DNA of 57,825 nt, from assembly GCA_028282685.1 (NCBI GenBank), contig JANQHK010000132.1:1-57825 (forward strand). The letters run 5' to 3'. Source of the stretch: Phycisphaeraceae bacterium. Lineage in GTDB: Bacteria; Planctomycetota; Phycisphaerae; Phycisphaerales; Zrk34. Positions 1 to 57,825 of this stretch are shown in pieces. Position numbers and translations under genes: made by a program. Below the pieces are notes generated by a model, which was not told where the DNA came from, ran no database searches, and worked only from the letters and a program-made list of their open reading frames with translations. The first letter of the stretch is position 1. The number at the start of each line of letters is the position of its first letter.

Positions 1-1
1 C

Positions 2-580
2 GGCGCGCCCTCCGACATCCCCGACGCGGTCGAGGCGCAGCGGTCGATCTACGGCGTGTACGAGAAGATCGTCGCCGTGCAGAAGTCCGGCGTGCGCGAC
101 ACGCAGAAGCTGGCCGCCGCGGCGCAGGGCGCGATCGAGCGGTCGCTGCGCGCGGTGGAGCCGAGGCTCGATCGCCTCACGCAGAGCAGAGAGTCTATTG
201 AGCAGCGCATCGACGCCGCCGTCCGCCCCAAGGCCCCCGACGCGATGGGCGTCGAGATCAGGGCGCACATGCAGCGCGAGAACGAGCCGTTCCGGTTCGT
301 GGTCGACCTCATCCGCGCCGACGACCGCCGCTCCGTCGCCGCGGTGCTCACGGCACCGGCGTACCTGTCGGGCCTCAGCGACGAGCAGCACGCGGAACTG
401 CTGGGCATCGCCCGCGAGACGTTCTGCCCGGACGACTGCGAGTCGCTGGCGAGCCACGACCGGGCGATCGAGCGCGTCAACCGCTCGGCCGCGCAGCTCA
501 GCACTTCTCTCGCCCCGCGCATCCGCGAGTGGCGCGGCGACGACGCGCGGAAGCTCAAGGAGTTGGAAGCCCATGCATAA
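2..580 (+). CDS. hypothetical protein, integrated-element gene (5' truncated by window edge)
   Basis: The frame is open from base 2 without a stop, so the true start lies outside the window; a GTG at 56 is only an internal candidate. About 192 residues are visible. They are mostly charged and helical, with no membrane segment and no motif I recognise. The stop overlaps the next gene by 8 bases (ATG at 573), and that gene overlaps a third one in the same way. Such tight packing of small genes next to a tRNA-fragment junction suggests a prophage or other integrated element. The function is unknown. Confidence 0.6.
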   Translation, partial: GAPSDIPDAVEAQRSIYGVYEKIVAVQKSGVRDTQKLAAAAQGAIERSLRAVEPRLDRLTQSRESIEQRIDAAVRPKAPDAMGVEIRAHMQRENEPFRFVVDLIRADDRRSVAAVLTAPAYLSGLSDEQHAELLGIARETFCPDDCESLASHDRAIERVNRSAAQLSTSLAPRIREWRGDDARKLKELEAHA

Positions 581-797
581 GCCGGAGCACACCGAGTTCG
601 CCCGCGCCGCCGCCTGGGCAGACGCCGGGCACGCCGACATCGACAGCCCGCCGGACGGATGGCCCGACGGCGTGGACGCCGAGGCGTACACCGCCGCCTA
701 CGTCGAGCGCTACGTACCCAAGGAAACAACACCCCCGCCGACCGAGCCGCCGAGCAAGTTGGTCGACCAGTTCAGGAGCATGATCGATGCTGACTAG
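573..797 (+). CDS. small hypothetical protein, integrated-element gene
   Basis: This is a 74-residue acidic, proline-rich protein. Its ATG lies within the last codons of the preceding gene and its end overlaps the next gene by 11 bases, which implies translational coupling in one transcript. I see no signal peptide, membrane helix or catalytic motif. Its middle reads DGWPDGVDAEAYTAAYVERY, a compact acidic/aromatic segment. It is interpreted only as part of the three-gene element cassette; the reading frame is supported by coupling rather than by any homology I can name. Confidence 0.55.
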   Translation: MHKPEHTEFARAAAWADAGHADIDSPPDGWPDGVDAEAYTAAYVERYVPKETTPPPTEPPSKLVDQFRSMIDAD

Positions 798-1074
798 CAA
801 CAACGACCCGCAGGCAGCGTACAACGCGCGAAACCTCGAGCGATTCAAGGCCGAGCAGCGCGACCGACAGCGTAAGAAGCTCATGGCTGGCAAGGCCGAC
901 CGCGAGCACATGGAGGCCGTGCGCGGCGTGCAGTGGCGCACGCGGCTTACCGCCGTCGAGCGGAAGCTGCTGGAGGTCAAGACGTACCTGCGCTACGACC
1001 CGCAGAACGCCGACCTCCGGGCCGAGGCCGAGGCGCTGGAGGAGATGTACTTGGAGTTGATGGGGGCGGCTTAG
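787..1074 (+). CDS. small coiled-coil hypothetical protein, integrated-element gene
   Basis: This 95-residue protein is very rich in Arg, Lys, Glu and Ala. A probable long helix or coiled coil runs from about residue 15 to the end. Its ATG overlaps the stop of the previous gene, continuing the chain of overlapping genes. It ends 12 bases before the stop of a convergent minus-strand gene. The composition would suit a small structural or DNA-packaging accessory protein of a phage, but nothing in the sequence proves that. Confidence 0.55.
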   Translation: MLTSNNDPQAAYNARNLERFKAEQRDRQRKKLMAGKADREHMEAVRGVQWRTRLTAVERKLLEVKTYLRYDPQNADLRAEAEALEEMYLELMGAA

Positions 1075-1085
1075 CTATACCGGAG

Positions 1086-1511
1086 TCAATCCGAAGACTT
1101 CTTAGCTGCTGTACGGTCTTCGGCGAACTTCCGCATGTCGCGGCGGCTCGCGGTGAAGCTATCGCCAACGATCGTCCAAACCTGCGCCGGACCGAGCAAG
1201 CCGGTATCCGGCAAACCGTCAAGCTCGAATCTAAGCATGGCGACGTGCCCGGGCTTGAGCTCCTGCGTCAGTTCTTGACCGTTGATGGACTGCGGCGAGA
1301 CAATCAGGTGTCCATTCTCGCCCTTCTTCCTCGGCTTGAATCCGATGCCCGACCCGATCACGGGAACATGCCCGACGTTGCAGACTTGCATCACGCCGAC
1401 GTTATGTTCGGTTTCTCTCGCGTCACGATCGACGAGAGAGTAGACGCACGGCCGGACTACGAGGCGGGGCCGCGTCGTGTCTCGCTGGTGGCGGTAGTTG
1501 AGGATACCCAT
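1086..1511 (-). CDS. hypothetical protein in integrated-element end
   Basis: This minus-strand gene encodes about 141 residues from ATG at 1511; a GTG at 1538 would add nine residues. The middle has the feel of a beta-rich domain: NVGHVPVIGSGIGF, then ELKPGHVAMLRFELDGLP, resembling an immunoglobulin-like fold with alternating hydrophobic strands. The C-terminus is basic and helical (TASRRDMRKFAEDR). It is convergent with the three plus-strand element genes and lies between them and the tRNA fragment. I do not recognise a family. The protein-like pattern favours a real gene over a shadow. Confidence 0.5.
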   Translation of the reverse strand: MGILNYRHQRDTTRPRLVVRPCVYSLVDRDARETEHNVGVMQVCNVGHVPVIGSGIGFKPRKKGENGHLIVSPQSINGQELTQELKPGHVAMLRFELDGLPDTGLLGPAQVWTIVGDSFTASRRDMRKFAEDRTAAKKSSD

Positions 1512-1606
1512 ACACCCTAAACATGCACCGCAAAACACTGCCGAGCTAGAACTTGGCGCGATTTTCCGGTACCGTCTGTAGGGTCTCCAGCGGTTGACCG
1601 TTATAG

Positions 1607-1648
1607 CTCTTAATCAGTTGGTTCGGGGTTCGAGTCCCTGGGGGGGCA
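1607..1648 (+). other. tRNA 3'-half fragment, probable att site of an integrated element
   Basis: The bases match the 3' part of a tRNA gene. A CTCTTAA anticodon loop (CTT, lysine type) is followed by a 3' anticodon strand TCAGT, a variable loop, a T-arm CGGGG-TTCGAGT-CCCTG that pairs, and an acceptor strand GGGGGGC with discriminator A. The 5' half is absent: upstream bases do not pair with the anticodon or acceptor strands. This is what a tyrosine-recombinase attachment site looks like after an element has inserted into a tRNA 3' end. The intact tRNA should lie to the left, outside the window. Confidence 0.6.
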
Positions 1649-1851
1649 TTGGCGTCAAGGCCCGCGTGAACCGCGGGTTTTGTCTTTTCCGGCCCGACGA
1701 CGGCAATCCCTATTCCCCCGGCCTGTACGTGGACCCGTTGCGACGGGCTGCGATCCGGGCTCGGTGGTTTAATCCGCTGTCCGGATGTGATAAGATAACG
1801 GTCCCGCCCCATGGTATTGCCCGAGGCCCGTTTTATCCAAGGTATGGCATC

Positions 1852-2730
1852 ATGATCCGACTCCGTTGCCCCCGTTGCGACAGTAAGTTGCGCGTTCCCA
1901 ATTCATACGCGAACAAAGTGATCAAGTGTCCCAAGTGCGATCAGGCGGTGCGGGTGCCTCATCCACCCTCCGAGCCACAGCACGTAGCGCAGGTCCCGCC
2001 GGCACATGGCGATCGGCCCGAATTTCCAGAAGTTCCGCCCGCTCCGGCCGATCCCGCCGAGGCCATGGCGCAGGCGTCGATGCAGAACCAGGGCCCCCCG
2101 CAGAACTATGGCTATGACCCTGCTCAGTACCACCAGGCGTCTGGGCCGGGTTACTATCAACAGGCGCCGTACCACCGGCCTCGGCTGCGCCGCCGCAAAT
2201 CCGGTAATACCGCAATGCTTCTTATGGGAATCGCCATGGTGGCGGTGGTGATCGTGGCGGTACTGGCCGTCATACTGTCGAACCGGGAGGCCGCGCCGCC
2301 GCCGCCGGTGGTCGAGAAGCCGGTGGTGCGACAGCCGCATCCCGATGAGCGTGTCCCGCCCAACAAAACGCCCTACAAGGCCGTCATTCCCGAGGGCGCC
2401 AAAACCACCCCGCATTACGACATCGAGCGCTTTGAGGCCTGGATACTGACCGATCAATCCAACGACCAGGAAAAGGCCTACATGACGCGCCTGAAGATGA
2501 AAAACATCACCAGTGAATTCCACGGCTACAAAATCTTTTACGATTACTGCACCTCGAACGGCAATCCGGTGGAGACGATTCAGGATTACGTCACGCTGCA
2601 TCCGGGGCAGAACTACCGCCTCGACAGCAAACCCCCGGCGTTTCCGGCCGTGGTCGCCAAGCAGTTCACCGAGGTGCACGTGCGCGTGGAAATGGATCCG
2701 AACATGACCGCCCCGGCCAAGGGCAGTTGA
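1852..2730 (+). CDS. zinc-ribbon protein with a single membrane helix
   Basis: This is a 292-residue protein starting at ATG 1852, where the zinc finger begins directly (MIRLRCPRC). Residues 1-40 form an MJ0042-like ribbon with paired cysteines, CPRC and later CPKC. A long Pro/Gln/Tyr-rich linker follows, then a transmembrane helix at roughly residues 121-143, then a C-terminal extracytoplasmic domain of about 150 residues with mixed alpha/beta character. Planctomycetes carry many such anchored zinc-ribbon proteins of unknown role. A longer in-frame start at 1594 would read through the tRNA fragment and is rejected. Confidence 0.8.
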   Translation: MIRLRCPRCDSKLRVPNSYANKVIKCPKCDQAVRVPHPPSEPQHVAQVPPAHGDRPEFPEVPPAPADPAEAMAQASMQNQGPPQNYGYDPAQYHQASGPGYYQQAPYHRPRLRRRKSGNTAMLLMGIAMVAVVIVAVLAVILSNREAAPPPPVVEKPVVRQPHPDERVPPNKTPYKAVIPEGAKTTPHYDIERFEAWILTDQSNDQEKAYMTRLKMKNITSEFHGYKIFYDYCTSNGNPVETIQDYVTLHPGQNYRLDSKPPAFPAVVAKQFTEVHVRVEMDPNMTAPAKGS

Positions 2731-2780
2731 TGATCGACCCGCGCACCGGGTGTACGCGGCAACACAAAGCGGCAACATAA

Positions 2781-2812
2781 ACAAGTTAACTAATCAACCC
2801 GCTAACCCGATA
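2781..2812 (-). repeat. degenerate octamer array after the Gfo/Idh gene
   Basis: This is a short stretch built from variants of an 8-base unit (TTAACTAA, TCAACCCG, CTAACCCG on the plus strand). Read on the strand of the downstream minus gene it follows that gene's stop codon. It belongs to the same family as the perfect CCAATTAA array near 48.3 kb. Confidence 0.5.
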
Positions 2813-2817
2813 TCCGA

Positions 2818-3948
2818 TCACCGATCCGACTTGGCGATCAGGTCTTTCAGGAAGGCGTCGAAGGCGCTGCGGTCCATGGGCAGTTCGATGCGCTGCCGGG
2901 TGACGCCGGCCATGAGCATGGCGTTGGCCAGTTCGATCGAGTGGATGCCTTCCTCGCCGGGGGCGACCAGTTCGGCCTTGCCGAGAATCGCATCGGCGAA
3001 ATTCTGCGTGATCGTCTTGTGATGCGGCGGGGGGTAATCGGGCGGGGTGACGTCGTCGACCCGGCAATCGATCACCGGGAACATCTCCTGCACGCTCGCG
3101 GAAAACTCGGGCACGGCGACGGCGGTTTGCGTGAACTGGAGTTTGTAGATTTCGCCGGTTTCGCTGTTGGATTCGTAGACGACCTTGCCGCGGCTGCCGG
3201 TGATTTCCAGCCGGTTGGTGCCGGGCGCTTCGCCGGTGGAGGTGATGAACACGCCCGACGCGCCGTTGGGATAACGGAAGATCGCGGTGACTTCGTCTTC
3301 CACCTCGATGTCGTGGTGCCTGCCCAGGTGGGTATCGGCGATGACCGACTGGGGCATCCCGGCCCACCAGATCATCAGGTCGATGTTGTGGGGGCATTGG
3401 TTGATCAGCGCGCCGCCGCCCTCACCTTTCCACGTGGCGCGCCACGAGCCGGTGGCGAAGTAGTAGTTGGGTCGGAACCAGTCGGTGATAATCCAGTTGA
3501 CGCGCATCACGTCGCCGAGTTGGCCGCTTTCGATCAGTTGCTTGATGTATTTGTGGGCGGGGCGGGTGCGCTGCTGGAACATCGCCGCGTACACCCGGTC
3601 CGGGTGTTTGGCGTGGAAATCGTTGACCTGCTGGGCGGCCTGTGCGGTCACGGCCACGGGCTTTTCGGTCAGCACGTGCAGGCCGCGCTGCATCGCCGCC
3701 ATCGACAGCTCGGGGTGGGAGTAGTGGGGGGTGGTGATGAGGACGGCGTCGATTTTTCGCGATTCCATCAGGGCGATGCCATCGTCGAAGCCCTCCACGC
3801 CGTAGGTCTCCACGGCCCGTGTGCGATTGGCTTCGACCTGGTCGGCCACAGCGACGAATTCCAGCCCCTCGACGTCCTTCATGTACGGCATGTGCACCTT
3901 GGAGGCGATGCTGCCGCACCCGATGATGCCCAGTCGAACGGTGTCCAT
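2818..3948 (-). CDS. Gfo/Idh/MocA family oxidoreductase
   Basis: This is a 376-residue NAD(P)-dependent oxidoreductase, probably acting on a sugar or inositol-like substrate. The N-terminal Rossmann fold shows GCGSIA at residues 10-15. The family EKP motif with its conserved lysine is at 95-97. The C-terminal alpha/beta domain contains GGGALINQCPHNID at 177-190, whose histidine and aspartate usually line the active site. The start at 3948 is supported by GGAG about 9 bases upstream. The gene stands alone on the minus strand, divergent from the aminotransferase gene, so the substrate cannot be inferred from context. Confidence 0.9.
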   Translation of the reverse strand: MDTVRLGIIGCGSIASKVHMPYMKDVEGLEFVAVADQVEANRTRAVETYGVEGFDDGIALMESRKIDAVLITTPHYSHPELSMAAMQRGLHVLTEKPVAVTAQAAQQVNDFHAKHPDRVYAAMFQQRTRPAHKYIKQLIESGQLGDVMRVNWIITDWFRPNYYFATGSWRATWKGEGGGALINQCPHNIDLMIWWAGMPQSVIADTHLGRHHDIEVEDEVTAIFRYPNGASGVFITSTGEAPGTNRLEITGSRGKVVYESNSETGEIYKLQFTQTAVAVPEFSASVQEMFPVIDCRVDDVTPPDYPPPHHKTITQNFADAILGKAELVAPGEEGIHSIELANAMLMAGVTRQRIELPMDRSAFDAFLKDLIAKSDR

Positions 3949-4085
3949 GTGTTCCGGCTCCTTGTGCGCTAATAGAGTGCATGTTTATCTCAGAATTCAG
4001 TACCCCGGACAAGCCCGTTGATCGGCGCAGCGCCCGACGATATCCTACTGCCGGTCGGTTCACCCTGATTTTCACGGAGTTCGCC

Positions 4086-5279
4086 ATGTTTGAACAAGTT
4101 ACCGTTGCGCCGCCGGATCCGATCCTTGGCCTGACTGAGCGATTCAACGCCGATCCCAGTCCCGACAAGATCAACCTGTCGGTGGGCGTGTACAAGGACG
4201 CCGAGGGCAAGACGCCGATTCTCCATGCCGTCAAAGAAGCGGAGAAGATTCTCCTCAAGGAGGAAACCAGCAAGGGCTACAAGCCGATGACGGGCGATCC
4301 GGCCTACGGGCGCTGCGTGCGCGAATATCTGTTCGGCGAATCGCATCCCTACCTGGACGATCCCCGCGCGGTTACCGCCCACACCCCCGGCGGGACCGGC
4401 GCGCTGCGCGTTGCCGGGGACTACCTGGCGAAAGTGCACAACGCTCCCACGCTGCACCTGTCCGATCCCACCTGGGCCAACCACAAGGGCGTGTTCACCG
4501 CGGCGGAGCTGCCGCTGGACAGCTATCCCTACTTCGATAAGACAACCAATACCGTCGACTTCGCCAAGATGATCGAGGCCATCGGGCAGATACCGGCCGG
4601 CGACGTGGTGCTGTTGCACGGCTGCTGCCACAACCCCACCGGTGCGGACCTGAGCAACGAGCAATGGCAGCAGGTGGGTCAACTCCTCAAGGAGCGCGGC
4701 ATTCTTCCGCTGGTCGATTTCGCCTACCAGGGCTTCGCCGAGGGCGTGGAGGAAGACGCCCAGGGCTTGCGCACCCTGGCGAACATCTGCGATGAGTTGA
4801 TCGTCTGCTCCAGTTTCTCGAAGAACTTTGGTTTGTACAACGAGCGCGTGGGTGCGATCACAATTGTGGCAGCCAACGCCAAACAGCAAGCCGCCGTCAC
4901 CAGCCAACTCAAGCTGTGCATCCGCACCAATTACTCCAATCCCCCCGCACACGGCGCGGCCATCGTGCAGACGGTTTTCAACGATGCGGACCTTCGCCAT
5001 CGCTGGCACGATGAACTGACGGCCATGCGCAACCGCATCAACAGCACACGTCAACTGCTGGTCGACAAGCTGGCCGAGCATAACGTGTCGGGCGATTATT
5101 CGTTTATCACCGCGCAGCGCGGCATGTTCAGCTTCTCCGGGCTGACGCCGGAGCATGTGAAAACCCTGATCGATGAACACGCGGTCTACATCGTCAACTC
5201 CGGGCGTATCAACGTGGCCGGGATCACCGAGAAGAACGTCGATCGGCTGTGCCAGGCGATCAAGGCAGTGGTAGGATGA
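4086..5279 (+). CDS. aspartate/aromatic aminotransferase (class I, PLP-dependent)
   Basis: This 397-residue enzyme has the usual AspC/TyrB length and would transfer amino groups between aspartate or aromatic amino acids and 2-oxoglutarate. Visible residues are HNPTG at 182-186, the PLP-contacting aspartate near 211 (LVDFAYQGF), and the Schiff-base lysine at 246 within SSFSKNFGLYNERVG. The arginine typical of alpha-carboxylate binding lies in the C-terminal part. ATG 4086 was chosen because GGAG sits 8 bases upstream and it matches the family N-terminus; an in-frame extension to 3981 is rejected. Both aspartate and aromatic activities are possible. Confidence 0.92.
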   Translation: MFEQVTVAPPDPILGLTERFNADPSPDKINLSVGVYKDAEGKTPILHAVKEAEKILLKEETSKGYKPMTGDPAYGRCVREYLFGESHPYLDDPRAVTAHTPGGTGALRVAGDYLAKVHNAPTLHLSDPTWANHKGVFTAAELPLDSYPYFDKTTNTVDFAKMIEAIGQIPAGDVVLLHGCCHNPTGADLSNEQWQQVGQLLKERGILPLVDFAYQGFAEGVEEDAQGLRTLANICDELIVCSSFSKNFGLYNERVGAITIVAANAKQQAAVTSQLKLCIRTNYSNPPAHGAAIVQTVFNDADLRHRWHDELTAMRNRINSTRQLLVDKLAEHNVSGDYSFITAQRGMFSFSGLTPEHVKTLIDEHAVYIVNSGRINVAGITEKNVDRLCQAIKAVVG

Positions 5280-5281
5280 CA

Positions 5282-5311
5282 GGTTAATTGGTTTATTGGT
5301 TAGCTGGTTAA
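5282..5311 (+). repeat. degenerate octamer array after the aminotransferase gene
   Basis: This is a run of TTAATTGG-like units (GTTAATTGG, TTTATTGG, TTAGCTGG) starting two bases after the aminotransferase stop codon. It has the same orientation relative to the gene as the arrays near 6.1, 27.1 and 48.3 kb. The remaining bases up to 5426 show no gene. Confidence 0.6.
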
Positions 5312-5426
5312 GTCGGGTGCGCAGCGCAGCGAACGAATTTAGCGGGCGATCGCAGATCGCCAGGTTTGCCGTGACCCGAAGGGAAGCGCGTTGATTGAAT
5401 GACCCGATCTGCAACGGAGCGGCCCC

Positions 5427-6116
5427 ATGACGGACCTACTGATCGGCATCGGGATCGGCGCGGGCGCCCTGATTGTGCTCTTCGTCCTGCTGCGGATGGG
5501 CCGGGGCAAGCTGTTCGGCTCCGACTCCAGCGTCACGATTCACCAGACCATCGAGCGCATGCGGGCCGTTGGCGAACTGGTGGCGTTCAAGGTCATCAGC
5601 CGATCGATCGTCACCGCCGAATCGCACCCGTTCGGAAGCTTCGGCAAATCCTGGCTGACGATGTTCGTCTCCTCGAAGAAGATGTCGGTGATCCTGGAAT
5701 ATCACGTGGACTTCAAGTTCGATCTACGCGATCCGGGATTTGAGATCGCCTCGCGCGGCGCGGACTTTGGGGTGAAGATGCCGCCCTGCAAGTACGACAT
5801 CCACGTGCGGGACATCAAGCTGTACGACGAGCAGGCGGCTCGCGTGTTTCCGATCCTGCTGGGCGATATCGCCGAAGGGTTGGGACCGGGTTTCAGCATC
5901 GAGGAGAAGAACCGGCTGATCGCCGAGGCACGCACGCAGGTCGAGCAGCAAGCCCTGGAATTGAGCGATGAGCTTCAGTCGGAGGTGCGGTCGTCGGCCA
6001 CGCGCACGCTGACCAGCATCGCGCGCGGATTTGGTGTGGAGCATATCGAAGTCGAATTCACCGAACGCCGGATCGAGACACCGGAGTCGGTGACGGTGGA
6101 GGGCAAGGACGGGTGA
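5427..6116 (+). CDS. DUF4230-like membrane-anchored protein
   Basis: This is a 229-residue protein with one N-terminal membrane helix (about residues 5-24, ending in a basic stretch) and a C-terminal domain that would lie outside the cytoplasm. The pattern of a short anchor followed by a TIERMRAVGELVAFKV-type strand-helix segment and a charged helical tail matches DUF4230 proteins as I know them. Their biochemical function is unknown. ATG 5427 has a GGAG 8 bases upstream. An octamer array begins immediately after the TGA stop. Confidence 0.7.
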   Translation: MTDLLIGIGIGAGALIVLFVLLRMGRGKLFGSDSSVTIHQTIERMRAVGELVAFKVISRSIVTAESHPFGSFGKSWLTMFVSSKKMSVILEYHVDFKFDLRDPGFEIASRGADFGVKMPPCKYDIHVRDIKLYDEQAARVFPILLGDIAEGLGPGFSIEEKNRLIAEARTQVEQQALELSDELQSEVRSSATRTLTSIARGFGVEHIEVEFTERRIETPESVTVEGKDG

Positions 6117-6155
6117 ATTAGTTAACTGGTTGATTGGTTGATTGGTTCGTTAATT
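6117..6155 (+). repeat. degenerate octamer array after the DUF4230-like gene
   Basis: Tandem TTGATTGG-type units (TTAACTGG, TTGATTGG twice, TTCGTTAA) start directly after the stop codon. It is one of five such arrays in the window placed at gene 3' ends in the same gene-relative orientation. Confidence 0.65.
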
Positions 6156-6163
6156 CGATTCCA

Positions 6164-6200
6164 AGCCGGACCTGAATCGCAAGGCGGTGAAGGTCCGGAT
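6164..6200 (+). repeat. REP-like palindrome, CCGGACCT family
   Basis: The inverted arms CCGGACCT (6166-6173) and AGGTCCGG (6191-6198) form a perfect 8-bp stem with a 17-base loop. The same palindrome occurs at 48191-48216, and a related sequence occurs inside leuC near 36590. It follows the octamer array and precedes prfB. Confidence 0.65.
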
Positions 6201-6305
6201 GCAATATCGGGGCAATGACGGATTCCCTCTGGGCCCCGGGCCCCGCCCCTGCTATAATCCCACGCTTTGATTGAATCACAGAGCATCACCCCCCCGAGCA
6301 AGACC

Positions 6306-7416
6306 ATGATTCACGACAACATTTCCGGAACGCTGGACGAGTTGCGGGCGCGGATTTTAACGATCCGCGACTCTCTTTGACTGCGATGCCAAAGCCAAAG
6401 AAATCGCCCGGCTCGAAGAAAAAATGAACGCCGCCGACTTCTGGAACGACCAGGACGCCGCCCAGAAGGTGATCGGTCGGATGAAGGCGCTCAAAGCGCA
6501 GGTGGAGCCGGTGCGCGCATTGCTGGAGCAGATCGACGAAGCGGCGCTGCTGTGGGAGATGGCCGAGGAGGAGGGCGACCAGGACGCGCGTGAAGAAGTC
6601 GACAAGCAATTGGTCGAACTTGAAAAGACCATGGAGAAGGTGGAGCTGCGCTCTTTGCTCAGCGGCAAGCACGATGCGGGCAACTGCTACGTGACGATCT
6701 ACTCCGGCGACGGCGGCACGGAGGCCAACGACTGGGCCGAGATGATGCTGCGGATGTACCTGCATTACTTCGATGTGCAGGGCTGGAAGGTCGAGGAACT
6801 GGATCGCCACGATGGCGAGGAAGCGGGCATCAGCGATGTCACGCTGCACGTGCGCGGCGCTTACGCGTATGGCTACATGAATTGCGAACGGGGCACGCAT
6901 CGGCTGGCGCGCGTCAGTCCCTTCAACGCCCAGGGCAAGCGCCAGACCAGCTTCGCCACGGTGGATGTGGTGGCGGAGGTGGAGGATGCCAACACCACCG
7001 TCAACGAGAAGGAATGCGAGATCGAGTTTTATGCGCGGTCCAGCGGTCCGGGCGGGCAGAACGTGAACAAGGTGGCCACGGCCTGCCGAATCACGCACAA
7101 GCCGACCGGCATCCAGGTCGTCTGCTCCAACGAGAAGAGCCAGGTGCAGAACAAGAAGATCGCGTTGTCGATTCTCCAAGCGAAGCTGGAACAGATGGAG
7201 GAGGAGAAGCGAGAGGCGGAGCGGCAGTCGGAACAGGGCGATCTGAAGATGGGATGGGGCACGCAGATTCGCAGCTACGTGTTCTACGACAACCGCGTCA
7301 AAGACCTGCGCACCGGCCATGAGGTGGGAAACCCCCAGCGCGTGCTGGATGGCGAGTTGCAGGGCTTCATCGATGCGGAGTTGCGCCGGCGTCGCAAGGT
7401 GGCGCAGCAGGCGTGA
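6306..7416 (+). CDS. prfB: peptide chain release factor 2, with programmed +1 frameshift
   Basis: RF2 terminates translation at UGA and UAA. The gene has the classic autoregulatory layout: 24 codons from ATG 6306, then CTT TGA C at 6375-6381. Skipping one base at 6378 joins the rest, giving 369 residues. In the joined protein the stop-codon recognition motif SPF is at about 204-206 and the catalytic GGQ at 249-251, both close to their E. coli positions. High RF2 would cause termination at the in-frame UGA; low RF2 would permit frameshifting. The strong internal Shine-Dalgarno seen in E. coli is not obvious here. Confidence 0.93.
6372..6381 (+). other. prfB: programmed +1 ribosomal frameshift site in prfB
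   Basis: The slippery CTT codon is followed by TGA and C, the conserved CTTTGAC core of prfB recoding sites. The upstream bases read CCGCGACTCT rather than a purine-rich AGGGGG element. Confidence 0.85.
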
Positions 7417-7419
7417 CGT

Positions 7420-7445
7420 GCATGATTTTCATGCTTTCTTAATTT
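7420..7445 (+). terminator. intrinsic terminator after prfB
   Basis: GCATGA and TCATGC (7420-7425 and 7429-7434) form a 6-bp stem with a TTT loop, followed by a T-rich tract. It lies four bases after the prfB stop codon. The rest of the gap to 7657 shows no gene. Confidence 0.55.
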
Positions 7446-7657
7446 TATATAAATTGCTGTTTTGTATGTGCTTGCGTCCTTTTTCAGCGCCCCGGATTAA
7501 GTCCCTGTGAGATTTTTGTCTGGTCAGGCAGGGTGGTGATTCATACAATGGCCGGTTAATTCCGGCGATCATCGGCCCGGGTGGTAGGGCAGGGATGAAT
7601 GGCCCAGTTGGCTCTCGTCGTGACAGCCCCAGTAGAGGCAGCCCCGAGAGGGCCCGG

Positions 7658-10600
7658 ATGATTACCATGAAAATCGACCCGCGTTTTACCCACGGAACGG
7701 GGCGGGAGGTCTATACCGGGAATGAGTTGCTGGTCAAGGGCGCGCTCGAAACGCCCGGCGGGGTGCACCTGCTGACCGGATACCCCGGTTCTCCCATTGC
7801 TCCTTTCTTCGATACCTTCCAGGCGATTGGACCGTTGCTCCAGGAGCACGGCGTTGTGGCGCGCATGGCCAACAACGAAGCGCTGTCCGTGGCGATGGTC
7901 AACGGCGTGCAGTTGATCGAATGCCGTGCCATTACCGCGTTCAAAAGCGTCGGGCTGCACGTTGCTTCCGATGCACTGGCGCTGGGTGTGATGGCCGGGT
8001 GCAAAGGCGAGGGCGGCGCGCTGATCGTCTGCGGTGATGATCCGTGGAGCGATTCGACGCAGGTTCCCGCCGACAGTCGCTTCCTTGCCGAGCATCTGCG
8101 CCTGCCCATGCTCGAGCCGAGCACCGCGCAGGAAGTGAAAGACTGGATCGGTCTGTCGTTCCAACTCGGTAAGGCCGGCAACATTTACATGGGCTACATG
8201 ATGCCCACGTCGCTGGCGGATGGCGGGGGTTCGGTGGAGGTCAGGCCCAACGAGTTTCCCAAGCTGAATGCGCGCGAGCGCAGCTCGCTCAGTTACGAGC
8301 GCGACATCGAGCCGCATCTCGATCAGTTTGTCCTGTTGCCGCCGCGCACCTGGGACCGCGAATGCTCGATCGCCGAGCGCCACGCCGCGGTCTGCGCCGA
8401 GGCGCGCCGGCTGGGCATCAACACGATCATCCACAAGCCCCAGAAGGGCGAGCGCGTGCCGATGGGCTTCATTGCCGGCGGCCTGGCCTACGCCTACCTC
8501 GTCCATGCCCTGGAAGAACTGGGTTTGAGCGGGCGATTGCCGATTCTCAAGCTCGGCCTCAGTTACCCCGTGGACGGCCAGCTCGTCAGCGAGTTTGCCG
8601 AGCAATGCGACCAGTTGATCGTGGTTGAGGAGCGTCGCAGCTTCGTGGAACGCCAGGTTCGTCAACTGCTGGCGCCGGCCATTCAGACCGGGCGTCTGAC
8701 GTGCGGGATATGGGGCAAGCAGTTCCCCGATGACCTGCAGGGCTTGCCGGAAACGCGCGGCCTGCATCCCTCGCTGCTGATCGATCGGCTGGTGCCGCTG
8801 ATCCGCCGTCATCCGCGGTTGCCGGTGGAACTGACCAACGGTCGCATGGATGCGGAGCTCGAGTTGATCCGGAACACCGCTGACGTGGAAGTCAACGTCC
8901 CGGTGCGCACGCCGGCGTTTTGCCCGGGTTGCCCGCACCGCGATTCTTCCAGCGCTTTGCTTGAGCTGCGCCGCGATCTGCTCGACGCCGATTACATGCA
9001 GGCCCATCACCGGCATAAACCGGTCGATCTGGTCTGCCACGGCGATACCGGCTGCTACACCATGATGATGTTCGAGCCGAACAAGCCCCTCATGCACAAC
9101 TACTCCGGCATGGGGCTGGGCGGCGGCACCGGCGCCGGCATCGATCCCTTCATCGAAAACAAGCAACTGGTCTTCATGGGCGATGGCACGTTTTACCATT
9201 CCGGCCAGATCGCCATCTCCAACTCCATCGCCTCCGGGCAGGACATCACCTACATCATTCTCGACAACCGCACCACCGCGATGACCGGCCACCAGCCCAA
9301 TCCCGGTGTCGAGTTTGACATGACCGGTCAGCCCATCGTTCCGCAGGATGTCGAGCGCATTGTGCGGGGGATGGTGCCGAAGAAACTGAAAAGCGATGTG
9401 CGCGTGGTGCGGATCGATCCGGCCGACCGCAGCGGTTATCGCAAGATGCTCGAGAGCACGATTCTGGCCGACGGCGTGAAGGTCGTCATTGCTGACAAGG
9501 AATGCGGCATCACCTTCCATCGCCGCCGCCGAAAGGCAGAGAACCGCGAGCGAGAGAAGCAGGGGTATCTCACCAAGCAGACCCTGATGAACGTCGCCGA
9601 GGAAGTCTGCGAAAACTGTCTGGAATGCACGAACCAGACCGGCTGCCCGGGACTGAAAAGTGTCGATACCGACTACGGCCCCAAAGTGCAGACCGACTTG
9701 AGCTGGTGCGTCAACGACGGTGCCTGCGCCAAGATTTACGCCTGCCCCTCCTTCGAGCAGATCACCATTCATCGCAGACAACCGGCGCGCAGCGGCGATG
9801 AGTTCGTCCAGCTCGACGATCTGCCCGAACCCCCGCGCCCGTTGCACGCCGACCAGGATGTCTGGCGGTGTTACCTGACCGGAGTCGGCGGGATGGGCAT
9901 CGGCCTGGCGACAAGCATTCTCGTCACCGCCGGTCACCGCATGGGTTACAACGTCCAGTTCCTCGACAAGAAGGGGCTGGCGATCCGCAACGGCGGGGTG
10001 TATTCGCAGATCGTCTTCACGCGCGAGAAAAAGAAAGCGGCACTCACGCCGACCATTCCATTCGGCAAGGCCGACCTGGTCCTCGGTGTGGATCTGCTCG
10101 AAGCGGTGCGCAGCGTCGATCCGCGGCGTCCGTATCGCGTCGCTTCACCGCAGACCACCGCCGCCGTCGTCAACACCGCCAAGACGCCGACCATCCTCGG
10201 TCTGATGGGCCGCGATGATTTCGATCCGGCCGAGTTGGAAACCGCCCTGCGCGGCCGTGTCCGCGAAGACCGCTACATGGGCTTCAACGTCGGCGATCTG
10301 TGCGAGCGCGTCCTCGATAACAAGCTCTACGCCAATGTCATGATGCTCGGCATGGCCTGCCAGCTCGGTTTTCTGCCGCTGAAGATCGAGGCCATTGAGC
10401 AGGCGATTCGCACGTTGGTCCGGCGCGATCTCGATCGCAACCTGCGCGCGTTTCACATCGGGCGAAAGATCGTCGTCAAGCCCGGCCTGTTCGTGGTCGA
10501 AGCCCGGCACAAGTACGAATCGGCCCGGCAGGCCCTGCGGCGCAAGTCCAACATGGTTCGCACCCGCTACGGCAAAAAGCGCGGGGACCTGATGGCACGG

Positions 10601-11338
10601 CGGTTCCGGCTGCTCATGCGCCAGACGTTCCGCGCCACGCGCGGCCGACCCGTTGACGATCAACTGATGCGCGACGTGGTGGTCCGTGCCTACGACTGTC
10701 TGGTCTGGGGCGGCATCCGGTACGCCGAGCGCTATTGCAAGCGGCTGGTCGAGGTCTTCCGTCAGGACGATGGCCGGCACGGTTACGGCGTCACGCACGC
10801 GGTCGTCTGGAACCTGGCCAAGGTCATGCTCATCAAGGACGAGCCCTACGTCGCGGCGCTGCTGACCAGCCCCGAGAAGTACCGGCGCGATCGTATCCGG
10901 TACAAGGTCAATCCCGCGCGCGGCGATCGCATCGTCTACAAGCACCACAACCGTCCCGAGTTCGCTCTGTTCGGCCGCACCTTCCGCTTTGAGTGGGCCG
11001 GACGAGACTGGCAGATGCGCCTGATGGCGCGCTGCGGCTGGCTGCGCGATCTGATGCCCGGCTGGCACAAGCGCGAACGCGACTTCCGCGACTGGTACGA
11101 GCAACTCGTCGATCACCTGGCGTTCACCAACGACGCCGAGTACCGGACCTGGCTCGAAGTGCTCAGGACGCCGGAGTCGGTCACCGGGTACCGTGAAGTG
11201 CGCTATCCGAAGATGGCCGCGACCCGCGCCCGCGCCGAAGCGCTGCTGGCGGAAATGGAATCCGGCGAAGCGCCGACCAAGCCCCAGGTCGCCGTGTCGT
11301 TGTCCGATCAGATTCTCGATGAAACGCTGACGCGCTAA
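7658..11338 (+). CDS. indolepyruvate ferredoxin oxidoreductase-like protein, fused alpha/beta type
   Basis: This 1226-residue, single-chain 2-oxoacid:ferredoxin oxidoreductase would decarboxylate indolepyruvate or a related aryl/branched 2-oxoacid with TPP and FeS clusters. The order is: N-terminal pyrimidine-binding domain; TPP domain with a GDG motif near residue 508 followed by LDN; a cysteine-rich FeS segment near 650-695 (CENCLEC, then further cysteines); a gamma-type catalytic domain from about 736 (GVGGMG); and a long C-terminal domain, probably DUF6537. ATG 7658 has a GAGAGGG upstream. The gene overlaps bioB convergently by four bases. The substrate is inferred from the fused architecture. 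Confidence 0.87.
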   Translation: MITMKIDPRFTHGTGREVYTGNELLVKGALETPGGVHLLTGYPGSPIAPFFDTFQAIGPLLQEHGVVARMANNEALSVAMVNGVQLIECRAITAFKSVGLHVASDALALGVMAGCKGEGGALIVCGDDPWSDSTQVPADSRFLAEHLRLPMLEPSTAQEVKDWIGLSFQLGKAGNIYMGYMMPTSLADGGGSVEVRPNEFPKLNARERSSLSYERDIEPHLDQFVLLPPRTWDRECSIAERHAAVCAEARRLGINTIIHKPQKGERVPMGFIAGGLAYAYLVHALEELGLSGRLPILKLGLSYPVDGQLVSEFAEQCDQLIVVEERRSFVERQVRQLLAPAIQTGRLTCGIWGKQFPDDLQGLPETRGLHPSLLIDRLVPLIRRHPRLPVELTNGRMDAELELIRNTADVEVNVPVRTPAFCPGCPHRDSSSALLELRRDLLDADYMQAHHRHKPVDLVCHGDTGCYTMMMFEPNKPLMHNYSGMGLGGGTGAGIDPFIENKQLVFMGDGTFYHSGQIAISNSIASGQDITYIILDNRTTAMTGHQPNPGVEFDMTGQPIVPQDVERIVRGMVPKKLKSDVRVVRIDPADRSGYRKMLESTILADGVKVVIADKECGITFHRRRRKAENREREKQGYLTKQTLMNVAEEVCENCLECTNQTGCPGLKSVDTDYGPKVQTDLSWCVNDGACAKIYACPSFEQITIHRRQPARSGDEFVQLDDLPEPPRPLHADQDVWRCYLTGVGGMGIGLATSILVTAGHRMGYNVQFLDKKGLAIRNGGVYSQIVFTREKKKAALTPTIPFGKADLVLGVDLLEAVRSVDPRRPYRVASPQTTAAVVNTAKTPTILGLMGRDDFDPAELETALRGRVREDRYMGFNVGDLCERVLDNKLYANVMMLGMACQLGFLPLKIEAIEQAIRTLVRRDLDRNLRAFHIGRKIVVKPGLFVVEARHKYESARQALRRKSNMVRTRYGKKRGDLMARRFRLLMRQTFRATRGRPVDDQLMRDVVVRAYDCLVWGGIRYAERYCKRLVEVFRQDDGRHGYGVTHAVVWNLAKVMLIKDEPYVAALLTSPEKYRRDRIRYKVNPARGDRIVYKHHNRPEFALFGRTFRFEWAGRDWQMRLMARCGWLRDLMPGWHKRERDFRDWYEQLVDHLAFTNDAEYRTWLEVLRTPESVTGYREVRYPKMAATRARAEALLAEMESGEAPTKPQVAVSLSDQILDETLTR

Positions 11339-12417
11339 CGAATCACACCCAGCTTGAGTGTGGCGGTTTGCGGTGAGGCGGGCGTGGGGCCCTGCTCGAT
11401 CATCTTGCGCACCCTGTCCGGCCACGTGCCTTCATCCAGGCGGGGGACGAATCCGGCGTCGAGGATCATGCGGATCGTCTGCTCGGCGGTGTCGCCTTCG
11501 CTGAGCAGGTAGCCGTCCATGAACAGCGAATTGGCCGGCCACAGCGCCAGCGGTTGCATCGAGCGCAGGTGGTGCTCCCGGCCGGCGGCGATGCGCACCT
11601 CCGCTGCCGGGTTGACCAGCCGCACCATGCACAGCACACGCAACACCAGGGACGGATCGAGTGGTTTGCTGTCGCACTTCGGATTGGCGACCGGGTTGCC
11701 CTCGATCGGCAGCAGGAAGTTGACGGGAATCGACTCGGCTTTCAACTCGGCCAACTCGAGCGCCACGTCGACCAGGTCGTCGTACGTTTCGCCCATGCCG
11801 ACGATCAGGCCGCAGCAGATGCCCAGCCCGGCGGCGCGCGCCGCGCGCAGCGTGGCCAGGCGATCGTCGTAGGTGTGGGTGGAGCAGATGGCCGGGTAGT
11901 GAGCGCGCGAGGTATTGAGGTTGTGGTTGAGCCGATCCAGCCCGGCGTCTTTGAGCCGTTGTGCCGCCGCCTCGTCCATCAGCCCGGCGCTGAGACAGGT
12001 GCGCAGGCCCATGGCCTTGATCCGTTCCACCGCTTGGCAGATCACGTTGAGATCGGTGGCACTGGGTCCCCGGCCCGAGGCGGCCATGCAGAAACGAAAC
12101 GCGCCGCTGTCGCGTGCGGCCCGGGCGTCGGCCACGATCCGGTCCACGTTTTTCAGTTTGTAGGGCTTGAGCGGCGCGGTGGAATCTTTCGACTGCCCGC
12201 AGTAGCCGCAGTCTTCGGGACAGGCGCCGCTGCGCACGTTGTCGAGTACGTGGATCGAGACCGTGTTGTCAAAGAAATGCCGACGGACCCTGCCCGCCGC
12301 CCCGAGCAGGTCCATCAAGTCAAAGCCCGCGCCGTCGAGCAGGGCGCGGGCGTCGTGTCGTGGGATGGATTGACCGGCGCAACCGGTGTCGGCCAGCCCT
12401 TGGGGATCAATGGACAT
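11335..12417 (-). CDS. bioB: biotin synthase
   Basis: This 360-residue radical SAM enzyme inserts sulfur into dethiobiotin in the last step of biotin synthesis. The SAM-binding 4Fe-4S cysteines are C66, C70 and C73 in CPEDCGYC. The biotin synthase signatures SGACPEDCGYCGQS, NHNLNTS and IPVNFL are present, and the conserved arginine occurs in VRIAAGREH. The stop overlaps the stop of the oxidoreductase gene by four bases (CTAA). Three small exported-protein genes lie upstream on the same strand. birA elsewhere in the window would use the product. Confidence 0.95.
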   Translation of the reverse strand: MSIDPQGLADTGCAGQSIPRHDARALLDGAGFDLMDLLGAAGRVRRHFFDNTVSIHVLDNVRSGACPEDCGYCGQSKDSTAPLKPYKLKNVDRIVADARAARDSGAFRFCMAASGRGPSATDLNVICQAVERIKAMGLRTCLSAGLMDEAAAQRLKDAGLDRLNHNLNTSRAHYPAICSTHTYDDRLATLRAARAAGLGICCGLIVGMGETYDDLVDVALELAELKAESIPVNFLLPIEGNPVANPKCDSKPLDPSLVLRVLCMVRLVNPAAEVRIAAGREHHLRSMQPLALWPANSLFMDGYLLSEGDTAEQTIRMILDAGFVPRLDEGTWPDRVRKMIEQGPTPASPQTATLKLGVIR

Positions 12418-12453
12418 GGGCCTTGTTCCGCGGGCGTCCAGTTCAGGCGCCGG

Positions 12454-12777
12454 TCAGCGTGGCGAACGGCCGCCCCGGGACGAGCCACCGCCGCCGCGGC
12501 TGAGCACCTCGCGCACGTTCAGCGCGTCCATCAGTTTGAATTCGCGTCGGCTGGCATCGAGCAGGTAGCCCATCAGCATCTCGTTGCGCGAATCCAGGAT
12601 CGCCAGCAATTCGCCGTTATCCGTCCTGGCCGAGAGGATGCTGACCGATCGTGCGGTGGTGACCATGTCGGCCCGGGCCTCGTTTTCCACGTAACCGGCG
12701 ACCTGGATCATCAGCATCGCACCGAGCACGAAGGCCGAAGCCAGCAGACAATAAGAAGCGAGTTTCGTACGTGTCAT
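12454..12777 (-). CDS. small membrane-anchored protein, paralogue of the next gene upstream
   Basis: This is a 107-residue protein with an N-terminal hydrophobic helix (residues 7-28) that could be an anchor or signal peptide. A small domain with GELLAILDSRNEMLMGYLLD and a Gly/Ser/Arg-rich tail follow. The core aligns by eye with the neighbouring 99-residue protein (IIITDLNSGKMLAVRYDTS), so the two are tandem paralogues. The ribosome binding site AGGAGT is identical in both. It lies 36 bases upstream of bioB on the same strand and may be cotranscribed with it. The function is unknown. Confidence 0.7.
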   Translation of the reverse strand: MTRTKLASYCLLASAFVLGAMLMIQVAGYVENEARADMVTTARSVSILSARTDNGELLAILDSRNEMLMGYLLDASRREFKLMDALNVREVLSRGGGGSSRGGRSPR

Positions 12778-12788
12778 GGCAAGACTCC

Positions 12789-13088
12789 TTATTGGCCCAT
12801 GGCCCGTTTGACGTCCGCGGAGATATCGTGGTAGCCGCGCAGATCAAAACGCTTGCGCGAGGTGTCGTATCGCACCGCAAGCATCTTGCCCGAGTTCAGG
12901 TCGGTGATGATGATGGCGTCCCAGGGCTGACGTCCGGCCGGATTGTAGCCGAGCATCAGGTAGTCACCGCCCTGCTGGGCGCCCAGTTGCGCGTGGACCT
13001 GCTGCGGTCCCAGTAAGCTGAACAGCGCCAACGCCGCCAACAGCACGACGTTCAGCACGATCAGCCCGCCTAAACTTTTGCCTTTCAT
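12789..13088 (-). CDS. small exported or anchored protein, paralogue of the next gene downstream
   Basis: This is a 99-residue protein with an N-terminal hydrophobic helix (about residues 7-26). A signal-peptidase-like AHAQ-type site (VHAQLG) follows, then a short beta-rich domain containing WDAIIITDLNSGKMLAV and the charged YDTSRKRFDLRGYHDIS. It is separated from the paralogous gene by 11 bases and shares its AGGAGT ribosome binding site, so the pair is clearly one transcription unit. No known family is recognised. Confidence 0.7.
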   Translation of the reverse strand: MKGKSLGGLIVLNVVLLAALALFSLLGPQQVHAQLGAQQGGDYLMLGYNPAGRQPWDAIIITDLNSGKMLAVRYDTSRKRFDLRGYHDISADVKRAMGQ

Positions 13089-13124
13089 GTGTCACTCCTT
13101 TGGCGGTGGATTGTTTCCAACCGA

Positions 13125-13343
13125 TCAGTCCAGGTGGGTACGTTTGGATCTTTTCATACAGATCATTCCCGCCGCGGCGAATATCACGATCGCGATCAGC
13201 CAGGATTGCCAGGCGCCGGGTTGATTGGCGGGGGGAATCTGATCCGGGGCATCGGGAATCGCGGCCAGGGCGGTTTCGGCATGAACCACAGCCGCGGCTG
13301 TCAGACTCGAAATGATCGCCGGCGCTTTCATCGACACGATCAT
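13125..13343 (-). CDS. small exported protein with C-terminal membrane helix
   Basis: This is a 72-residue protein with an N-terminal signal-like hydrophobic segment (residues 7-27, ending in alanines), a proline-rich middle, a second hydrophobic helix (about 47-63) and a basic tail (KRSKRTH). That layout resembles a short sorting signal more than an enzyme. It is 36 bases upstream of the paired small-protein operon on the same strand. Start ATG 13343 has a GGATGG upstream; ATG 13331 is an alternative. The function is unknown. Confidence 0.5.
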   Translation of the reverse strand: MIVSMKAPAIISSLTAAAVVHAETALAAIPDAPDQIPPANQPGAWQSWLIAIVIFAAAGMICMKRSKRTHLD

Positions 13344-13425
13344 AAACCCATCCAGGGGGGGTGTAAACCGGGCGCACGCAACCCCTGCACAGGTTAGACG
13401 TTCCGGCGGGACGGTTTGTTCCCGC

Positions 13426-13926
13426 CTAGAGCAACTCCAGGAAAGGGCGGCTGATGCGTCCGAACGATCCTGCCGGCACGTGGACCGTTCCCCAGCGTTG
13501 TGATCGGCGGGTCATGTGTTGTTGGTAGTCGGCCGCCGACGCCGCCAGAACCGCGTACCAACGCTCCCGGCAGGTGAACGTTTCCATGAACAACGCATCG
13601 GGCGGTTGGGCGTCACACCAATACAGAAACACCAGCGCCGCCTGAAAGCCGTCCCCGAAAATCTGCTCCCAGCGCAGCAGGTCGCGGATGTCGGCGTCGG
13701 TCACCCAGTTATCCAGTTGCTTGTGTGATCGACCGGTGTGCTTGCGTCCCTTGACATCGACCAGCCAGTTGGTTCCCTGCGAACCGTAGACCACGAAGTC
13801 GAAGCTTTTGAGCTTGACCGGCCCGTGCAGCGCCTTGCGTGCCTCGTCCACGGCCACGTAGGGAATCTGCTTGGCTCGCAGGTAATGCTCGAACGCCGCA
13901 TCGTAATGAAACCGGCGGTTGGCCAT
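13426..13926 (-). CDS. HYExAFE family protein
   Basis: This is a 166-residue protein starting MANRRFHYDAAFEHYL. The HYxxAFE signature near residue 7 defines a small family known mainly from Planctomycetes. The core FDFVVYGSQGTNWLVDVKGRK resembles the sheet and D...(V)DVKGRK pattern of PD-(D/E)xK nuclease folds, but I treat that as a suggestion only. The longer start at 13962 is not needed, because the family N-terminus begins at 13926. It lies downstream of hisS in the same direction. Its biological role is not known. Confidence 0.75.
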   Translation of the reverse strand: MANRRFHYDAAFEHYLRAKQIPYVAVDEARKALHGPVKLKSFDFVVYGSQGTNWLVDVKGRKHTGRSHKQLDNWVTDADIRDLLRWEQIFGDGFQAALVFLYWCDAQPPDALFMETFTCRERWYAVLAASAADYQQHMTRRSQRWGTVHVPAGSFGRISRPFLELL

Positions 13927-14003
13927 GACCCATAGTGTCAAGGATGCGGCGCGCGCTTTCAAGACCGTGTCAACTGTGTGGCACGGCTACGGACGACGCC
14001 CGC

Positions 14004-15296
14004 TCAGGCATGCCTGAGGTGAGCGACCAGTTTACTGAGGGCGATGGCCTGTTGGTCCTGCGATGCCAGATTTTTTACCGCGACGGTTTGGGCGTTGGTG
14101 GTCTGGTCGTCGCAGATGACCGCAAAGCGCGCCTTGCAGGCGTCGGCTTCCTTGAGCAGCTTGCCGATGTTGGTGGTGGAGCGGTAACTCATGCGCGCGT
14201 GCAACCCGGCCGAGCGCAGTTGTGCGACGATGCTCCCGACGGTCGGCCGCGCCGTGTCCGAAGCCGCCAGCACGAACGCATCCACCGTGGGCATCACGTC
14301 GCTGGGCGCCAGTGCCTTGTCCTGCAGCACCAGCGAAAGCACCACGTCGCCCATGCCGAAGCCCACCGCGGGCATGTCCGGGCCGCCCATCAGCTTGATC
14401 AGTCGGTCGTACCGTCCGCCCCCGGCTAGGGCGCGCTCGGCGCCGCTGATCTCATGCGCCTCGAACACCGTGCCCGTGTAATACGCCAGGCCGCGCACGA
14501 TGCCCAGGTCGTATTCGCACCAGTCGGCGATGCCCAGCGCCTGCAATTGCACGTCGAGTTTTTCCAGATCTTCGATGCGCTCCAACCCGACCGATCGCGC
14601 CAGGTGCGGCACATCCCCGGCGGGATACTTGCGGCGGCACATCTGCGTGAACCGTTCGACCTTGAACTCGTCCATCCCGAGTTTGGCCGCTTCTTTGTTG
14701 AACTGGTCCGGTTCGATCTTCTCGCGGCGATCGAGCAGGTCGAACGCCTCGAGCATTTTGTCGTCTGCCACGCCCAGCCGCGCCAGAATCTGATGCACGG
14801 TGTCGCGGTGGCTGATTTTCACTTTGACGTGCTCGGCCGTCAGGCCCAACTCACGCATCAGATCGATGCAGGTGAAGATCACCTCGGCATCGGCAATCGG
14901 CTCGGCGATGCCCAACATGTCGATGTTCCACTGGAGGAACTCCCGCAACCGGCCGCGTTGCGGTTTCTCGGCGCGGCAGAGGTTGGGCATGCAGAACCAC
15001 TTGATCGGCCGGGGCAGGGAAGCGGCCTTGTCCGCCACCATGCGCGCCAGGGTGGGCGTGAACTCGGGTCGGATGGCCAGTTCGCGTCCGCCGCGGTCCT
15101 CGAAGTGGAACAGTTCGCTGACGATGCCCTCGCCGCTTTTGACGCGGTAGAGATCGAGCGGCTCGAAGATCGGGCCTTCGACTTCCTCAAATCCGTTGCG
15201 GACCGACACCCGTCGCCAGGCGTCTTCGAGGTAACGCCGCCAGGCCATTTCGGGAGGAAAAAAGTCGCGTGTGCCTTTGGGGCCTTGGAATTTCAT
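14004..15296 (-). CDS. hisS: histidyl-tRNA synthetase
   Basis: This 430-residue class II synthetase charges tRNA-His. The N-terminus MKFQGPKGTRDFFP is typical. Class II motif 1 residues appear around 30-45, RPEFT at 76-80, motif 2 near 107-122 (LCRAEKPQRGRLREFLQ), the histidine-binding RGLAYYTG in the middle, and motif 3 with GGGRYD. A C-terminal anticodon-binding domain follows. The start at 15296 is chosen because the upstream in-frame extension only translates an intergenic repeat. GAATTC precedes the ATG and no strong Shine-Dalgarno is visible. Confidence 0.95.
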   Translation of the reverse strand: MKFQGPKGTRDFFPPEMAWRRYLEDAWRRVSVRNGFEEVEGPIFEPLDLYRVKSGEGIVSELFHFEDRGGRELAIRPEFTPTLARMVADKAASLPRPIKWFCMPNLCRAEKPQRGRLREFLQWNIDMLGIAEPIADAEVIFTCIDLMRELGLTAEHVKVKISHRDTVHQILARLGVADDKMLEAFDLLDRREKIEPDQFNKEAAKLGMDEFKVERFTQMCRRKYPAGDVPHLARSVGLERIEDLEKLDVQLQALGIADWCEYDLGIVRGLAYYTGTVFEAHEISGAERALAGGGRYDRLIKLMGGPDMPAVGFGMGDVVLSLVLQDKALAPSDVMPTVDAFVLAASDTARPTVGSIVAQLRSAGLHARMSYRSTTNIGKLLKEADACKARFAVICDDQTTNAQTVAVKNLASQDQQAIALSKLVAHLRHA

Positions 15297-15299
15297 GAA

Positions 15300-15425
15300 T
15301 TCACCGCCAAGTCGCAAAGAGCGCCAAGAACGCCAAGTGCTTGTATTGATAATTGTTTTGAGGTCATCACGCAAACAAATCTATTGACAGGCCATGACTC
15401 TGCGTCTCTGCGCCTCTGTGGTTGG
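15300..15425. repeat. paired nonamer microrepeats between hisS and methyltransferase
   Basis: Two short repeat runs face each other. One is built from CGCCAAG-type units just upstream of hisS (15302-15342). The other is made of CTCTGCGTCTCTGCG-type units (15398-15423) that begins within five bases of the methyltransferase stop codon. They could form an imperfect hairpin across the gap. No gene is seen here. Confidence 0.6.
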
Positions 15426-15427
15426 CC

Positions 15428-16240
15428 TTACTTGACGCCGACGAGATAGGCGATCCAACTCGGATCGGATTCGGCATGGCTGCGTTTGCGGAACACGCCG
15501 TCGCCGTCGCCGTCCTTGTCGGTCCCCTCCCAGTAGACCTCGGCTTCGCTGAAGCCTGCCTCGAGCAGCAGTTCGGTGACCTCGGGGATCATCCACATGC
15601 GCCATTCGTAGGTGAAGGCCTTCTTGAGTTTGCTGCCGTCCGGAAATTTGAAATGGATGTGGTACTTGCAGTGGTGGGTGATGGGATCGAAGCGCTTCTG
15701 TTCCCAGAGGTAGGTAAAGCCGTCCTTTTTCGTTCTTTCGGTGCGGTCTTCCTCGAAGGTTTCATAGCCGCCCATCATGTCGAGGACGAACAGGCCTTCG
15801 TCGGCCAGGTGGTTGCGTGCGGCCTGGAAGTAGCCGCGCAGGGCATCGCGCGTCTGGAAACAAAAGAACGAGAAGTTCTGAGCGGCGACGATGTCGGCCC
15901 GGTCCGGGGCGTCGGTGCGCACATCGTCGATGCGGAACTCGATTCGTTGACGTTGCTCGTCCTTCAACCCGAGAAAATTGTTCTCAATGCACCACTGGAT
16001 CGGCTCGGGATCGAGGTCGACGCCGATCGCCCGGCGGTCGGATCGGCTTTTCACCCACGCGCAGCAGACCGCCGACGTCCCGCAGAAATCTTCGCGGAGC
16101 AGCAGGGGTTTGCGGCCGTATCGCTTGCTGAATATCCGGTTGAAAAAGATCACTTCACAGCTCGGCTCCTGGACCGAGCGCTGGTAGAGATCGTACTTAT
16201 CTGCGGTGTCGGCCTGGCTTTTCTTTTTCTTATTACCCAT
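15428..16240 (-). CDS. class I SAM-dependent methyltransferase (paralogue A)
   Basis: This is a 270-residue methyltransferase of unknown substrate. After a lysine-rich start it has LLREDFCGTSAVCCAW, a variant of motif I. The acidic SAM-ribose motif DRRAIGVDLDPEP, a motif II-like DDVRTDAPDRADIVAAQNFSF segment and a C-terminal PEVTELLLEAGF helix follow. It is divergently arranged with a clear paralogue (LREDFCGTANLAAHW), and the two share nearly every motif in the same order. The C-terminus ends cleanly SWIAYLVGVK. Family relatives are annotated only as class I methyltransferases. Confidence 0.82.
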   Translation of the reverse strand: MGNKKKKSQADTADKYDLYQRSVQEPSCEVIFFNRIFSKRYGRKPLLLREDFCGTSAVCCAWVKSRSDRRAIGVDLDPEPIQWCIENNFLGLKDEQRQRIEFRIDDVRTDAPDRADIVAAQNFSFFCFQTRDALRGYFQAARNHLADEGLFVLDMMGGYETFEEDRTERTKKDGFTYLWEQKRFDPITHHCKYHIHFKFPDGSKLKKAFTYEWRMWMIPEVTELLLEAGFSEAEVYWEGTDKDGDGDGVFRKRSHAESDPSWIAYLVGVK

Positions 16241-16317
16241 GGCGGCAAACTCTACACCAAATGCCCGCCGCGACCAAGTGGCTTGTCCCGTTGCGACCGA
16301 GCGGGTTCAATGTCGGT

Positions 16318-17151
16318 ATGACCCGACGACGCAAACCACCCGCCCCGCGCGCGCTGACGCCGCGCTCCGCCGATCGCCATGCGCTGTATGAAGCATCGGT
16401 GCAACGCCCGGAGGTGATGATCGGCTTCATCGAGGATGTGGCGGAGCATCACGGCCTGACGCCGCGCGTCTTGCGCGAAGATTTCTGCGGGACGGCGAAC
16501 CTGGCGGCGCACTGGGCGGCTTCGGGGACGGACCGACGAGCGATCGGCATTGACCTCGACGCGCCGGTCCTCGACTGGGCCGAGCAGCACAACCGCGCAC
16601 CGCTGGGCGATGCGGGCAAACGGTTGCATTTGCTCTGCGACGATGTGCGGAACGTGCGCCGGCGCGGCGATGTGCTGGTTTCCCTGAACTTTTCCCATTT
16701 CATCTACAAGCGGCGCGAGACGTTGCGCCAATACCTCAGACATGCCTGGCGTTGTCTCAATCGTCCGGGCATGCTGATTCTCGACGCCTTCGGGGGCCCG
16801 GCATCCATCACGCCGGATATCGATCGCCGCAATTTCGCCAACTTCACCTATCTCTGGGAGCAGGCGGCGTTCAATCCCATCACCAGTGAAATCCTGTGCA
16901 AGATTCATTTCCAGTTCCCCAATGGCTCCATGCTGCGTGATGCATTCGTTTACGACTGGCGGCTGTGGTCGCTGCCGGAGCTGACCGAGTTGCTGCTGGA
17001 GGCGGGCTTCGACGATCTGGACATCTACTTCGAGTCGGAAGACGGATTCATAACCGAACTGGACCCGGGCGATTGCGACGCCTGGGTGGCGTACCTCGTT
17101 GCATACAAAACCTCACCACGGAGTTCACGGAGAACACCGAGAAGAAACTGA
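16318..17151 (+). CDS. class I SAM-dependent methyltransferase (paralogue B), C-terminus extended by a repeat
   Basis: This is a 277-residue paralogue of the divergent gene. It shows VLREDFCGTANLAAHW, DRRAIGIDLDAPVLDW, a DDVRN motif, FANFTYLWEQAAFNPITSE and PELTELLLEAGFDD. Its natural C-terminus should be near VAYLVAYK by comparison with paralogue A; the last residues (TSPRSSRRTPRRN) are translated from an intergenic CGGAG repeat. ATG 16318 is preferred over 16261, which would leave only 20 bases between divergent genes. The substrate is unknown. Confidence 0.8.
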   Translation: MTRRRKPPAPRALTPRSADRHALYEASVQRPEVMIGFIEDVAEHHGLTPRVLREDFCGTANLAAHWAASGTDRRAIGIDLDAPVLDWAEQHNRAPLGDAGKRLHLLCDDVRNVRRRGDVLVSLNFSHFIYKRRETLRQYLRHAWRCLNRPGMLILDAFGGPASITPDIDRRNFANFTYLWEQAAFNPITSEILCKIHFQFPNGSMLRDAFVYDWRLWSLPELTELLLEAGFDDLDIYFESEDGFITELDPGDCDAWVAYLVAYKTSPRSSRRTPRRN

Positions 17152-17204
17152 TTCTGTTTTCTCGTAATGTATTCCTCCGTGGTCTCCGTGTTCTCGGTGG
17201 TGAA
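17108..17204. repeat. inverted pair of CGGAG nonamer microrepeats
   Basis: The left run (CACCACGGAG, TTCACGGAG, AACACCGAG) and the right run (CTCCGTGG, TCTCCGTG, TTCTCGGTGGTG) are near inverse complements separated by about 38 bases, so RNA or single-stranded DNA could fold into a long imperfect hairpin. The left run is translated as the tail of the preceding methyltransferase. The right run ends six bases before rsmD. Confidence 0.65.
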
Positions 17205-17209
17205 TCGTC

Positions 17210-17782
17210 ATGCGGATTATTGCCGGTCAATATCGCGGGCGGAAGCTGCTGGGGCCGGCCGATGCGCAGACGACCCGGCCGATCACCGATCGTGTGAAAA
17301 CCGCACTGTTCGATCGGTTGGCGGCGGCGGACCGGCTGGCCGATGCCATCGCGCTCGATCTGTTCAGCGGGACCGGTTCGTTGGGTCTGGAGTGTCTCAG
17401 TCGCGGTGCGGCGTTTGTGGCGTTCGTCGATCGCGACCGGACCGCGCTGCAGCGCCTGAAAAAGAACATCGACGCAATCGGTGAAGCCGAACGCTCGGAT
17501 GTGCTGGCGGTCGATGCGCTCAGCAGTGCCGTCCTCGCCAAGTTGAAGCGGGACGACCTGTCCCTGATCTTCTGTGATCCGCCGTACCGTCTGATGACCG
17601 ATCCGGCTGCGGCCCAGCGTGTGGCGGAGCAACTGACGTTGTTGGCTGAGCGGTGTGCCCCGGATGCCGAACTCGTGCTGCGCACGCCCAAGCAAGCCGA
17701 ACTGCCCGAAATCGAGCGGTGGCGGTCGGCTCACCATTTCGTCTACGGCTCGATGACGCTGCATCATTACCACCGCGGTTGA
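17210..17782 (+). CDS. rsmD: 16S rRNA (guanine-N2)-methyltransferase RsmD
   Basis: This is a 190-residue enzyme expected to methylate G966 of 16S rRNA. It begins MRIIAGQYRGRKL, the usual RsmD start, followed by RPITDRVKTALFDRL. SAM motif I, DLFSGTGSLGLE, is near residue 50. The catalytic motif IV is FCDPPY near 123 (DPPY replacing the more common NPPY-like form, as is usual for RsmD). The length is normal. It lies upstream of the tRNA nucleotidyltransferase gene with a 59-base gap on the same strand. Confidence 0.93.
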   Translation: MRIIAGQYRGRKLLGPADAQTTRPITDRVKTALFDRLAAADRLADAIALDLFSGTGSLGLECLSRGAAFVAFVDRDRTALQRLKKNIDAIGEAERSDVLAVDALSSAVLAKLKRDDLSLIFCDPPYRLMTDPAAAQRVAEQLTLLAERCAPDAELVLRTPKQAELPEIERWRSAHHFVYGSMTLHHYHRG

Positions 17783-17841
17783 TTCTCGTGCCGTTGTCGC
17801 CGGGGTTTTCATCACCGTGCTGTAAGGTGATAATCCCTTTC

Positions 17842-19122
17842 ATGAGCGCCGCATCGAAACATCCCGCCGGACAGCAGCGCCAGGCGGCGGAGAAAGTCGT
17901 ACGGGTGTTGCAGGAAGCCGGGCACACCGCCTACTTCGCCGGGGGATGCGTGCGCGACATGCTGCTGGGACTGGAGCCGACCGATTACGACGTGGCCACC
18001 GAGGCGCGCCCCCCGCAGGTCTGCGAGCTGTTCCGCAGCACGCGCTTGGTGGGTGAGGCCTTCGGCGTGGTGCTGGTGCGATTGATGCAATGCGAGATCG
18101 AGGTCGCCACGTTTCGTACCGAGTGGGGTTATGCCGACGGCCGTCGGCCCGATCACGTCGATTTTTCCGATGCCGAGCACGACGCCCAACGCCGCGACTT
18201 CACGGTCAACGGCATGTTCTACGATCCGATCACCCGACAGGTGATCGATTACGTTGGCGGCCAGGCGGACCTGGAAGCGCGACTGATCCGCTGCATCGGC
18301 GATCCCGATGAGCGGTTTGACGAGGATTACCTGCGTCTGCTGCGCGCGGTGCGCTTCGCGGCGCGACTGGGATGGTCGATCGACGCCGACACGGCACAGG
18401 CCATCGGCGCCCACGGTCCCAAGCTGTCGCGGATCAGCCGCGAGCGTATTGCCGCGGAGGTGCAGATGATGCTCGAGCGCGACAGCCGCGCTGCGGCCGT
18501 GCGGCTTCTCAACCGCTTCGAGCTGGATGGCATCGTGCTCAACGAAGACCACCAGGACGAGGGGGCGGCCATCCTCGGCTCCCTGCCCCGCGAAGCCGAT
18601 TACGACTTGGCACTGGCGGCTTGGGCGCTGGACCGTCACCTGCACATCGACGATCCGATCCGTCTGACCGACGCTCTGCGTTCGTTGAAGGCGGTGCAGA
18701 TCGCTCGGCGGTGGCGGTCGGCCCTGATGCTGTCCAACACCCATACCGACCGTTTCCGGGCGCTGCTGCGGAAGCTGCCCGGCGTGCTGGACTGGCCTTC
18801 GCTCAACGTGGCCGAGCGAAAACGGCTGCTGGCCCGGACGGATTGGCAAAAATTGCGCCTGTTGGCCGGGATGTTGCCCGGGGTGGAGCGGGCGATCGAT
18901 CCGCAGGCGCTGGACGAGCAGGCCGCCCGACTGTTCGACGAAGGCGTGGCCCCCAAGCCCCTGATCACCGGGGACGACCTCGTCGCTGCCGGCTTCCAGC
19001 CCGGTCCCGCTTTCAAAACGATCCTCGACCGGGTCTACGACGCCCAACTCATGGCCCGGATCGCCACCGCCGAGCAGGCCCTGACCCTCGCCCGGCGGAT
19101 TGCCGAGCAGTTGCAGGAATAA
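17842..19122 (+). CDS. CCA tRNA nucleotidyltransferase / poly(A) polymerase family protein
   Basis: This is a 426-residue class II nucleotidyltransferase that would add or repair the 3' CCA of tRNAs. The N-terminal head has FAGGCVRDMLLG (residues 32-43) and the two metal-binding aspartates DYD at 48-50. RRDFTVNGM near 118-126 contributes base recognition, and DLEARLIRCIGDPDERFDEDYLRLLRAVRFAARLG matches the neck. Poly(A) polymerase cannot be excluded by sequence alone. ATG 17842 follows a gap after rsmD; the earlier in-frame start at 17653 lies inside rsmD and is rejected. Confidence 0.9.
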   Translation: MSAASKHPAGQQRQAAEKVVRVLQEAGHTAYFAGGCVRDMLLGLEPTDYDVATEARPPQVCELFRSTRLVGEAFGVVLVRLMQCEIEVATFRTEWGYADGRRPDHVDFSDAEHDAQRRDFTVNGMFYDPITRQVIDYVGGQADLEARLIRCIGDPDERFDEDYLRLLRAVRFAARLGWSIDADTAQAIGAHGPKLSRISRERIAAEVQMMLERDSRAAAVRLLNRFELDGIVLNEDHQDEGAAILGSLPREADYDLALAAWALDRHLHIDDPIRLTDALRSLKAVQIARRWRSALMLSNTHTDRFRALLRKLPGVLDWPSLNVAERKRLLARTDWQKLRLLAGMLPGVERAIDPQALDEQAARLFDEGVAPKPLITGDDLVAAGFQPGPAFKTILDRVYDAQLMARIATAEQALTLARRIAEQLQE

Positions 19123-19179
19123 CCGGGGTCGATCCGTGTTAACCCTTGCTCGCCCCGAATCGCCATAGCCGTTACAATC

Positions 19180-19398
19180 ATGAACAACGTCATGCGTTAC
19201 CTGTTACCGATACTTCTGATGTTGGTTTGTTTCGCGGTGGTGGGCTGCGAACAGGCCCTGTTTCCGGATAAATACCAGCGCACGCCGTACGAGCGATACG
19301 ATCGCTTCCACGGCCGGTACGCGCCCCGGACGCAACTCGATCCGTATGGCGAAGAACGCCCCGCACTTCGTGAGCGTTTGAGCCCCTACATCTATTGA
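19180..19398 (+). CDS. small lipoprotein
   Basis: This is a 72-residue protein with a lipoprotein signal: a hydrophobic stretch at residues 6-20 and a VVGC lipobox that places the acylated cysteine at 23. The mature part is about 50 residues, rich in Tyr, Arg and Pro, ending LSPYIY. It has no recognisable domain. It stands alone between the nucleotidyltransferase and an amidase gene. I am fairly sure it is translated, because the signal peptide is complete; its role is unknown. Confidence 0.65.
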   Translation: MNNVMRYLLPILLMLVCFAVVGCEQALFPDKYQRTPYERYDRFHGRYAPRTQLDPYGEERPALRERLSPYIY

Positions 19399-19538
19399 GC
19401 GGCGTCTTATCGGGCGAATGTTCAGGGAAGGTCACTTTTTCCGTGGAATATGAAAGTTTTTTATTGTCTGCGGCCGATTCAAAGGGAATAATGAACGGTA
19501 AGTCGTTTGTATTATAAGCTCACACAATTCTCGGTTTT

Positions 19539-20168
19539 ATGAATCAAGGACGTTCCGACAAGTCGAGCATGTTTGACCGGCGCACCCTGGTGGTGTTGAC
19601 CTGTCTGGTGGCCACGATGACCCTCACCAGCGCGCTGTTGCTGGTGCTGCAGCCCCGGCCGATCGCCCCGGTGGGCAATCTTTCCCTGGCCGTGCTTGAG
19701 TCCGAGCGGCAGGGTCTGGACGCGATCTACCGGATCGAGGCCGATCCCGCCCGGACCGGCTGGCGCTCGATCGTCGTTCACCATTCCGGCCAGTCGATGG
19801 GCAACGCCCAGATGCTCGGCAAGCTGCACCAGGAACTGGGCTACGGCGGGTTGGGTTGGCATTTTGTCATCGGCAACGGCGACGGAGCCAACGACGGCCT
19901 GATTGAAACCGGCTACCGCTGGACCCAACAGATCGACAGCGTTTATATCCCCCGGGCCATCTCGATTTGCCTGATCGGCAACGGCGATCGCAAGCCGCCC
20001 ACGCGTAATCAGGTGGAGCAATTGGTCCGCCTGGTGCATTCGCTTCAGAGGAAGCTTTCGATTCCCGCCCATCGGGTTTATTTGCACAGCGACCTGGCCG
20101 ACACCACCAGTCCCGGCCGGCTGTTTCCCATGGCGCGTCTTCACGAAGCGTTGATCGACCGGCCGTAA
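19539..20168 (+). CDS. membrane-anchored N-acetylmuramoyl-L-alanine amidase-fold protein
   Basis: This is a 209-residue protein with a membrane helix at about 16-37 and an extracytoplasmic amidase-2/PGRP-like domain. SIVVHHSGQSMGNAQML carries the first zinc-ligand-type histidine pair (81-82). GWHFVIGNG is the conserved strand, and HSDLADTTSPGRLFP near 185 matches the second motif, although the usual Cys-Pro-Gly is Ser-Pro-Gly. It probably cleaves or binds peptidoglycan stem peptides. The stop codon lies inside a perfect 9-bp hairpin. Confidence 0.82.
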   Translation: MNQGRSDKSSMFDRRTLVVLTCLVATMTLTSALLLVLQPRPIAPVGNLSLAVLESERQGLDAIYRIEADPARTGWRSIVVHHSGQSMGNAQMLGKLHQELGYGGLGWHFVIGNGDGANDGLIETGYRWTQQIDSVYIPRAISICLIGNGDRKPPTRNQVEQLVRLVHSLQRKLSIPAHRVYLHSDLADTTSPGRLFPMARLHEALIDRP

Positions 20169-20177
20169 ACGGCCGGT
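20158..20177 (+). terminator. hairpin spanning the amidase stop codon
   Basis: ACCGGCCGT (20158-20166) and ACGGCCGGT (20169-20177) form a perfect 9-bp stem with only AA between, so a few apical pairs must open. No U-tract follows, so it may stabilise the mRNA end rather than terminate transcription. The following stretch to 20397 shows no convincing gene. Confidence 0.35.
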
Positions 20178-20397
20178 TATTCCATCAGCATTTTCTCAGT
20201 TCGTCTGCGTGCCATACCGGCTTGCGCCGCATCGTGCCGGATTTTCATCATCATGACCTGCGATGCGGAGACAACTTGTTTTTGGTTTTTCTCAACGCCG
20301 CCCGTGGATGTCAACAGGTGGCTGGCAGAGTTACGTTGGACCGGCTATAGTTGGAGTTGGGACTACCGTGTATCGCGTGGATGGAAAGTTAAGTCGG

Positions 20398-21246
20398 ATG
20401 TCAGCGATTCATCGCATCGATAATTTTGAAGTGATCGATGTTCTGGGCCACGGCGCCAGCAGCACCATCTACGCTGTACAGGATTTGAGCAGCGGTCAGG
20501 TGTATGCGATCAAGCACGTCGTCCGAAAGGCGCCGGAAGACCAGCGTTTTGTCGATCAGGCGCTGAACGAACACGAAGTCTGCAATCAACTCGATCACCC
20601 GGTCCTGCGAAAAAGCCACCGCTTGATTCGGCGACGCAAGGTGTTGCGCGTCAGTGAGTTGCTGGTGCTGATGGAACTGGTGGATGGCGTGACGGTGGAA
20701 GCGCATCGCCCACAGGGTTTGCGGCGCATGTTGCTGACGTTCCTGGCCGTGACCGACGGTCTGAACGCGATGCACGGTATCGGCTATCTGCACTGCGACA
20801 TCAAGCCGAACAACATCCTCGTGGCGAACACCGGCGGGGTGAAGATCATCGACTTCGGCCAGTCCTGTCCGGTCAACACGATCAAGCAGCGCATCCAGGG
20901 CACGCCCGATTACATTTCACCGGAGCAGGTGCTCCGCCATCCGCTGACACCGCGCACCGATGTATTCAACCTGGGCGCGACGATGTACTGGTGCCTGACC
21001 GATCAATACGTGCCGACGCTCATTCCCAAGGACGACCGCATCGTTCCCAAGCACCAGGCCCAACTGCGGCCCGTGGTCGAATTGAATCCGAAGGTGCCCC
21101 CGTCCCTGTCGGCCCTGGTGATGCAGTGCCTGGAGTTTGAGCCGGCCAAGCGACCGGCCTCCATGAAGGAAATGCACGAGCGGCTGGAAATCGCACTGCG
21201 GCAGTTGGACAACGGCGGAACGCACGACCGCGCCAATACGGGGTGA
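20398..21246 (+). CDS. serine/threonine protein kinase, non-RD type
   Basis: This is a 282-residue Hanks-type kinase consisting of just a catalytic domain. The glycine loop is GHGASSTIYAV, the ATP-binding lysine is K39 (YAIKHV), the catalytic loop is HCDIKPNN near 132-139, and the metal motif is DFG at 152-154. SPEQVL replaces APE. The residue before the catalytic aspartate is Cys rather than Arg, so the enzyme is a non-RD kinase. No PASTA, WD40 or membrane segment is seen. ATG 20398 was chosen; an in-frame extension to 20263 adds an unlikely N-terminus. Confidence 0.85.
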   Translation: MSAIHRIDNFEVIDVLGHGASSTIYAVQDLSSGQVYAIKHVVRKAPEDQRFVDQALNEHEVCNQLDHPVLRKSHRLIRRRKVLRVSELLVLMELVDGVTVEAHRPQGLRRMLLTFLAVTDGLNAMHGIGYLHCDIKPNNILVANTGGVKIIDFGQSCPVNTIKQRIQGTPDYISPEQVLRHPLTPRTDVFNLGATMYWCLTDQYVPTLIPKDDRIVPKHQAQLRPVVELNPKVPPSLSALVMQCLEFEPAKRPASMKEMHERLEIALRQLDNGGTHDRANTG

Positions 21247-21300
21247 ACAGGCGTAGCAGGGCGACGGCCGCGAGACCGCTTCATATCGCCGATTGCAAAA

Positions 21301-23646
21301 TTACATCAACGCCACGGGATCGACGTCGACGGCCATGTGCGCATCGGACTTGATCAGTCCCTCTCGACGCGCCGCGCCCAACAAACGCTGCAACGCTGCT
21401 GCGTCTTCGGCAAGAATCTCGATCTGGCGGCGGTGGTGCCCGGCGATGCGCGCAATCGCAGGCGGGTGCGACGGACCGATCCGCGCCGCGGTTTCCTCCC
21501 GTTCATCCAGCTTTTGCAGCGCCGCGGCGAGGAGTCGGCCGGATTTTTCGCAAGACTCCATGTCCCGATGACGCAGCACCAGGCGCGCCATGCGCGAGGT
21601 GGGAGGCAGGCCATGCTCGGCGCGGTTGGCCAATTCCCATCGGGCGAATCCGGGGTAATCGTGTTGCGCGGCGAACCGGATGGCGGGATTGGTTGGATTG
21701 AAAGTCTGCACGATCACCCGTCCGCCCGCGCTCGATCGCCCGCTGCGCCCGGCCACCTGCGAGATCAGTTGAAAGGTCCGCTCGGAGGCGCGGAAATCGG
21801 GCAGGTTCAATGCCGTGTCGGCACTGATCACGCCCACCAGGCGCACGTTGGGAAAGTCCAGGCCCTTGGCGATCATCTGCGTACCCAGTAACAAGCGTGA
21901 TTGTCCGGAGCGAAACCGCTCCAGTGCCTCGTGGTAGTCGGCGCCGCTGCGCATTGCGTCGGAATCCATTCGTAAGGCCGGGGTGTCGGGAAACTTGGCC
22001 GCCAGCTCCTGCTCGACGCGCTGCGTGCCCAAACCGAAAACCGTGACCTTCTTCCCGCACACCTGACAGAGACGCGGCAAGCGGTTTTCAAATCCGCAGT
22101 AATGGCATCGCACCAACCCGCCCGTGGGAATCTTTGCGTGCAGGTGGTAGACCATTTGCGCATCGCAGTGATCGCAGTGCATCATCCAGCCGCACTGGTG
22201 ATCGGGACAGGCGATCCAGTTGGCGTAACCGCGCCGATTCAACAGGAGCATGGCCTGGCCGCCGTCGTCGAGCGTCTGGTGCAGGGCCTGCTCCAGGTGC
22301 AGGGACAGCAGGTGCACTCCGGCGCCTTTGCCGGCCGTGGCGCGATAGCGTCGTTGGCGTTCGCCGGTCATGTCGACGATCTCGACCTTCGGCAGCCGTT
22401 GTTCGGCGACGCGCCGCGGCAGCTCGAGCAGACGGTAGGTTCGATGCTGGGTGGCGTTGCAATAACTTTCCAGTGAAGGCGTGGCCGAGCCGATCACCAG
22501 CGGAATACCCAGCATCTGCGCTCTTTTAATTGCGACATCGCGCCCGTGGTAGCGCGGCAGTTGATCCTGCTTGTAACTGGTGTCGTGCTCTTCGTCGACG
22601 ACGATCAATCCCAGCTTTTGCGCCGGGGCGAACACCGCCGATCGCGCTCCGACAATCACGCGCGCTTTGCCGTCGCGAATCGCGCGCCACTGGGCGTGAC
22701 GTTGCGAGGCCGTCAGCCCCGAGTGGAGCACCGCCACCTCCACACGCTTGCCGAACCGCCCGATGAAGCGTCCGCAGGTCTGCGGCGTCAGGGCGATCTC
22801 CGGAACCAGCACCACCGCCGATCCGCCTTGCTCGACGATCGGCTCGATCGCGCGCATGTAGACTTCGGTCTTGCCGCTGCCCGTCACGCCGTGCAAAAGC
22901 TGGACGGAGAAACCTTCGGTCAGCGATGCGGTTACGGCCTCGACGGCGCGGCGTTGATCGTCGTTGAGATCGAAATCGCGCGGCGGTTCGATGTCCCGGT
23001 CGGCCCAGAGCGCGCGCACTTGATGCGATTCCACCGTGCGGAGCAGGCCCTTGTCGACCAGCCGGCGCACCGGCCCGGCGGTTTTGGCCCCGGCGTGGTG
23101 GGCCAGGTCTTTCATGTCGATGGGCATCTTGCCCACGGCGGCCAGTTGCAGGGCCGTGGTTAACACGTCGCGCTGCTTGGCCGGCAGCTTGTGTTGTTTG
23201 AGAAACTCCGAAAGTGCATTCTCGGGAATCGGTTCGCTGGGTTCGACAAGCATTCGCCGCTGCAATCCCACGCCGTGCTTCACCGCCGCCGGCAGCATGG
23301 TCTGCAACACCATCCCCAACGGGCAGCAGTAATACTGCGCGATCCATTGAGCCAGTTCCATCAGGTCGGACGGCAGATTAGCCGCGGCTTCGTCGCGCGA
23401 GGCGACGGATTTGATTTTCGCGGTGTCGAATTCCGTGCGGTCCTGAACGGACAGAACGTAAGCGGCCGTGGGGCGGTTGCCCCGGCCCAGCGGCACGATC
23501 ACGCGGTCCCCGGCTCGCAGGTCCGCCAGTTCCCCGGGAATGGCGTAGGTCAGCCCGGCGTCGCTGTCCAGTCCCCGCTCGGGCGCCACCACCGCGTATT
23601 TCCCACTCGGGGTGGGGCGGGAATCGGGTTCAAACAGGCCGTTCAT
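21301..23646 (-). CDS. priA: primosomal protein N' (replication restart helicase PriA)
   Basis: This is a 781-residue superfamily 2 helicase that reloads the replisome at stalled forks. It has an N-terminal DNA-binding region, Walker A GVTGSGKTEVYM near 252-263, DEEH near 348 with the aromatic-rich SYKQDQLPRYHGRDVA loop, and a zinc-binding cluster of paired cysteines (CPDHQC, CDHC, CHYC, CQVC) near 480-540 inserted between the helicase lobes. Motif V/VI residues include GTQMIAKGLDFPNV and QVAGRSGR. ATG 23646 fits the family start; the extension to 23754 is rejected. It is convergent with the kinase gene. Confidence 0.95.
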   Translation of the reverse strand: MNGLFEPDSRPTPSGKYAVVAPERGLDSDAGLTYAIPGELADLRAGDRVIVPLGRGNRPTAAYVLSVQDRTEFDTAKIKSVASRDEAAANLPSDLMELAQWIAQYYCCPLGMVLQTMLPAAVKHGVGLQRRMLVEPSEPIPENALSEFLKQHKLPAKQRDVLTTALQLAAVGKMPIDMKDLAHHAGAKTAGPVRRLVDKGLLRTVESHQVRALWADRDIEPPRDFDLNDDQRRAVEAVTASLTEGFSVQLLHGVTGSGKTEVYMRAIEPIVEQGGSAVVLVPEIALTPQTCGRFIGRFGKRVEVAVLHSGLTASQRHAQWRAIRDGKARVIVGARSAVFAPAQKLGLIVVDEEHDTSYKQDQLPRYHGRDVAIKRAQMLGIPLVIGSATPSLESYCNATQHRTYRLLELPRRVAEQRLPKVEIVDMTGERQRRYRATAGKGAGVHLLSLHLEQALHQTLDDGGQAMLLLNRRGYANWIACPDHQCGWMMHCDHCDAQMVYHLHAKIPTGGLVRCHYCGFENRLPRLCQVCGKKVTVFGLGTQRVEQELAAKFPDTPALRMDSDAMRSGADYHEALERFRSGQSRLLLGTQMIAKGLDFPNVRLVGVISADTALNLPDFRASERTFQLISQVAGRSGRSSAGGRVIVQTFNPTNPAIRFAAQHDYPGFARWELANRAEHGLPPTSRMARLVLRHRDMESCEKSGRLLAAALQKLDEREETAARIGPSHPPAIARIAGHHRRQIEILAEDAAALQRLLGAARREGLIKSDAHMAVDVDPVALM

Positions 23647-23741
23647 CACTTCCAGTATCACCGGGCTGCGTGGGATGGACAAACCCGGCATGCCGTTTTT
23701 ACAATGCGCTTGTAATTTCACCCCTCCCAGGAGAATGCACC

Positions 23742-24290
23742 ATGAAGAGCACACTCACCTGCCTGACGTTCGCCGCGCTGTTGCTGGGCATGTTCGTCGG
23801 TTGCGAGACCGCCCCGAAAACCGCCGCAGAAAAGGGCAGCTTGGAATACGATGCCAAGCTCACCGTCGCCCGTTTCAAGGATACTGATCCGTCCATGGAT
23901 CCGCGTTTTGAGAACGCCTACGGCTACGCCGTCTTTCCCCGCGTTGCCAAGGGCGGAGCCATTGTCGGTGGAGCTCACGGACGCGGTGTGCTCTACGAGA
24001 AGGGTCGCATGGTCGGCTACTGCGATCTGACGCAGGGCACCTTCGGTCTGCAACTGGGCGGTCAGTCCTACAGCGAACTGATCTTCTTCAAGGACAAGTT
24101 GGCGGTTGAGGAGTTCAAGCGCGGTGATTTTGCCCTGGCCGCACAGGCCTCCGCGGTGGCCGCCAAAGCAGGCGCTTCGGCCGATGCCGATTACGAGCAC
24201 GGCGTGATCGTCTTCACGATGGTCCGCGGCGGACTGATGGCCGAGGCCTCCGTCGGCGGTCAGCAGTTCACCTACGAAGCGAAAAAGTAA
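23742..24290 (+). CDS. SYLF/YSC84-domain lipoprotein
   Basis: This is a 182-residue protein with a lipoprotein signal (hydrophobic residues 8-20, lipobox VGC with Cys at 21). The mature domain has the SYLF pattern: YGYAVFPRVAKGGAIVGGAHG, then GMVGYCDLTQGTFGLQLGGQSYSE-type strands, and VFTMVRGGLMAEASVGGQ near the end. SYLF domains bind lipids in eukaryotes; bacterial members are mostly uncharacterised envelope proteins. AGGAGA precedes ATG 23742. A strong terminator follows. Confidence 0.85.
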   Translation: MKSTLTCLTFAALLLGMFVGCETAPKTAAEKGSLEYDAKLTVARFKDTDPSMDPRFENAYGYAVFPRVAKGGAIVGGAHGRGVLYEKGRMVGYCDLTQGTFGLQLGGQSYSELIFFKDKLAVEEFKRGDFALAAQASAVAAKAGASADADYEHGVIVFTMVRGGLMAEASVGGQQFTYEAKK

Positions 24291-24327
24291 ACGACGTTCG
24301 CGTCGTCAGGATCGAGCGTAAACGACA

Positions 24328-24358
24328 CCGCGGCCGGCGAGTCCGGCCGTGGTTTCTT
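24328..24358 (+). terminator. intrinsic terminator after the SYLF lipoprotein gene
   Basis: CCGCGGCCGG and CCGGCCGTGG form a 10-bp stem with one G-U pair and a five-base loop, followed by TTTCTT. It lies 37 bases after the stop codon. Confidence 0.7.
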
Positions 24359-24422
24359 GCGCAGCGTTATATCGCCGAGTATCGTTCGGTCGCGGTTGGT
24401 GGTGGGTGAAGTGGAGAGCCGC

Positions 24423-25364
24423 ATGTCCGTGACCGCCGTCGTCCCCGCTGCCGGTCGATCCGAACGTTGGGGCAACTACCTCGGCGTCCCCAAGCAACTG
24501 GCGACTGTCGGTCGGCCCGAGAGCACGCCTCTGATCGTGCGCACGGTTCGATTGCTCGCCGAAGCAGGTATCGAGCGTCGCGTCGTAGTCGCGCACGATC
24601 CGGCTATTGCCGATGCCGTTAGTTCTCTTGCCCAGGCGGAGCATCCGCAGTCCCATCGTTTTCTCAGTGAGACGCTGCTGTCCACCGGGTCATTCTGGTC
24701 GGATCGCACGTTAGTTCTGCTCGGCGATGTCTTTTTTACCCGTAATAGCATCGATGCGATGGTGCAAGCGCCGCCCGGTCTGCATTTCTTCGGTATCGAT
24801 TACAACAGCCCCCCGCACCGGCGCGGTCGCAGGCCGGAAATCTTTGCGATGGCTTTCGATCGTTCGGTTCACGATGAAATGAATCGCGCGTTGCTCCTCA
24901 ATTCCCGACTCGCCGCGCTTCACGAAGACGGACGACTGAACTGGCAGGCCGTCCGTGCCCACGACGATCTCCGCCGGCAATTGCTGGCCGGCAATTTCTG
25001 TCCGCGTCCGCCGAAGCTGCTGCATGCGCTGGGCATGCCCCGCTCGTTGCGCTGGAGCCGGCGCCGCGCCCGGTGCGGTTCCCGCCCCCGCCATGCCTGG
25101 ATGTACGGCAAACTGTATGGGTTGTATCTGGCGACCGCCGACGTCGATCCCTTCGCCGGGGACCGATACGAACACTGGCAACCCAGCGGCGAGCAATTTC
25201 ATACCCTCGATGACCTCACCCGCGACATCGATTGCCCCGACGATTACCGCGAGTTAATGCGGGAGCTTACCGAGCCGACAACCGCAACAGCAGAAACGGA
25301 TCACGCAGTTCTTCCGCCTCCCCGGGTTTTCGCGTCGTCAGATCCAGTGCCTGCTCCACGGTGA
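24423..25364 (+). CDS. nucleotidyltransferase family protein (NTP_transf/MobA-like fold)
   Basis: This is a 313-residue protein with a GT-A-like nucleotidyltransferase start: TAVVPAAGRSERWG, followed by a PKQL motif, as in enzymes that transfer NMP to sugar phosphates or cofactors. LVLLGDVFF near residue 100 supplies the metal-binding aspartate. The substrate is not predictable, and the C-terminal half (GRRPEIFAMAFDR, RPRHAWMYGKLYGLYL) is not one I can assign. ATG 24423 has a GGAG upstream. Its 3' end overlaps the convergent glycosyltransferase gene by 98 bases. Confidence 0.7.
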   Translation: MSVTAVVPAAGRSERWGNYLGVPKQLATVGRPESTPLIVRTVRLLAEAGIERRVVVAHDPAIADAVSSLAQAEHPQSHRFLSETLLSTGSFWSDRTLVLLGDVFFTRNSIDAMVQAPPGLHFFGIDYNSPPHRRGRRPEIFAMAFDRSVHDEMNRALLLNSRLAALHEDGRLNWQAVRAHDDLRRQLLAGNFCPRPPKLLHALGMPRSLRWSRRRARCGSRPRHAWMYGKLYGLYLATADVDPFAGDRYEHWQPSGEQFHTLDDLTRDIDCPDDYRELMRELTEPTTATAETDHAVLPPPRVFASSDPVPAPR

Positions 25365-27045
25365 AATCCAGCGGCGCCGCCAGGCGTTCGATTTGTTCGA
25401 TGTGATCGGGCCGCGTGATGATGAAAAGGGTTTGGCCGCGGTTTTGTCGCAGGTATTCGGTCAGGATCGGCTCAACCAAATGCTGATTGGCATCCCGCTG
25501 TTTCACGACCTCGTTCAGTTGTTCCGGCGACCAGTCGGGGTAATGTTCAGCGATCCGATACCACTCGCCGAGCGCCGGGGCGGTGCGGTTGGCGTAATAG
25601 ATCAATGCGTTGGGCGGGCGCTTCGGCCAGGTAATCACGTCGTGTTCCCCGATGATCCGATTCATCTTTGGAGCGAGTTCGGCCAGGGCATCGCGATTGA
25701 TCGGTGCGCGGGCGTCGAGTTGTGTCCAGGCGAAACACATCACAACCGCGAACGCCAGTGAGCCGAACGTCGCCCAGTGGGGCCGGCGACGCACGAAAGA
25801 AAATGCCACACCCATCGCGATCACGCTGAGGACCAGGCCGACGCCGGTCGCAATCGATTCGCCTACCTCCAGTTTGAACTGCATTACGTAGGGTATGGCG
25901 ACGGACAATCCCATCAACCACAGACTGTGGCCGTACCACAGGCCCTTGCATTTGGGGTCTTGTTTCCCGGCCCGGTGCAGGTCGAGATGGTAGACCAGCA
26001 TCTGCCCGATGAGCAGCGCGGCCGGGGCGATCAGCGGCACCGCGTAGCGTTCGGTCTTCTCGAACGGGATGGTCATCAGCACCAGTCCGCCCACCAGCCA
26101 CCACCAGCAGAACAGCATCGGCTCCCGCCGCGCCGCGTACTTGCGCTCGAACGGCACGATCACGCCGGTCAACAGGTAGCCGCTCCACGGCATCACGTAA
26201 AAAAAGGCGGCCAGGTAAAACCAAAGCGGCTCGAACGAGGCCCTGTCCGAGGCGATGCGCCCGAACGCCTCCCAGTAAATCAGCTTGCGGTGGTTGGGGG
26301 CGACCTCGACCAGCATGAACCCCACCCACGGCAGCAAGCTCAATCCCGCCACGAACGACCACAGCGCCAACCCGCCGAGAAAGCGCCAGCGAATGGGCCG
26401 TCGCACGATTGCAAACCCTGCCGCCGGCAGCGCGGTCAGCATCCAGCTCACCGGCCCCTTGCATTGAAATGCGAGGATCAAACCGATCGCGGTGATCGTC
26501 CAGCCGAACTTCTCTTTTTTCCACGCCTTCCAGATACCGAGCATGCTCAGCGCGACCGAGGCGGTGAGAAAGATATCGTGCCGCGCCAGGCGGTATTCGA
26601 TGATGACCAGGAAACATGTCGCCCACGCCAGGGCTGACCAGAGCGCCGCGCGCCGGTCGAACAATCGCAAGCCCAGCAGGTAGATGCAAGCCGCGGTGAG
26701 AAAACCGATCACGGCCGAGATGCCGCGCAACAGGCCGAGCGGAGCGGTTTCGTTCCCGGTGATCTTGCATACGGCGGCGCTGATCCAGAACGGCAGGGGG
26801 GGCTTGACGGTGCGCGGACGCTCGTTGAGCGTGGGCACCACCCAACCGCCGTCGCGCGCCATCTCCTGCACGCTGAGCACGTAGCCCGATTCCAGCGAGT
26901 TGACGATCGGCGAAGCGCCCGGCGTGAACAATCCCAGCAGGGCGATGACGATGAAGATCACCGACAAATCCCTGCCGCGCTGCTCCGCGGTGGCGTGCGG
27001 ATCGGACGGAGCCAGGGCGATGTTGTCCAGCGATGTGTCGGTCAT
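25267..27045 (-). CDS. ArnT-like (GT39/GT83) glycosyltransferase, polytopic membrane protein
   Basis: This is a 592-residue integral membrane protein with about 11-12 hydrophobic helices and a C-terminal soluble domain. The first periplasmic loop, NSLESGYVLSVQEMARDGGWVVPTLNERPRTVKPPLPFW, matches the ArnT/PMT pattern of an acidic residue plus the conserved KPPLPFW. Such enzymes transfer a sugar from a polyprenyl-phosphate donor to lipid A, protein or polymer. The acceptor is unknown here. ATG 27045 was chosen over 27102. It lies downstream of serA on the same strand, with an octamer array between them. Confidence 0.85.
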   Translation of the reverse strand: MTDTSLDNIALAPSDPHATAEQRGRDLSVIFIVIALLGLFTPGASPIVNSLESGYVLSVQEMARDGGWVVPTLNERPRTVKPPLPFWISAAVCKITGNETAPLGLLRGISAVIGFLTAACIYLLGLRLFDRRAALWSALAWATCFLVIIEYRLARHDIFLTASVALSMLGIWKAWKKEKFGWTITAIGLILAFQCKGPVSWMLTALPAAGFAIVRRPIRWRFLGGLALWSFVAGLSLLPWVGFMLVEVAPNHRKLIYWEAFGRIASDRASFEPLWFYLAAFFYVMPWSGYLLTGVIVPFERKYAARREPMLFCWWWLVGGLVLMTIPFEKTERYAVPLIAPAALLIGQMLVYHLDLHRAGKQDPKCKGLWYGHSLWLMGLSVAIPYVMQFKLEVGESIATGVGLVLSVIAMGVAFSFVRRRPHWATFGSLAFAVVMCFAWTQLDARAPINRDALAELAPKMNRIIGEHDVITWPKRPPNALIYYANRTAPALGEWYRIAEHYPDWSPEQLNEVVKQRDANQHLVEPILTEYLRQNRGQTLFIITRPDHIEQIERLAAPLDFTVEQALDLTTRKPGEAEELRDPFLLLRLSAR

Positions 27046-27130
27046 ACCCACTCGCTTCCGCTTGCGGCAGGTTGAAAGTGAACGCGATGAATCGTGTGGC
27101 AAAATGCGGCCCCCCTGCGGGGCATCCGCG

Positions 27131-27160
27131 AAACCAACTAACCAGTTAACCGATCAACCA
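27131..27160 (-). repeat. degenerate octamer array providing the serA stop codon
   Basis: Variants of CCAATTAA (CCAACTAA, CCAGTTAA, CCGATCAA) run up to and into the serA 3' end. The serA TGA is read from the TCA of the unit at 27154-27156. Confidence 0.6.
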
Positions 27161-28764
27161 TCCTTCAGCGGCGGCAGGTTGACCGCGGTGACTTTCAGCA
27201 TGCCCGGTGTGTGACGCAGCGATTCGATCAACTGCTCCGGTGGTTGCTGGTCGACCTTCAGCACCATCAGTGCCGTGTGTTCGTGGCGGCTGATGGCCAT
27301 GTCGGCGATGTTCACCTGCGCGTTGCCCATGGATGAACCGACCAGGCCGATCATGCCCGGGCGGTCTTCGTTGATGATGAGCATCATGGCGCCTTCGGGG
27401 ACCATGTCCATGGCGTAGCGTCCGATGCGTAACACGCGGGGCAGGCCGTCTTCAAAGACGCTGCCGGCGATGGTGCGCTGCTCGTCGCCGGAGGTGACGG
27501 CCAGGGTGAGCCGGGCGATGCCGCCGTCTTCGGTTTCGGTGACGACCTTGGCCTTGATGCCGCGTCGCTCGGCCATGAGCTTGGCGTTGACCATGTTAAT
27601 CGGTTCATCGACCTGCGCGGCCAGCAGTTCGACGATGACCATGCATTCGAGCGTTTTCGCCGCCGAGGCCAGGGTGTTATCGTGCAGCGTGACGGTCACA
27701 TCGCCGACGCCCTGCTCGCACATCGGCGCGATCAGCCGGGCCATGCGCTGGGCCAGATCGACCAGGCGCAACTGCTCGGGCGGCAGGTCCATGCGGACGC
27801 CGGCGATGTTCACCGCACCGCGCAGCCCTTCGCCGCGGAGGAATTCAAGCAACTGAGCGCAGGCCGCCATGGAGACCGCCTGCTGCGCTTCGACGGTGCT
27901 GGCGCCCAGGTGCGGGGTGAGCAGCACTTGGTCGCAGGCGCGCAGCGGATCGTCTTCCGCGGGAGGTTCGGTTTCGTAGACGTCGATCGCCGCGCCGGCG
28001 ACCTTGCCCGATTCGATCGCTTCGAGCAGGGCGGCGTTGTCGATCACACCGCCGCGCGCCGCGTTGACGACCATCAGCCCGTCCTTGGCCGCGGCCAGCG
28101 TTTCGGCGTTGAGCATGTTGCGGGTGTTGTCGTTCAGCGGCACGTGGAAGGAGACAATGTCGATCTGCTCGACCATCTCCTTGAAACTCGGGCAGATTTT
28201 CACGCGCCCGTCGAGGGCGGTCTCGGCGTTGTAAATCGGGTCGTACGCCAGCACCTTCATGTCGAAGGCCAGCGCTCGCTCGGCCATGGCGTGTCCGATG
28301 CGCCCCAGGCCCACCAGGCCCAGCGTCTTGCCGGCGAGTTGGTGGCCGACGAATTTCTTGCGGTTCCATCCGCCGCCGCGCATGGTCAGAAACGCCGGTC
28401 CGATGTTCCGTGATAGCGCCATCATCAGCGCGAAGGCATGTTCGCAGGTGGTGAGCGTCGAGGCCTCGGCGGAGTTCATTACGAGCACGCCTTTGGCGGT
28501 GGCGGCGTCGAGATCGATGTTGTCCACGCCCACGCCGGCGCGGGCAATGGCGCGAAGGTTGCCCGGCTCGGCCAGCACCTTCGCCGTCACCTGCACGCCC
28601 GAGCGCACCAGCAGCCCGTGGTACTGACCGATGATCGAGGCCAGTTCGTCTTCGCTCAGGCCCGTTTTGGAATCCACCGTCACGCCGGCATGGCTTTGCA
28701 TGTACTCCAGGCCCTCGGGGGCCAGTTTGTCGGCGACCAGAATTTTAATCGCTTCATCGCTCAT
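27154..28764 (-). CDS. serA: D-3-phosphoglycerate dehydrogenase (type 1, with ACT domain)
   Basis: This is a 536-residue enzyme that oxidises 3-phosphoglycerate in the first step of serine synthesis. The NAD-binding GLGRIG is at 152-157, the catalytic region has AARGGVIDNAALLEA and LLTPHLGAST, and a long intervening domain (about residues 330-450) precedes a C-terminal ACT domain (MLIINEDRPGMIGLVGSSMG). This three-part layout matches the long type 1 enzymes of M. tuberculosis and many bacteria. ATG 28764 is preferred to an 11-residue longer start. Serine feedback through ACT is likely by family. Confidence 0.94.
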   Translation of the reverse strand: MSDEAIKILVADKLAPEGLEYMQSHAGVTVDSKTGLSEDELASIIGQYHGLLVRSGVQVTAKVLAEPGNLRAIARAGVGVDNIDLDAATAKGVLVMNSAEASTLTTCEHAFALMMALSRNIGPAFLTMRGGGWNRKKFVGHQLAGKTLGLVGLGRIGHAMAERALAFDMKVLAYDPIYNAETALDGRVKICPSFKEMVEQIDIVSFHVPLNDNTRNMLNAETLAAAKDGLMVVNAARGGVIDNAALLEAIESGKVAGAAIDVYETEPPAEDDPLRACDQVLLTPHLGASTVEAQQAVSMAACAQLLEFLRGEGLRGAVNIAGVRMDLPPEQLRLVDLAQRMARLIAPMCEQGVGDVTVTLHDNTLASAAKTLECMVIVELLAAQVDEPINMVNAKLMAERRGIKAKVVTETEDGGIARLTLAVTSGDEQRTIAGSVFEDGLPRVLRIGRYAMDMVPEGAMMLIINEDRPGMIGLVGSSMGNAQVNIADMAISRHEHTALMVLKVDQQPPEQLIESLRHTPGMLKVTAVNLPPLKDG

Positions 28765-28959
28765 GGGGATTTCACGCTTTTTTTGTGGTGAACACAACCG
28801 CTTCCGGGGCGCCTTTAGGCCATAAAGACCGATATCCTATCAACGACGCCGTGGACTGTCGATGATTGCAATGCCCCGGTGCTTTGGCTATCATGCCGCA
28901 ATTCCGGAATAGGTCCGACCTTGTCTCCAACCCCCCGGCTACCACAGGCAACGCAAAGC

Positions 28960-29229
28960 ATGGTTCTTACAGCACAGAAAAAACAGGCCCTGATCAGCGA
29001 TTACGCCACGCACGAAGGCGACACCGGCTCACCGGAAATCCAGGTGGCCCTGCTGACCGAGCGCATCAACCAGTTGACCGAGCACATGCGGGATCACAAG
29101 CACGACTTCCATTCCCGCCGCGGTCTGATCATGCTCGTCGGAAAGCGCAATCGTCTGCTGCGGTACCTGGCCAAAAAGAATCGCCAGCGCTACCTGGAGC
29201 TGATCAAGCGGCTTGGTTTGAGGAAGTGA
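28960..29229 (+). CDS. rpsO: 30S ribosomal protein S15
   Basis: This 89-residue primary 16S rRNA-binding protein has the typical length. The signatures [17 protein letters not shown], the HxxDxHSRRGL loop ([18 protein letters not shown]) and LLRYLAKKN are all present. ATG 28960 was chosen because the family starts just before the first helix; 27 extra in-frame codons upstream are not conserved-looking. The gene is followed by pnp, the widespread rpsO-pnp order. Confidence 0.95.
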
Positions 29230-29270
29230 AGACGGATCAACGTGTTGTGGAGCCGCCCCGATGATGCATC

Positions 29271-29328
29271 CAGGCGGCAGTCGGCAATGGGCACCGCCTT
29301 GGCGATGCGCATTGCCAACTGTCACCTG
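29271..29328 (+). promoter_or_regulatory. long imperfect hairpin between rpsO and pnp
   Basis: Arms 29271-29298 and 29301-29328 pair almost throughout, with 23 pairs including one G-U and four mismatches, around a tiny loop. It lies in the rpsO-pnp spacer. In E. coli that position holds the RNase III-cleaved stem through which PNPase controls its own mRNA. An equivalent role here is inference. Confidence 0.55.
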
Positions 29329-29419
29329 TCCTGATGCCTCCCTTCCGGCCGACTCCACACGAAACATCCCATAGGAGTTGCCCCGTTCCGGGGCGCAGGC
29401 CAAGTGAAGGAACTGGCAT

Positions 29420-31588
29420 ATGTCACATACTGTTGTTGAACGGGAAATCGCCGGTCGCACCATGCGCATGGAAACCGGACGATGGGCCAAGCAGGCCGAC
29501 GCCTGTGTTTTCATCACCTACGCCGAAACGACCGTGCTGGCCGCGGTGGTCCGGGGCGAGCCGCGCGAGGGCGTTGATTTCTTCCCACTGCAAGTCGACT
29601 ACCGCGAGCGCACCAGCGCCGCCGGAAAATTTCCCGGCGGGTTCCGCAAGCGCGAAGGCGCACCCACCCAGAAAGAAATTCTGACCATGCGGATCATCGA
29701 TCGGCCCATCCGACCGCTGTTTCCCGATGGGTTCTACGATGAGGTGGTCGTCCAGTGCTGGGTCGAGTCGGCCGACGGCCAGAACGAACCCGATGTGATC
29801 GCCGGCACCGGCGCCGCCGCCGCCCTGGCCATCAGCACGCTGCCGTTCGACGGCCCGACCGCCACCGTGCGCGTCGCCCGCGTCGACGATCAATTTGTCC
29901 TGTTCCCCACGCAGGCGCAAATGGATTACGCCGACCTCGACCTGGTTCTCTCCGGCCACCGGGAAGGCGTGAACATGATCGAAGTCGGTGCGACCGAAGT
30001 GGCGGAAGAAGTCGTGCTCGAAGCGATCAAGTTCGGCCATCAGGGCATCTGCGACCTGCTCGACATGATCGGCGAACTGACCGAAAAAGCCGGACAGGAA
30101 ACCAAGGCCGAGCTGCATCTGCCGCCGCAGGAAATCATCGATCAGGTCTTCGCGGAGCTGTCTGAACCGCTCACCGCAGCCAAGAAAACCGAGGGCAAGC
30201 TGGCGCGCGAAGAGGCGGTCAAGCAGGTCTTTTCCGATTACCTGGAAAAAACCTGTCCCGAACCCGCCGAGGACGATGACGTCAGCTATCCGAAATACTT
30301 GGCGATCATGGCCAAACGCGGACATTATAAACAGGCCTTCGAAAAGCTCGAAAAAGCCGTCACCCGCGAGCTGATGCTCGCCGGGACGCGCACCGACGGA
30401 CGCGGCCACGACGAGCTGCGTCAACTGACCTGTGAAGTTGACGTGTTGGCGCGGACGCACGGTTCGGCCGTCTTCACACGCGGCGAAACCCAGTCTCTCG
30501 TTTCCTGCACGCTGGGTGTGGGCAAAGACGAGCAGATCGTCGACGGCCTGGGCGAAGAGTTCAGCCAGAAGTTCTACCTGCATTACAACTTCCCGCCGTT
30601 CTGCGTCGGTGAAACCCGCCGGGTCACCGGACCCAGCCGGCGTGAGATCGGACACGGAGCCCTGGCCGAGCGTTCCCTGGCCGGCATCCTGCCTTCGGTG
30701 GACCAGTTCCCGTACACCGTTCGGCTGATCAGCGAGATCCTCGAATCCAACGGGTCCAGCTCCATGGCGTCGATTTGCGGCGGATGCCTGGCGCTCATGG
30801 ACGCCGGCGTCCCCATCCGCAACACCTGCGCCGGCATCAGCATCGGCCTGGTCACCAGTGAAGACGGGTCTCAGCAGTTGATGATGACCGACATCCTCGG
30901 CGAGGAAGACCACTTCGGCGATATGGACTTCAAGGTTGCCGGAACCCGCGAGGGCGTCACCGGCATCCAGCTCGATCTCAAGGCCCGCGGCATCGAGTTC
31001 GATTTCATCGCCAAGGTCTTCGAGCAGGCGCGCCATGCCCGGCTGAAGATCATCGAGGCCATGGAAGCCGCCATCCCCGCCCCGCGCAAGGAAATCAGCC
31101 CCCATGCCCCGCGTCTGCTGTCCGTCAATATCAACCCCGACAAGATCGGCCTGCTGATCGGCCCGGGTGGCAAGACCATCCGCGCCATTCAGGAACAGAC
31201 CGGTGCGACCATCGAGGTCGAGGAAGATGGCACGGTGATGATTTCCGCCGTTGGAGCCGGCAAGGCCGAGGCCGCTCGATCCGAGGTCGAAAAGCTCTGT
31301 GAGGAGGTCAAGCTCGGCCAGATATACACTGGCCGGGTCAACACCATCAAGGACTTCGGTGCCTTCGTCGAGGTGATTCCCGGGCAGGACGGCTTGTGCC
31401 ACATCTCCGAACTGGCCGACGGCTACGTCGAGAAGGTGCAGGACGTGGTTAAAATCGGCGATGAAATCAAGGTCAAGGTGATCAACATCGACGACCAGGG
31501 CCGCCTCAAGCTCTCCCGCAAGGCCGTCATCAAGGAAGAGGAAGGCGAAGGCGAGCAGGAAGGCGAACCCGCCGCGGCCAAAGATTGA
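29420..31588 (+). CDS. pnp: polyribonucleotide nucleotidyltransferase (PNPase)
   Basis: This is a 722-residue phosphorolytic 3'-5' exoribonuclease with a normal domain set: two RNase PH domains (first: MRIIDRPIRPLFPDGF; second: DGRGHDELR and GETQSLVSCTLGVG), an intervening all-alpha domain, a KH domain with LLIGPGGKTIRAIQEQTGAT near 572-591, and an S1 domain (YTGRVNTIKDFGAFVE). The Ser-Ser-Met-Ala segment (NGSSSMASICG) matches the active-site region. The acidic tail is Glu-rich. A GAAGGAAC box precedes ATG 29420. It is cotranscribed with rpsO by position. Confidence 0.96.
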   Translation: MSHTVVEREIAGRTMRMETGRWAKQADACVFITYAETTVLAAVVRGEPREGVDFFPLQVDYRERTSAAGKFPGGFRKREGAPTQKEILTMRIIDRPIRPLFPDGFYDEVVVQCWVESADGQNEPDVIAGTGAAAALAISTLPFDGPTATVRVARVDDQFVLFPTQAQMDYADLDLVLSGHREGVNMIEVGATEVAEEVVLEAIKFGHQGICDLLDMIGELTEKAGQETKAELHLPPQEIIDQVFAELSEPLTAAKKTEGKLAREEAVKQVFSDYLEKTCPEPAEDDDVSYPKYLAIMAKRGHYKQAFEKLEKAVTRELMLAGTRTDGRGHDELRQLTCEVDVLARTHGSAVFTRGETQSLVSCTLGVGKDEQIVDGLGEEFSQKFYLHYNFPPFCVGETRRVTGPSRREIGHGALAERSLAGILPSVDQFPYTVRLISEILESNGSSSMASICGGCLALMDAGVPIRNTCAGISIGLVTSEDGSQQLMMTDILGEEDHFGDMDFKVAGTREGVTGIQLDLKARGIEFDFIAKVFEQARHARLKIIEAMEAAIPAPRKEISPHAPRLLSVNINPDKIGLLIGPGGKTIRAIQEQTGATIEVEEDGTVMISAVGAGKAEAARSEVEKLCEEVKLGQIYTGRVNTIKDFGAFVEVIPGQDGLCHISELADGYVEKVQDVVKIGDEIKVKVINIDDQGRLKLSRKAVIKEEEGEGEQEGEPAAAKD

Positions 31589-31593
31589 CTCCG

Positions 31594-31685
31594 GAAAAAA
31601 AGCGCAGGAACCTTTTTCGGACAAAAAATAAGACGTCGGGAACCCTTTTTCCGGGTCAAAAAAGGTTCCTGGCGCCTTTTTATTG
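31594..31685. repeat. cluster of REP-like AGGAACCTTTTT elements, probable terminator of pnp
   Basis: Three related short elements occur after pnp. One in direct orientation (31601-31617, AGGAACC then T5) is followed by an inverted hairpin GGAACCCTTTTT / AAAAAAGGTTCC (31639-31669) and GGCGCC with T5. The A/T arms and U-tract could terminate transcription. The same motif occurs once more after hpnE (53769-53791). Confidence 0.6.
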
Positions 31686-31724
31686 GCCGGTTCAGTTTTT
31701 TTAACTTCTTATGCCAATATGTCT

Positions 31725-31752
31725 TTGCATTTTTCTTACCAAGTGGTAATAT
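31725..31752 (+). promoter_or_regulatory. candidate promoter for the cold-shock gene
   Basis: TTGCAT (31725-31730) and TAATAT (31747-31752) are separated by 16 bases, a sigma-70-like spacing in an AT-rich stretch. Transcription from here would leave a leader of roughly 260 bases before the cold-shock protein start. The rest of 31686-32026 has no gene. Confidence 0.4.
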
Positions 31753-32026
31753 GTCACTAGCTTGCAGGACATTTCTCATCGTTTGAGTCCGTATTGAAGT
31801 TGCGAGTGACGTGTTGCGAAAGCAATAGCACTGATTATGAACGCTGGATGAACGCAACCGCCTGGTCGGTGTTGTGTGTGGCGGTATGCCGTGAGCGTAT
31901 CACTTCGGGCCGGGAAGGAAAGTGAAATGAAATGTTCTGTTGGTGTCACGGCATACGGCCGTTCGGCTAGCCGTGGGCCATGCAGTTGATGCACTTCACA
32001 ACCTCACTTCGTTTTGGAGGTGCCGT

Positions 32027-32314
32027 ATGTCTACGCGGGGACAGGTCAAGTGGTTCGATCCGAAGAAGGGCTATGGCTTCATCATCGGGCCGGACGGGCA
32101 GGATGTGTTTGTTCACTACACCCACATCCAGAGCGAGGGTTTTCGCCTGCTCAAGGATGGGGAGTGGGTTGACTACGACCTGACCGAGGGCGATAAAGGG
32201 TGGCAGGCCCGCGAGGTCCAGCGACTCGACGTCAAGGTCAACAGCGAAGTGGCGCAGGAAGCGTTGCAGGTCGGGCAACCCAAGCAACAACAGCCCGCCG
32301 CGCCCCGGGATTGA
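32027..32314 (+). CDS. cold-shock protein, CspA family
   Basis: This is a 95-residue single-stranded nucleic-acid binding protein. RNP1 is KGYGFI at 14-19 and RNP2 is VFVHY at 27-31. The first 70 residues form the cold-shock domain and the last 25 are a Gln/Pro-rich tail. GGAGG lies 7 bases before ATG 32027, a strong ribosome binding site. A long 5' leader is possible from the candidate promoter, as is typical for cspA-type genes, which fold their leaders in the cold. Confidence 0.9.
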   Translation: MSTRGQVKWFDPKKGYGFIIGPDGQDVFVHYTHIQSEGFRLLKDGEWVDYDLTEGDKGWQAREVQRLDVKVNSEVAQEALQVGQPKQQQPAAPRD

Positions 32315-32370
32315 TTGAGTCCGTCGTTGGATGCCCATCGCGGCCGCATGACGTTGAGGTCCTTCGGCCC

Positions 32371-33210
32371 ATGTGGCAATGGTTGTTCATCGGATTAGCC
32401 AGTGGCGTATGTGGGAGTATTCCCGCCATTGTCTGGTGGTCGCGCCGCACCGCCCAGCGTGTGCGCCTTCTCGAATCCCGCGCGCGCGACGCCGAGCGGT
32501 TGGCCGAGCAGGCCACCCTCACGGGCGGACTCGCTCATGAAATCAAGAATCCCCTGTCCACCATCGGGCTCAACCTCCAGTTGATCCACGAGCAGGTCGG
32601 TGAACTGGACCTGCCCGAACCGCAGGGCGGACGCCTGCAACGTCGACTCGACGCCCTGTCCGGGGAAGTGGCTCGCCTGCGCACGATCCTGGAAGATTTC
32701 CTCCGTTACGCCGGTCAACTGCGGCTCGACCGGCAGCCCGTCGAAATCAATACCGCCGTCGAGGAATTGGTCGATTTCTTCACTCCCCAGGCGCAATCGT
32801 CCGGCGTCAATCTGCGCAGCCGGCTCGATCCGAATACCGGCCAGGCGCCCGTGGACATCACCCTCTTCAAGCAGGCCGTGCTCAATCTCCTGATCAACGC
32901 CACGCAGGCGATGGTGGCGGCGCGCTACGAACAGACGCCGCACGGCGGGGCGGTTGATCTCATCATCACCACCGAGGGCGGAGCCGACGCGGTGGCCGTG
33001 CATGTGATCGACACCGGCCCCGGTATCTCAGACGCCAAGCTCGATACCGTTTTCAAGCCCTATTATTCGACCAAGCGCGATGGCTCGGGCTTGGGGTTGC
33101 CGACCAGCCGACGCATTGTGGAATCGCACGGCGGGCGTATTGAGGTCCACAGCGAGCCGGGCAAGGGCTCGGACTTCACCCTCCACCTGCCTCGCCATGC
33201 GGAAACGTAA
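32371..33210 (+). CDS. sensor histidine kinase
   Basis: This is a 279-residue kinase with one N-terminal membrane helix (residues 3-24), a coiled stretch, and HisKA and HATPase domains. The phospho-accepting histidine is H56 in GLAHEIKNPLSTIG. N box NLLINATQAM, G1 DTGPGIS and G2 SGLGLPTSRRIVESHGG are intact. No periplasmic sensor domain exists, so the signal may be cytoplasmic or membrane-borne. No response regulator gene lies beside it in this window. ATG 32371 was chosen. Confidence 0.9.
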   Translation: MWQWLFIGLASGVCGSIPAIVWWSRRTAQRVRLLESRARDAERLAEQATLTGGLAHEIKNPLSTIGLNLQLIHEQVGELDLPEPQGGRLQRRLDALSGEVARLRTILEDFLRYAGQLRLDRQPVEINTAVEELVDFFTPQAQSSGVNLRSRLDPNTGQAPVDITLFKQAVLNLLINATQAMVAARYEQTPHGGAVDLIITTEGGADAVAVHVIDTGPGISDAKLDTVFKPYYSTKRDGSGLGLPTSRRIVESHGGRIEVHSEPGKGSDFTLHLPRHAET

Positions 33211-33246
33211 GTGACGATGATGTTTTTTTGTGTCAAGGGGCAAGCC

Positions 33247-33399
33247 ATGTGGCGAATCACATACGGCATTTTAATCGTCGCGATGTCCGCGGGGACGGCA
33301 TCGGCTCGTGCCGAGAACCCGTTGGCGAACATCAAAATTCCCACCGATGCTCAGGCCCTGACGCAACGCCAAGTCAGCGTCGAGCAGTTGGCCTATTAA
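33247..33399 (+). CDS. tiny exported protein, possibly a broken gene remnant
   Basis: This encodes 50 residues: a signal-peptide-like start MWRITYGILIVAMSAGTASARA, then about 28 residues. A TAA follows. Downstream, another frame continues without a known start to 33536 (ending PKVHLTN), so this may be the front of a frameshifted small gene. It lies 36 bases after the histidine kinase stop. I am not sure it is functional. Confidence 0.35.
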   Translation: MWRITYGILIVAMSAGTASARAENPLANIKIPTDAQALTQRQVSVEQLAY

Positions 33400-33562
33400 C
33401 GCAGCCACATCAGCAAGGCATACCGCACACATGGCCAGACCGAATCCGGATACGTAAACTCAAAGCCATTCCGGAATTCTTCAAGTCGGCCGATTGGCGC
33501 AAGCAAACGATTCCGAAAGTACACCTGACCAATTAGTTCGCATGAACGTCGGCTCCGGCCTT

Positions 33563-33592
33563 GAAAATAAAAACCCCGTCGTGCGGCGGGGT
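33563..33592 (-). terminator. intrinsic terminator of the PEP-CTERM protease gene
   Basis: On the minus strand ACCCCG and CGGGGT form a stem followed by a T-rich tract (TTTTTATTTT). It lies 30 bases beyond the protease stop codon. Confidence 0.75.
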
Positions 33593-33622
33593 GTGGTGTT
33601 TGCGAATGAACCGTGTCGCGTC

Positions 33623-35179
33623 TTAGCGACGTCGACGTCGGAGCATGGCCAACCCGCCCAGACCCAGCAACGCCAGTGTCGTCGGCTCGGGGATGGGGGT
33701 AATACGCAAGCCGATCTGCTGTATGTCATCCGGCTCGGTGAGAAAACCAGCGGCCCATCCCGTATCCGTCAGGCCATACGTAAACGTCTGATTCAGTTCG
33801 ATCAGGTCGAGGAACTGGGTATTCCCGTTGCCGTCGATGACATGGTAAATCGTGTGTCCGGTGTCCTTGTTGGTGATCACGTGGATGATGCTGCCGTCTT
33901 CCAGTTCGTGATGGTTCACATCGTAATTGGCGAATTGATAGAACCCGGCATCGAACCCGGCCACGAGGTCGCCGTCGTTGAAATTCTGGGAAAAATCAAT
34001 GGCCGCGTAGGCGAAATCATCGATACCGTCTCCGTCCGTATCACCCCGGTTTTGTGCGTACAGATTCAGCGTGTAAGTCTTGCCGTCGTTATCGGTGTAG
34101 GTGATATTGTTCAGCCGGATCATGCTGCTGGATTGATCGATGTTGACCGCTGTGAGCGTGCTGATGGAGAACACGGGCAGGTAGCCGGCGTCCATATTCT
34201 CGAAGCCGCCCGCGTCCAGGCCGCTGCCCCAACCGGGACTCAGCCCGCCCACAGTTCCACTGAACCAGGGGAAAGGAGGATCGACACCTGTCGGGTCGGT
34301 GAAATCCGGCGCGTTAAGATCCAATCGTGTCTCCTCGATCCAATCCTGGTGGGAGCTGAAAAGGACGTGGCCGGTATTGTCACCGTACTGGCTCAACCCG
34401 GTGCCCTCGACGTTGGCGCCGACGAGGTACCACGCACCGGATATGTTGACGAAGTCGCCGCCGCCGCTGTCGCCTCCGGCGATCAGGTATTCACGGTCCA
34501 AGGGTACGGGGTCGGCGTAGTTGTCGGCCGTGACATCATCCGGATCGTCAAAGTCCGAGCGGTAAACGTAATTGGTTGTCAGACTGTTGTTGCCACCGCC
34601 CGGCTCAATGATGCTGATGACGTTCGGTCCGGCACGCTTGGTCCCGGCAGGAAGTATGGCGCCTGTCGCCCCGGTGCCAGCGGCACCGTAACCAACCTGA
34701 TGGGCAGTCAATCCCACCAAGTCGGCCACATCGTCGGTATGTAACGTGGCTGGCGTCACGTCGGAATCTTCTACAGCGCTGGTCAGAGTGAAGATGCCGA
34801 TATCCCAGGCCGGTGTGACGGATAAACCGTTGGGATCGTTGACATAATTTTCATGCCACACCGCATCCAACACGCCGTAGGTGATACCATTGAGCGTGAA
34901 ACTCAACTGCGTGCCTTCATCTGTTCCGTCCCAGCCATACACCACGTGGGCAACGGTCATCACCGTGTAGGCGTTGACCAACGTACCCGAACCGATGAAA
35001 TTTTCGCCATCGTCTACGATGTTCACCCGTCCCACGCTGCTGAACTCGTCCAGGTCTGCTTGGTCGAGGTGGTATTGTTCATCCCTGTCAGCTCGCCACG
35101 TACCGCCCAAGACCGACGCCGTGAAACAGCACAGCAACAGCACGGCCGATATGGCCATAACACTCGTCTCTCTTCTCAT
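33623..35179 (-). CDS. exported trypsin-like serine protease with PEP-CTERM anchor signal
   Basis: This is a 518-residue protein with an N-terminal signal peptide (residues 5-25), a chymotrypsin-like domain and a C-terminal PEP-CTERM sorting signal. The catalytic triad is H77 (VMTVAHVVYG), D126 (AWDIGIF) and S238 (AGGDSGGGDF). The region from 300 to 480 is a beta-rich, Asp/Asn-rich accessory domain containing DTDGDGIDD, a calcium-binding-like repeat. The C-terminus (PEPTTLALLGLGGLAM then arginines) would be cut by an exosortase/archaeosortase-type enzyme. GAGG precedes the ATG. It is followed by its own terminator. Confidence 0.9.
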   Translation of the reverse strand: MRRETSVMAISAVLLLCCFTASVLGGTWRADRDEQYHLDQADLDEFSSVGRVNIVDDGENFIGSGTLVNAYTVMTVAHVVYGWDGTDEGTQLSFTLNGITYGVLDAVWHENYVNDPNGLSVTPAWDIGIFTLTSAVEDSDVTPATLHTDDVADLVGLTAHQVGYGAAGTGATGAILPAGTKRAGPNVISIIEPGGGNNSLTTNYVYRSDFDDPDDVTADNYADPVPLDREYLIAGGDSGGGDFVNISGAWYLVGANVEGTGLSQYGDNTGHVLFSSHQDWIEETRLDLNAPDFTDPTGVDPPFPWFSGTVGGLSPGWGSGLDAGGFENMDAGYLPVFSISTLTAVNIDQSSSMIRLNNITYTDNDGKTYTLNLYAQNRGDTDGDGIDDFAYAAIDFSQNFNDGDLVAGFDAGFYQFANYDVNHHELEDGSIIHVITNKDTGHTIYHVIDGNGNTQFLDLIELNQTFTYGLTDTGWAAGFLTEPDDIQQIGLRITPIPEPTTLALLGLGGLAMLRRRRR

Positions 35180-35454
35180 CGTAAACCTCGTTTAAAAAAG
35201 GAACTCCCGTTCGGCCGACATCGGCTACTCTCTACATTGCGAGCCCCAATGCACGCAATACCATCCCTCTTGGCTCACAATCGCCCGCATTATACGTCAT
35301 ATGGCCACCGACGCAAGGTAATTTAACCTGCTTAACCAATTATTCATCCGAACCTTCTGTTTGCTGGTCTATAGCGCCCCCAGACTCTACAATACCGCCG
35401 CGTGGCTGCGAAAATCACTGGTTTTCAACCCCCCGCAGCCCCCGGAGCCGTGCC

Positions 35455-36945
35455 ATGGCCATGACACTGACCGAAAAAATCCTCGCCCGCCATGCCGGGC
35501 GAACCAGCGTTGAACCCGGCGAAAACGTCTGGGTCAATGTCGATATCCTCATGACCCACGATGTCTGCGGGCCCGGCACCATCGGTATCTTCAAGGAACG
35601 TTTCGGACCCGACGCGAAAGTCTGGGATGCCGATCGTGTGGTCATCATCCCCGATCACTACATCTTCACCGCCGACGAGAAATGCCATCGCAACATTGGC
35701 ATCCTGCGCGATTTCGTATCCGAACAGGGCATCAGGCATTATTATGATGTGGATTTTCTGAACACCGCCGCCGGCTCGGGCATGCCCAATCCCTATCGCG
35801 ATCCGACCCAAACCAACTACAAGGGCGTCTGCCACAAGGCCCTGCCCGAAGAGGGCCACGTTCGGCCCGGTGAAATTCTCCTCGGCACCGATTCCCACAC
35901 CTGCACCGCCGGCGCCTTTGGTCAGTTCGCCACGGGCATCGGCAATACCGACGCCGCCTTCACACTCGGCACCGGCAAAACCTGGCTCAAGGTCCCCCCA
36001 ACACTCCGCTTTGTGTTCCACGGCTCCATCCCCCCGTACCTCACCGCCAAGGACCTCATCCTCGCCGTCATCGGTGAAATCTCCGTCTCCGGCGCCACCT
36101 ACAAAACCATGTCCTTCGCCGGCGAGGGCATCGCCTCCCTCACCCTCGAAGACCGCATGACACTGACCAACATGGCCATCGAAGCCGGCGGCAAAAACGG
36201 CGTCTGCGATGTCGATGAAAAAACGCTCGCCTACGTCCGCGCCCGGTCCAATCGGCCCGACTGGGAAGTGCTCACCGACGATCCCGATGCCGCCTTTGAA
36301 GCGGTGTACGAGTTCGATCTCAATGCCCTCGAGCCGCTCGTCGCCAAGCCCCACTCGCCCGACAACAAAGACCTCGCCCGCAACTGCACCGATACCCAAC
36401 TCGACCGCGCCTACATCGGTTCGTGCACCGGCGGTAAAATCACCGACATGATCTTCGCCGCCGCCATACTCGACGGCGAACAGGTCGCCATCCCCACCTT
36501 CGTCGTGCCCGGCTCCACCGAAGTCCACGCCGACATGCAACGGCTCAACCTCTTCGGCCTGCCCCTCGGCCAAACCCCCGATTCCGTCAAGCCGGACCTG
36601 AGTCCGGGTCCGCGAGGACAAACATCCGGATCAGACGAATCCCTGGATTCCAGCGCCAATCGCTCCATCGAACAAATCCTCCTCGACGCCGGCTGCCAAC
36701 TCGGACCGTCCGGCTGCGCCGCCTGCCTGGGAGGCCCCGCCGACACCTTCGGCCGACTCAACGAACCGATCGCCTGCATCTCCACCACCAACCGCAACTT
36801 CCCCGGCCGCATGGGCCACAAGGAAGCCGGCGTCTATCTCGCCAGCCCGCTGACTGTCGCCGCCAGCGCCCTCACCGGCCGCATCACCGACCCCCGCGAT
36901 TACATCAGCGAACCCATCACCACCGGCACCGCCGGAACGGTGTGA
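35455..36945 (+). CDS. 3-isopropylmalate/homoaconitate dehydratase large subunit (aconitase family)
   Basis: This is a 496-residue LeuC/HacA-like subunit that isomerises 2-isopropylmalate or a homologue using a 4Fe-4S cluster. The cluster cysteines are C324 (GSCTGGK), C421 and C424 (GCAACLGGP). ILLGTDSHTCTAGAFGQFATGIGNTD is the substrate-binding motif region. Oddly, about 30 residues (roughly 374-404, Ser/Gly/Asp-rich) are inserted before the last cysteines and are encoded by a REP-like sequence. No small subunit (leuD) gene follows in this window. Leucine and lysine-pathway roles cannot be separated. Confidence 0.85.
   Translation: MAMTLTEKILARHAGRTSVEPGENVWVNVDILMTHDVCGPGTIGIFKERFGPDAKVWDADRVVIIPDHYIFTADEKCHRNIGILRDFVSEQGIRHYYDVDFLNTAAGSGMPNPYRDPTQTNYKGVCHKALPEEGHVRPGEILLGTDSHTCTAGAFGQFATGIGNTDAAFTLGTGKTWLKVPPTLRFVFHGSIPPYLTAKDLILAVIGEISVSGATYKTMSFAGEGIASLTLEDRMTLTNMAIEAGGKNGVCDVDEKTLAYVRARSNRPDWEVLTDDPDAAFEAVYEFDLNALEPLVAKPHSPDNKDLARNCTDTQLDRAYIGSCTGGKITDMIFAAAILDGEQVAIPTFVVPGSTEVHADMQRLNLFGLPLGQTPDSVKPDLSPGPRGQTSGSDESLDSSANRSIEQILLDAGCQLGPSGCAACLGGPADTFGRLNEPIACISTTNRNFPGRMGHKEAGVYLASPLTVAASALTGRITDPRDYISEPITTGTAGTV
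36589..36630 (+). repeat. REP-like element inside the leuC-type gene
   Basis: The bases starting AAGCCGGACCTGAGTCC match the intergenic palindromes near 6166 and 48191 (AAGCCGGACCTGA). A further small hairpin, GTCC GCGA GGAC, follows. Here the element is within the coding frame and is translated. Confidence 0.6.
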
Positions 36946-36946
36946 A

Positions 36947-37108
36947 GCTGTCAGCTATCAGCCATCGGCTATCCGCTTTGACCGGTCCGTTCATGCTGAC
37001 GGCTGAGAGCTAAAAACTGACAGTACAAATCAGGCGGGAGTTCAGTATTTGTCAACTGTAAACTGGAAACAGGCAACTATTTACGGTCAACCGTGAACTG
37101 GCAACTGG
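36947..37108. repeat. microrepeat runs at the left edge of the accessory island
   Basis: The stretch contains AGCTGTCAGCTATCAGCC-type units facing GCTGACGGCTGAGAGC-type units as a loose inverted pair, then CAACTGTAAACTGG-type units (to 37108). No gene is visible between leuC and 37207. Confidence 0.5.
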
Positions 37109-37154
37109 TATTTTCTCCTCTGCTTTGCCCAGCCACCCGCCAAGCAGCGGACTT

Positions 37155-37174
37155 TGCTACATGCTAGTGTAGCA
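37155..37174 (+). promoter_or_regulatory. inverted repeat upstream of the restriction-like operon
   Basis: TGCTACA and TGTAGCA are perfect 7-base inverted arms around TGCTAG. It sits 33 bases before the ATG at 37207, with GATAAT (37193-37198) between. It could be an operator for a controller or the operon's own protein; no controller gene is visible nearby. Confidence 0.4.
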
Positions 37175-37206
37175 GTTGCGTCAGCATTATGCGATAATCC
37201 GCCGCC

Positions 37207-38571
37207 ATGAGCCAAGAACCAACATTCATAAGCACAGGAACAAAGACGGGGGAGATTGATGTTCGTCTGAGTTATAAAATTGTCGAGTTGTTTTCTGAGG
37301 GGCTTTACGCTAGCCCGAACAAGGCCATCGAAGAATTGGTCGCCAATTCCTTTGATGCTGGGGCACAACAGGTTGCTGTATTTCTATCAGCAAACTTTCA
37401 CGAACAGGCCGCAACCATCTGCGTCCTTGATGACGGCGAGGGGATGGATGCAGACGGACTGAACCGACATTGGCTCATTGGAATAAGCAATAAAAAAAAT
37501 CTCGCCATATTGCCCAAAGGCAGACAGCAGATAGGGAAGTTTGGCATTGGAAAATTGGCGACCTATGTGTTAGCCAGTCACTTAACACACATCAGTAAAA
37601 AGGACGGCAAATTCTATTCGACTTCAATGGATTATAAGCGGATTGACAAGCGAGTTGAACAAGGTGTTGAGCCTAAAACGCCAATCAGGATCGCACTCCG
37701 TGAACTGACCGAGAAGGACGCAAAATCTGCCTTGGTCACATGGACTGGAGCAGCAACCTTTAAGGCCTGTGGCATGAAATTATTCGGAAGAGGCGCGGTG
37801 CCCTCTTGGACTTTTGCAGTTCTCTCAGGCCTCAAGGAAAAGGTGCATGAGATCAGAAGGGGAACGCTTAAATGGATACTCTGCACAGCCCTTCCGCTAC
37901 GCCCTGACTTTGCAATCTACTTAGATGGTGAAAAACTCCAACCGAGCAAGCTTGGTAAGGGACGGATTAAAAGGTGGATCATAGGGAAAGATATTAAGGC
38001 TATTGACAAACCAGGCCCCAATGGTTTGACCATAAACAATGATCCAAATCGAGACAAAACTGATGAGCATTACTATGGCCTAAGCCATCCTGATCTTGGT
38101 CGGGTTACCGGGTACATGGAACTTTATAAAGACTTGCTTACGGGCAAATCAGATTCAATAGATCGAAGCCACGGTATTTTTGTTTATGTACGTGAACGGT
38201 TGATCAACATCGCTGATGGTCACTTTGGCATTTCACCGAATGACCTCAAACATGGCGCGTTTAATCGTTTTCGACTAGTAGTGTACATGGATGGCTTGAA
38301 CGAAGAAATACGGTCGAGTCGCGAGTCTCTCAGGGAAGGCCCTATACTTAAGGATGCCCAAAATCTTTTTAAAGCATTATTCAATGTTGCGCGTAAGACA
38401 TACGAGGAACATGTAGCTGGCGAAGATACTGGTGCTGCACTTGCCCGTAAGCTTGGCGGCAGTCCGTCCAGTCTTGCGCGCCGCCCAATTATTGAGCTTG
38501 CTCGAGCCGTACTCCCAAGGCAAGATAAAATCCCGGTATATAGCTATCCCCCCTGCAGCCACAGAAGCTGA
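37207..38571 (+). CDS. GHKL ATPase module of a restriction-like protein (N-terminal fragment by frameshift)
   Basis: This is a 454-residue reading frame with an Hsp90/MutL/MORC-type ATPase. N box AIEELVANSFDAGA (40-53), G1 LDDGEGMD (74-81), and the lid/G2 GRQQIGKFGIGKLA (105-118) are visible. A transducer-like domain follows. The last coding residues (after CCC CCC at 38548) are out of phase. The authentic protein would continue in the +1-shifted frame with PPAATEAEIDQI, giving about 853 residues in all. Base composition is clearly lower in GC than the flanks, as expected for a transferred gene. Confidence 0.82.
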   Translation: MSQEPTFISTGTKTGEIDVRLSYKIVELFSEGLYASPNKAIEELVANSFDAGAQQVAVFLSANFHEQAATICVLDDGEGMDADGLNRHWLIGISNKKNLAILPKGRQQIGKFGIGKLATYVLASHLTHISKKDGKFYSTSMDYKRIDKRVEQGVEPKTPIRIALRELTEKDAKSALVTWTGAATFKACGMKLFGRGAVPSWTFAVLSGLKEKVHEIRRGTLKWILCTALPLRPDFAIYLDGEKLQPSKLGKGRIKRWIIGKDIKAIDKPGPNGLTINNDPNRDKTDEHYYGLSHPDLGRVTGYMELYKDLLTGKSDSIDRSHGIFVYVRERLINIADGHFGISPNDLKHGAFNRFRLVVYMDGLNEEIRSSRESLREGPILKDAQNLFKALFNVARKTYEEHVAGEDTGAALARKLGGSPSSLARRPIIELARAVLPRQDKIPVYSYPPCSHRS

Positions 38572-39769
38572 GATTGATCAAATAGTTGCTAGCCTGGAGA
38601 AACGGGCAGAGACACCTGAACAATTCGTGACCGGAATCGCATTCTCCTATGATGCAACTAATAATGACGGCATTGCAATTTATGATTCGTGTACCGGCCA
38701 GCTCAGAATTAATGGCCTGCACCCGTTTGTCGGTGCATTCTTTGATGAATTTACAAGCAAATCGAGCGGTCTTCCACTCGAAATGTTTGCTATGGCAGAA
38801 GTGCTTCTCGAATCACATCTATTTCAATCCGGGCTAAAACAGGGACATATAGATTTTGTAATGACCGCACGCGATCGACTACTCCGGCATGTTGCACGCG
38901 AATCTGGTAGGCGTACAGCCCTAACGACAGCCAACGCTCTTAGGAATGCACGAAACGATAAAGAAAAATTAGAAATTGAGGTTGTTGAATCATTTCGTAG
39001 TCTGGGCTTTGATGCAACTCGGATTGGGGGAAATGGCAAACCCGATGGACTTGCAAAAGCACATCTCAGCCCAGATGAGAATAATACTTCCCGTCGATAT
39101 TCTGTTACTCTGGAAGCCAAAAGCAAGGCAGATGGTGCATCAGGTAAAAAAGTAACTACTAAAACTGCAGGAATCTCAACACTTGCACGCCACCGAGACG
39201 AATTAAAATGCGAGCATGCAATTGTAGTCGCGCCTGCATTTAGTCACACGCCCGGAAAAGCTAGCTCACTATACAAAGAAATCACTGCGGATCGCGAGAA
39301 AGTGGATAGTGATGGCAATAGCCGTACTATTACAGCCATCCACATTGATGATCTTGCGAGATTGGTTCAGTTGCGTCCCGTAAAGCGGCTTGGGCTAGCA
39401 AGAATCCGTGAGTTGTTCATTAAGTGCAGTATGCCGGAAGAGTGTAAAGCGTGGGTCGACGAGATTGAAAATGAGGTTGTCGCGAAACCACCTTACGAGA
39501 AAATCATCAATGCAATCCACAATCTGCAAGCAGATGATCGGAGTGAACCAGTTGGATACAAAGAGCTCCGCAATGAGCTTAAGCATGCCAAACCAGCGAT
39601 TCACTATTCCAGTGCTGACGACTTGATGGAACTTTGCAAGGGCATGGCACAAATGGCTCCAGGCGAAATCACCGCTGGCAATGCAACTGTAGAACTCGAC
39701 ACGAGCCCTGAGAATGTGCTTGCTGCAATCGAAGCCGCCACCAAGGCGCACATTGCAGGAAAATCATAG
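38432..39769 (+). CDS. PD-(D/E)xK nuclease-like C-terminal module of the same protein (frameshifted)
   Basis: This is the continuation of the preceding ATPase in another frame. Authentic sequence probably begins at about 38549, and the in-frame residues before that are out-of-frame reading of the upstream gene. The domain near residues 610-640 of the joined protein reads GKPDGLAKAHL, then YSVTLEAKSKADG, a D...ExK pattern of the restriction endonuclease fold. It is followed by LKCEHAIVVAPAF and an alpha-helical C-terminus. It would be the DNA-cleaving part driven by the ATPase. If unjoined, its start is only an internal ATG. Confidence 0.7.
   Translation: MLHLPVSLAAVRPVLRAAQLLSLLEPYSQGKIKSRYIAIPPAATEAEIDQIVASLEKRAETPEQFVTGIAFSYDATNNDGIAIYDSCTGQLRINGLHPFVGAFFDEFTSKSSGLPLEMFAMAEVLLESHLFQSGLKQGHIDFVMTARDRLLRHVARESGRRTALTTANALRNARNDKEKLEIEVVESFRSLGFDATRIGGNGKPDGLAKAHLSPDENNTSRRYSVTLEAKSKADGASGKKVTTKTAGISTLARHRDELKCEHAIVVAPAFSHTPGKASSLYKEITADREKVDSDGNSRTITAIHIDDLARLVQLRPVKRLGLARIRELFIKCSMPEECKAWVDEIENEVVAKPPYEKIINAIHNLQADDRSEPVGYKELRNELKHAKPAIHYSSADDLMELCKGMAQMAPGEITAGNATVELDTSPENVLAAIEAATKAHIAGKS
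38548..38553 (+). other. C6 run carrying an apparent +1 frameshift
   Basis: Removing one C from this run joins the ATPase frame directly to the nuclease frame (TAT CCC CCT GCA GCC). It may be a genuine frameshift mutation, a switchable tract or a sequencing error. Confidence 0.65.
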
Positions 39770-39791
39770 AATTTCAAGCTGTTCCCCACCT

Positions 39792-41051
39792 ATGATACAG
39801 AAACACACAATGTTAAAGTCGCACAATAAGACGATCTACGAGACTCTGGGGCGCAGCCCTATACATCCATTTCCTGCGCGTATGGCTCCCGGCATAGCAC
39901 TAGATGCGCTTGGCGAGCGTAACGCTCCGATAACAGTACTTGATCCAATGGCAGGCTCCGGAACAGTACTTGCTGTCGCTCGCGCAAATGGCCATCGGGC
40001 CATAGGCTTTGACATAGACCCACTTGCTGTACTGCTTTCAAATGTTTGGACTCGGACAACTGATGCTGATGCGGTTTATGATAAGGCCATTGAAGTACTT
40101 AATCGCGCCAAGTCTTTATTTTGCACGCTGTCATATCGGGATGCATATCCGATTGGTAGCAACAACGACACTCGAAAGTTTATTCGTTTTTGGTTTGACA
40201 ACTATGCGCGAAAACAGTTGGCCGCCTTGTCTATATGTATTCGTCGTGTTCGTAGCAAAGCAATTCGTAATGCGTTGTGGTGCGGATTTTCTCGTCTCAT
40301 CATAACTAAAACTGCCGGGGCTTCGCTCGCGATGGACCTGTCGCACAGCAGGCCGCATAAGTCATACACCAGCGCCCCAGTAAAGCCATTCTCACAGTTT
40401 GTTTCGGCGGTTGAAAGGGTCGTTTCCAACTGTCCTCAGAAGGGGAGTTCCCCAGTAGGACCTATGACTATTGTGAAGCATGGGGATGCAAGGAATATGC
40501 CGATTGCAACGGAGTCGATTGACCTGGTTTTGACTTCACCGCCCTATCTGAACGCCATCGATTACATGCGATGCAGTAAGTTTACGCTTATTTGGATGGG
40601 CTACAGCATAAGTCAGGTACGAGACATTCGTGGTGATAGTGTCGGAGCCGAAACTGCTTCAAGGGAAGCAATGGAGGCATCGTGGGTTCTGGAGCTGCTT
40701 GCATCAATGGATCTGAAACCGAAGCTGTCTGCACGCAACACCAACATCTTGGCTCGGTATGCAATGGACATGGACAAAGCATTGGCTGAGGTTGCCCGAG
40801 TGTTAAAAGATAGAGGCCAAGCAGTTTATGTGGTTGGCGACTCGACCGTACGAGGAACATTTGTGCGTAACTCAACAATCGTGTCTTCCGTTGCGCAAAG
40901 GCATGGCCTTGTCCTAGAAAAAAAATGGTCGCGAGATTTACCTGCTAGCAGGCGGTATATGCCACCCCCAAAAACAACGGCAGAACAAACCTCAATTGAA
41001 AACCGGATGCGTCACGAGGTTATATTGGCATTCACTAAATCTACTGCATGA
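39792..41051 (+). CDS. DNA methyltransferase (N6-adenine/N4-cytosine type)
   Basis: This is a 419-residue methyltransferase from ATG 39792; ATG 39810 is an alternative. The SAM motif VLDPMAGSGTVLAVARANG (about 50-66) is followed by IGFDIDPLA, and the catalytic motif is LTSPPYLNAIDYMR with TSPPY at 248-252. SPPY favours N4-cytosine or N6-adenine methylation. The order SAM motif, then catalytic motif, is seen in other amino-methyltransferases. It starts 22 bases after the nuclease frame ends, so it is probably the modification partner in a restriction-like operon. GC is low like the previous gene. Confidence 0.85.
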   Translation: MIQKHTMLKSHNKTIYETLGRSPIHPFPARMAPGIALDALGERNAPITVLDPMAGSGTVLAVARANGHRAIGFDIDPLAVLLSNVWTRTTDADAVYDKAIEVLNRAKSLFCTLSYRDAYPIGSNNDTRKFIRFWFDNYARKQLAALSICIRRVRSKAIRNALWCGFSRLIITKTAGASLAMDLSHSRPHKSYTSAPVKPFSQFVSAVERVVSNCPQKGSSPVGPMTIVKHGDARNMPIATESIDLVLTSPPYLNAIDYMRCSKFTLIWMGYSISQVRDIRGDSVGAETASREAMEASWVLELLASMDLKPKLSARNTNILARYAMDMDKALAEVARVLKDRGQAVYVVGDSTVRGTFVRNSTIVSSVAQRHGLVLEKKWSRDLPASRRYMPPPKTTAEQTSIENRMRHEVILAFTKSTA

Positions 41052-41117
41052 CTTTGCAAAAGATTGCCTTTCGACGTTCTAACGGACTGCTGAGTTATTG
41101 GGGCATATCAATTTCCG

Positions 41118-41180
41118 ATTATTGATTGTCAACTGCAATGATGACTGGATTCCCGACTACTCGGGAATGACGGCCCCTTC
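41118..41180. repeat. REP-like palindrome at the right edge of the accessory island
   Basis: ATTCCCG and CGGGAAT surround ACTACT (41150-41169), making an inverted repeat of a kind often dispersed in bacterial genomes, next to a GATTGTCAACTGC-type run. No gene is seen between 41052 and 41263. Confidence 0.5.
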
Positions 41181-41263
41181 GACTCGCACAACTCACTCAG
41201 GGCTTACGCGACACTTCCATGCGCATGGGGCGGTCGGTTGCTCCTTATATGGAGGGCCGACTT

Positions 41264-42343
41264 ATGGACGAACTCGATGGCAACCTGTTGGAGGCGTGGG
41301 AGCGGGTGTGGGCGCGGTGCGAGGCGGACCCGGATGAGGCGCGGCGGAGGTGGCTAAGAAGTGGTAATAAAATGCTTAAACGCCCGCCAAGGGCGTGGTG
41401 CCTGAGCGTGCGGGCATCGGATCATCGCATCGGACAGACCTACGGCTACATCGAAGACGAGCAGGCGTGGCGACGCGGCGGTGCGCACGCCGTGGTCCTG
41501 GATGGGTGGCATATTCAGGAATTGTGCCGACCTGTTTTTATTCCCAAGCCGGGCGTGCTTTTGAAGGAGGCGGCGGCGATCCTGGGGCGCGATCCGGCGA
41601 CGTTGGCGCAGTGGTGGATGCCGGAGCGGGCGAAGCGTGGGCCTGGCCGAAGCAGGCGGGATGGGTCGGTGGCGTTGTTCGAGGAGATCACCGAGCCGGG
41701 CAGGGTGCTGGGGGTTCGGTTTGAGCCGGCGCGGATTCACCGGAGCCGGGGGGTGCCGAAAGCGGTGGTGTGGACCGAGCGTGCGGTTGATCCGGGAGCG
41801 GATTGCGGGGTGGGGCCGCATGCGCTTTGGGGGACGCTTTGGCATTGGTTTTATCAAAGGGTGGATGAAGGGATGGAGGTGGAGCTGGAGCGCGTGCCTC
41901 GGAAGAGGCAGGGGACGGCACGGGACAGTGCGGCGGGGTGGTCGTGGGTGTGTCCGGGTCGGGTGGATGAGCGGGGGCGGAGGAACCCTTGCGGTCGGCT
42001 GGCGCATCGACTGTATCTGCCGTTGCCGATGATGACGCTGGGCAGGTGGATCGGCGAGCGGAGGACGTTGAAAGTGGCGGGGGAGGCGGGGTTGCACTGG
42101 CGGCCGGGGCAGGCCGCCGGGCTTCGGGCTGCGGGTGCCGGGGGCGGGGGGATGCAATTGGCGTGTGCGCGATGTTGGCAGGTGAGGTCGCAAACGTTTA
42201 CCAACGACAACGGCGGTTGGGATGAGGTGATCGGCTATTTAAGCGGAGGGTTTTTGTACGGCCGCGAGGTGCGCAAGCCGGATTGGTTCGGGTATGAGAG
42301 GAAGAGGAGGCGGAAGGGGGGGAAGGAAGGAAGAAGGGATTAA
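41264..42343 (+). CDS. unrecognised protein with HTH-like and zinc-ribbon-like segments
   Basis: This is a 359-residue basic protein. ATG 41264 has GGAGGG 7 bases upstream. The middle reads LLKEAAAILGRDPATLAQWW, resembling a small helix-turn-helix of the excisionase/MerR type. The C-terminal half has WVCPGRVDERGRRNPCGR and LACARCWQV, paired cysteines of a zinc-ribbon kind, then a KRRRKGGKEGRR tail encoded by a repetitive run. GC is high, unlike the preceding methyltransferase. It may be a DNA-binding protein, but I do not know the family. Its location suggests an accessory role. Confidence 0.5.
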   Translation: MDELDGNLLEAWERVWARCEADPDEARRRWLRSGNKMLKRPPRAWCLSVRASDHRIGQTYGYIEDEQAWRRGGAHAVVLDGWHIQELCRPVFIPKPGVLLKEAAAILGRDPATLAQWWMPERAKRGPGRSRRDGSVALFEEITEPGRVLGVRFEPARIHRSRGVPKAVVWTERAVDPGADCGVGPHALWGTLWHWFYQRVDEGMEVELERVPRKRQGTARDSAAGWSWVCPGRVDERGRRNPCGRLAHRLYLPLPMMTLGRWIGERRTLKVAGEAGLHWRPGQAAGLRAAGAGGGGMQLACARCWQVRSQTFTNDNGGWDEVIGYLSGGFLYGREVRKPDWFGYERKRRRKGGKEGRRD

Positions 42344-42490
42344 GGCACGAAGGCACGAAGGCACGAAGGGATGGAGGGACTAAGGGACGGAGAGGGCGGC
42401 GGGGAACGCAGTGCCGGGGGCGGGGACCCTTCGACAAGCTCAGGACGCGCCGCTCCGGCTGGCAAGAACACCGAAAACTGAAAACTGAAT
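42344..42490. repeat. short tandem and dispersed repeats after the zinc-ribbon gene
   Basis: Three copies of AAGGCACG are followed by AAGGGATGG-type runs beginning at the stop codon. CCTTCGACAAGCTCAGGA (42428-42445) is a repeat common in bacterial intergenic DNA, and a GAAAACTGAAAACTGAA run lies at 42471-42487. No gene is visible until 42648. Confidence 0.5.
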
Positions 42491-42647
42491 CTTTTTCCCT
42501 CCATCCCTTCGCCCTTTTTCTCCCCGCTCATTTGCCCGTGGTGTGGGGGATCGGTTACGGTTTGGGCCATTGCGAATCCGCCGTATCACGTCGAAAAATG
42601 GGTGGACCGTTAGCGATCGGACATGGATTCGATAAGGAGAAGCGTCC

Positions 42648-44756
42648 ATGTTTACAGCACTGGCAGCGAAGTACATCGGCCCGGTGGATATCGCCGTGTT
42701 CCTCGCGTTCATTGCGGCGGTGATCGGAATCGGGCTCTGGAAGAGCCGCGGCGAGAAGACGCACAGCGCGGAAGGCGCTTCGGATTATTTTCTGGCCGGT
42801 CGCGGGCTGACCTGGTGGCTGATCGGGTTTTCGTTGATCGCGGCGAACATCTCGACCGAGCAGTTCGTGGGGATGAGCGGCAAGGCGGCGGACTGGCTGG
42901 GCATGGCGATCGCCAGTTACGAATGGATGGCGGCGGTGACGCTGGTGGTGGTGGCGTTTGTTTTTCTGCCGACTTTTCTGCGCAGCGGTATTTACACGAT
43001 CCCCGAGTTTCTTCAATACCGATACAACACCTTTGCGCGGACGGTGATGGCCATTGCCACGCTGATCATTCTCGTGGGTGTGCCCACCGCTTCGGTGATC
43101 TATTCCGGGGCGAAGGTCATTACCGTCAACTTTCAGGGCATGGAAGTGCTCGGTCTCGATCTGGGCAGCATTACCGTCGGTTGCTGGATCATCGGACTGC
43201 TGGCGGCGGTGTATGTGTTCGTCGGCGGTTTGAAGGCGTGTGCCTGGGCGGACCTGCTGCAGGGCTCGGCGCTGATCCTGGGCGGCGTGGTGATTCTGGT
43301 TTTCGCGATGAACGTAATGGGCGATGCCGACCCCGAGAAGTTGATCGAAACGGCGCGCAACGAGCAGGTGACGGTGGAAAGTCTGCAGGGTGCTGGGCCG
43401 CTCAGTCGCTTTTACCAACTCAACCAGGGCGACTTGCCCGATGGCAAGCTTCACATGGTGCGCGAGAAGGAAGATCCGGAAATTCCGTGGACGGTCCTGA
43501 TCATCGGTTTGTGGATTCCCAACTTTTTCTACTGGGGCTTGAACCAGTACATCACGCAGCGGACACTGGGTTCGAAATCGTTGGCGGAAGGGCAGAAGGG
43601 CGTTGTTTTCTCGGCTTTTCTGAAATTGTTGATTCCGTTTGTTGTTGTCATTCCCGGTATTCTTGCCTTCAACCTCTACAGCGAAGATTTGCAGGATATG
43701 GCCGTCGTCAAGAACGCCAAGACCATCGCGGCGTATGCTCCGGACCTTTACGAGGCACTGTCGGACGACGTGAAGCCGGATCCGCAGGACAGCTACGTCC
43801 GCAACGACCTCAAGGCGATCGAGAAGCGTCTGGAGAAGGCACGTCAGAATCCGCCGAAGGCGATCCCGCTGTTCAAGTTCAGCGAGCAGTTCGCCAGGAG
43901 TCGCCCGGCTGATGCGACGCGGATCATCCAGCACAACGCGCAGAAGATAGGGAAGGAAATGCCGCCCTCCGATACGTTTGAGTCGGTGGACCTGCAAGCC
44001 ACCAACAACCAACTTCTGGATGAATTGAATGGCACGGCGATGAAGGCCCAGACGCACACGTTGGCGCTACGCGATTATGACGCGGCGTTTCCCACGCTGA
44101 TCCGCCGGTTGCTGCCGGTCGGCAACGGCTTGAAGGGTTTTGTTCTGGCGGCGATTTTCGGCGCGGTGATCAGTTCGCTGGCTTCGATGCTCAACTCCGC
44201 CTCCACCATTGCCACGATGGACCTGTACAACAAAGTCAAGAAGAACGCCAAGCCGTTTGAGCTGGTGTCGGTCGGTCGGGTGTTCGTGGTGCTGTTTGTG
44301 CTGATTGCCATATTCATCGCGCCCAAGCTTGACGATCCGGCCTTCGGCGGCATCTTCACGTTTATCCAGGAATTCCAGGGATTCATTTCGCCGGGCATTC
44401 TGACCATCTTCCTGTTCGGCCTGTTGATCCACCGGGTGCCGCGCTATTGCGGTACGGTCGGATTGCTGCTGAACCCGATCCTGTACGGCCTGTTCAAGTT
44501 CAGTCCCAAACTGCTGGGCAAGGACAATCCCGGTTTTCTTGAAGCGGTGGCCCAGTGGTCGTTCCTCGATCGGATGGCGCTCTGCTTTGGCATCATCGTC
44601 GCGGTGCTGACCATCCTGACGTTGATCAATCCGCTCAAGAAGCCGGTCGAGCTGCCGGTGAACCCGAAGATGGATATGACTCAGTCGAAGGGCGCGTTGG
44701 TGTTCGGCATCGGCGTGTGCGTGTTGACCGTGGCGCTCTACCTGATCTTCTGGTAA
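42648..44756 (+). CDS. sodium/solute symporter (SSS family) with an extra insertion
   Basis: This is a 702-residue polytopic transporter. FLAGRGLTWWLIGFSLIAANISTEQFVGMSG (about 45-75) is the SSS signature, with GLNQYITQRTLGSKSLAEGQKG and LKGFVLAAIFGAVISSLASMLNSASTIATMDLY further on. The residue spacing predicts about 13-14 helices. Between helices near residues 345 and 480 an unusually long hydrophilic segment (about 120-130 residues with Lys, Asp and Pro) is inserted, where typical members have about 20 residues. AAGGAG precedes the ATG. The substrate (sugar, acid or amino acid) is not predictable. Confidence 0.9.
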   Translation: MFTALAAKYIGPVDIAVFLAFIAAVIGIGLWKSRGEKTHSAEGASDYFLAGRGLTWWLIGFSLIAANISTEQFVGMSGKAADWLGMAIASYEWMAAVTLVVVAFVFLPTFLRSGIYTIPEFLQYRYNTFARTVMAIATLIILVGVPTASVIYSGAKVITVNFQGMEVLGLDLGSITVGCWIIGLLAAVYVFVGGLKACAWADLLQGSALILGGVVILVFAMNVMGDADPEKLIETARNEQVTVESLQGAGPLSRFYQLNQGDLPDGKLHMVREKEDPEIPWTVLIIGLWIPNFFYWGLNQYITQRTLGSKSLAEGQKGVVFSAFLKLLIPFVVVIPGILAFNLYSEDLQDMAVVKNAKTIAAYAPDLYEALSDDVKPDPQDSYVRNDLKAIEKRLEKARQNPPKAIPLFKFSEQFARSRPADATRIIQHNAQKIGKEMPPSDTFESVDLQATNNQLLDELNGTAMKAQTHTLALRDYDAAFPTLIRRLLPVGNGLKGFVLAAIFGAVISSLASMLNSASTIATMDLYNKVKKNAKPFELVSVGRVFVVLFVLIAIFIAPKLDDPAFGGIFTFIQEFQGFISPGILTIFLFGLLIHRVPRYCGTVGLLLNPILYGLFKFSPKLLGKDNPGFLEAVAQWSFLDRMALCFGIIVAVLTILTLINPLKKPVELPVNPKMDMTQSKGALVFGIGVCVLTVALYLIFW

Positions 44757-44821
44757 ACCGCACCGGCGATGTGGATGCGGGGGCTGATCGGCTATCCATC
44801 CTTTTTGCTATCATTGCGGCC

Positions 44822-45784
44822 ATGTCGCCAAGCGGTGAATCTTCGATCGATGCGGCGTTACTGGAACGGCTGCTCGCAGCGACCGGCCCCATGACTCTGG
44901 AGGCGCTGGGCAGGGCGCTGGACTGCGCGCCGATGGAGGCGGCGCGGCGGGTCGAAACGTTACGGCAGGCGGGCTGCCGAATTGATGCGCATCCGCAACA
45001 GGGCATGACGCTGATCGAAACGGGCCTGGGCTGTTGGGCCGATTACCTGCAGGCGCGGCATGCGGGTCGGCTGGGGCGGCGCATCGTGGTGTACCGTTCG
45101 ACCACCAGCACGCAGGACCGTGCGCGGCAGGAGCTGGCCCGGGCCGACTCGCCGCAGGCGGCGCACGGCACGGTGGTGCTGGCCGACGAACAGACGGCGG
45201 GGCGCGGGCGTCTGGGGCGCAGTTGGCTGACGCGGGCCGGTGGAGCGTTACTGATGACGGTGGTGGTGGACGCCGGTGAGACCGCTGCGGATCGGCTGGT
45301 GTTGGCCTCGGCCTGCGCGGTGGCCCAAGCGGTGGAGCAGTTGGTCGGATTGCATGCGCGTCTGCGCTGGCCGAATGACGTTTTACTCGGTGAAGCGAAG
45401 CTCGCCGGAACACTTCTGGAAACCGCCGAGCGATGCGCTTTGATCGGGGTGGGGATCAACGTGAGCGATTGCCCGGACCTGCCCGACCATCCGGCGACGT
45501 GTTTGGCCGAGCGCAGCGCGGCCGTGGATCGTTTGCGTTTGGCCGATGTGCTGCTCGATCAACTCGACCGTGCGCTGTTCGACGAGGATGACGACGAACT
45601 GCATGAACAATGGCGGCAGCGCTCGTCGCTGTTGCAACGCCGCGTCACCGTGACCAGCGGCGATCGGACACTGACCGGCCGCGTGCTTGATGTCGATGTG
45701 GAGCACGGATTGATGCTGGCGGTAGAAGACGGCCCGCACATCGTCCTGCCCGCCGCGACGACCTCGCTGATGCGCATGCATTAG
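44822..45784 (+). CDS. birA: biotin--[acetyl-CoA-carboxylase] ligase, with N-terminal HTH
   Basis: This is a 320-residue bifunctional BirA-type protein. Residues 1-65 form a winged-helix-like domain (LEALGRALDCAPMEAARRVETLRQAG), so it may also repress biotin genes. The ligase domain has GRGRLGRSW near 126-134, RWPNDVLLGEAKLAGTLLE near 181-199 with the catalytic lysine, and GVGINVSDCPDLP. ATG 44822 was chosen. bioB in this window would supply biotin. It lies 65 bases after the symporter gene. Confidence 0.93.
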   Translation: MSPSGESSIDAALLERLLAATGPMTLEALGRALDCAPMEAARRVETLRQAGCRIDAHPQQGMTLIETGLGCWADYLQARHAGRLGRRIVVYRSTTSTQDRARQELARADSPQAAHGTVVLADEQTAGRGRLGRSWLTRAGGALLMTVVVDAGETAADRLVLASACAVAQAVEQLVGLHARLRWPNDVLLGEAKLAGTLLETAERCALIGVGINVSDCPDLPDHPATCLAERSAAVDRLRLADVLLDQLDRALFDEDDDELHEQWRQRSSLLQRRVTVTSGDRTLTGRVLDVDVEHGLMLAVEDGPHIVLPAATTSLMRMH

Positions 45785-45820
45785 AAATATCCATCACCGC
45801 AACATACGATAGGTTTCGTC

Positions 45821-46966
45821 ATGAATGATGTATCCGCAACCGTTCTCGACTGTTCCACGCGGGCGAAGCGCAACAAGGCGGTGAAGCGCGCCGTCGAGGC
45901 GCTGGCCGCCGGGGAACTGGTCGGTTTTCCGACCGAAACCGTCTACGGCGTGGCGGCGTCGGTGCGCAGCGATGCGGGCATGGAACGGCTGCGCACGCTC
46001 AAGCAGCGCCCCGCCGACAAGCCCTTTTCGGTGCACCTTCCCGATCCGCAGGCCATCGCACAATACGTGGATCTGGACGAACGGCCGATACTCCAGCGGC
46101 TGACGCGCAAAACCCTGCCCGGTCCGGTGACGTACGTGGTGCATGTCGAACCGGCGGTCATCGCGCGCAAGCTGCGCGGGCTGGACTTGCCGGCGGAATC
46201 GGAAAAACGTTTGTATCACCAAGGCACGGTGGGGCTGCGCTGCCCGGACGATGCGGTGGCGGCGGCGTTGCTCGATGCGGCGGGGGGGCCGGTGGTCGCC
46301 AGCAGCGCCAATGCTGCCGGGGCTGCGGAGTCCAACGATGCGCACGCCGCGGCGCGCGCCCTGGGCGATGCGGCGGCCGTGGTGCTGGACGGAGGGCCTT
46401 GCCGATTCGCCCAACCCTCCACGGTGGTGCGTATCGACGACGGCGGCGGCTTCGAGGTGCTGCGCGAAGGCGTGTACGATCGACGTTACCTGGAAAAACT
46501 AACGCTGCGCACGTTGCTGTTCATCTGCTCGGGCAATACCTGCCGCAGCCCCATGGCCGAAGCAATCGCGCGCGCAGTATTGGCCAAGCGGCTGAATCTT
46601 GAGCCGGATCAACTGGAACGTCACCACTGGCGGATCGAGTCGGCGGGGGTGTTCGCGATGTCAGGTATGTCGGCGACCGCTTTGGCAGAGAGGGCAGTCG
46701 GTGAGATGGGGTTTGCGATGCACGCACACCGCAGCCGGACATTGACTGCGGAGATGGTGCGCCAGGCCGAGCGCGTGTACGGCATGACGACCGAACACCT
46801 GCGGGCGGCGTTGGCGCTGGCGCCGGATGCGGCGGATCGCGTGCAACTGCTGGATGAACGGGGCGAAACCCCCGATCCGATGGGCGGCAGTGCCGCGGTC
46901 TACCGACAGACCGCCAAGCGGATCGCCGAGGCGGTTCAGCGTCGTCTCGACGAACTGGATTTATAG
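45821..46966 (+). CDS. fusion of TsaC/YrdC-like domain and low-molecular-weight protein tyrosine phosphatase
   Basis: This is a 381-residue two-domain protein. Residues 1-220 are a YrdC/Sua5/TsaC-type domain (FPTETVYGVAASVRSD, LKQRPADKPFSVHL, SSANAAGAAES, PSTVVRI), expected to make threonylcarbamoyl-AMP for tRNA t6A or bind RNA. Residues 228-381 are an LMW phosphatase with C236-x5-R242 (CSGNTCRSP) and the acid aspartate in PDPMGGS near 348. The join is in frame and there is no stop, so it is a true fusion. It is followed by rpiB. Confidence 0.9.
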   Translation: MNDVSATVLDCSTRAKRNKAVKRAVEALAAGELVGFPTETVYGVAASVRSDAGMERLRTLKQRPADKPFSVHLPDPQAIAQYVDLDERPILQRLTRKTLPGPVTYVVHVEPAVIARKLRGLDLPAESEKRLYHQGTVGLRCPDDAVAAALLDAAGGPVVASSANAAGAAESNDAHAAARALGDAAAVVLDGGPCRFAQPSTVVRIDDGGGFEVLREGVYDRRYLEKLTLRTLLFICSGNTCRSPMAEAIARAVLAKRLNLEPDQLERHHWRIESAGVFAMSGMSATALAERAVGEMGFAMHAHRSRTLTAEMVRQAERVYGMTTEHLRAALALAPDAADRVQLLDERGETPDPMGGSAAVYRQTAKRIAEAVQRRLDELDL

Positions 46967-47033
46967 GTTACAATGCGCTGCTTATTGCGGGATGGTTACC
47001 GAGGTTACGCCCGCTTGCTTGGAGTTTGTGCCC

Positions 47034-47498
47034 GTGAAAATTGCCCTCAGTGCCGATCACCGAGGCGTCCTGGTCAGTTCCCATCTGTCTGCGCTGCTGC
47101 GCGAGTGGGGCCATGAACTGGTGGATGTGAAGGTGTGCGCCAATGACAGTTGCGACTACCCGGACATGGCGTACGGCGTGGCGAAGGCGGTGGCGGAGGG
47201 CCGGGCCGACCGGGGCGTACTGCTGTGTGGCACGGGGATCGGGATGAGCATCGCGGCGAACAAAATTCCGGGCATCCGTGCGGCACTGGTGCACGATGAG
47301 ATCACCGCGGCCATCTCCCGTCGGCATAACGATGCCAACGTGTTGTGCATGTCGGCCGATCAGTTGGGCGAACGGCTGATCGAGCAGATCACCCGGATAT
47401 TCCTCCAGACCGAGTTCGAGGGCGGCCGCCACACCCGGCGTGTCAGCAAGATCACCGCGATCGAGCGTGGGGATGACCCGGAATCGGACAGGGATTAG
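47034..47498 (+). CDS. rpiB: ribose-5-phosphate isomerase B
   Basis: This is a 154-residue enzyme interconverting ribose-5-phosphate and ribulose-5-phosphate in the pentose phosphate pathway. The start MKIALSADHRG, the DYPDMAYGVAKAV stretch, the catalytic cysteine in GVLLCGTGIGMSIAANK and the NDANVLCMSADQLG motif are all present. The GTG at 47034 was preferred because GGAG lies about 10 bases upstream and the family starts there; an in-frame ATG at 46992 adds 14 residues. The RpiB/LacA family can also act on allose phosphate. Confidence 0.92.
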   Translation: MKIALSADHRGVLVSSHLSALLREWGHELVDVKVCANDSCDYPDMAYGVAKAVAEGRADRGVLLCGTGIGMSIAANKIPGIRAALVHDEITAAISRRHNDANVLCMSADQLGERLIEQITRIFLQTEFEGGRHTRRVSKITAIERGDDPESDRD

Positions 47499-47539
47499 GG
47501 AAGGGACCAACGGACCGATGGAGGGGTGTGGCGCCGTAC

Positions 47540-48163
47540 ATGGCAAATCAGCATTGGGGTATGCACATGCGGTTGGAAGTGGGCGGACATACGGTGATTG
47601 AGGAGCCGACGGACGAGGCGATTGTCGAGGTGTTGACGCGATTGCCGGGCGGGTGTGATTCGTTTGCGATTCTCTCGGCGGGGGAACAGTTCTACATGCA
47701 GACGTCCGGCAGCGCGAGGGATGGGTTTTACGTGGAGTATCGTGAGGGGGGCGAGGAGCAGCATTTCTTCGGTTTTCGCGATGCGATCAGCTTGGCCGAC
47801 ACGATCGACTTGTTTTGTCGATATGCGCGACTGGAGCCGAATTGGAACAACGAGCACCAGTGGAAGCCGATGTTCCGGGAAATACCGGCGAGCACGGAGC
47901 CGCTGGATTCGTATCACTTCACCGCGGAAAAATTGCCGGACGTGCCGGACGATCCGGTCGTTGGTATGCCTTACAAGAGAGCGATTGTGATTAACCGGCG
48001 TCTGGTGTGCTTTGTATCGGGTGTGTTGTGCCTGTTGACAGGTTGTGCTGCCGCGTTTTTCGGAAATGTTGGCGGTTTGGGGCTGGGTCTGGTTTTCGCC
48101 GGATCGACGTTACTGTACTACAGCCGCCGCAGCAAGGCGGAGAAGAAGGGGTATAACTTTTAG
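47540..48163 (+). CDS. unrecognised protein with soluble N-terminal domain and two C-terminal membrane helices
   Basis: This is a 207-residue protein. The first 115 residues form a soluble domain (DSFAILSAGEQFYMQTSG, then YVEYREGG and FCRYARLEPNWNNEHQW) that reminds me of Imm1-like or other small beta-sandwich immunity proteins, though I cannot be sure. It is followed by two hydrophobic helices (about 156-176 and 179-196) with a lysine-rich tail. ATG 47540 was chosen (MANQHWGMHMRLEVGG). No toxin partner is visible next to it. It lies 41 bases after rpiB. Confidence 0.6.
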   Translation: MANQHWGMHMRLEVGGHTVIEEPTDEAIVEVLTRLPGGCDSFAILSAGEQFYMQTSGSARDGFYVEYREGGEEQHFFGFRDAISLADTIDLFCRYARLEPNWNNEHQWKPMFREIPASTEPLDSYHFTAEKLPDVPDDPVVGMPYKRAIVINRRLVCFVSGVLCLLTGCAAAFFGNVGGLGLGLVFAGSTLLYYSRRSKAEKKGYNF

Positions 48164-48187
48164 GGCCAGGTCAGAGGGAGAAGTATG

Positions 48188-48218
48188 AAGCCGGACCTGA
48201 GTCTGCGAAGGTCCGGAA
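48188..48218 (+). repeat. REP-like palindrome, CCGGACCT family
   Basis: The arms CCGGACCT (48191-48198) and AGGTCCGG (48209-48216) form a perfect 8-bp stem with a 10-base loop. It is the same palindrome as at 6166-6198 and is related to the sequence in the leuC-type gene. Confidence 0.7.
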
Positions 48219-48314
48219 TCGGACAGGAAATAGGAAGGCAGAAGTAAGAAGGCGGAAGTTCTTTATCCCGGGTTTCGGCCTCGTAAACTCGGCCTTAACC
48301 TCGGGCTTAAAATT

Positions 48315-48410
48315 CCAATTAACCAATTAACCAATTAACCAATTAACCAATTAACCAATTAACCAATTAACCAATTAACCAATTAACCAATTAACCAATT
48401 AACCAATTAA
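48315..48410 (-). repeat. perfect tandem array of twelve CCAATTAA octamers
   Basis: Exactly twelve copies of the unit occupy 96 bases with no variation. The array touches rlmN, whose TAA stop (48407-48409) comes from its last unit. The gap from 48164 to here otherwise contains the REP palindrome and AT/GC-mixed sequence without a gene. Confidence 0.9.
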
Positions 48411-49474
48411 CGATTTTCGTGTCGCAATTGCCCGCAGGCGGCGGCGATGTCGCGCCCCCGGCTGGCGCGCAAATGACAATTCACCCCGGCCTCGCTTAAG
48501 ACGGCCTGAAAGGCGTGCACGTCCTCGGTGGTGGGGCGGCTGAACGGCAGGCCTTTCACCTCGTTGTAACGAATCACGTTCACGTTGCAGCGCAACCTGC
48601 GGGCGATGTTCACCAGTTGCCGGGCATGCTCCGGCCGATCGTTCACGTGACGCAGCAGCAGGTATTCCAGCGTGATCTCCCGGCCGGTGCGGTCAAAGTA
48701 ATAACGCCCGGCGTCGATGATCTGCGCGATGCCGGTGCGCTGCGCCCAAGGGATCAACTCGGCGCGCAGGGCATCGTTTGGAGCGTGCAGGGAGATCGCC
48801 AGCGTGACGGGGATGTTCAGTTGGTCGGCCAGACGCCGCATCTGGGCCGGCAGCCCGACGGTGGAGATGGTGATGTGTCGGCCGGATAGGTTAAAGGCCC
48901 ACTCGGCATTGAGTGTGCGCACGGCGCGCACCACGTTTTCAAAGTTGCTCAGCGGCTCGCCCATGCCCATGAAAACCACGTTGGTGATGGTTTCCTGGTG
49001 ATTCGCGATGCGGTTCAGTTGATGCACCTGCTCGACGATCTGCCCGGCGGTGAGGTTGGCATCGAGTCCGCCGATCCCCGAGGCGCAGAAGGTGCAGCCG
49101 ACTGGGCAGCCGACCTGTGAACTGATGCAGGCGGTGCGCCGCGCTTTGCCGGAATCGCGGGATTCGGCGGGGATCATCACGCATTCGGTCTGGCGCGAGC
49201 CATCGCTCAGCAACAGTTTGTTGGTCCCATCGCCGGCCCGCTGATGTCCGGCGACATGCCAGGTCTCGAAGTCCATTTCATTTTGCAGCCGATCGCGGTC
49301 GGCCTTGGAGAGGTTGGACATGGCTGCCGGGTCGGTGATGCCGCGCGGGTAGACCCACTGCAACAGTTGATCGGCGCGGTAACGCGGCAGGCGGCGCTCG
49401 GCGCACCAGTCGAGAAGTTGATCGCGATCGAGCTCGAAAAAGTGGGCGCGGGAGATGTTACACCGCCGGTTCAC
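48407..49474 (-). CDS. rlmN: 23S rRNA/tRNA (adenine-C2)-methyltransferase RlmN
   Basis: This is a 355-residue radical SAM enzyme that methylates A2503 of 23S rRNA and A37 of some tRNAs. The cluster cysteines are C123, C127 and C130 (CPVGCTFC). The two catalytic cysteines correspond to C116 (TACISSQ) and C347 near the C-terminus (AACGQL). MGMGEPLSN and HAPND motifs are present. The start overlaps the end of ispH by 17 bases, so the two are probably cotranscribed. The stop codon lies in the octamer array. Confidence 0.94.
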   Translation of the reverse strand: MNRRCNISRAHFFELDRDQLLDWCAERRLPRYRADQLLQWVYPRGITDPAAMSNLSKADRDRLQNEMDFETWHVAGHQRAGDGTNKLLLSDGSRQTECVMIPAESRDSGKARRTACISSQVGCPVGCTFCASGIGGLDANLTAGQIVEQVHQLNRIANHQETITNVVFMGMGEPLSNFENVVRAVRTLNAEWAFNLSGRHITISTVGLPAQMRRLADQLNIPVTLAISLHAPNDALRAELIPWAQRTGIAQIIDAGRYYFDRTGREITLEYLLLRHVNDRPEHARQLVNIARRLRCNVNVIRYNEVKGLPFSRPTTEDVHAFQAVLSEAGVNCHLRASRGRDIAAACGQLRHENR

Positions 49475-50399
49475 TGAGAACGCGCAGCGAGCGCGGCAAC
49501 TCGAAATGCATGTCTTCCTTCGTGGTGAACTGTTCGTCGAGCGTGGCGTTATACCTGGCGCGCAGGTGTTCGACGATGCCCTGGACCAGGTATTCCGGCG
49601 CCGAAGCGCCGGCGGTCAGCAGCACGGTGTTCACCCCTTCCAGCCAGTCCGGTTCGATCTCGCTCACATCGTCGATGAGGTAGCCCGGCGTGCCGCAGTT
49701 GTCGGCGATTTCCGTCAGTCGCAGCGAATTGGAACTGTTCCTCGAACCGACCACGAGGACCAGGTCGGCCTGCTCGGCGAGGATGCGCACGGCATGCTGG
49801 CGGTTGGTGGTGGCGTAGCAGATGTCTTCGGAGGGCGGACTCTTGACGTGCGGATAGCGCCGCTTGATCGCGGCGATGATCGCGTTGGCATCGTCCATGC
49901 TCAGCGTGGTCTGCGTCAGGTAGGCCAGCGCATCGTCCCCGGTGAACGGCAGCCGGTCGACATCCTCGGCAGATTCGACAATGGTGATTGCGCCCGGCGC
50001 TTCACCGACCGTGCCCACCACTTCATCGTGGCCGGCGTGGCCGATCAGAAGGATCTTGTATCCCTGGCGGGCGTAGCGGATGGCTTCGGTGTGAACCTTG
50101 GTCACCAGCGGGCAGGTGGCGTCGATCATCGTGCAGCGGCGCTGCAGCGCGGCGTTGCGCACCGCGGGGCTGACGCCGTGCGCGCTGAAGACCACCGTGG
50201 CGTTTTCCGGCACTTCATTGATGTCGTCGACGAACACCACGCCCTTCTCGACGAAATGCTCGACGACGTAGCGGTTGTGCACGATTTCGTGGTATACGTA
50301 AAGCGGGGTGCCGACGATTTCCAGCGCCCGCTCGACGGTTTCGATGGCCATGTTCACGCCGGCGCAGAATCCGCGGGGATTGGCAAGCAGCACTTTCAT
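49458..50399 (-). CDS. ispH: 4-hydroxy-3-methylbut-2-enyl diphosphate reductase
   Basis: This is a 313-residue iron-sulfur enzyme giving IPP and DMAPP in the last step of the MEP pathway. The three cluster cysteines are C12 (RGFCAGV), C96 (DATCPLV) and one near 200 (EIADNCGTPG). AHGVSPAVR and SSNSLRL motifs are present. ATG 50399 was chosen since the family starts MKVLLANPRGFCAG and a GGAG lies upstream. IPP and DMAPP made here are the precursors of squalene made by the adjacent hpnCDE genes, which are divergently placed 108 bases away. Confidence 0.95.
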   Translation of the reverse strand: MKVLLANPRGFCAGVNMAIETVERALEIVGTPLYVYHEIVHNRYVVEHFVEKGVVFVDDINEVPENATVVFSAHGVSPAVRNAALQRRCTMIDATCPLVTKVHTEAIRYARQGYKILLIGHAGHDEVVGTVGEAPGAITIVESAEDVDRLPFTGDDALAYLTQTTLSMDDANAIIAAIKRRYPHVKSPPSEDICYATTNRQHAVRILAEQADLVLVVGSRNSSNSLRLTEIADNCGTPGYLIDDVSEIEPDWLEGVNTVLLTAGASAPEYLVQGIVEHLRARYNATLDEQFTTKEDMHFELPRSLRVLSEPAV

Positions 50400-50507
50400 A
50401 GGCGGGGTCTCCATGCGTTCTTCGGTTTTCAGTATAGCGGTCCGGATGAGCCGGGCCAAAACCGTTGGTATACTTGTGTTTTTCCCCGCTGACGGCGGCC
50501 CCGAGCG

Positions 50508-51455
50508 ATGACATCCCCGGTGATCGAACAACTCGAACGCTTCGGACCGGATCGCTGCGACGTATTGACCGTGCAGGAAGCGCGGCAATACACGCATCGA
50601 CTGGTGCACCAGCAATACGAGAACTTTTCGGTGCTCAGCCGACTGGTGCCGCGGGATAAGCGGGACGATTTCGCGGCGGTCTATGCCTTTTGTCGATGGG
50701 CGGATGACCTCGGCGATGAGACCGGCGATCGGCAGCGGGCGCTGGAGTTGCTGGCGTGGTGGCGGCGGGAGTTGGCCGATTGCTACGCGGGACAACCGCG
50801 CCATCCGGTGTTCATCACGCTTTGCCAAACGATTGCCCGGTGCGACATACCCGCCGATCCTTTTGAACATCTGATCGACGCCTTCGAGCAGGACCAGCGC
50901 ATCGACCGTTACCAGAACTGGGAGCAGGTTCTGGACTACTGCCGGCGGAGCGCCGATCCGGTGGGGCGGCTGGTGCTGTACCTGTTCCACTATCGCGATG
51001 AGCAGCGTCAACAGATTTCTGACGCCACGTGCACCGCGCTGCAGTTGACCAACTTCTGGCAGGATGTACGACGGGACATCCTCGAACGCGACCGAATTTA
51101 CCTCCCCGCCGACGCCCTGGCCGAGCGCCATCTGACTCACGATGACCTCGCGGCCCACGCGCGCGGTGAAAAATTGCTGAGCGAACAACAGATGGACGAC
51201 TACCGGCAGGTGGTGCGCGACATGGTGGAGCGCACTTGGCCGCTGTTCAAGCAGGGTCGGGCGCTGTGGCCGCGGATCGATCGTTCCATGCGCCTGCCGG
51301 TGCAATTGTTTACACTGGGGGGCGAGACGGTGTTGAAAAAGATCGCCCGAGACGGATACGACACGCTGAACCGGCGCCCGGCGTTGAGTAAACTGACCAA
51401 GGTGTGTCTGATGGGACGGGTGATGACGGGGCGATGGTTCAGCGTGGGAGTATGA
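50508..51455 (+). CDS. hpnC: squalene/hydroxysqualene synthase HpnC
   Basis: This is a 315-residue trans-isoprenyl diphosphate synthase-type enzyme, expected to convert presqualene diphosphate to hydroxysqualene in the HpnCDE route. The first aspartate-rich motif is RWADDLGDE near 63-71 and the second is NFWQDVRRD near 182-190; ENFSVLSRLVP near the start is typical of HpnC. The next two genes complete the pathway in the same direction. The first gene of this group has no clear alternative start; ATG 50508 is used. Confidence 0.9.
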   Translation: MTSPVIEQLERFGPDRCDVLTVQEARQYTHRLVHQQYENFSVLSRLVPRDKRDDFAAVYAFCRWADDLGDETGDRQRALELLAWWRRELADCYAGQPRHPVFITLCQTIARCDIPADPFEHLIDAFEQDQRIDRYQNWEQVLDYCRRSADPVGRLVLYLFHYRDEQRQQISDATCTALQLTNFWQDVRRDILERDRIYLPADALAERHLTHDDLAAHARGEKLLSEQQMDDYRQVVRDMVERTWPLFKQGRALWPRIDRSMRLPVQLFTLGGETVLKKIARDGYDTLNRRPALSKLTKVCLMGRVMTGRWFSVGV

Positions 51456-51467
51456 CGGAGAACGTTC

Positions 51468-52352
51468 TTGAATGCATCACTGCAGGCATCCTGTGATTAC
51501 TGCCGCGAGATCAGCCGCCGCCGCGCGCGGAACTTCTACTACGGCATGAAGCTGGTGCCCGAGCCGAAGCGCAGCGCGCAGTTTGCGCTGTATGCCTGGA
51601 TGCGTCTGGCGGATGACCTGGCCGACGAAGCAGGGGCCGACGAAGCGAAAACCGCAGCTCTGGGTGAGTTTCGTCGCACCACCCATGCCGTTCTCGCCGG
51701 GCACGTCGATCCGCGGGACCTGGCGGGTGAGGCGCCGCTCTGGCCCGCCTTCGCCGACATGGCCCAGCGCCACGCCGTCCCTCACACCTACTTCGACGCC
51801 ATGATCGACGGCCAATTGCTCGATCAAACCTGTCATCAATACCCCACCTTCGAGGCACTCTACGACTACTGCTACAAGGTGGCCTCGGTGGTGGGTCTGG
51901 CGTGCATTGAAATCTGGGGCTACGACAGTGGTGAAGAAACTCGCCAATTGGCTGAATGGCGCGGCATCGCTTTTCAACTGACCAACATTCTGCGTGACGT
52001 GAAAGAAGATGCTGCCGAGGGCCGCGTCTACCTCCCCGCGGAAGATTTCGAGGCGCTGGAGCTCAAGCCCGTCATGTTTCAACTGGGCAACGAGCGGGAA
52101 TTGGCGAAGGGGTTGACCCGGGTGGTCGAGCGGGCGCGGGATTACTACGATCGTTCAGCGAAACTGGATCGGAGCGTGCACCAGGCCGGCCGGCCGTGCC
52201 TCTGGGCGATGACGAAGATCTACCGCGGCCTGCTGGATAAGATCGCCGCCGATCCGCTGCGCGTACTGCGTCCGCGCCGGGTGCGGCTGGCTTCGGCGCA
52301 GAAGGGATGGATCGCCCTGCGAGCCACCATGAAAGGCAAGGTAGGCGTTTGA
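51468..52352 (+). CDS. hpnD: presqualene diphosphate synthase HpnD
   Basis: This is a 294-residue enzyme that condenses two farnesyl diphosphates to presqualene diphosphate. Aspartate-rich motifs are RLADDLADE near 46-54 and NILRDVKED near 174-182; the start YCREISRRRARNFYYGMKLVP is characteristic. It begins 12 bases after hpnC and its stop overlaps the TTG start chosen for hpnE. TTG is not an obvious start for hpnD; the annotated start follows TTCTTGAATGCATC-type sequence, and an ATG may be used instead. Confidence 0.9.
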   Translation: MNASLQASCDYCREISRRRARNFYYGMKLVPEPKRSAQFALYAWMRLADDLADEAGADEAKTAALGEFRRTTHAVLAGHVDPRDLAGEAPLWPAFADMAQRHAVPHTYFDAMIDGQLLDQTCHQYPTFEALYDYCYKVASVVGLACIEIWGYDSGEETRQLAEWRGIAFQLTNILRDVKEDAAEGRVYLPAEDFEALELKPVMFQLGNERELAKGLTRVVERARDYYDRSAKLDRSVHQAGRPCLWAMTKIYRGLLDKIAADPLRVLRPRRVRLASAQKGWIALRATMKGKVGV

Positions 52353-53767
52353 CCGACTCCACGCATGCGGCCAACCGGACGGCGCTGGTGATGGGCGGCG
52401 GGGTGGCGGGCATCGCCGCGGCGCTGCGCCTGGCTGAGCACGATGTCGCCGTGACACTGATCGAAACGCGCAAGGTCCTCGGCGGACGCGCCACCAGCTT
52501 CAACGATCCACAGACCCACACCCCCCTCGACAACTGCCAGCATGTTGTACTCGGCTGCTGCACCAACCTGCTCGATCTGTACGAACGGCTGGACGTGGCC
52601 GACCGGATCGACTGGGCGCAGCGGCTGCATTTTGTTGACAAGCAGGGGCACGCCGATGTTCTGGCCGCCAACGACCTGCCCGCGCCGCTGCATCTGTCGA
52701 CATCGATGTTGGGATTCACCACGCTGAGCTTTCAGGAGAAACTGGCCATTGTCCGCGCCATGGGGACGATCTGGCGCATGGGAAAAGCCGGACGGCAGCG
52801 CTGCGCCCAAATGACCTTTGCCCAGTGGCTTGAGCAGCAGCGCCAACCGCCGCGCGCCATGGAACGCTACTGGTCGGTCATCGCCATCAGCGCATGCAAC
52901 CTGGCGCCCGATCGTCTGGGCGCCGATCACGCATTGCAGGTATTCCAGGAGGGCTTCCTGGCGCATCGGCGCGCGTACGAGATGGGCACATCCAGCGTGC
53001 CACTGGCGCAACTTTACGATCGAGCCGCTGCGATCATCGAGCAGGCCGGCGGAATGGTGCGGCTGGGGGTGTCGGTGCGCGCCATCGAGTTCGACGGTCG
53101 GAAAATCACAGGCGTGCGCACTGGCGAGGACGAATTGCTCACCGCCGATCGTTACATCAGCGCCCTGCCGTTCGACCGGTTGGCGGCGGTGGCGCCGGCG
53201 GAACTGGTCGCGGCCGATGCGCGCCTGGCGGCGTTGAATCAGATCGAGGTCAGCCCGATCCTCGGCATTCACCTGTGGTTTGAACGTGCGGTGACGGATC
53301 GTCCGCACCTGATCTTTGTCGATTCGCCATTGCAGTGGGTGTTCAACAAGGGGGTGGCTGGTGCGGAACACAGCGATGCCCCGGTAGGTCAATACCTCCA
53401 CGCCGTGGTCAGCGCAGCGGACGATTGGGTCGATTTGCCGGGAGAACAAATCGTGGCACTTGCCCTGGAGGAATTGTCCGCATACTGCCCCGCGGTGAAA
53501 GAGGTGAAACTGGTGCGCGGCTGGGCGATCAAGGAAAAACGCGCCACCTTTGCCGCCGTCCCGGGCATCGCCGCCGTGCGTCCGGAAACCCAGGGCGCGG
53601 TGAACAACCTGCTACTGGCCGGTGACTGGTGCGCCACGGGTTGGCCGGCCACGATGGAAGGCGCCGCGCGTAGCGGATATGCGGCCGCGGGGGCGGTGGT
53701 GGGACGCGATCTGCTCGTCGCCGATTTGCCCGCCTCGCCGTTGTATCGTTTGCTTTCCAAGGACTGA
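52349..53767 (+). CDS. hpnE: hydroxysqualene dehydroxylase HpnE
   Basis: This is a 472-residue FAD-dependent amine-oxidase-fold enzyme that reduces hydroxysqualene to squalene. FAD-binding GGGVAGIAAALRLAE near 17-30 and ETRKVLGGRATSF near 40-51 are present, and GDWCATGWPATMEGAARSG near the C-terminus is typical. The chosen TTG overlaps the hpnD stop (TTGA); ATG 52307 would overlap hpnD by 46 bases and is less likely. An inverted AAAAAGGT/ACCTTTTT element lies two bases after its stop. Together hpnCDE make squalene for hopanoid or other lipids. Confidence 0.9.
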   Translation: MTDSTHAANRTALVMGGGVAGIAAALRLAEHDVAVTLIETRKVLGGRATSFNDPQTHTPLDNCQHVVLGCCTNLLDLYERLDVADRIDWAQRLHFVDKQGHADVLAANDLPAPLHLSTSMLGFTTLSFQEKLAIVRAMGTIWRMGKAGRQRCAQMTFAQWLEQQRQPPRAMERYWSVIAISACNLAPDRLGADHALQVFQEGFLAHRRAYEMGTSSVPLAQLYDRAAAIIEQAGGMVRLGVSVRAIEFDGRKITGVRTGEDELLTADRYISALPFDRLAAVAPAELVAADARLAALNQIEVSPILGIHLWFERAVTDRPHLIFVDSPLQWVFNKGVAGAEHSDAPVGQYLHAVVSAADDWVDLPGEQIVALALEELSAYCPAVKEVKLVRGWAIKEKRATFAAVPGIAAVRPETQGAVNNLLLAGDWCATGWPATMEGAARSGYAAAGAVVGRDLLVADLPASPLYRLLSKD

Positions 53768-53768
53768 G

Positions 53769-53791
53769 AAAAAGGTTCCTGACACCTTTTT
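53769..53791 (+). terminator. REP-like AAAAAGGT/ACCTTTTT hairpin after hpnE
   Basis: AAAAAGGT and ACCTTTTT form an 8-bp stem with the loop TCCTGAC, followed by TTC. It matches the REP-like elements after pnp and could terminate hpnE transcription. Confidence 0.55.
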
Positions 53792-53833
53792 CTTGCAAGT
53801 CGTGAGCTTGGGTAGACCGATAGGTACTGTACC

Positions 53834-54046
53834 ATGCTGGCTTTGCAGGATTTCTGGCTGGTCTTCGCGTTGGTTGGCTTTCTGGCCGCGCTGATGTTTC
53901 TGCGCGCGCTGGCGATGCACCTCGAACAGGCCGTCAAGCAATACGACACGATGCGTGAAGCGATCCGCCTCCGCCGCGAGTACGAAGAATCCGTCCGCAA
54001 GCGCCTCGAGGGCGAGGTCGGCCAAGACGGCGCCGCCAAAGTGTGA
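53834..54046 (+). CDS. small single-helix membrane protein
   Basis: This is a 70-residue protein with an N-terminal membrane helix (residues 7-28) and a charged cytoplasmic tail rich in Arg and Glu, suited to a coiled coil. No family is recognised. The last 37 bases (54010-54046) are duplicated with three mismatches at 54535-54571. Its role is unknown; it may be a small assembly or division-associated protein. Confidence 0.6.
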   Translation: MLALQDFWLVFALVGFLAALMFLRALAMHLEQAVKQYDTMREAIRLRREYEESVRKRLEGEVGQDGAAKV

Positions 54047-54571
54047 GCAAGGCCTGGGTCCTGAGTCTTGAGTCTTGAGGAATAACGGGCAATTGCATTG
54101 GACTGATTTTGGAAAAGCCCACACCTTCCATGGCGTGGGCTTGTGGTATGGTATCTGCTATGCGGCCACGCATCATGTACATCGAAAGCAAGGGCGAAGG
54201 GATGAGTGGGGTTGCCCGGATAGGCCGCGTACGCTTTTCCAAGACCGGTAGTACGTTGTATTACGGGGATCAGCAATTTCAATCGTTGAAGGGTGGGGGG
54301 CACAAAGCCAACTATATGGACGTAGCAACCGGAGAACACTATTGGATATCCGGCTGTAAGAAAGAAGGCGGCGATCGCTTGTGGCCTGGTGATATCGAAA
54401 TCGACGACGATGTGCGCCAGGAGTACTGGACAGTCATTCGTAACTGTCCAGAAAAAATCGATCAGCGGTGTATACGTTCTACTGGAAAGTACAACAAGCG
54501 ATCACCCCGCTGAGCATGCCCATTGCCGGTGTCCGGGCGAGGTCGGCGAAGACGGCGCCGTCAAAGTGTAA
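54010..54571. repeat. 37-base direct duplication flanking the small-protein gene
   Basis: Bases 54010-54046 and 54535-54571 agree at 34 of 37 positions. Both read as the end of a frame (GEVGQDGAAKV and GEVGEDGAVKV, each with a stop). The copies bracket the gene at 54160. Confidence 0.75.
54160..54513 (+). CDS. conserved small protein often misannotated as DXS
   Basis: This is a 117-residue protein (MRPRIMYIESKGEGMSG start, then ARIGRVRFSKTGSTLYYG, LKGGGHKANYMDVATGEHYWISG, and IDDDVRQEYW). I recognise this small family as one frequently labelled 1-deoxy-D-xylulose-5-phosphate synthase, which its length rules out. The true function is unknown. ATG 54160 is used; 54175 is an alternative. It is bracketed by the two copies of a 37-base repeat. 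Confidence 0.75.
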   Translation: MRPRIMYIESKGEGMSGVARIGRVRFSKTGSTLYYGDQQFQSLKGGGHKANYMDVATGEHYWISGCKKEGGDRLWPGDIEIDDDVRQEYWTVIRNCPEKIDQRCIRSTGKYNKRSPR

Positions 54572-54580
54572 ATCCCCAAT

Positions 54581-54631
54581 AGCCGGTTCAGAATGAACCG
54601 GTAGGTCAAGCCGGTTTTTTCAAAACCGGCT
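54581..54631. terminator. two nested REP-like hairpins between convergent genes
   Basis: CCGGTTCA-GAA-TGAACCGG (54583-54601) and AGCCGGTTTT-TTC-AAAACCGGCT (54609-54631) form 8-bp and 10-bp stems. They lie between a plus-strand gene and the minus-strand peptidase, so they may act as a bidirectional terminator. Confidence 0.5.
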
Positions 54632-54641
54632 ATATGGACGG

Positions 54642-56012
54642 TCACTTGGTCCCCAGCAAATCCAGCAGCACCGCGTGGGTCCGACAGCCCATCTCGAAAC
54701 AGCGCAGATCAAACTTCTCGTTCGGGGCGTGCAGGTTGTCATCGTTCAGACCGAAGCCCACCAGCAGCGTGTCCAATCCCAACACGTGCTTGAACGTGCC
54801 GATGACCGGGATCGTTGCGCCCTCGCGCACGCACACCGGCTCACAACCCGTGCCTTGCCGCAACGCCTCGGCCGCCCTGGCCACCCAGGGCGAATCGTTC
54901 GCCACGCAGACCGGATCGGCCGTGCCGTGATTAATGAATTCCCACCGGCAGCCCGGCGGCGTGCGCTGCTCGAACCACTGCACGAATGCATCGGCGATTT
55001 TCCGGGGGTCTTGATCGGCGACGAGTCGAAAGCTGACCTTCGCCCCGGCCATCGCGGGAATGACCGTCTTCGCTCCTTCCCCGCCGTACCCGCCGTATAA
55101 CCCGTTCACATCGCAGCTCGGCCGGGCCCAGCGTCGTTCCAGTGTCTCGAATCCCGCTTCGCCGTGCAGTGCGTTCAAACCGATCGATTCGGCGTATTGG
55201 GTTTCATCGAACGGCAGCTTCTTCCACGCGGCGCGCTCGGCGTCGCTGAGCGGACGCACGGCATCGTAAAAACCGTCGATGGTCACGGCGTGGTTTTCAT
55301 CGAATAACTCACCGAGCACCCGCGCCAGTTCCGTGGCGGGATTGGCCACCGTTCCGCCGTACACACCGGAATGCAGATCGCGCCCCGGGCCGTGCAGTTT
55401 CACTTCCATGTAGAGCAGGCCGCGCAGCCCGTAGATGATGGACGGTGTGTTTGGGTCCCACATCGCGGTATCGCTGACCAGCGCGATATCGGCTTGCAAT
55501 CGCTCGGCGTTCTTTTCAACGAAGCGTTCCATGGCGATGCTGCCGCCTTCCTCATCGCCCTCGATCAGGACGGTCAGGTTGACGGGGATGCGTTGGCCGA
55601 CTTCATGCCAGGCGCGCAGGGCTTCGATGAAGGTCATGACCTGGCCCTTGTCGTCGCAGGCGCCGCGCGCGTAGATGCGGCCGTCGCGCACGGTCGGCTC
55701 AAACGGCGGGCTCTGCCATTGCTCCAGCGGATCGGGCGGCTGCACATCGTAATGGCCGTAGAACAATACGTGCGGGGCGCCGGGAATCGTCTCGGCGGTG
55801 CGGGCGACCACGGCGGGGTGGCCGTCGGTCGGTTCGACCGCCGCTTCCAGGCCGCATTGGGTCAGTTGCCCGGCAACCCAGTCGGCGGCAGCCCGGCAGT
55901 CGTCTGCATACGCCGGGTCGGTGCTGATCGAGGGAATGCGCAGGAATTGCTTCAGGCGGTCCAGGGCCTGGTCGCCGTTGGTTTGCAGATGAGTCAATAT
56001 CGCATTGAGCAT
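54642..56012 (-). CDS. M20 family metallopeptidase (dipeptidase/deacylase)
   Basis: This is a 456-residue zinc metallopeptidase of the ArgE/DapE/CPG2 family. Metal ligands are seen in VLFYGHYDVQPPDP (His and Asp near 85-87) and IEGDEEGGS (Glu near 150-152), with GACDDKGQ between. The middle is the lid domain with HSGVYGG near 215 and GYGGEGAKTVIP. The C-terminal catalytic half has HAPNEKF near 435. It could cleave dipeptides or N-acyl amino acids. ATG 56012 has AAGGAGC upstream on the coding strand. It is divergent from ftsW. Confidence 0.9.
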   Translation of the reverse strand: MLNAILTHLQTNGDQALDRLKQFLRIPSISTDPAYADDCRAAADWVAGQLTQCGLEAAVEPTDGHPAVVARTAETIPGAPHVLFYGHYDVQPPDPLEQWQSPPFEPTVRDGRIYARGACDDKGQVMTFIEALRAWHEVGQRIPVNLTVLIEGDEEGGSIAMERFVEKNAERLQADIALVSDTAMWDPNTPSIIYGLRGLLYMEVKLHGPGRDLHSGVYGGTVANPATELARVLGELFDENHAVTIDGFYDAVRPLSDAERAAWKKLPFDETQYAESIGLNALHGEAGFETLERRWARPSCDVNGLYGGYGGEGAKTVIPAMAGAKVSFRLVADQDPRKIADAFVQWFEQRTPPGCRWEFINHGTADPVCVANDSPWVARAAEALRQGTGCEPVCVREGATIPVIGTFKHVLGLDTLLVGFGLNDDNLHAPNEKFDLRCFEMGCRTHAVLLDLLGTK

Positions 56013-56206
56013 GAGCGCTCCTTCTAATCGAATGCAGCTTACGAGTCGTGCGTCCGGCGATCAAGGCCGTTCGAGGACGGGGTTGATCTTTGTCCGGATG
56101 GAGCCGGTGCATATCGCATTTTGTTCATTCATCGCCCGGCTGTAACCTCGGGTGCCCTGGACATCGGTTTTGCAGTGCGCGGTCACAGATGGTCGAAGGA
56201 ACCGAT

Positions 56207-57388
56207 ATGCCTGCTTGCGGCAACATGATTCAGTGCGCGGTGCTGGCGCTGCTCGGCCTGGCCGTGGTGATGGTCAACAGCGCCGCGATGTCACTGGGCG
56301 ATGAGCCGGTGACGCTGTCATCGCTGCTGACCAGCCGGCCGATGATCTACGCGGCGCTGGCGGTGGCGGCGCTGCTGGTGGCGGGCCGGTTGGACGTGCG
56401 GCGTCTTCGCACAGCGCGCGGTCCGGCCAATCCCATTCCCTGGTTGTTGCTGATCGCGATGGCGCTGTGCGCGGCGGCGCTGCTGCCGGGCGTCGGTGCG
56501 GTGATCAACGGCTCGCGGCGCTGGCTGCTGCTCGACCTGGGTGGGTTCAAGCTGACTTTTCAACCCAGCGAGCTGGCCAAGTGGGCGGTGGTGCTGGCGC
56601 TGGCGTGGTGGTCGGCCCATCGGGCCGGGGCACTGCGGCATTTCGTCATCGGGTTGCTGCCGACGTTGGTGGTCGTGGGTGTGGTTTGCGGATTGGTCGT
56701 GATGGAAGACCTGGGCACGGCGGTGCTCATCGGCGGCGTGGCGCTGTGTTTGCTCATCGCGGGGGGCGCGCGCCTGTGGCACGTGGCGTTGTGTATCCCG
56801 CCGGCGCTGGGCGCGGTGGCCGTCATGATCCTCACCAGCCCGTATCGGGTGCAACGGCTGATCAGCTTCCTGAATCCGGACGCCGATCCGCAGGGTTCGG
56901 GTTACCAGTTGACGCAATCGCTGGTCGCCATCGTGGCGGGCAACCGCGGCGTCGGTAACGGACTGCAAAAGCTCGGTTACCTGCCGACCGACACCAGCGA
57001 CTTTCTCTTCGCCGTGATCTGCGAGGAGTTGGGTCTGGGCGGCGCGGCATTGGTGGCGCTGTTCTACGGGGTGATCGTCTGGGCTTCCATGGTGATTCTG
57101 CACCGCTGTCGCCATACGTTCGATCGACTTTTGACGCTGGGCGTGATGCTGACGCTGGCGCTGCAGGCGGTGATGAACATGATGGTGGTGACGGGCTTGG
57201 TGCCGACCAAGGGCATCGCGCTGCCGCTGCTGAGCGCTGGGGGAACGGGCTGGCTGATGACGGCGGCGGCGCTGGGCTTGCTGGTGGCGCTGGATCGCGT
57301 GCAGCGGATCGAAGCCGAAGAGGCCGCCGCGGAGCCGGTCGAAATACCCCGGGCGGTCTCGATTGCAGCCCCGATGGCGCCGGCATGA
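56207..57388 (+). CDS. ftsW: SEDS peptidoglycan glycosyltransferase (FtsW/RodA family)
   Basis: This is a 393-residue polytopic membrane protein with about ten helices, polymerising lipid II at the septum or side wall. Conserved sites include INGSRRWLLLDLGGFKLTFQPSELAKWA near 99-126 with the catalytic-type aspartate later (LTQSLVAIVAGNRGVGNGLQKLGYLPTDTSDFLFAVICEELG). LPLLSAGGTGWL occurs near the end. ATG 56207 has AGGA 5 bases upstream; in-frame starts at 56189 and 56090 are less likely. The following murG fits the dcw cluster, which favours FtsW over RodA. Confidence 0.93.
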   Translation: MPACGNMIQCAVLALLGLAVVMVNSAAMSLGDEPVTLSSLLTSRPMIYAALAVAALLVAGRLDVRRLRTARGPANPIPWLLLIAMALCAAALLPGVGAVINGSRRWLLLDLGGFKLTFQPSELAKWAVVLALAWWSAHRAGALRHFVIGLLPTLVVVGVVCGLVVMEDLGTAVLIGGVALCLLIAGGARLWHVALCIPPALGAVAVMILTSPYRVQRLISFLNPDADPQGSGYQLTQSLVAIVAGNRGVGNGLQKLGYLPTDTSDFLFAVICEELGLGGAALVALFYGVIVWASMVILHRCRHTFDRLLTLGVMLTLALQAVMNMMVVTGLVPTKGIALPLLSAGGTGWLMTAAALGLLVALDRVQRIEAEEAAAEPVEIPRAVSIAAPMAPA

Positions 57389-57458
57389 GCCGAATTTCCC
57401 TTCCGCGGCGTCCTGTTTCATACCACAGCCGAATCACGCTAACCCGTGGGAAAAGTGG

Positions 57459-57825
57459 ATGACCGACAACCGGCCGACGATTCTCTTTGCCGGCGGCGGC
57501 ACCGGCGGACACCTGTTTCCCGCCATTGCCATCGCGGAGCGGCTGCGCGCGATTCAGGGCGATGTCCGCATCCATTTCGCCTGCTCCCGGCGACGCATCG
57601 ATCAGAAAATTCTCGGCGAAGCGGGTTTTGACTTTACCACGCTGGGCGTGACCGGCATGCCGCGACAGGTTTGGCGCTGGCCGGGATTCGTCACCAATTA
57701 CGTGCGTGCGCGCATGGAGATGATGGGGTTGTTGCGGCATCTTCGAGTCGATGCTGTGGCGTCGATGGGCGGGTTCGTCAGTGGACCGGTGGTGGTGACT
57801 TCGCGGTTGCGTCATGTGCCGGTGT
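57459..57825 (+). CDS. murG: UDP-N-acetylglucosamine transferase MurG (3' truncated by window edge)
   Basis: The first 122 residues are visible. The enzyme adds GlcNAc to lipid I, giving lipid II. The glycine-rich substrate/membrane motif GGGTGGHLFPAIAIAERL begins near residue 12, and DAVASMGGFVSGPV near 100-115 is the second glycine motif. The start ATG 57459 is 71 bases after ftsW and has GGAAAAG upstream. The gene continues outside the window. Confidence 0.9.
   Translation, partial: MTDNRPTILFAGGGTGGHLFPAIAIAERLRAIQGDVRIHFACSRRRIDQKILGEAGFDFTTLGVTGMPRQVWRWPGFVTNYVRARMEMMGLLRHLRVDAVASMGGFVSGPVVVTSRLRHVPV

Follow-up and report, generated by a model that had tools for sequence, protein, structure and literature searches.

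A gene pair for a MORC-like ATPase-nuclease and a DNA methyltransferase in a planctomycete bacterium: a candidate ATP-dependent restriction-modification system

The locus, its frameshift and its edges

In the window, by which we mean the whole stretch of 57,825 nucleotides analysed here, positions 37207-41051 of a planctomycete contig hold a restriction-modification-type gene pair (Table 1). The GC content of this island is 0.476 and that of its two flanks 0.596 and 0.624, in agreement with the sharp fall described in an earlier note that was made from the letters alone. The same note had placed a TSPPY methyltransferase gene 22 bases downstream of gene 1; the methyltransferase stands, but its start is the ATG at 39810 (MLKSHN...), which agrees with the relatives and gives a gap of 40 bases.

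Table 1. Positions of the genes, domains and sites of the system in the window.
Feature	Position	Strand	Basis
GHKL ATPase-nuclease gene (gene 1)	37207..39769	+	uninterrupted relatives 45-70% identical, about 850-907 aa
GHKL ATPase domain	37312..37713	+	Pfam HATPase_c_3 E 1.9e-24; motif residues (near-)invariant in 57 relatives
S5/transducer part	37714..38424	+	MORC3/MORC2/SMCHD1 fold match; invariant Lys; near-MORC motif
Frame change site	38512..38521	+	frames compared with L009, L010, L011 and L012
PD-(D/E)xK nuclease domain, FokI/BspD6I/HindIII type	38915..39457	+	structure model and HindIII sequence match
C-terminal winged-helix domain	39479..39736	+	fold matches, Z 7-8.5
Amino-methyltransferase (gene 2)	39810..41051	+	orthologues 42-69% identical adjoining gene 1 relatives
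Inverted repeat TGCTACA-tgctag-TGTAGCA	37155..37174		upstream of gene 1

As the earlier note had also recognised, gene 1 carries a frameshift, a single one near position 38515. The first frame runs from 37207 to 38571, and the conserved remainder lies in the ORF 38432-39769; in intact relatives, a single frame covers the whole gene. The overlap of the two frames, both otherwise open, would suit a programmed frameshift giving two products, the ATPase alone and an ATPase-nuclease, but the use of one frame by full-length intact relatives, together with the lack of an evident slippery site at the break, makes such programming scarcely credible. No further stop interrupts the two halves of gene 1, which are equally conserved to the relative L009 (63.5 and 64.7%); the break is accordingly either recent or an assembly error. 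The nuclease may be lost in this organism with the modification kept, and it is quite possible, although we lean slightly against it, that the pair is a decayed system in which the nuclease gene is dead here and the methyltransferase alone works as a solitary epigenetic enzyme. Such decay would fit the confinement of the frameshift to gene 1, with gene 2 open, as well as the broken nuclease genes accompanied by open methyltransferase genes at two other loci (L042, where the nuclease gene is split with foreign ORFs between its pieces, and L079, where it is split). The equal conservation of the two halves and the absence of any other stop speak instead for a recent break or an assembly error, and decay would in any case describe the state of this copy and not that of the system.

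The edges of the island had been described as marked by repeats on both sides, a claim that did not hold. At the downstream edge there is a single copy of a ~28-base repeat that is scattered through the whole genome (23 other places), and the upstream edge shares a 34-base partial match with one further place; since neither is specific to the system, edge repeats were rejected as one of its features. The inverted repeat upstream of gene 1 does exist, but the proposal that it is an operator found no support, as no inverted repeat occurs at the equivalent upstream place in the relatives; moreover, an inverted repeat with arms of at least 6 bases is present in 36% of shuffles. On present evidence, it lies outside the system. 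In the search for an empty site, leuC was conserved in the family and nothing was conserved downstream of it, except for a distant relative of the 374-aa ORF in L121, which left no basis for comparison with an unoccupied site.

Domains and active sites of the two enzymes

The product of gene 1 begins with a MORC-like GHKL+S5 ATPase, which is followed by a helical middle, a PD-(D/E)xK nuclease and a winged helix. The first frame matches PF13589 (HATPase_c_3), and all three boxes that the earlier note had read in it are present, namely the N box EELVxNSxDAGA, the G1 box DDGxGM and the G2 box QIGKFGIGK. The ATPase motifs and the S5 lysine are kept in 56-57 of the 57 relatives, the lysine itself (K314, in the context GKS...GRSHG-FVYVR-RLI) in every one. 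Residues 20-406 of the full-length model match the ATPase modules of MORC3, MORC2 and SMCHD1 (Z 18-20.6, about 300 residues), and by this structure match the protein has the GHKL+S5 fold of MORC2 and MORC3; TRAP1/Hsp90 come next at Z 17-18, so that the lead of the MORC proteins is modest. Given its pTM of 0.43, the full-length model does not provide the arrangement of the domains. None of the 57 relatives complies fully with the S5 motif of the MORC family proper, GhXhhpXXRhl; 42 agree with it at all but the polar position, which is polar in none.

The D...ExK pattern that had been noticed in the nuclease part is borne out by alignment, in which E 38972, D 39044, E 39113 and K 39119 of the window fall in conserved columns of 58 members (E in 56, D in 55, E or D in all and K in all). 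A structure search, which the earlier note had named as the check on its nuclease prediction, was performed with a model of the C-terminal part encoded in the window itself (m98ad670d672f; pLDDT 93.1, pTM 0.89). The top fold match was the cleavage domain of FokI (Z 15.9, 153 residues aligned, 2.4 A), followed by BspD6I (Z 14.6) and HindIII (Z 14.2), and HindIII was matched by sequence too (E 0.0012), with its AKS motif aligned. The domain therefore has both the fold of the FokI cleavage domain and its PD...[DE]xK motif. The Pfam model FokI_cleav_dom is matched by 3 of the 58 members (best E 8.5e-4), and the window scores 11.1 bits, below the cut-off of 25; at E 0.05, no member matches SduA_C (DUF4263). 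Mrr_cat is matched weakly by 18 of the 58 nuclease domains (best E 3.2e-5), and AspBHI and MspJI are among the weaker fold matches, which would be expected of a modification-dependent, type IV-like, Mrr-related system cutting methylated DNA. We regard such a system as very improbable, because the fold agrees much better with FokI, BspD6I and HindIII and because type IV systems need no adjacent cognate methyltransferase, whereas adjacency is the rule here. Residues 194-279 of the model resemble the winged helices of ORC/MCM proteins and the linker-histone fold, and this C-terminal domain probably binds DNA.

In gene 2, motif I (DPMAGSGT, 39942-39965) precedes motif IV (TSPPY, 40533-40547) by about 195 residues. 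A solved N4-cytosine methyltransferase is among its weak profile matches (E 6.6e-5); the mark is more likely to be m4C than m6A. Intact active-site motifs of both enzymes (E-D-[ED]xK; TSPPY/DPMAGSGT) are thus present, in the window with a frameshifted nuclease gene.

Relatives and their methyltransferase partners

A single-protein search of genome contigs, whose patterns were too specific, found no relatives, and a profile search of the contigs with a four-member alignment yielded 71 loci. The relatives, about 70 in some 20 phyla with archaea and viral contigs included, have a patchy spread that resembles that of mobile restriction-modification systems. One intact pair, that of Nitrospira moscoviensis, lies at 8001-11832 of L018. 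In plasmid and phage records, only distant matches to the ATPase domain were found, plus one Priestia plasmid gene annotated as 'restriction endonuclease', whose match is confined to the nuclease part.

A methyltransferase lies within 700 bp of the gene 1 homologue in 60 of 72 loci (83%; window included) and, in addition to these, in all three viral loci, and the possibility raised in the earlier note that the two might never co-occur can be set aside. On the same strand, the methyltransferase is downstream in 36 loci and upstream in 17; it is on the opposite strand in 7. Its type varies as well, with at least three represented (motifs ordered I-IV, motifs ordered IV-I, and C5). Most loci without a counted methyltransferase are contig ends or have a divergent operon, a remnant or a C5-methyltransferase. 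Across the homologues, then, a nuclease gene stands beside a methyltransferase gene as in type II-like restriction-modification, and the persistence of the pairing despite changing gene order and partner type supports this reading. A Z1-domain SF2 helicase is added in a minority (L010/L036, L016, L042, L049, L051 and L054), and a protein of ~155 aa is also present in four of the helicase-bearing loci.

The methyltransferase might alternatively be a fellow traveller of an ATP-gated nuclease of the Shedu/VcSduA kind that senses DNA ends or phage DNA structure. VcSduA, the GHKL-Shedu protein of V. cholerae, shares the overall plan of GHKL plus PD-(D/E)xK (PMC12137116), and three intact relatives (L043, L048 and L071) have no adjacent methyltransferase; a related one is found elsewhere in the genomes of L043 and L048, and none was found in that of L071. 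We consider this alternative unlikely, however, since the Shedu nuclease model finds no match in the family, whose nuclease belongs to a different type, and since an adjoining methyltransferase in 83% of loci, with order and type changing repeatedly, is unexpected of chance neighbours.

Proposed mode of action and comparison with known systems

The pairing of the genes, the domain folds and the conserved catalytic residues of both enzymes are observed directly, and we believe it likely that the two genes form a type II-like, ATP-dependent restriction-modification pair. In the scheme we propose, the methyltransferase would modify the host DNA at a specific site, the mark being probably N4-methylcytosine. 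Its partner would act as a homodimer, in which each chain runs from a MORC-like GHKL+S5 ATPase clamp through a helical middle and a FokI-like nuclease to a winged helix. Where the DNA is unmodified, the GHKL dimer would close on binding ATP and encircle or loop the DNA; closure would unite the two nuclease domains for cleavage of both strands, probably away from the recognised site, and hydrolysis would then reset the dimer. FokI nuclease domains cut as dimers. The outcome would be protection from phages, and a real frameshift in this genome would leave modification only. A defence role has been shown for VcSduA, and its mutants E27A (ATPase) and K557A (nuclease) each lose phage defence (PMC12137116), a precedent that supports the logic of an ATP-dependent nuclease. 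More tentatively, the protein could be a natural ATP-gated FokI, in which unmethylated sites are sensed by a MORC-type clamp that pairs two FokI-like nuclease domains by ATP-driven dimer closure or loop capture; we hold this to be possible, with the balance against it. If true, this would set the family apart as a class of its own among ATP-dependent restriction enzymes, one that lacks a translocating helicase, is widespread among bacteria and archaea and has so far gone without a name.

That MORC-like ATPases loop or clamp DNA in restriction systems has been proposed since 2008, mostly from gene neighbourhoods. With two genes and a nuclease of an understood type, the role of the ATPase becomes directly testable: is a FokI-type cut switched on by ATP-driven dimer closure and blocked by methylation? 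The answer would bear on the origin of the response of eukaryotic MORC proteins to methylated chromatin.

The theme of GHKL/MORC-like ATPases in restriction systems was already known (Iyer et al., 2008; PMC2292703), and the view that this exact form is poorly studied holds. In our literature search, a GHKL ATPase with FokI or with an anti-phage methyltransferase was unreported, a weak negative as most subscription journals and REBASE lay outside its scope. As searched, Pfam, NCBIfam and PADLOC contain no model dedicated to the combination, and defence-system annotation therefore probably misses or truncates the family.

Like paraMORC3 / GHKL-Shedu, gene 1 joins an N-terminal GHKL+S5 ATPase and a C-terminal PD-(D/E)xK nuclease in one chain; in contrast to them, its nuclease is of the FokI/HindIII type and not DUF4263/SduA_C, and the family has an extra winged helix and almost always a methyltransferase partner. 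Membership of that group was rejected on the lack of any SduA_C match and on the FokI-type fold. With BbrUII/HgiDII (NCBIfam NF050001; PADLOC REase_II PDLC03419 and PDLC03485), the protein shares a GHKL-like N-terminus in a restriction enzyme, and the BbrUII-like relatives L014 and L084 also adjoin a methyltransferase. The match is, however, limited to ~130 ATPase residues at 72-73 bits (for NF050001, 72.4 bits at positions 11-138 only, whereas the model has 659 positions and a curated threshold of 550 bits), so membership of NF050001 was rejected as well. Comparison of the C-terminal parts with BbrUII-like proteins gave no match; one of five such proteins matches SduA_C. The GHKL+S5 module has its best fold matches in MORC2, MORC3 and SMCHD1, with an S5 motif near that of MORCs, but a nuclease replaces their CW or hinge domains and the polar motif position is never polar. 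The helicase-bearing minority recalls the MORC/paraMORC operons with their Z1-domain SF2 helicase (Iyer et al., 2008), whereas the window system consists of the two core genes only. With FokI, BspD6I and HindIII, finally, the protein shares the nuclease fold and the P-D...[ED]xK site; unlike in FokI, recognition domains of the FokI type are not seen, and an ATPase clamp and a winged helix are joined to the nuclease instead.

The interrupted gene and its low-GC island

The two frames listed first in the table proved to be a single gene (gene 1), in keeping with the earlier note's reading of a GHKL ATPase that runs on past a frameshift and is followed 3′ by a methyltransferase. No Pfam family above cut-off was found for the second frame. 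A phylum search returned four planctomycete genomes with uninterrupted relatives of gene 1, each with the methyltransferase orthologue 3′; the window aligned with these end to end and carries one surplus base within 38512-38521, where the frame changes. Up to and beyond this point, gene 1 is conserved to the same degree (63.5% and 64.7% to the relative L009), so the break is either recent or an assembly error. The sharp fall in GC was also borne out (0.476 versus 0.596 and 0.624 in the flanks), the island being bordered on one side by leuC and on the other by an uncharacterised ORF, after which comes a gene for a sodium:solute symporter.

leuC itself contains an in-frame insertion of ~27 residues (around PDSVKPDLSPGPRGQTSGSDES) that four relatives from its family or order lack. 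Short sequences resembling part of this insertion occur at 8 other places in the genome, which looks as though a dispersed element had entered the gene in frame, in the manner of the Rickettsia palindromic elements. A ~28-base palindromic repeat (TTCCCGACTACTCGGGAA type) recurs at 23 other places in the genome. The 374-aa ORF had no Pfam match; another genome from the same family encodes a 39% identical relative, which lies downstream of leuC at a distance of ~2.5 kb.

Features of the window and of the compared loci (L-numbers)
Feature	Position	Assignment
Gene 1, first frame	37207-38571	GHKL ATPase, PF13589, E 1.9e-24 (Pfam)
Gene 1, second frame	38432-39769	rest of same gene
Methyltransferase ORF, 3′ of gene 1	39810-41051	N6_N4_Mtase protein (Pfam)
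Winged helix	C-terminal model residues 194-279	structure search
leuC	35455-36945	
leuC insertion	36555-36660	
Palindromic repeat	41144-41173	
374-aa ORF	41219-42343	
Relative of 374-aa ORF	L121 4407-5444	
Second GHKL system	L017 899-8001	defence island
Priestia plasmid gene (NZ_CP083270.1)	L141 4786-6849	annotated 'restriction endonuclease'
~155-aa protein	L042 16858-17322; L049 12325-12786; L051 9460-9927; L054 12325-12804	

Spread and methyltransferase pairing

With the alignment of the four relatives as query, 71 loci, the majority full length, were recovered from bacteria and archaea in GTDB genomes, and viral contigs yielded three further full-length loci. The tree intermixes phyla (33 changes for 19 groups; minimum possible 18), which fits horizontal transfer, although bins and paralogues contribute changes too.

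The predicted co-occurrence with a methyltransferase was upheld in homologue neighbourhoods, such a gene lying within 700 bp in 60 of 72 loci, window included, and a TSPPY methyltransferase adjoining 3/3 full-length viral loci. Among the other 12, four reach a contig end (L013, L024, L052, L080), L016 has an intervening helicase gene, L041 is a remnant, the C5-methyltransferases of L061 and L081 were overlooked by the filter or are located further off, and in L072 the methyltransferase adjoins a second copy. Three (L043, L048, L071) truly have no adjoining methyltransferase; the L043 and L048 genomes encode a related one elsewhere, and none was found in that of L071 at E 1e-6. The partner lies upstream or downstream, with motif order I-IV in the majority of loci and IV-I in L066, L067 and L070 and, judged by the start, L082 and L138; it is of C5 type in L061, L081 and L083.

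In a minority of relatives a Z1-domain SF2 helicase is encoded as well; since the form without it prevails, the system can probably do without the helicase. Four of these loci are a four-gene variant, in which a ~155-aa protein (MIKEFEFYHG...IYIKHS) is encoded 3′ of the helicase; two of the four proteins were tested and gave no Pfam or PADLOC match.

The gene pair occurs on contigs classed as viral in IMG/VR (L137, L138, L139), followed in L137 by C5-methyltransferase-like and Vsr-like genes. In L017, a C5-methyltransferase, a BbrUII-like GHKL protein and a Vsr-like protein adjoin the gene 1 relative, together with apparent type I R-M genes.

Predicted ATPase and nuclease parts

The closest relative, L023 (851 aa), was modelled at full length (pLDDT 81, pTM 0.43). 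In structure search its residues 20-406 resembled MORC3, MORC4, SMCHD1 and MORC2 (Z 18-20.6), with Hsp90/TRAP1 near behind (Z 17-18). The Bergerat motifs and one S5 lysine are invariant or almost so across the family. The GHKL+S5 fold is shared with MORC proteins, and 42 of 57 members agree with the MORC-specific S5 motif at all but its polar position, at which 0/57 agree.

The window's own C-terminal part (38900-39769) was modelled separately (pLDDT 93.1, pTM 0.89), and structure search sustained the predicted nuclease domain, the best match being the FokI cleavage domain (Z 15.9, 2.4 A, 153 residues, 18% identity), followed by BspD6I (Z 14.6), HindIII (Z 14.2) and further nucleases below 9. 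By sequence, the family profile matches HindIII (E 0.0012), and the alignment brings the AKS motif into register; there are also weak matches of 18 members to Mrr_cat and of 3 to FokI_cleav_dom. The Priestia plasmid gene matches the family in its nuclease part only and has no methyltransferase annotated nearby.

ATP causes GHKL dimers to close, and a FokI-type domain requires a partner to cut both strands. With both in a single chain, closure driven by ATP would be expected to pair the two nuclease domains, and site methylation would block binding or closure.

Comparison with known systems

The nearest experiment to this mechanism, by analogy, is that on VcSduA (GHKL-Shedu), in which an ATPase mutation and a nuclease mutation each abolished phage defence, and whose authors proposed that the nuclease is under the control of the ATPase (PMC12137116). 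GHKL ATPases in R-M systems, which the earlier note had pointed out as known, and their fusion to PD-(D/E)xK nucleases are an already known theme; the MORC operons of Iyer et al. (PMC2292703) are linked to the family by the Z1-domain SF2 helicase of some relatives. Membership in paraMORC3/GHKL-Shedu was rejected since the family fails the nuclease test, and membership in BbrUII/HgiDII (NF050001) since the score falls short of the cut-off. PADLOC and NCBIfam models recognised gene 1 solely via its ATPase part. The literature searched, which did not extend to REBASE and subscription journals, held no report of a FokI-type nuclease combined with GHKL. Within that literature the family is therefore a variant of a known theme, new in its FokI-type nuclease combination.
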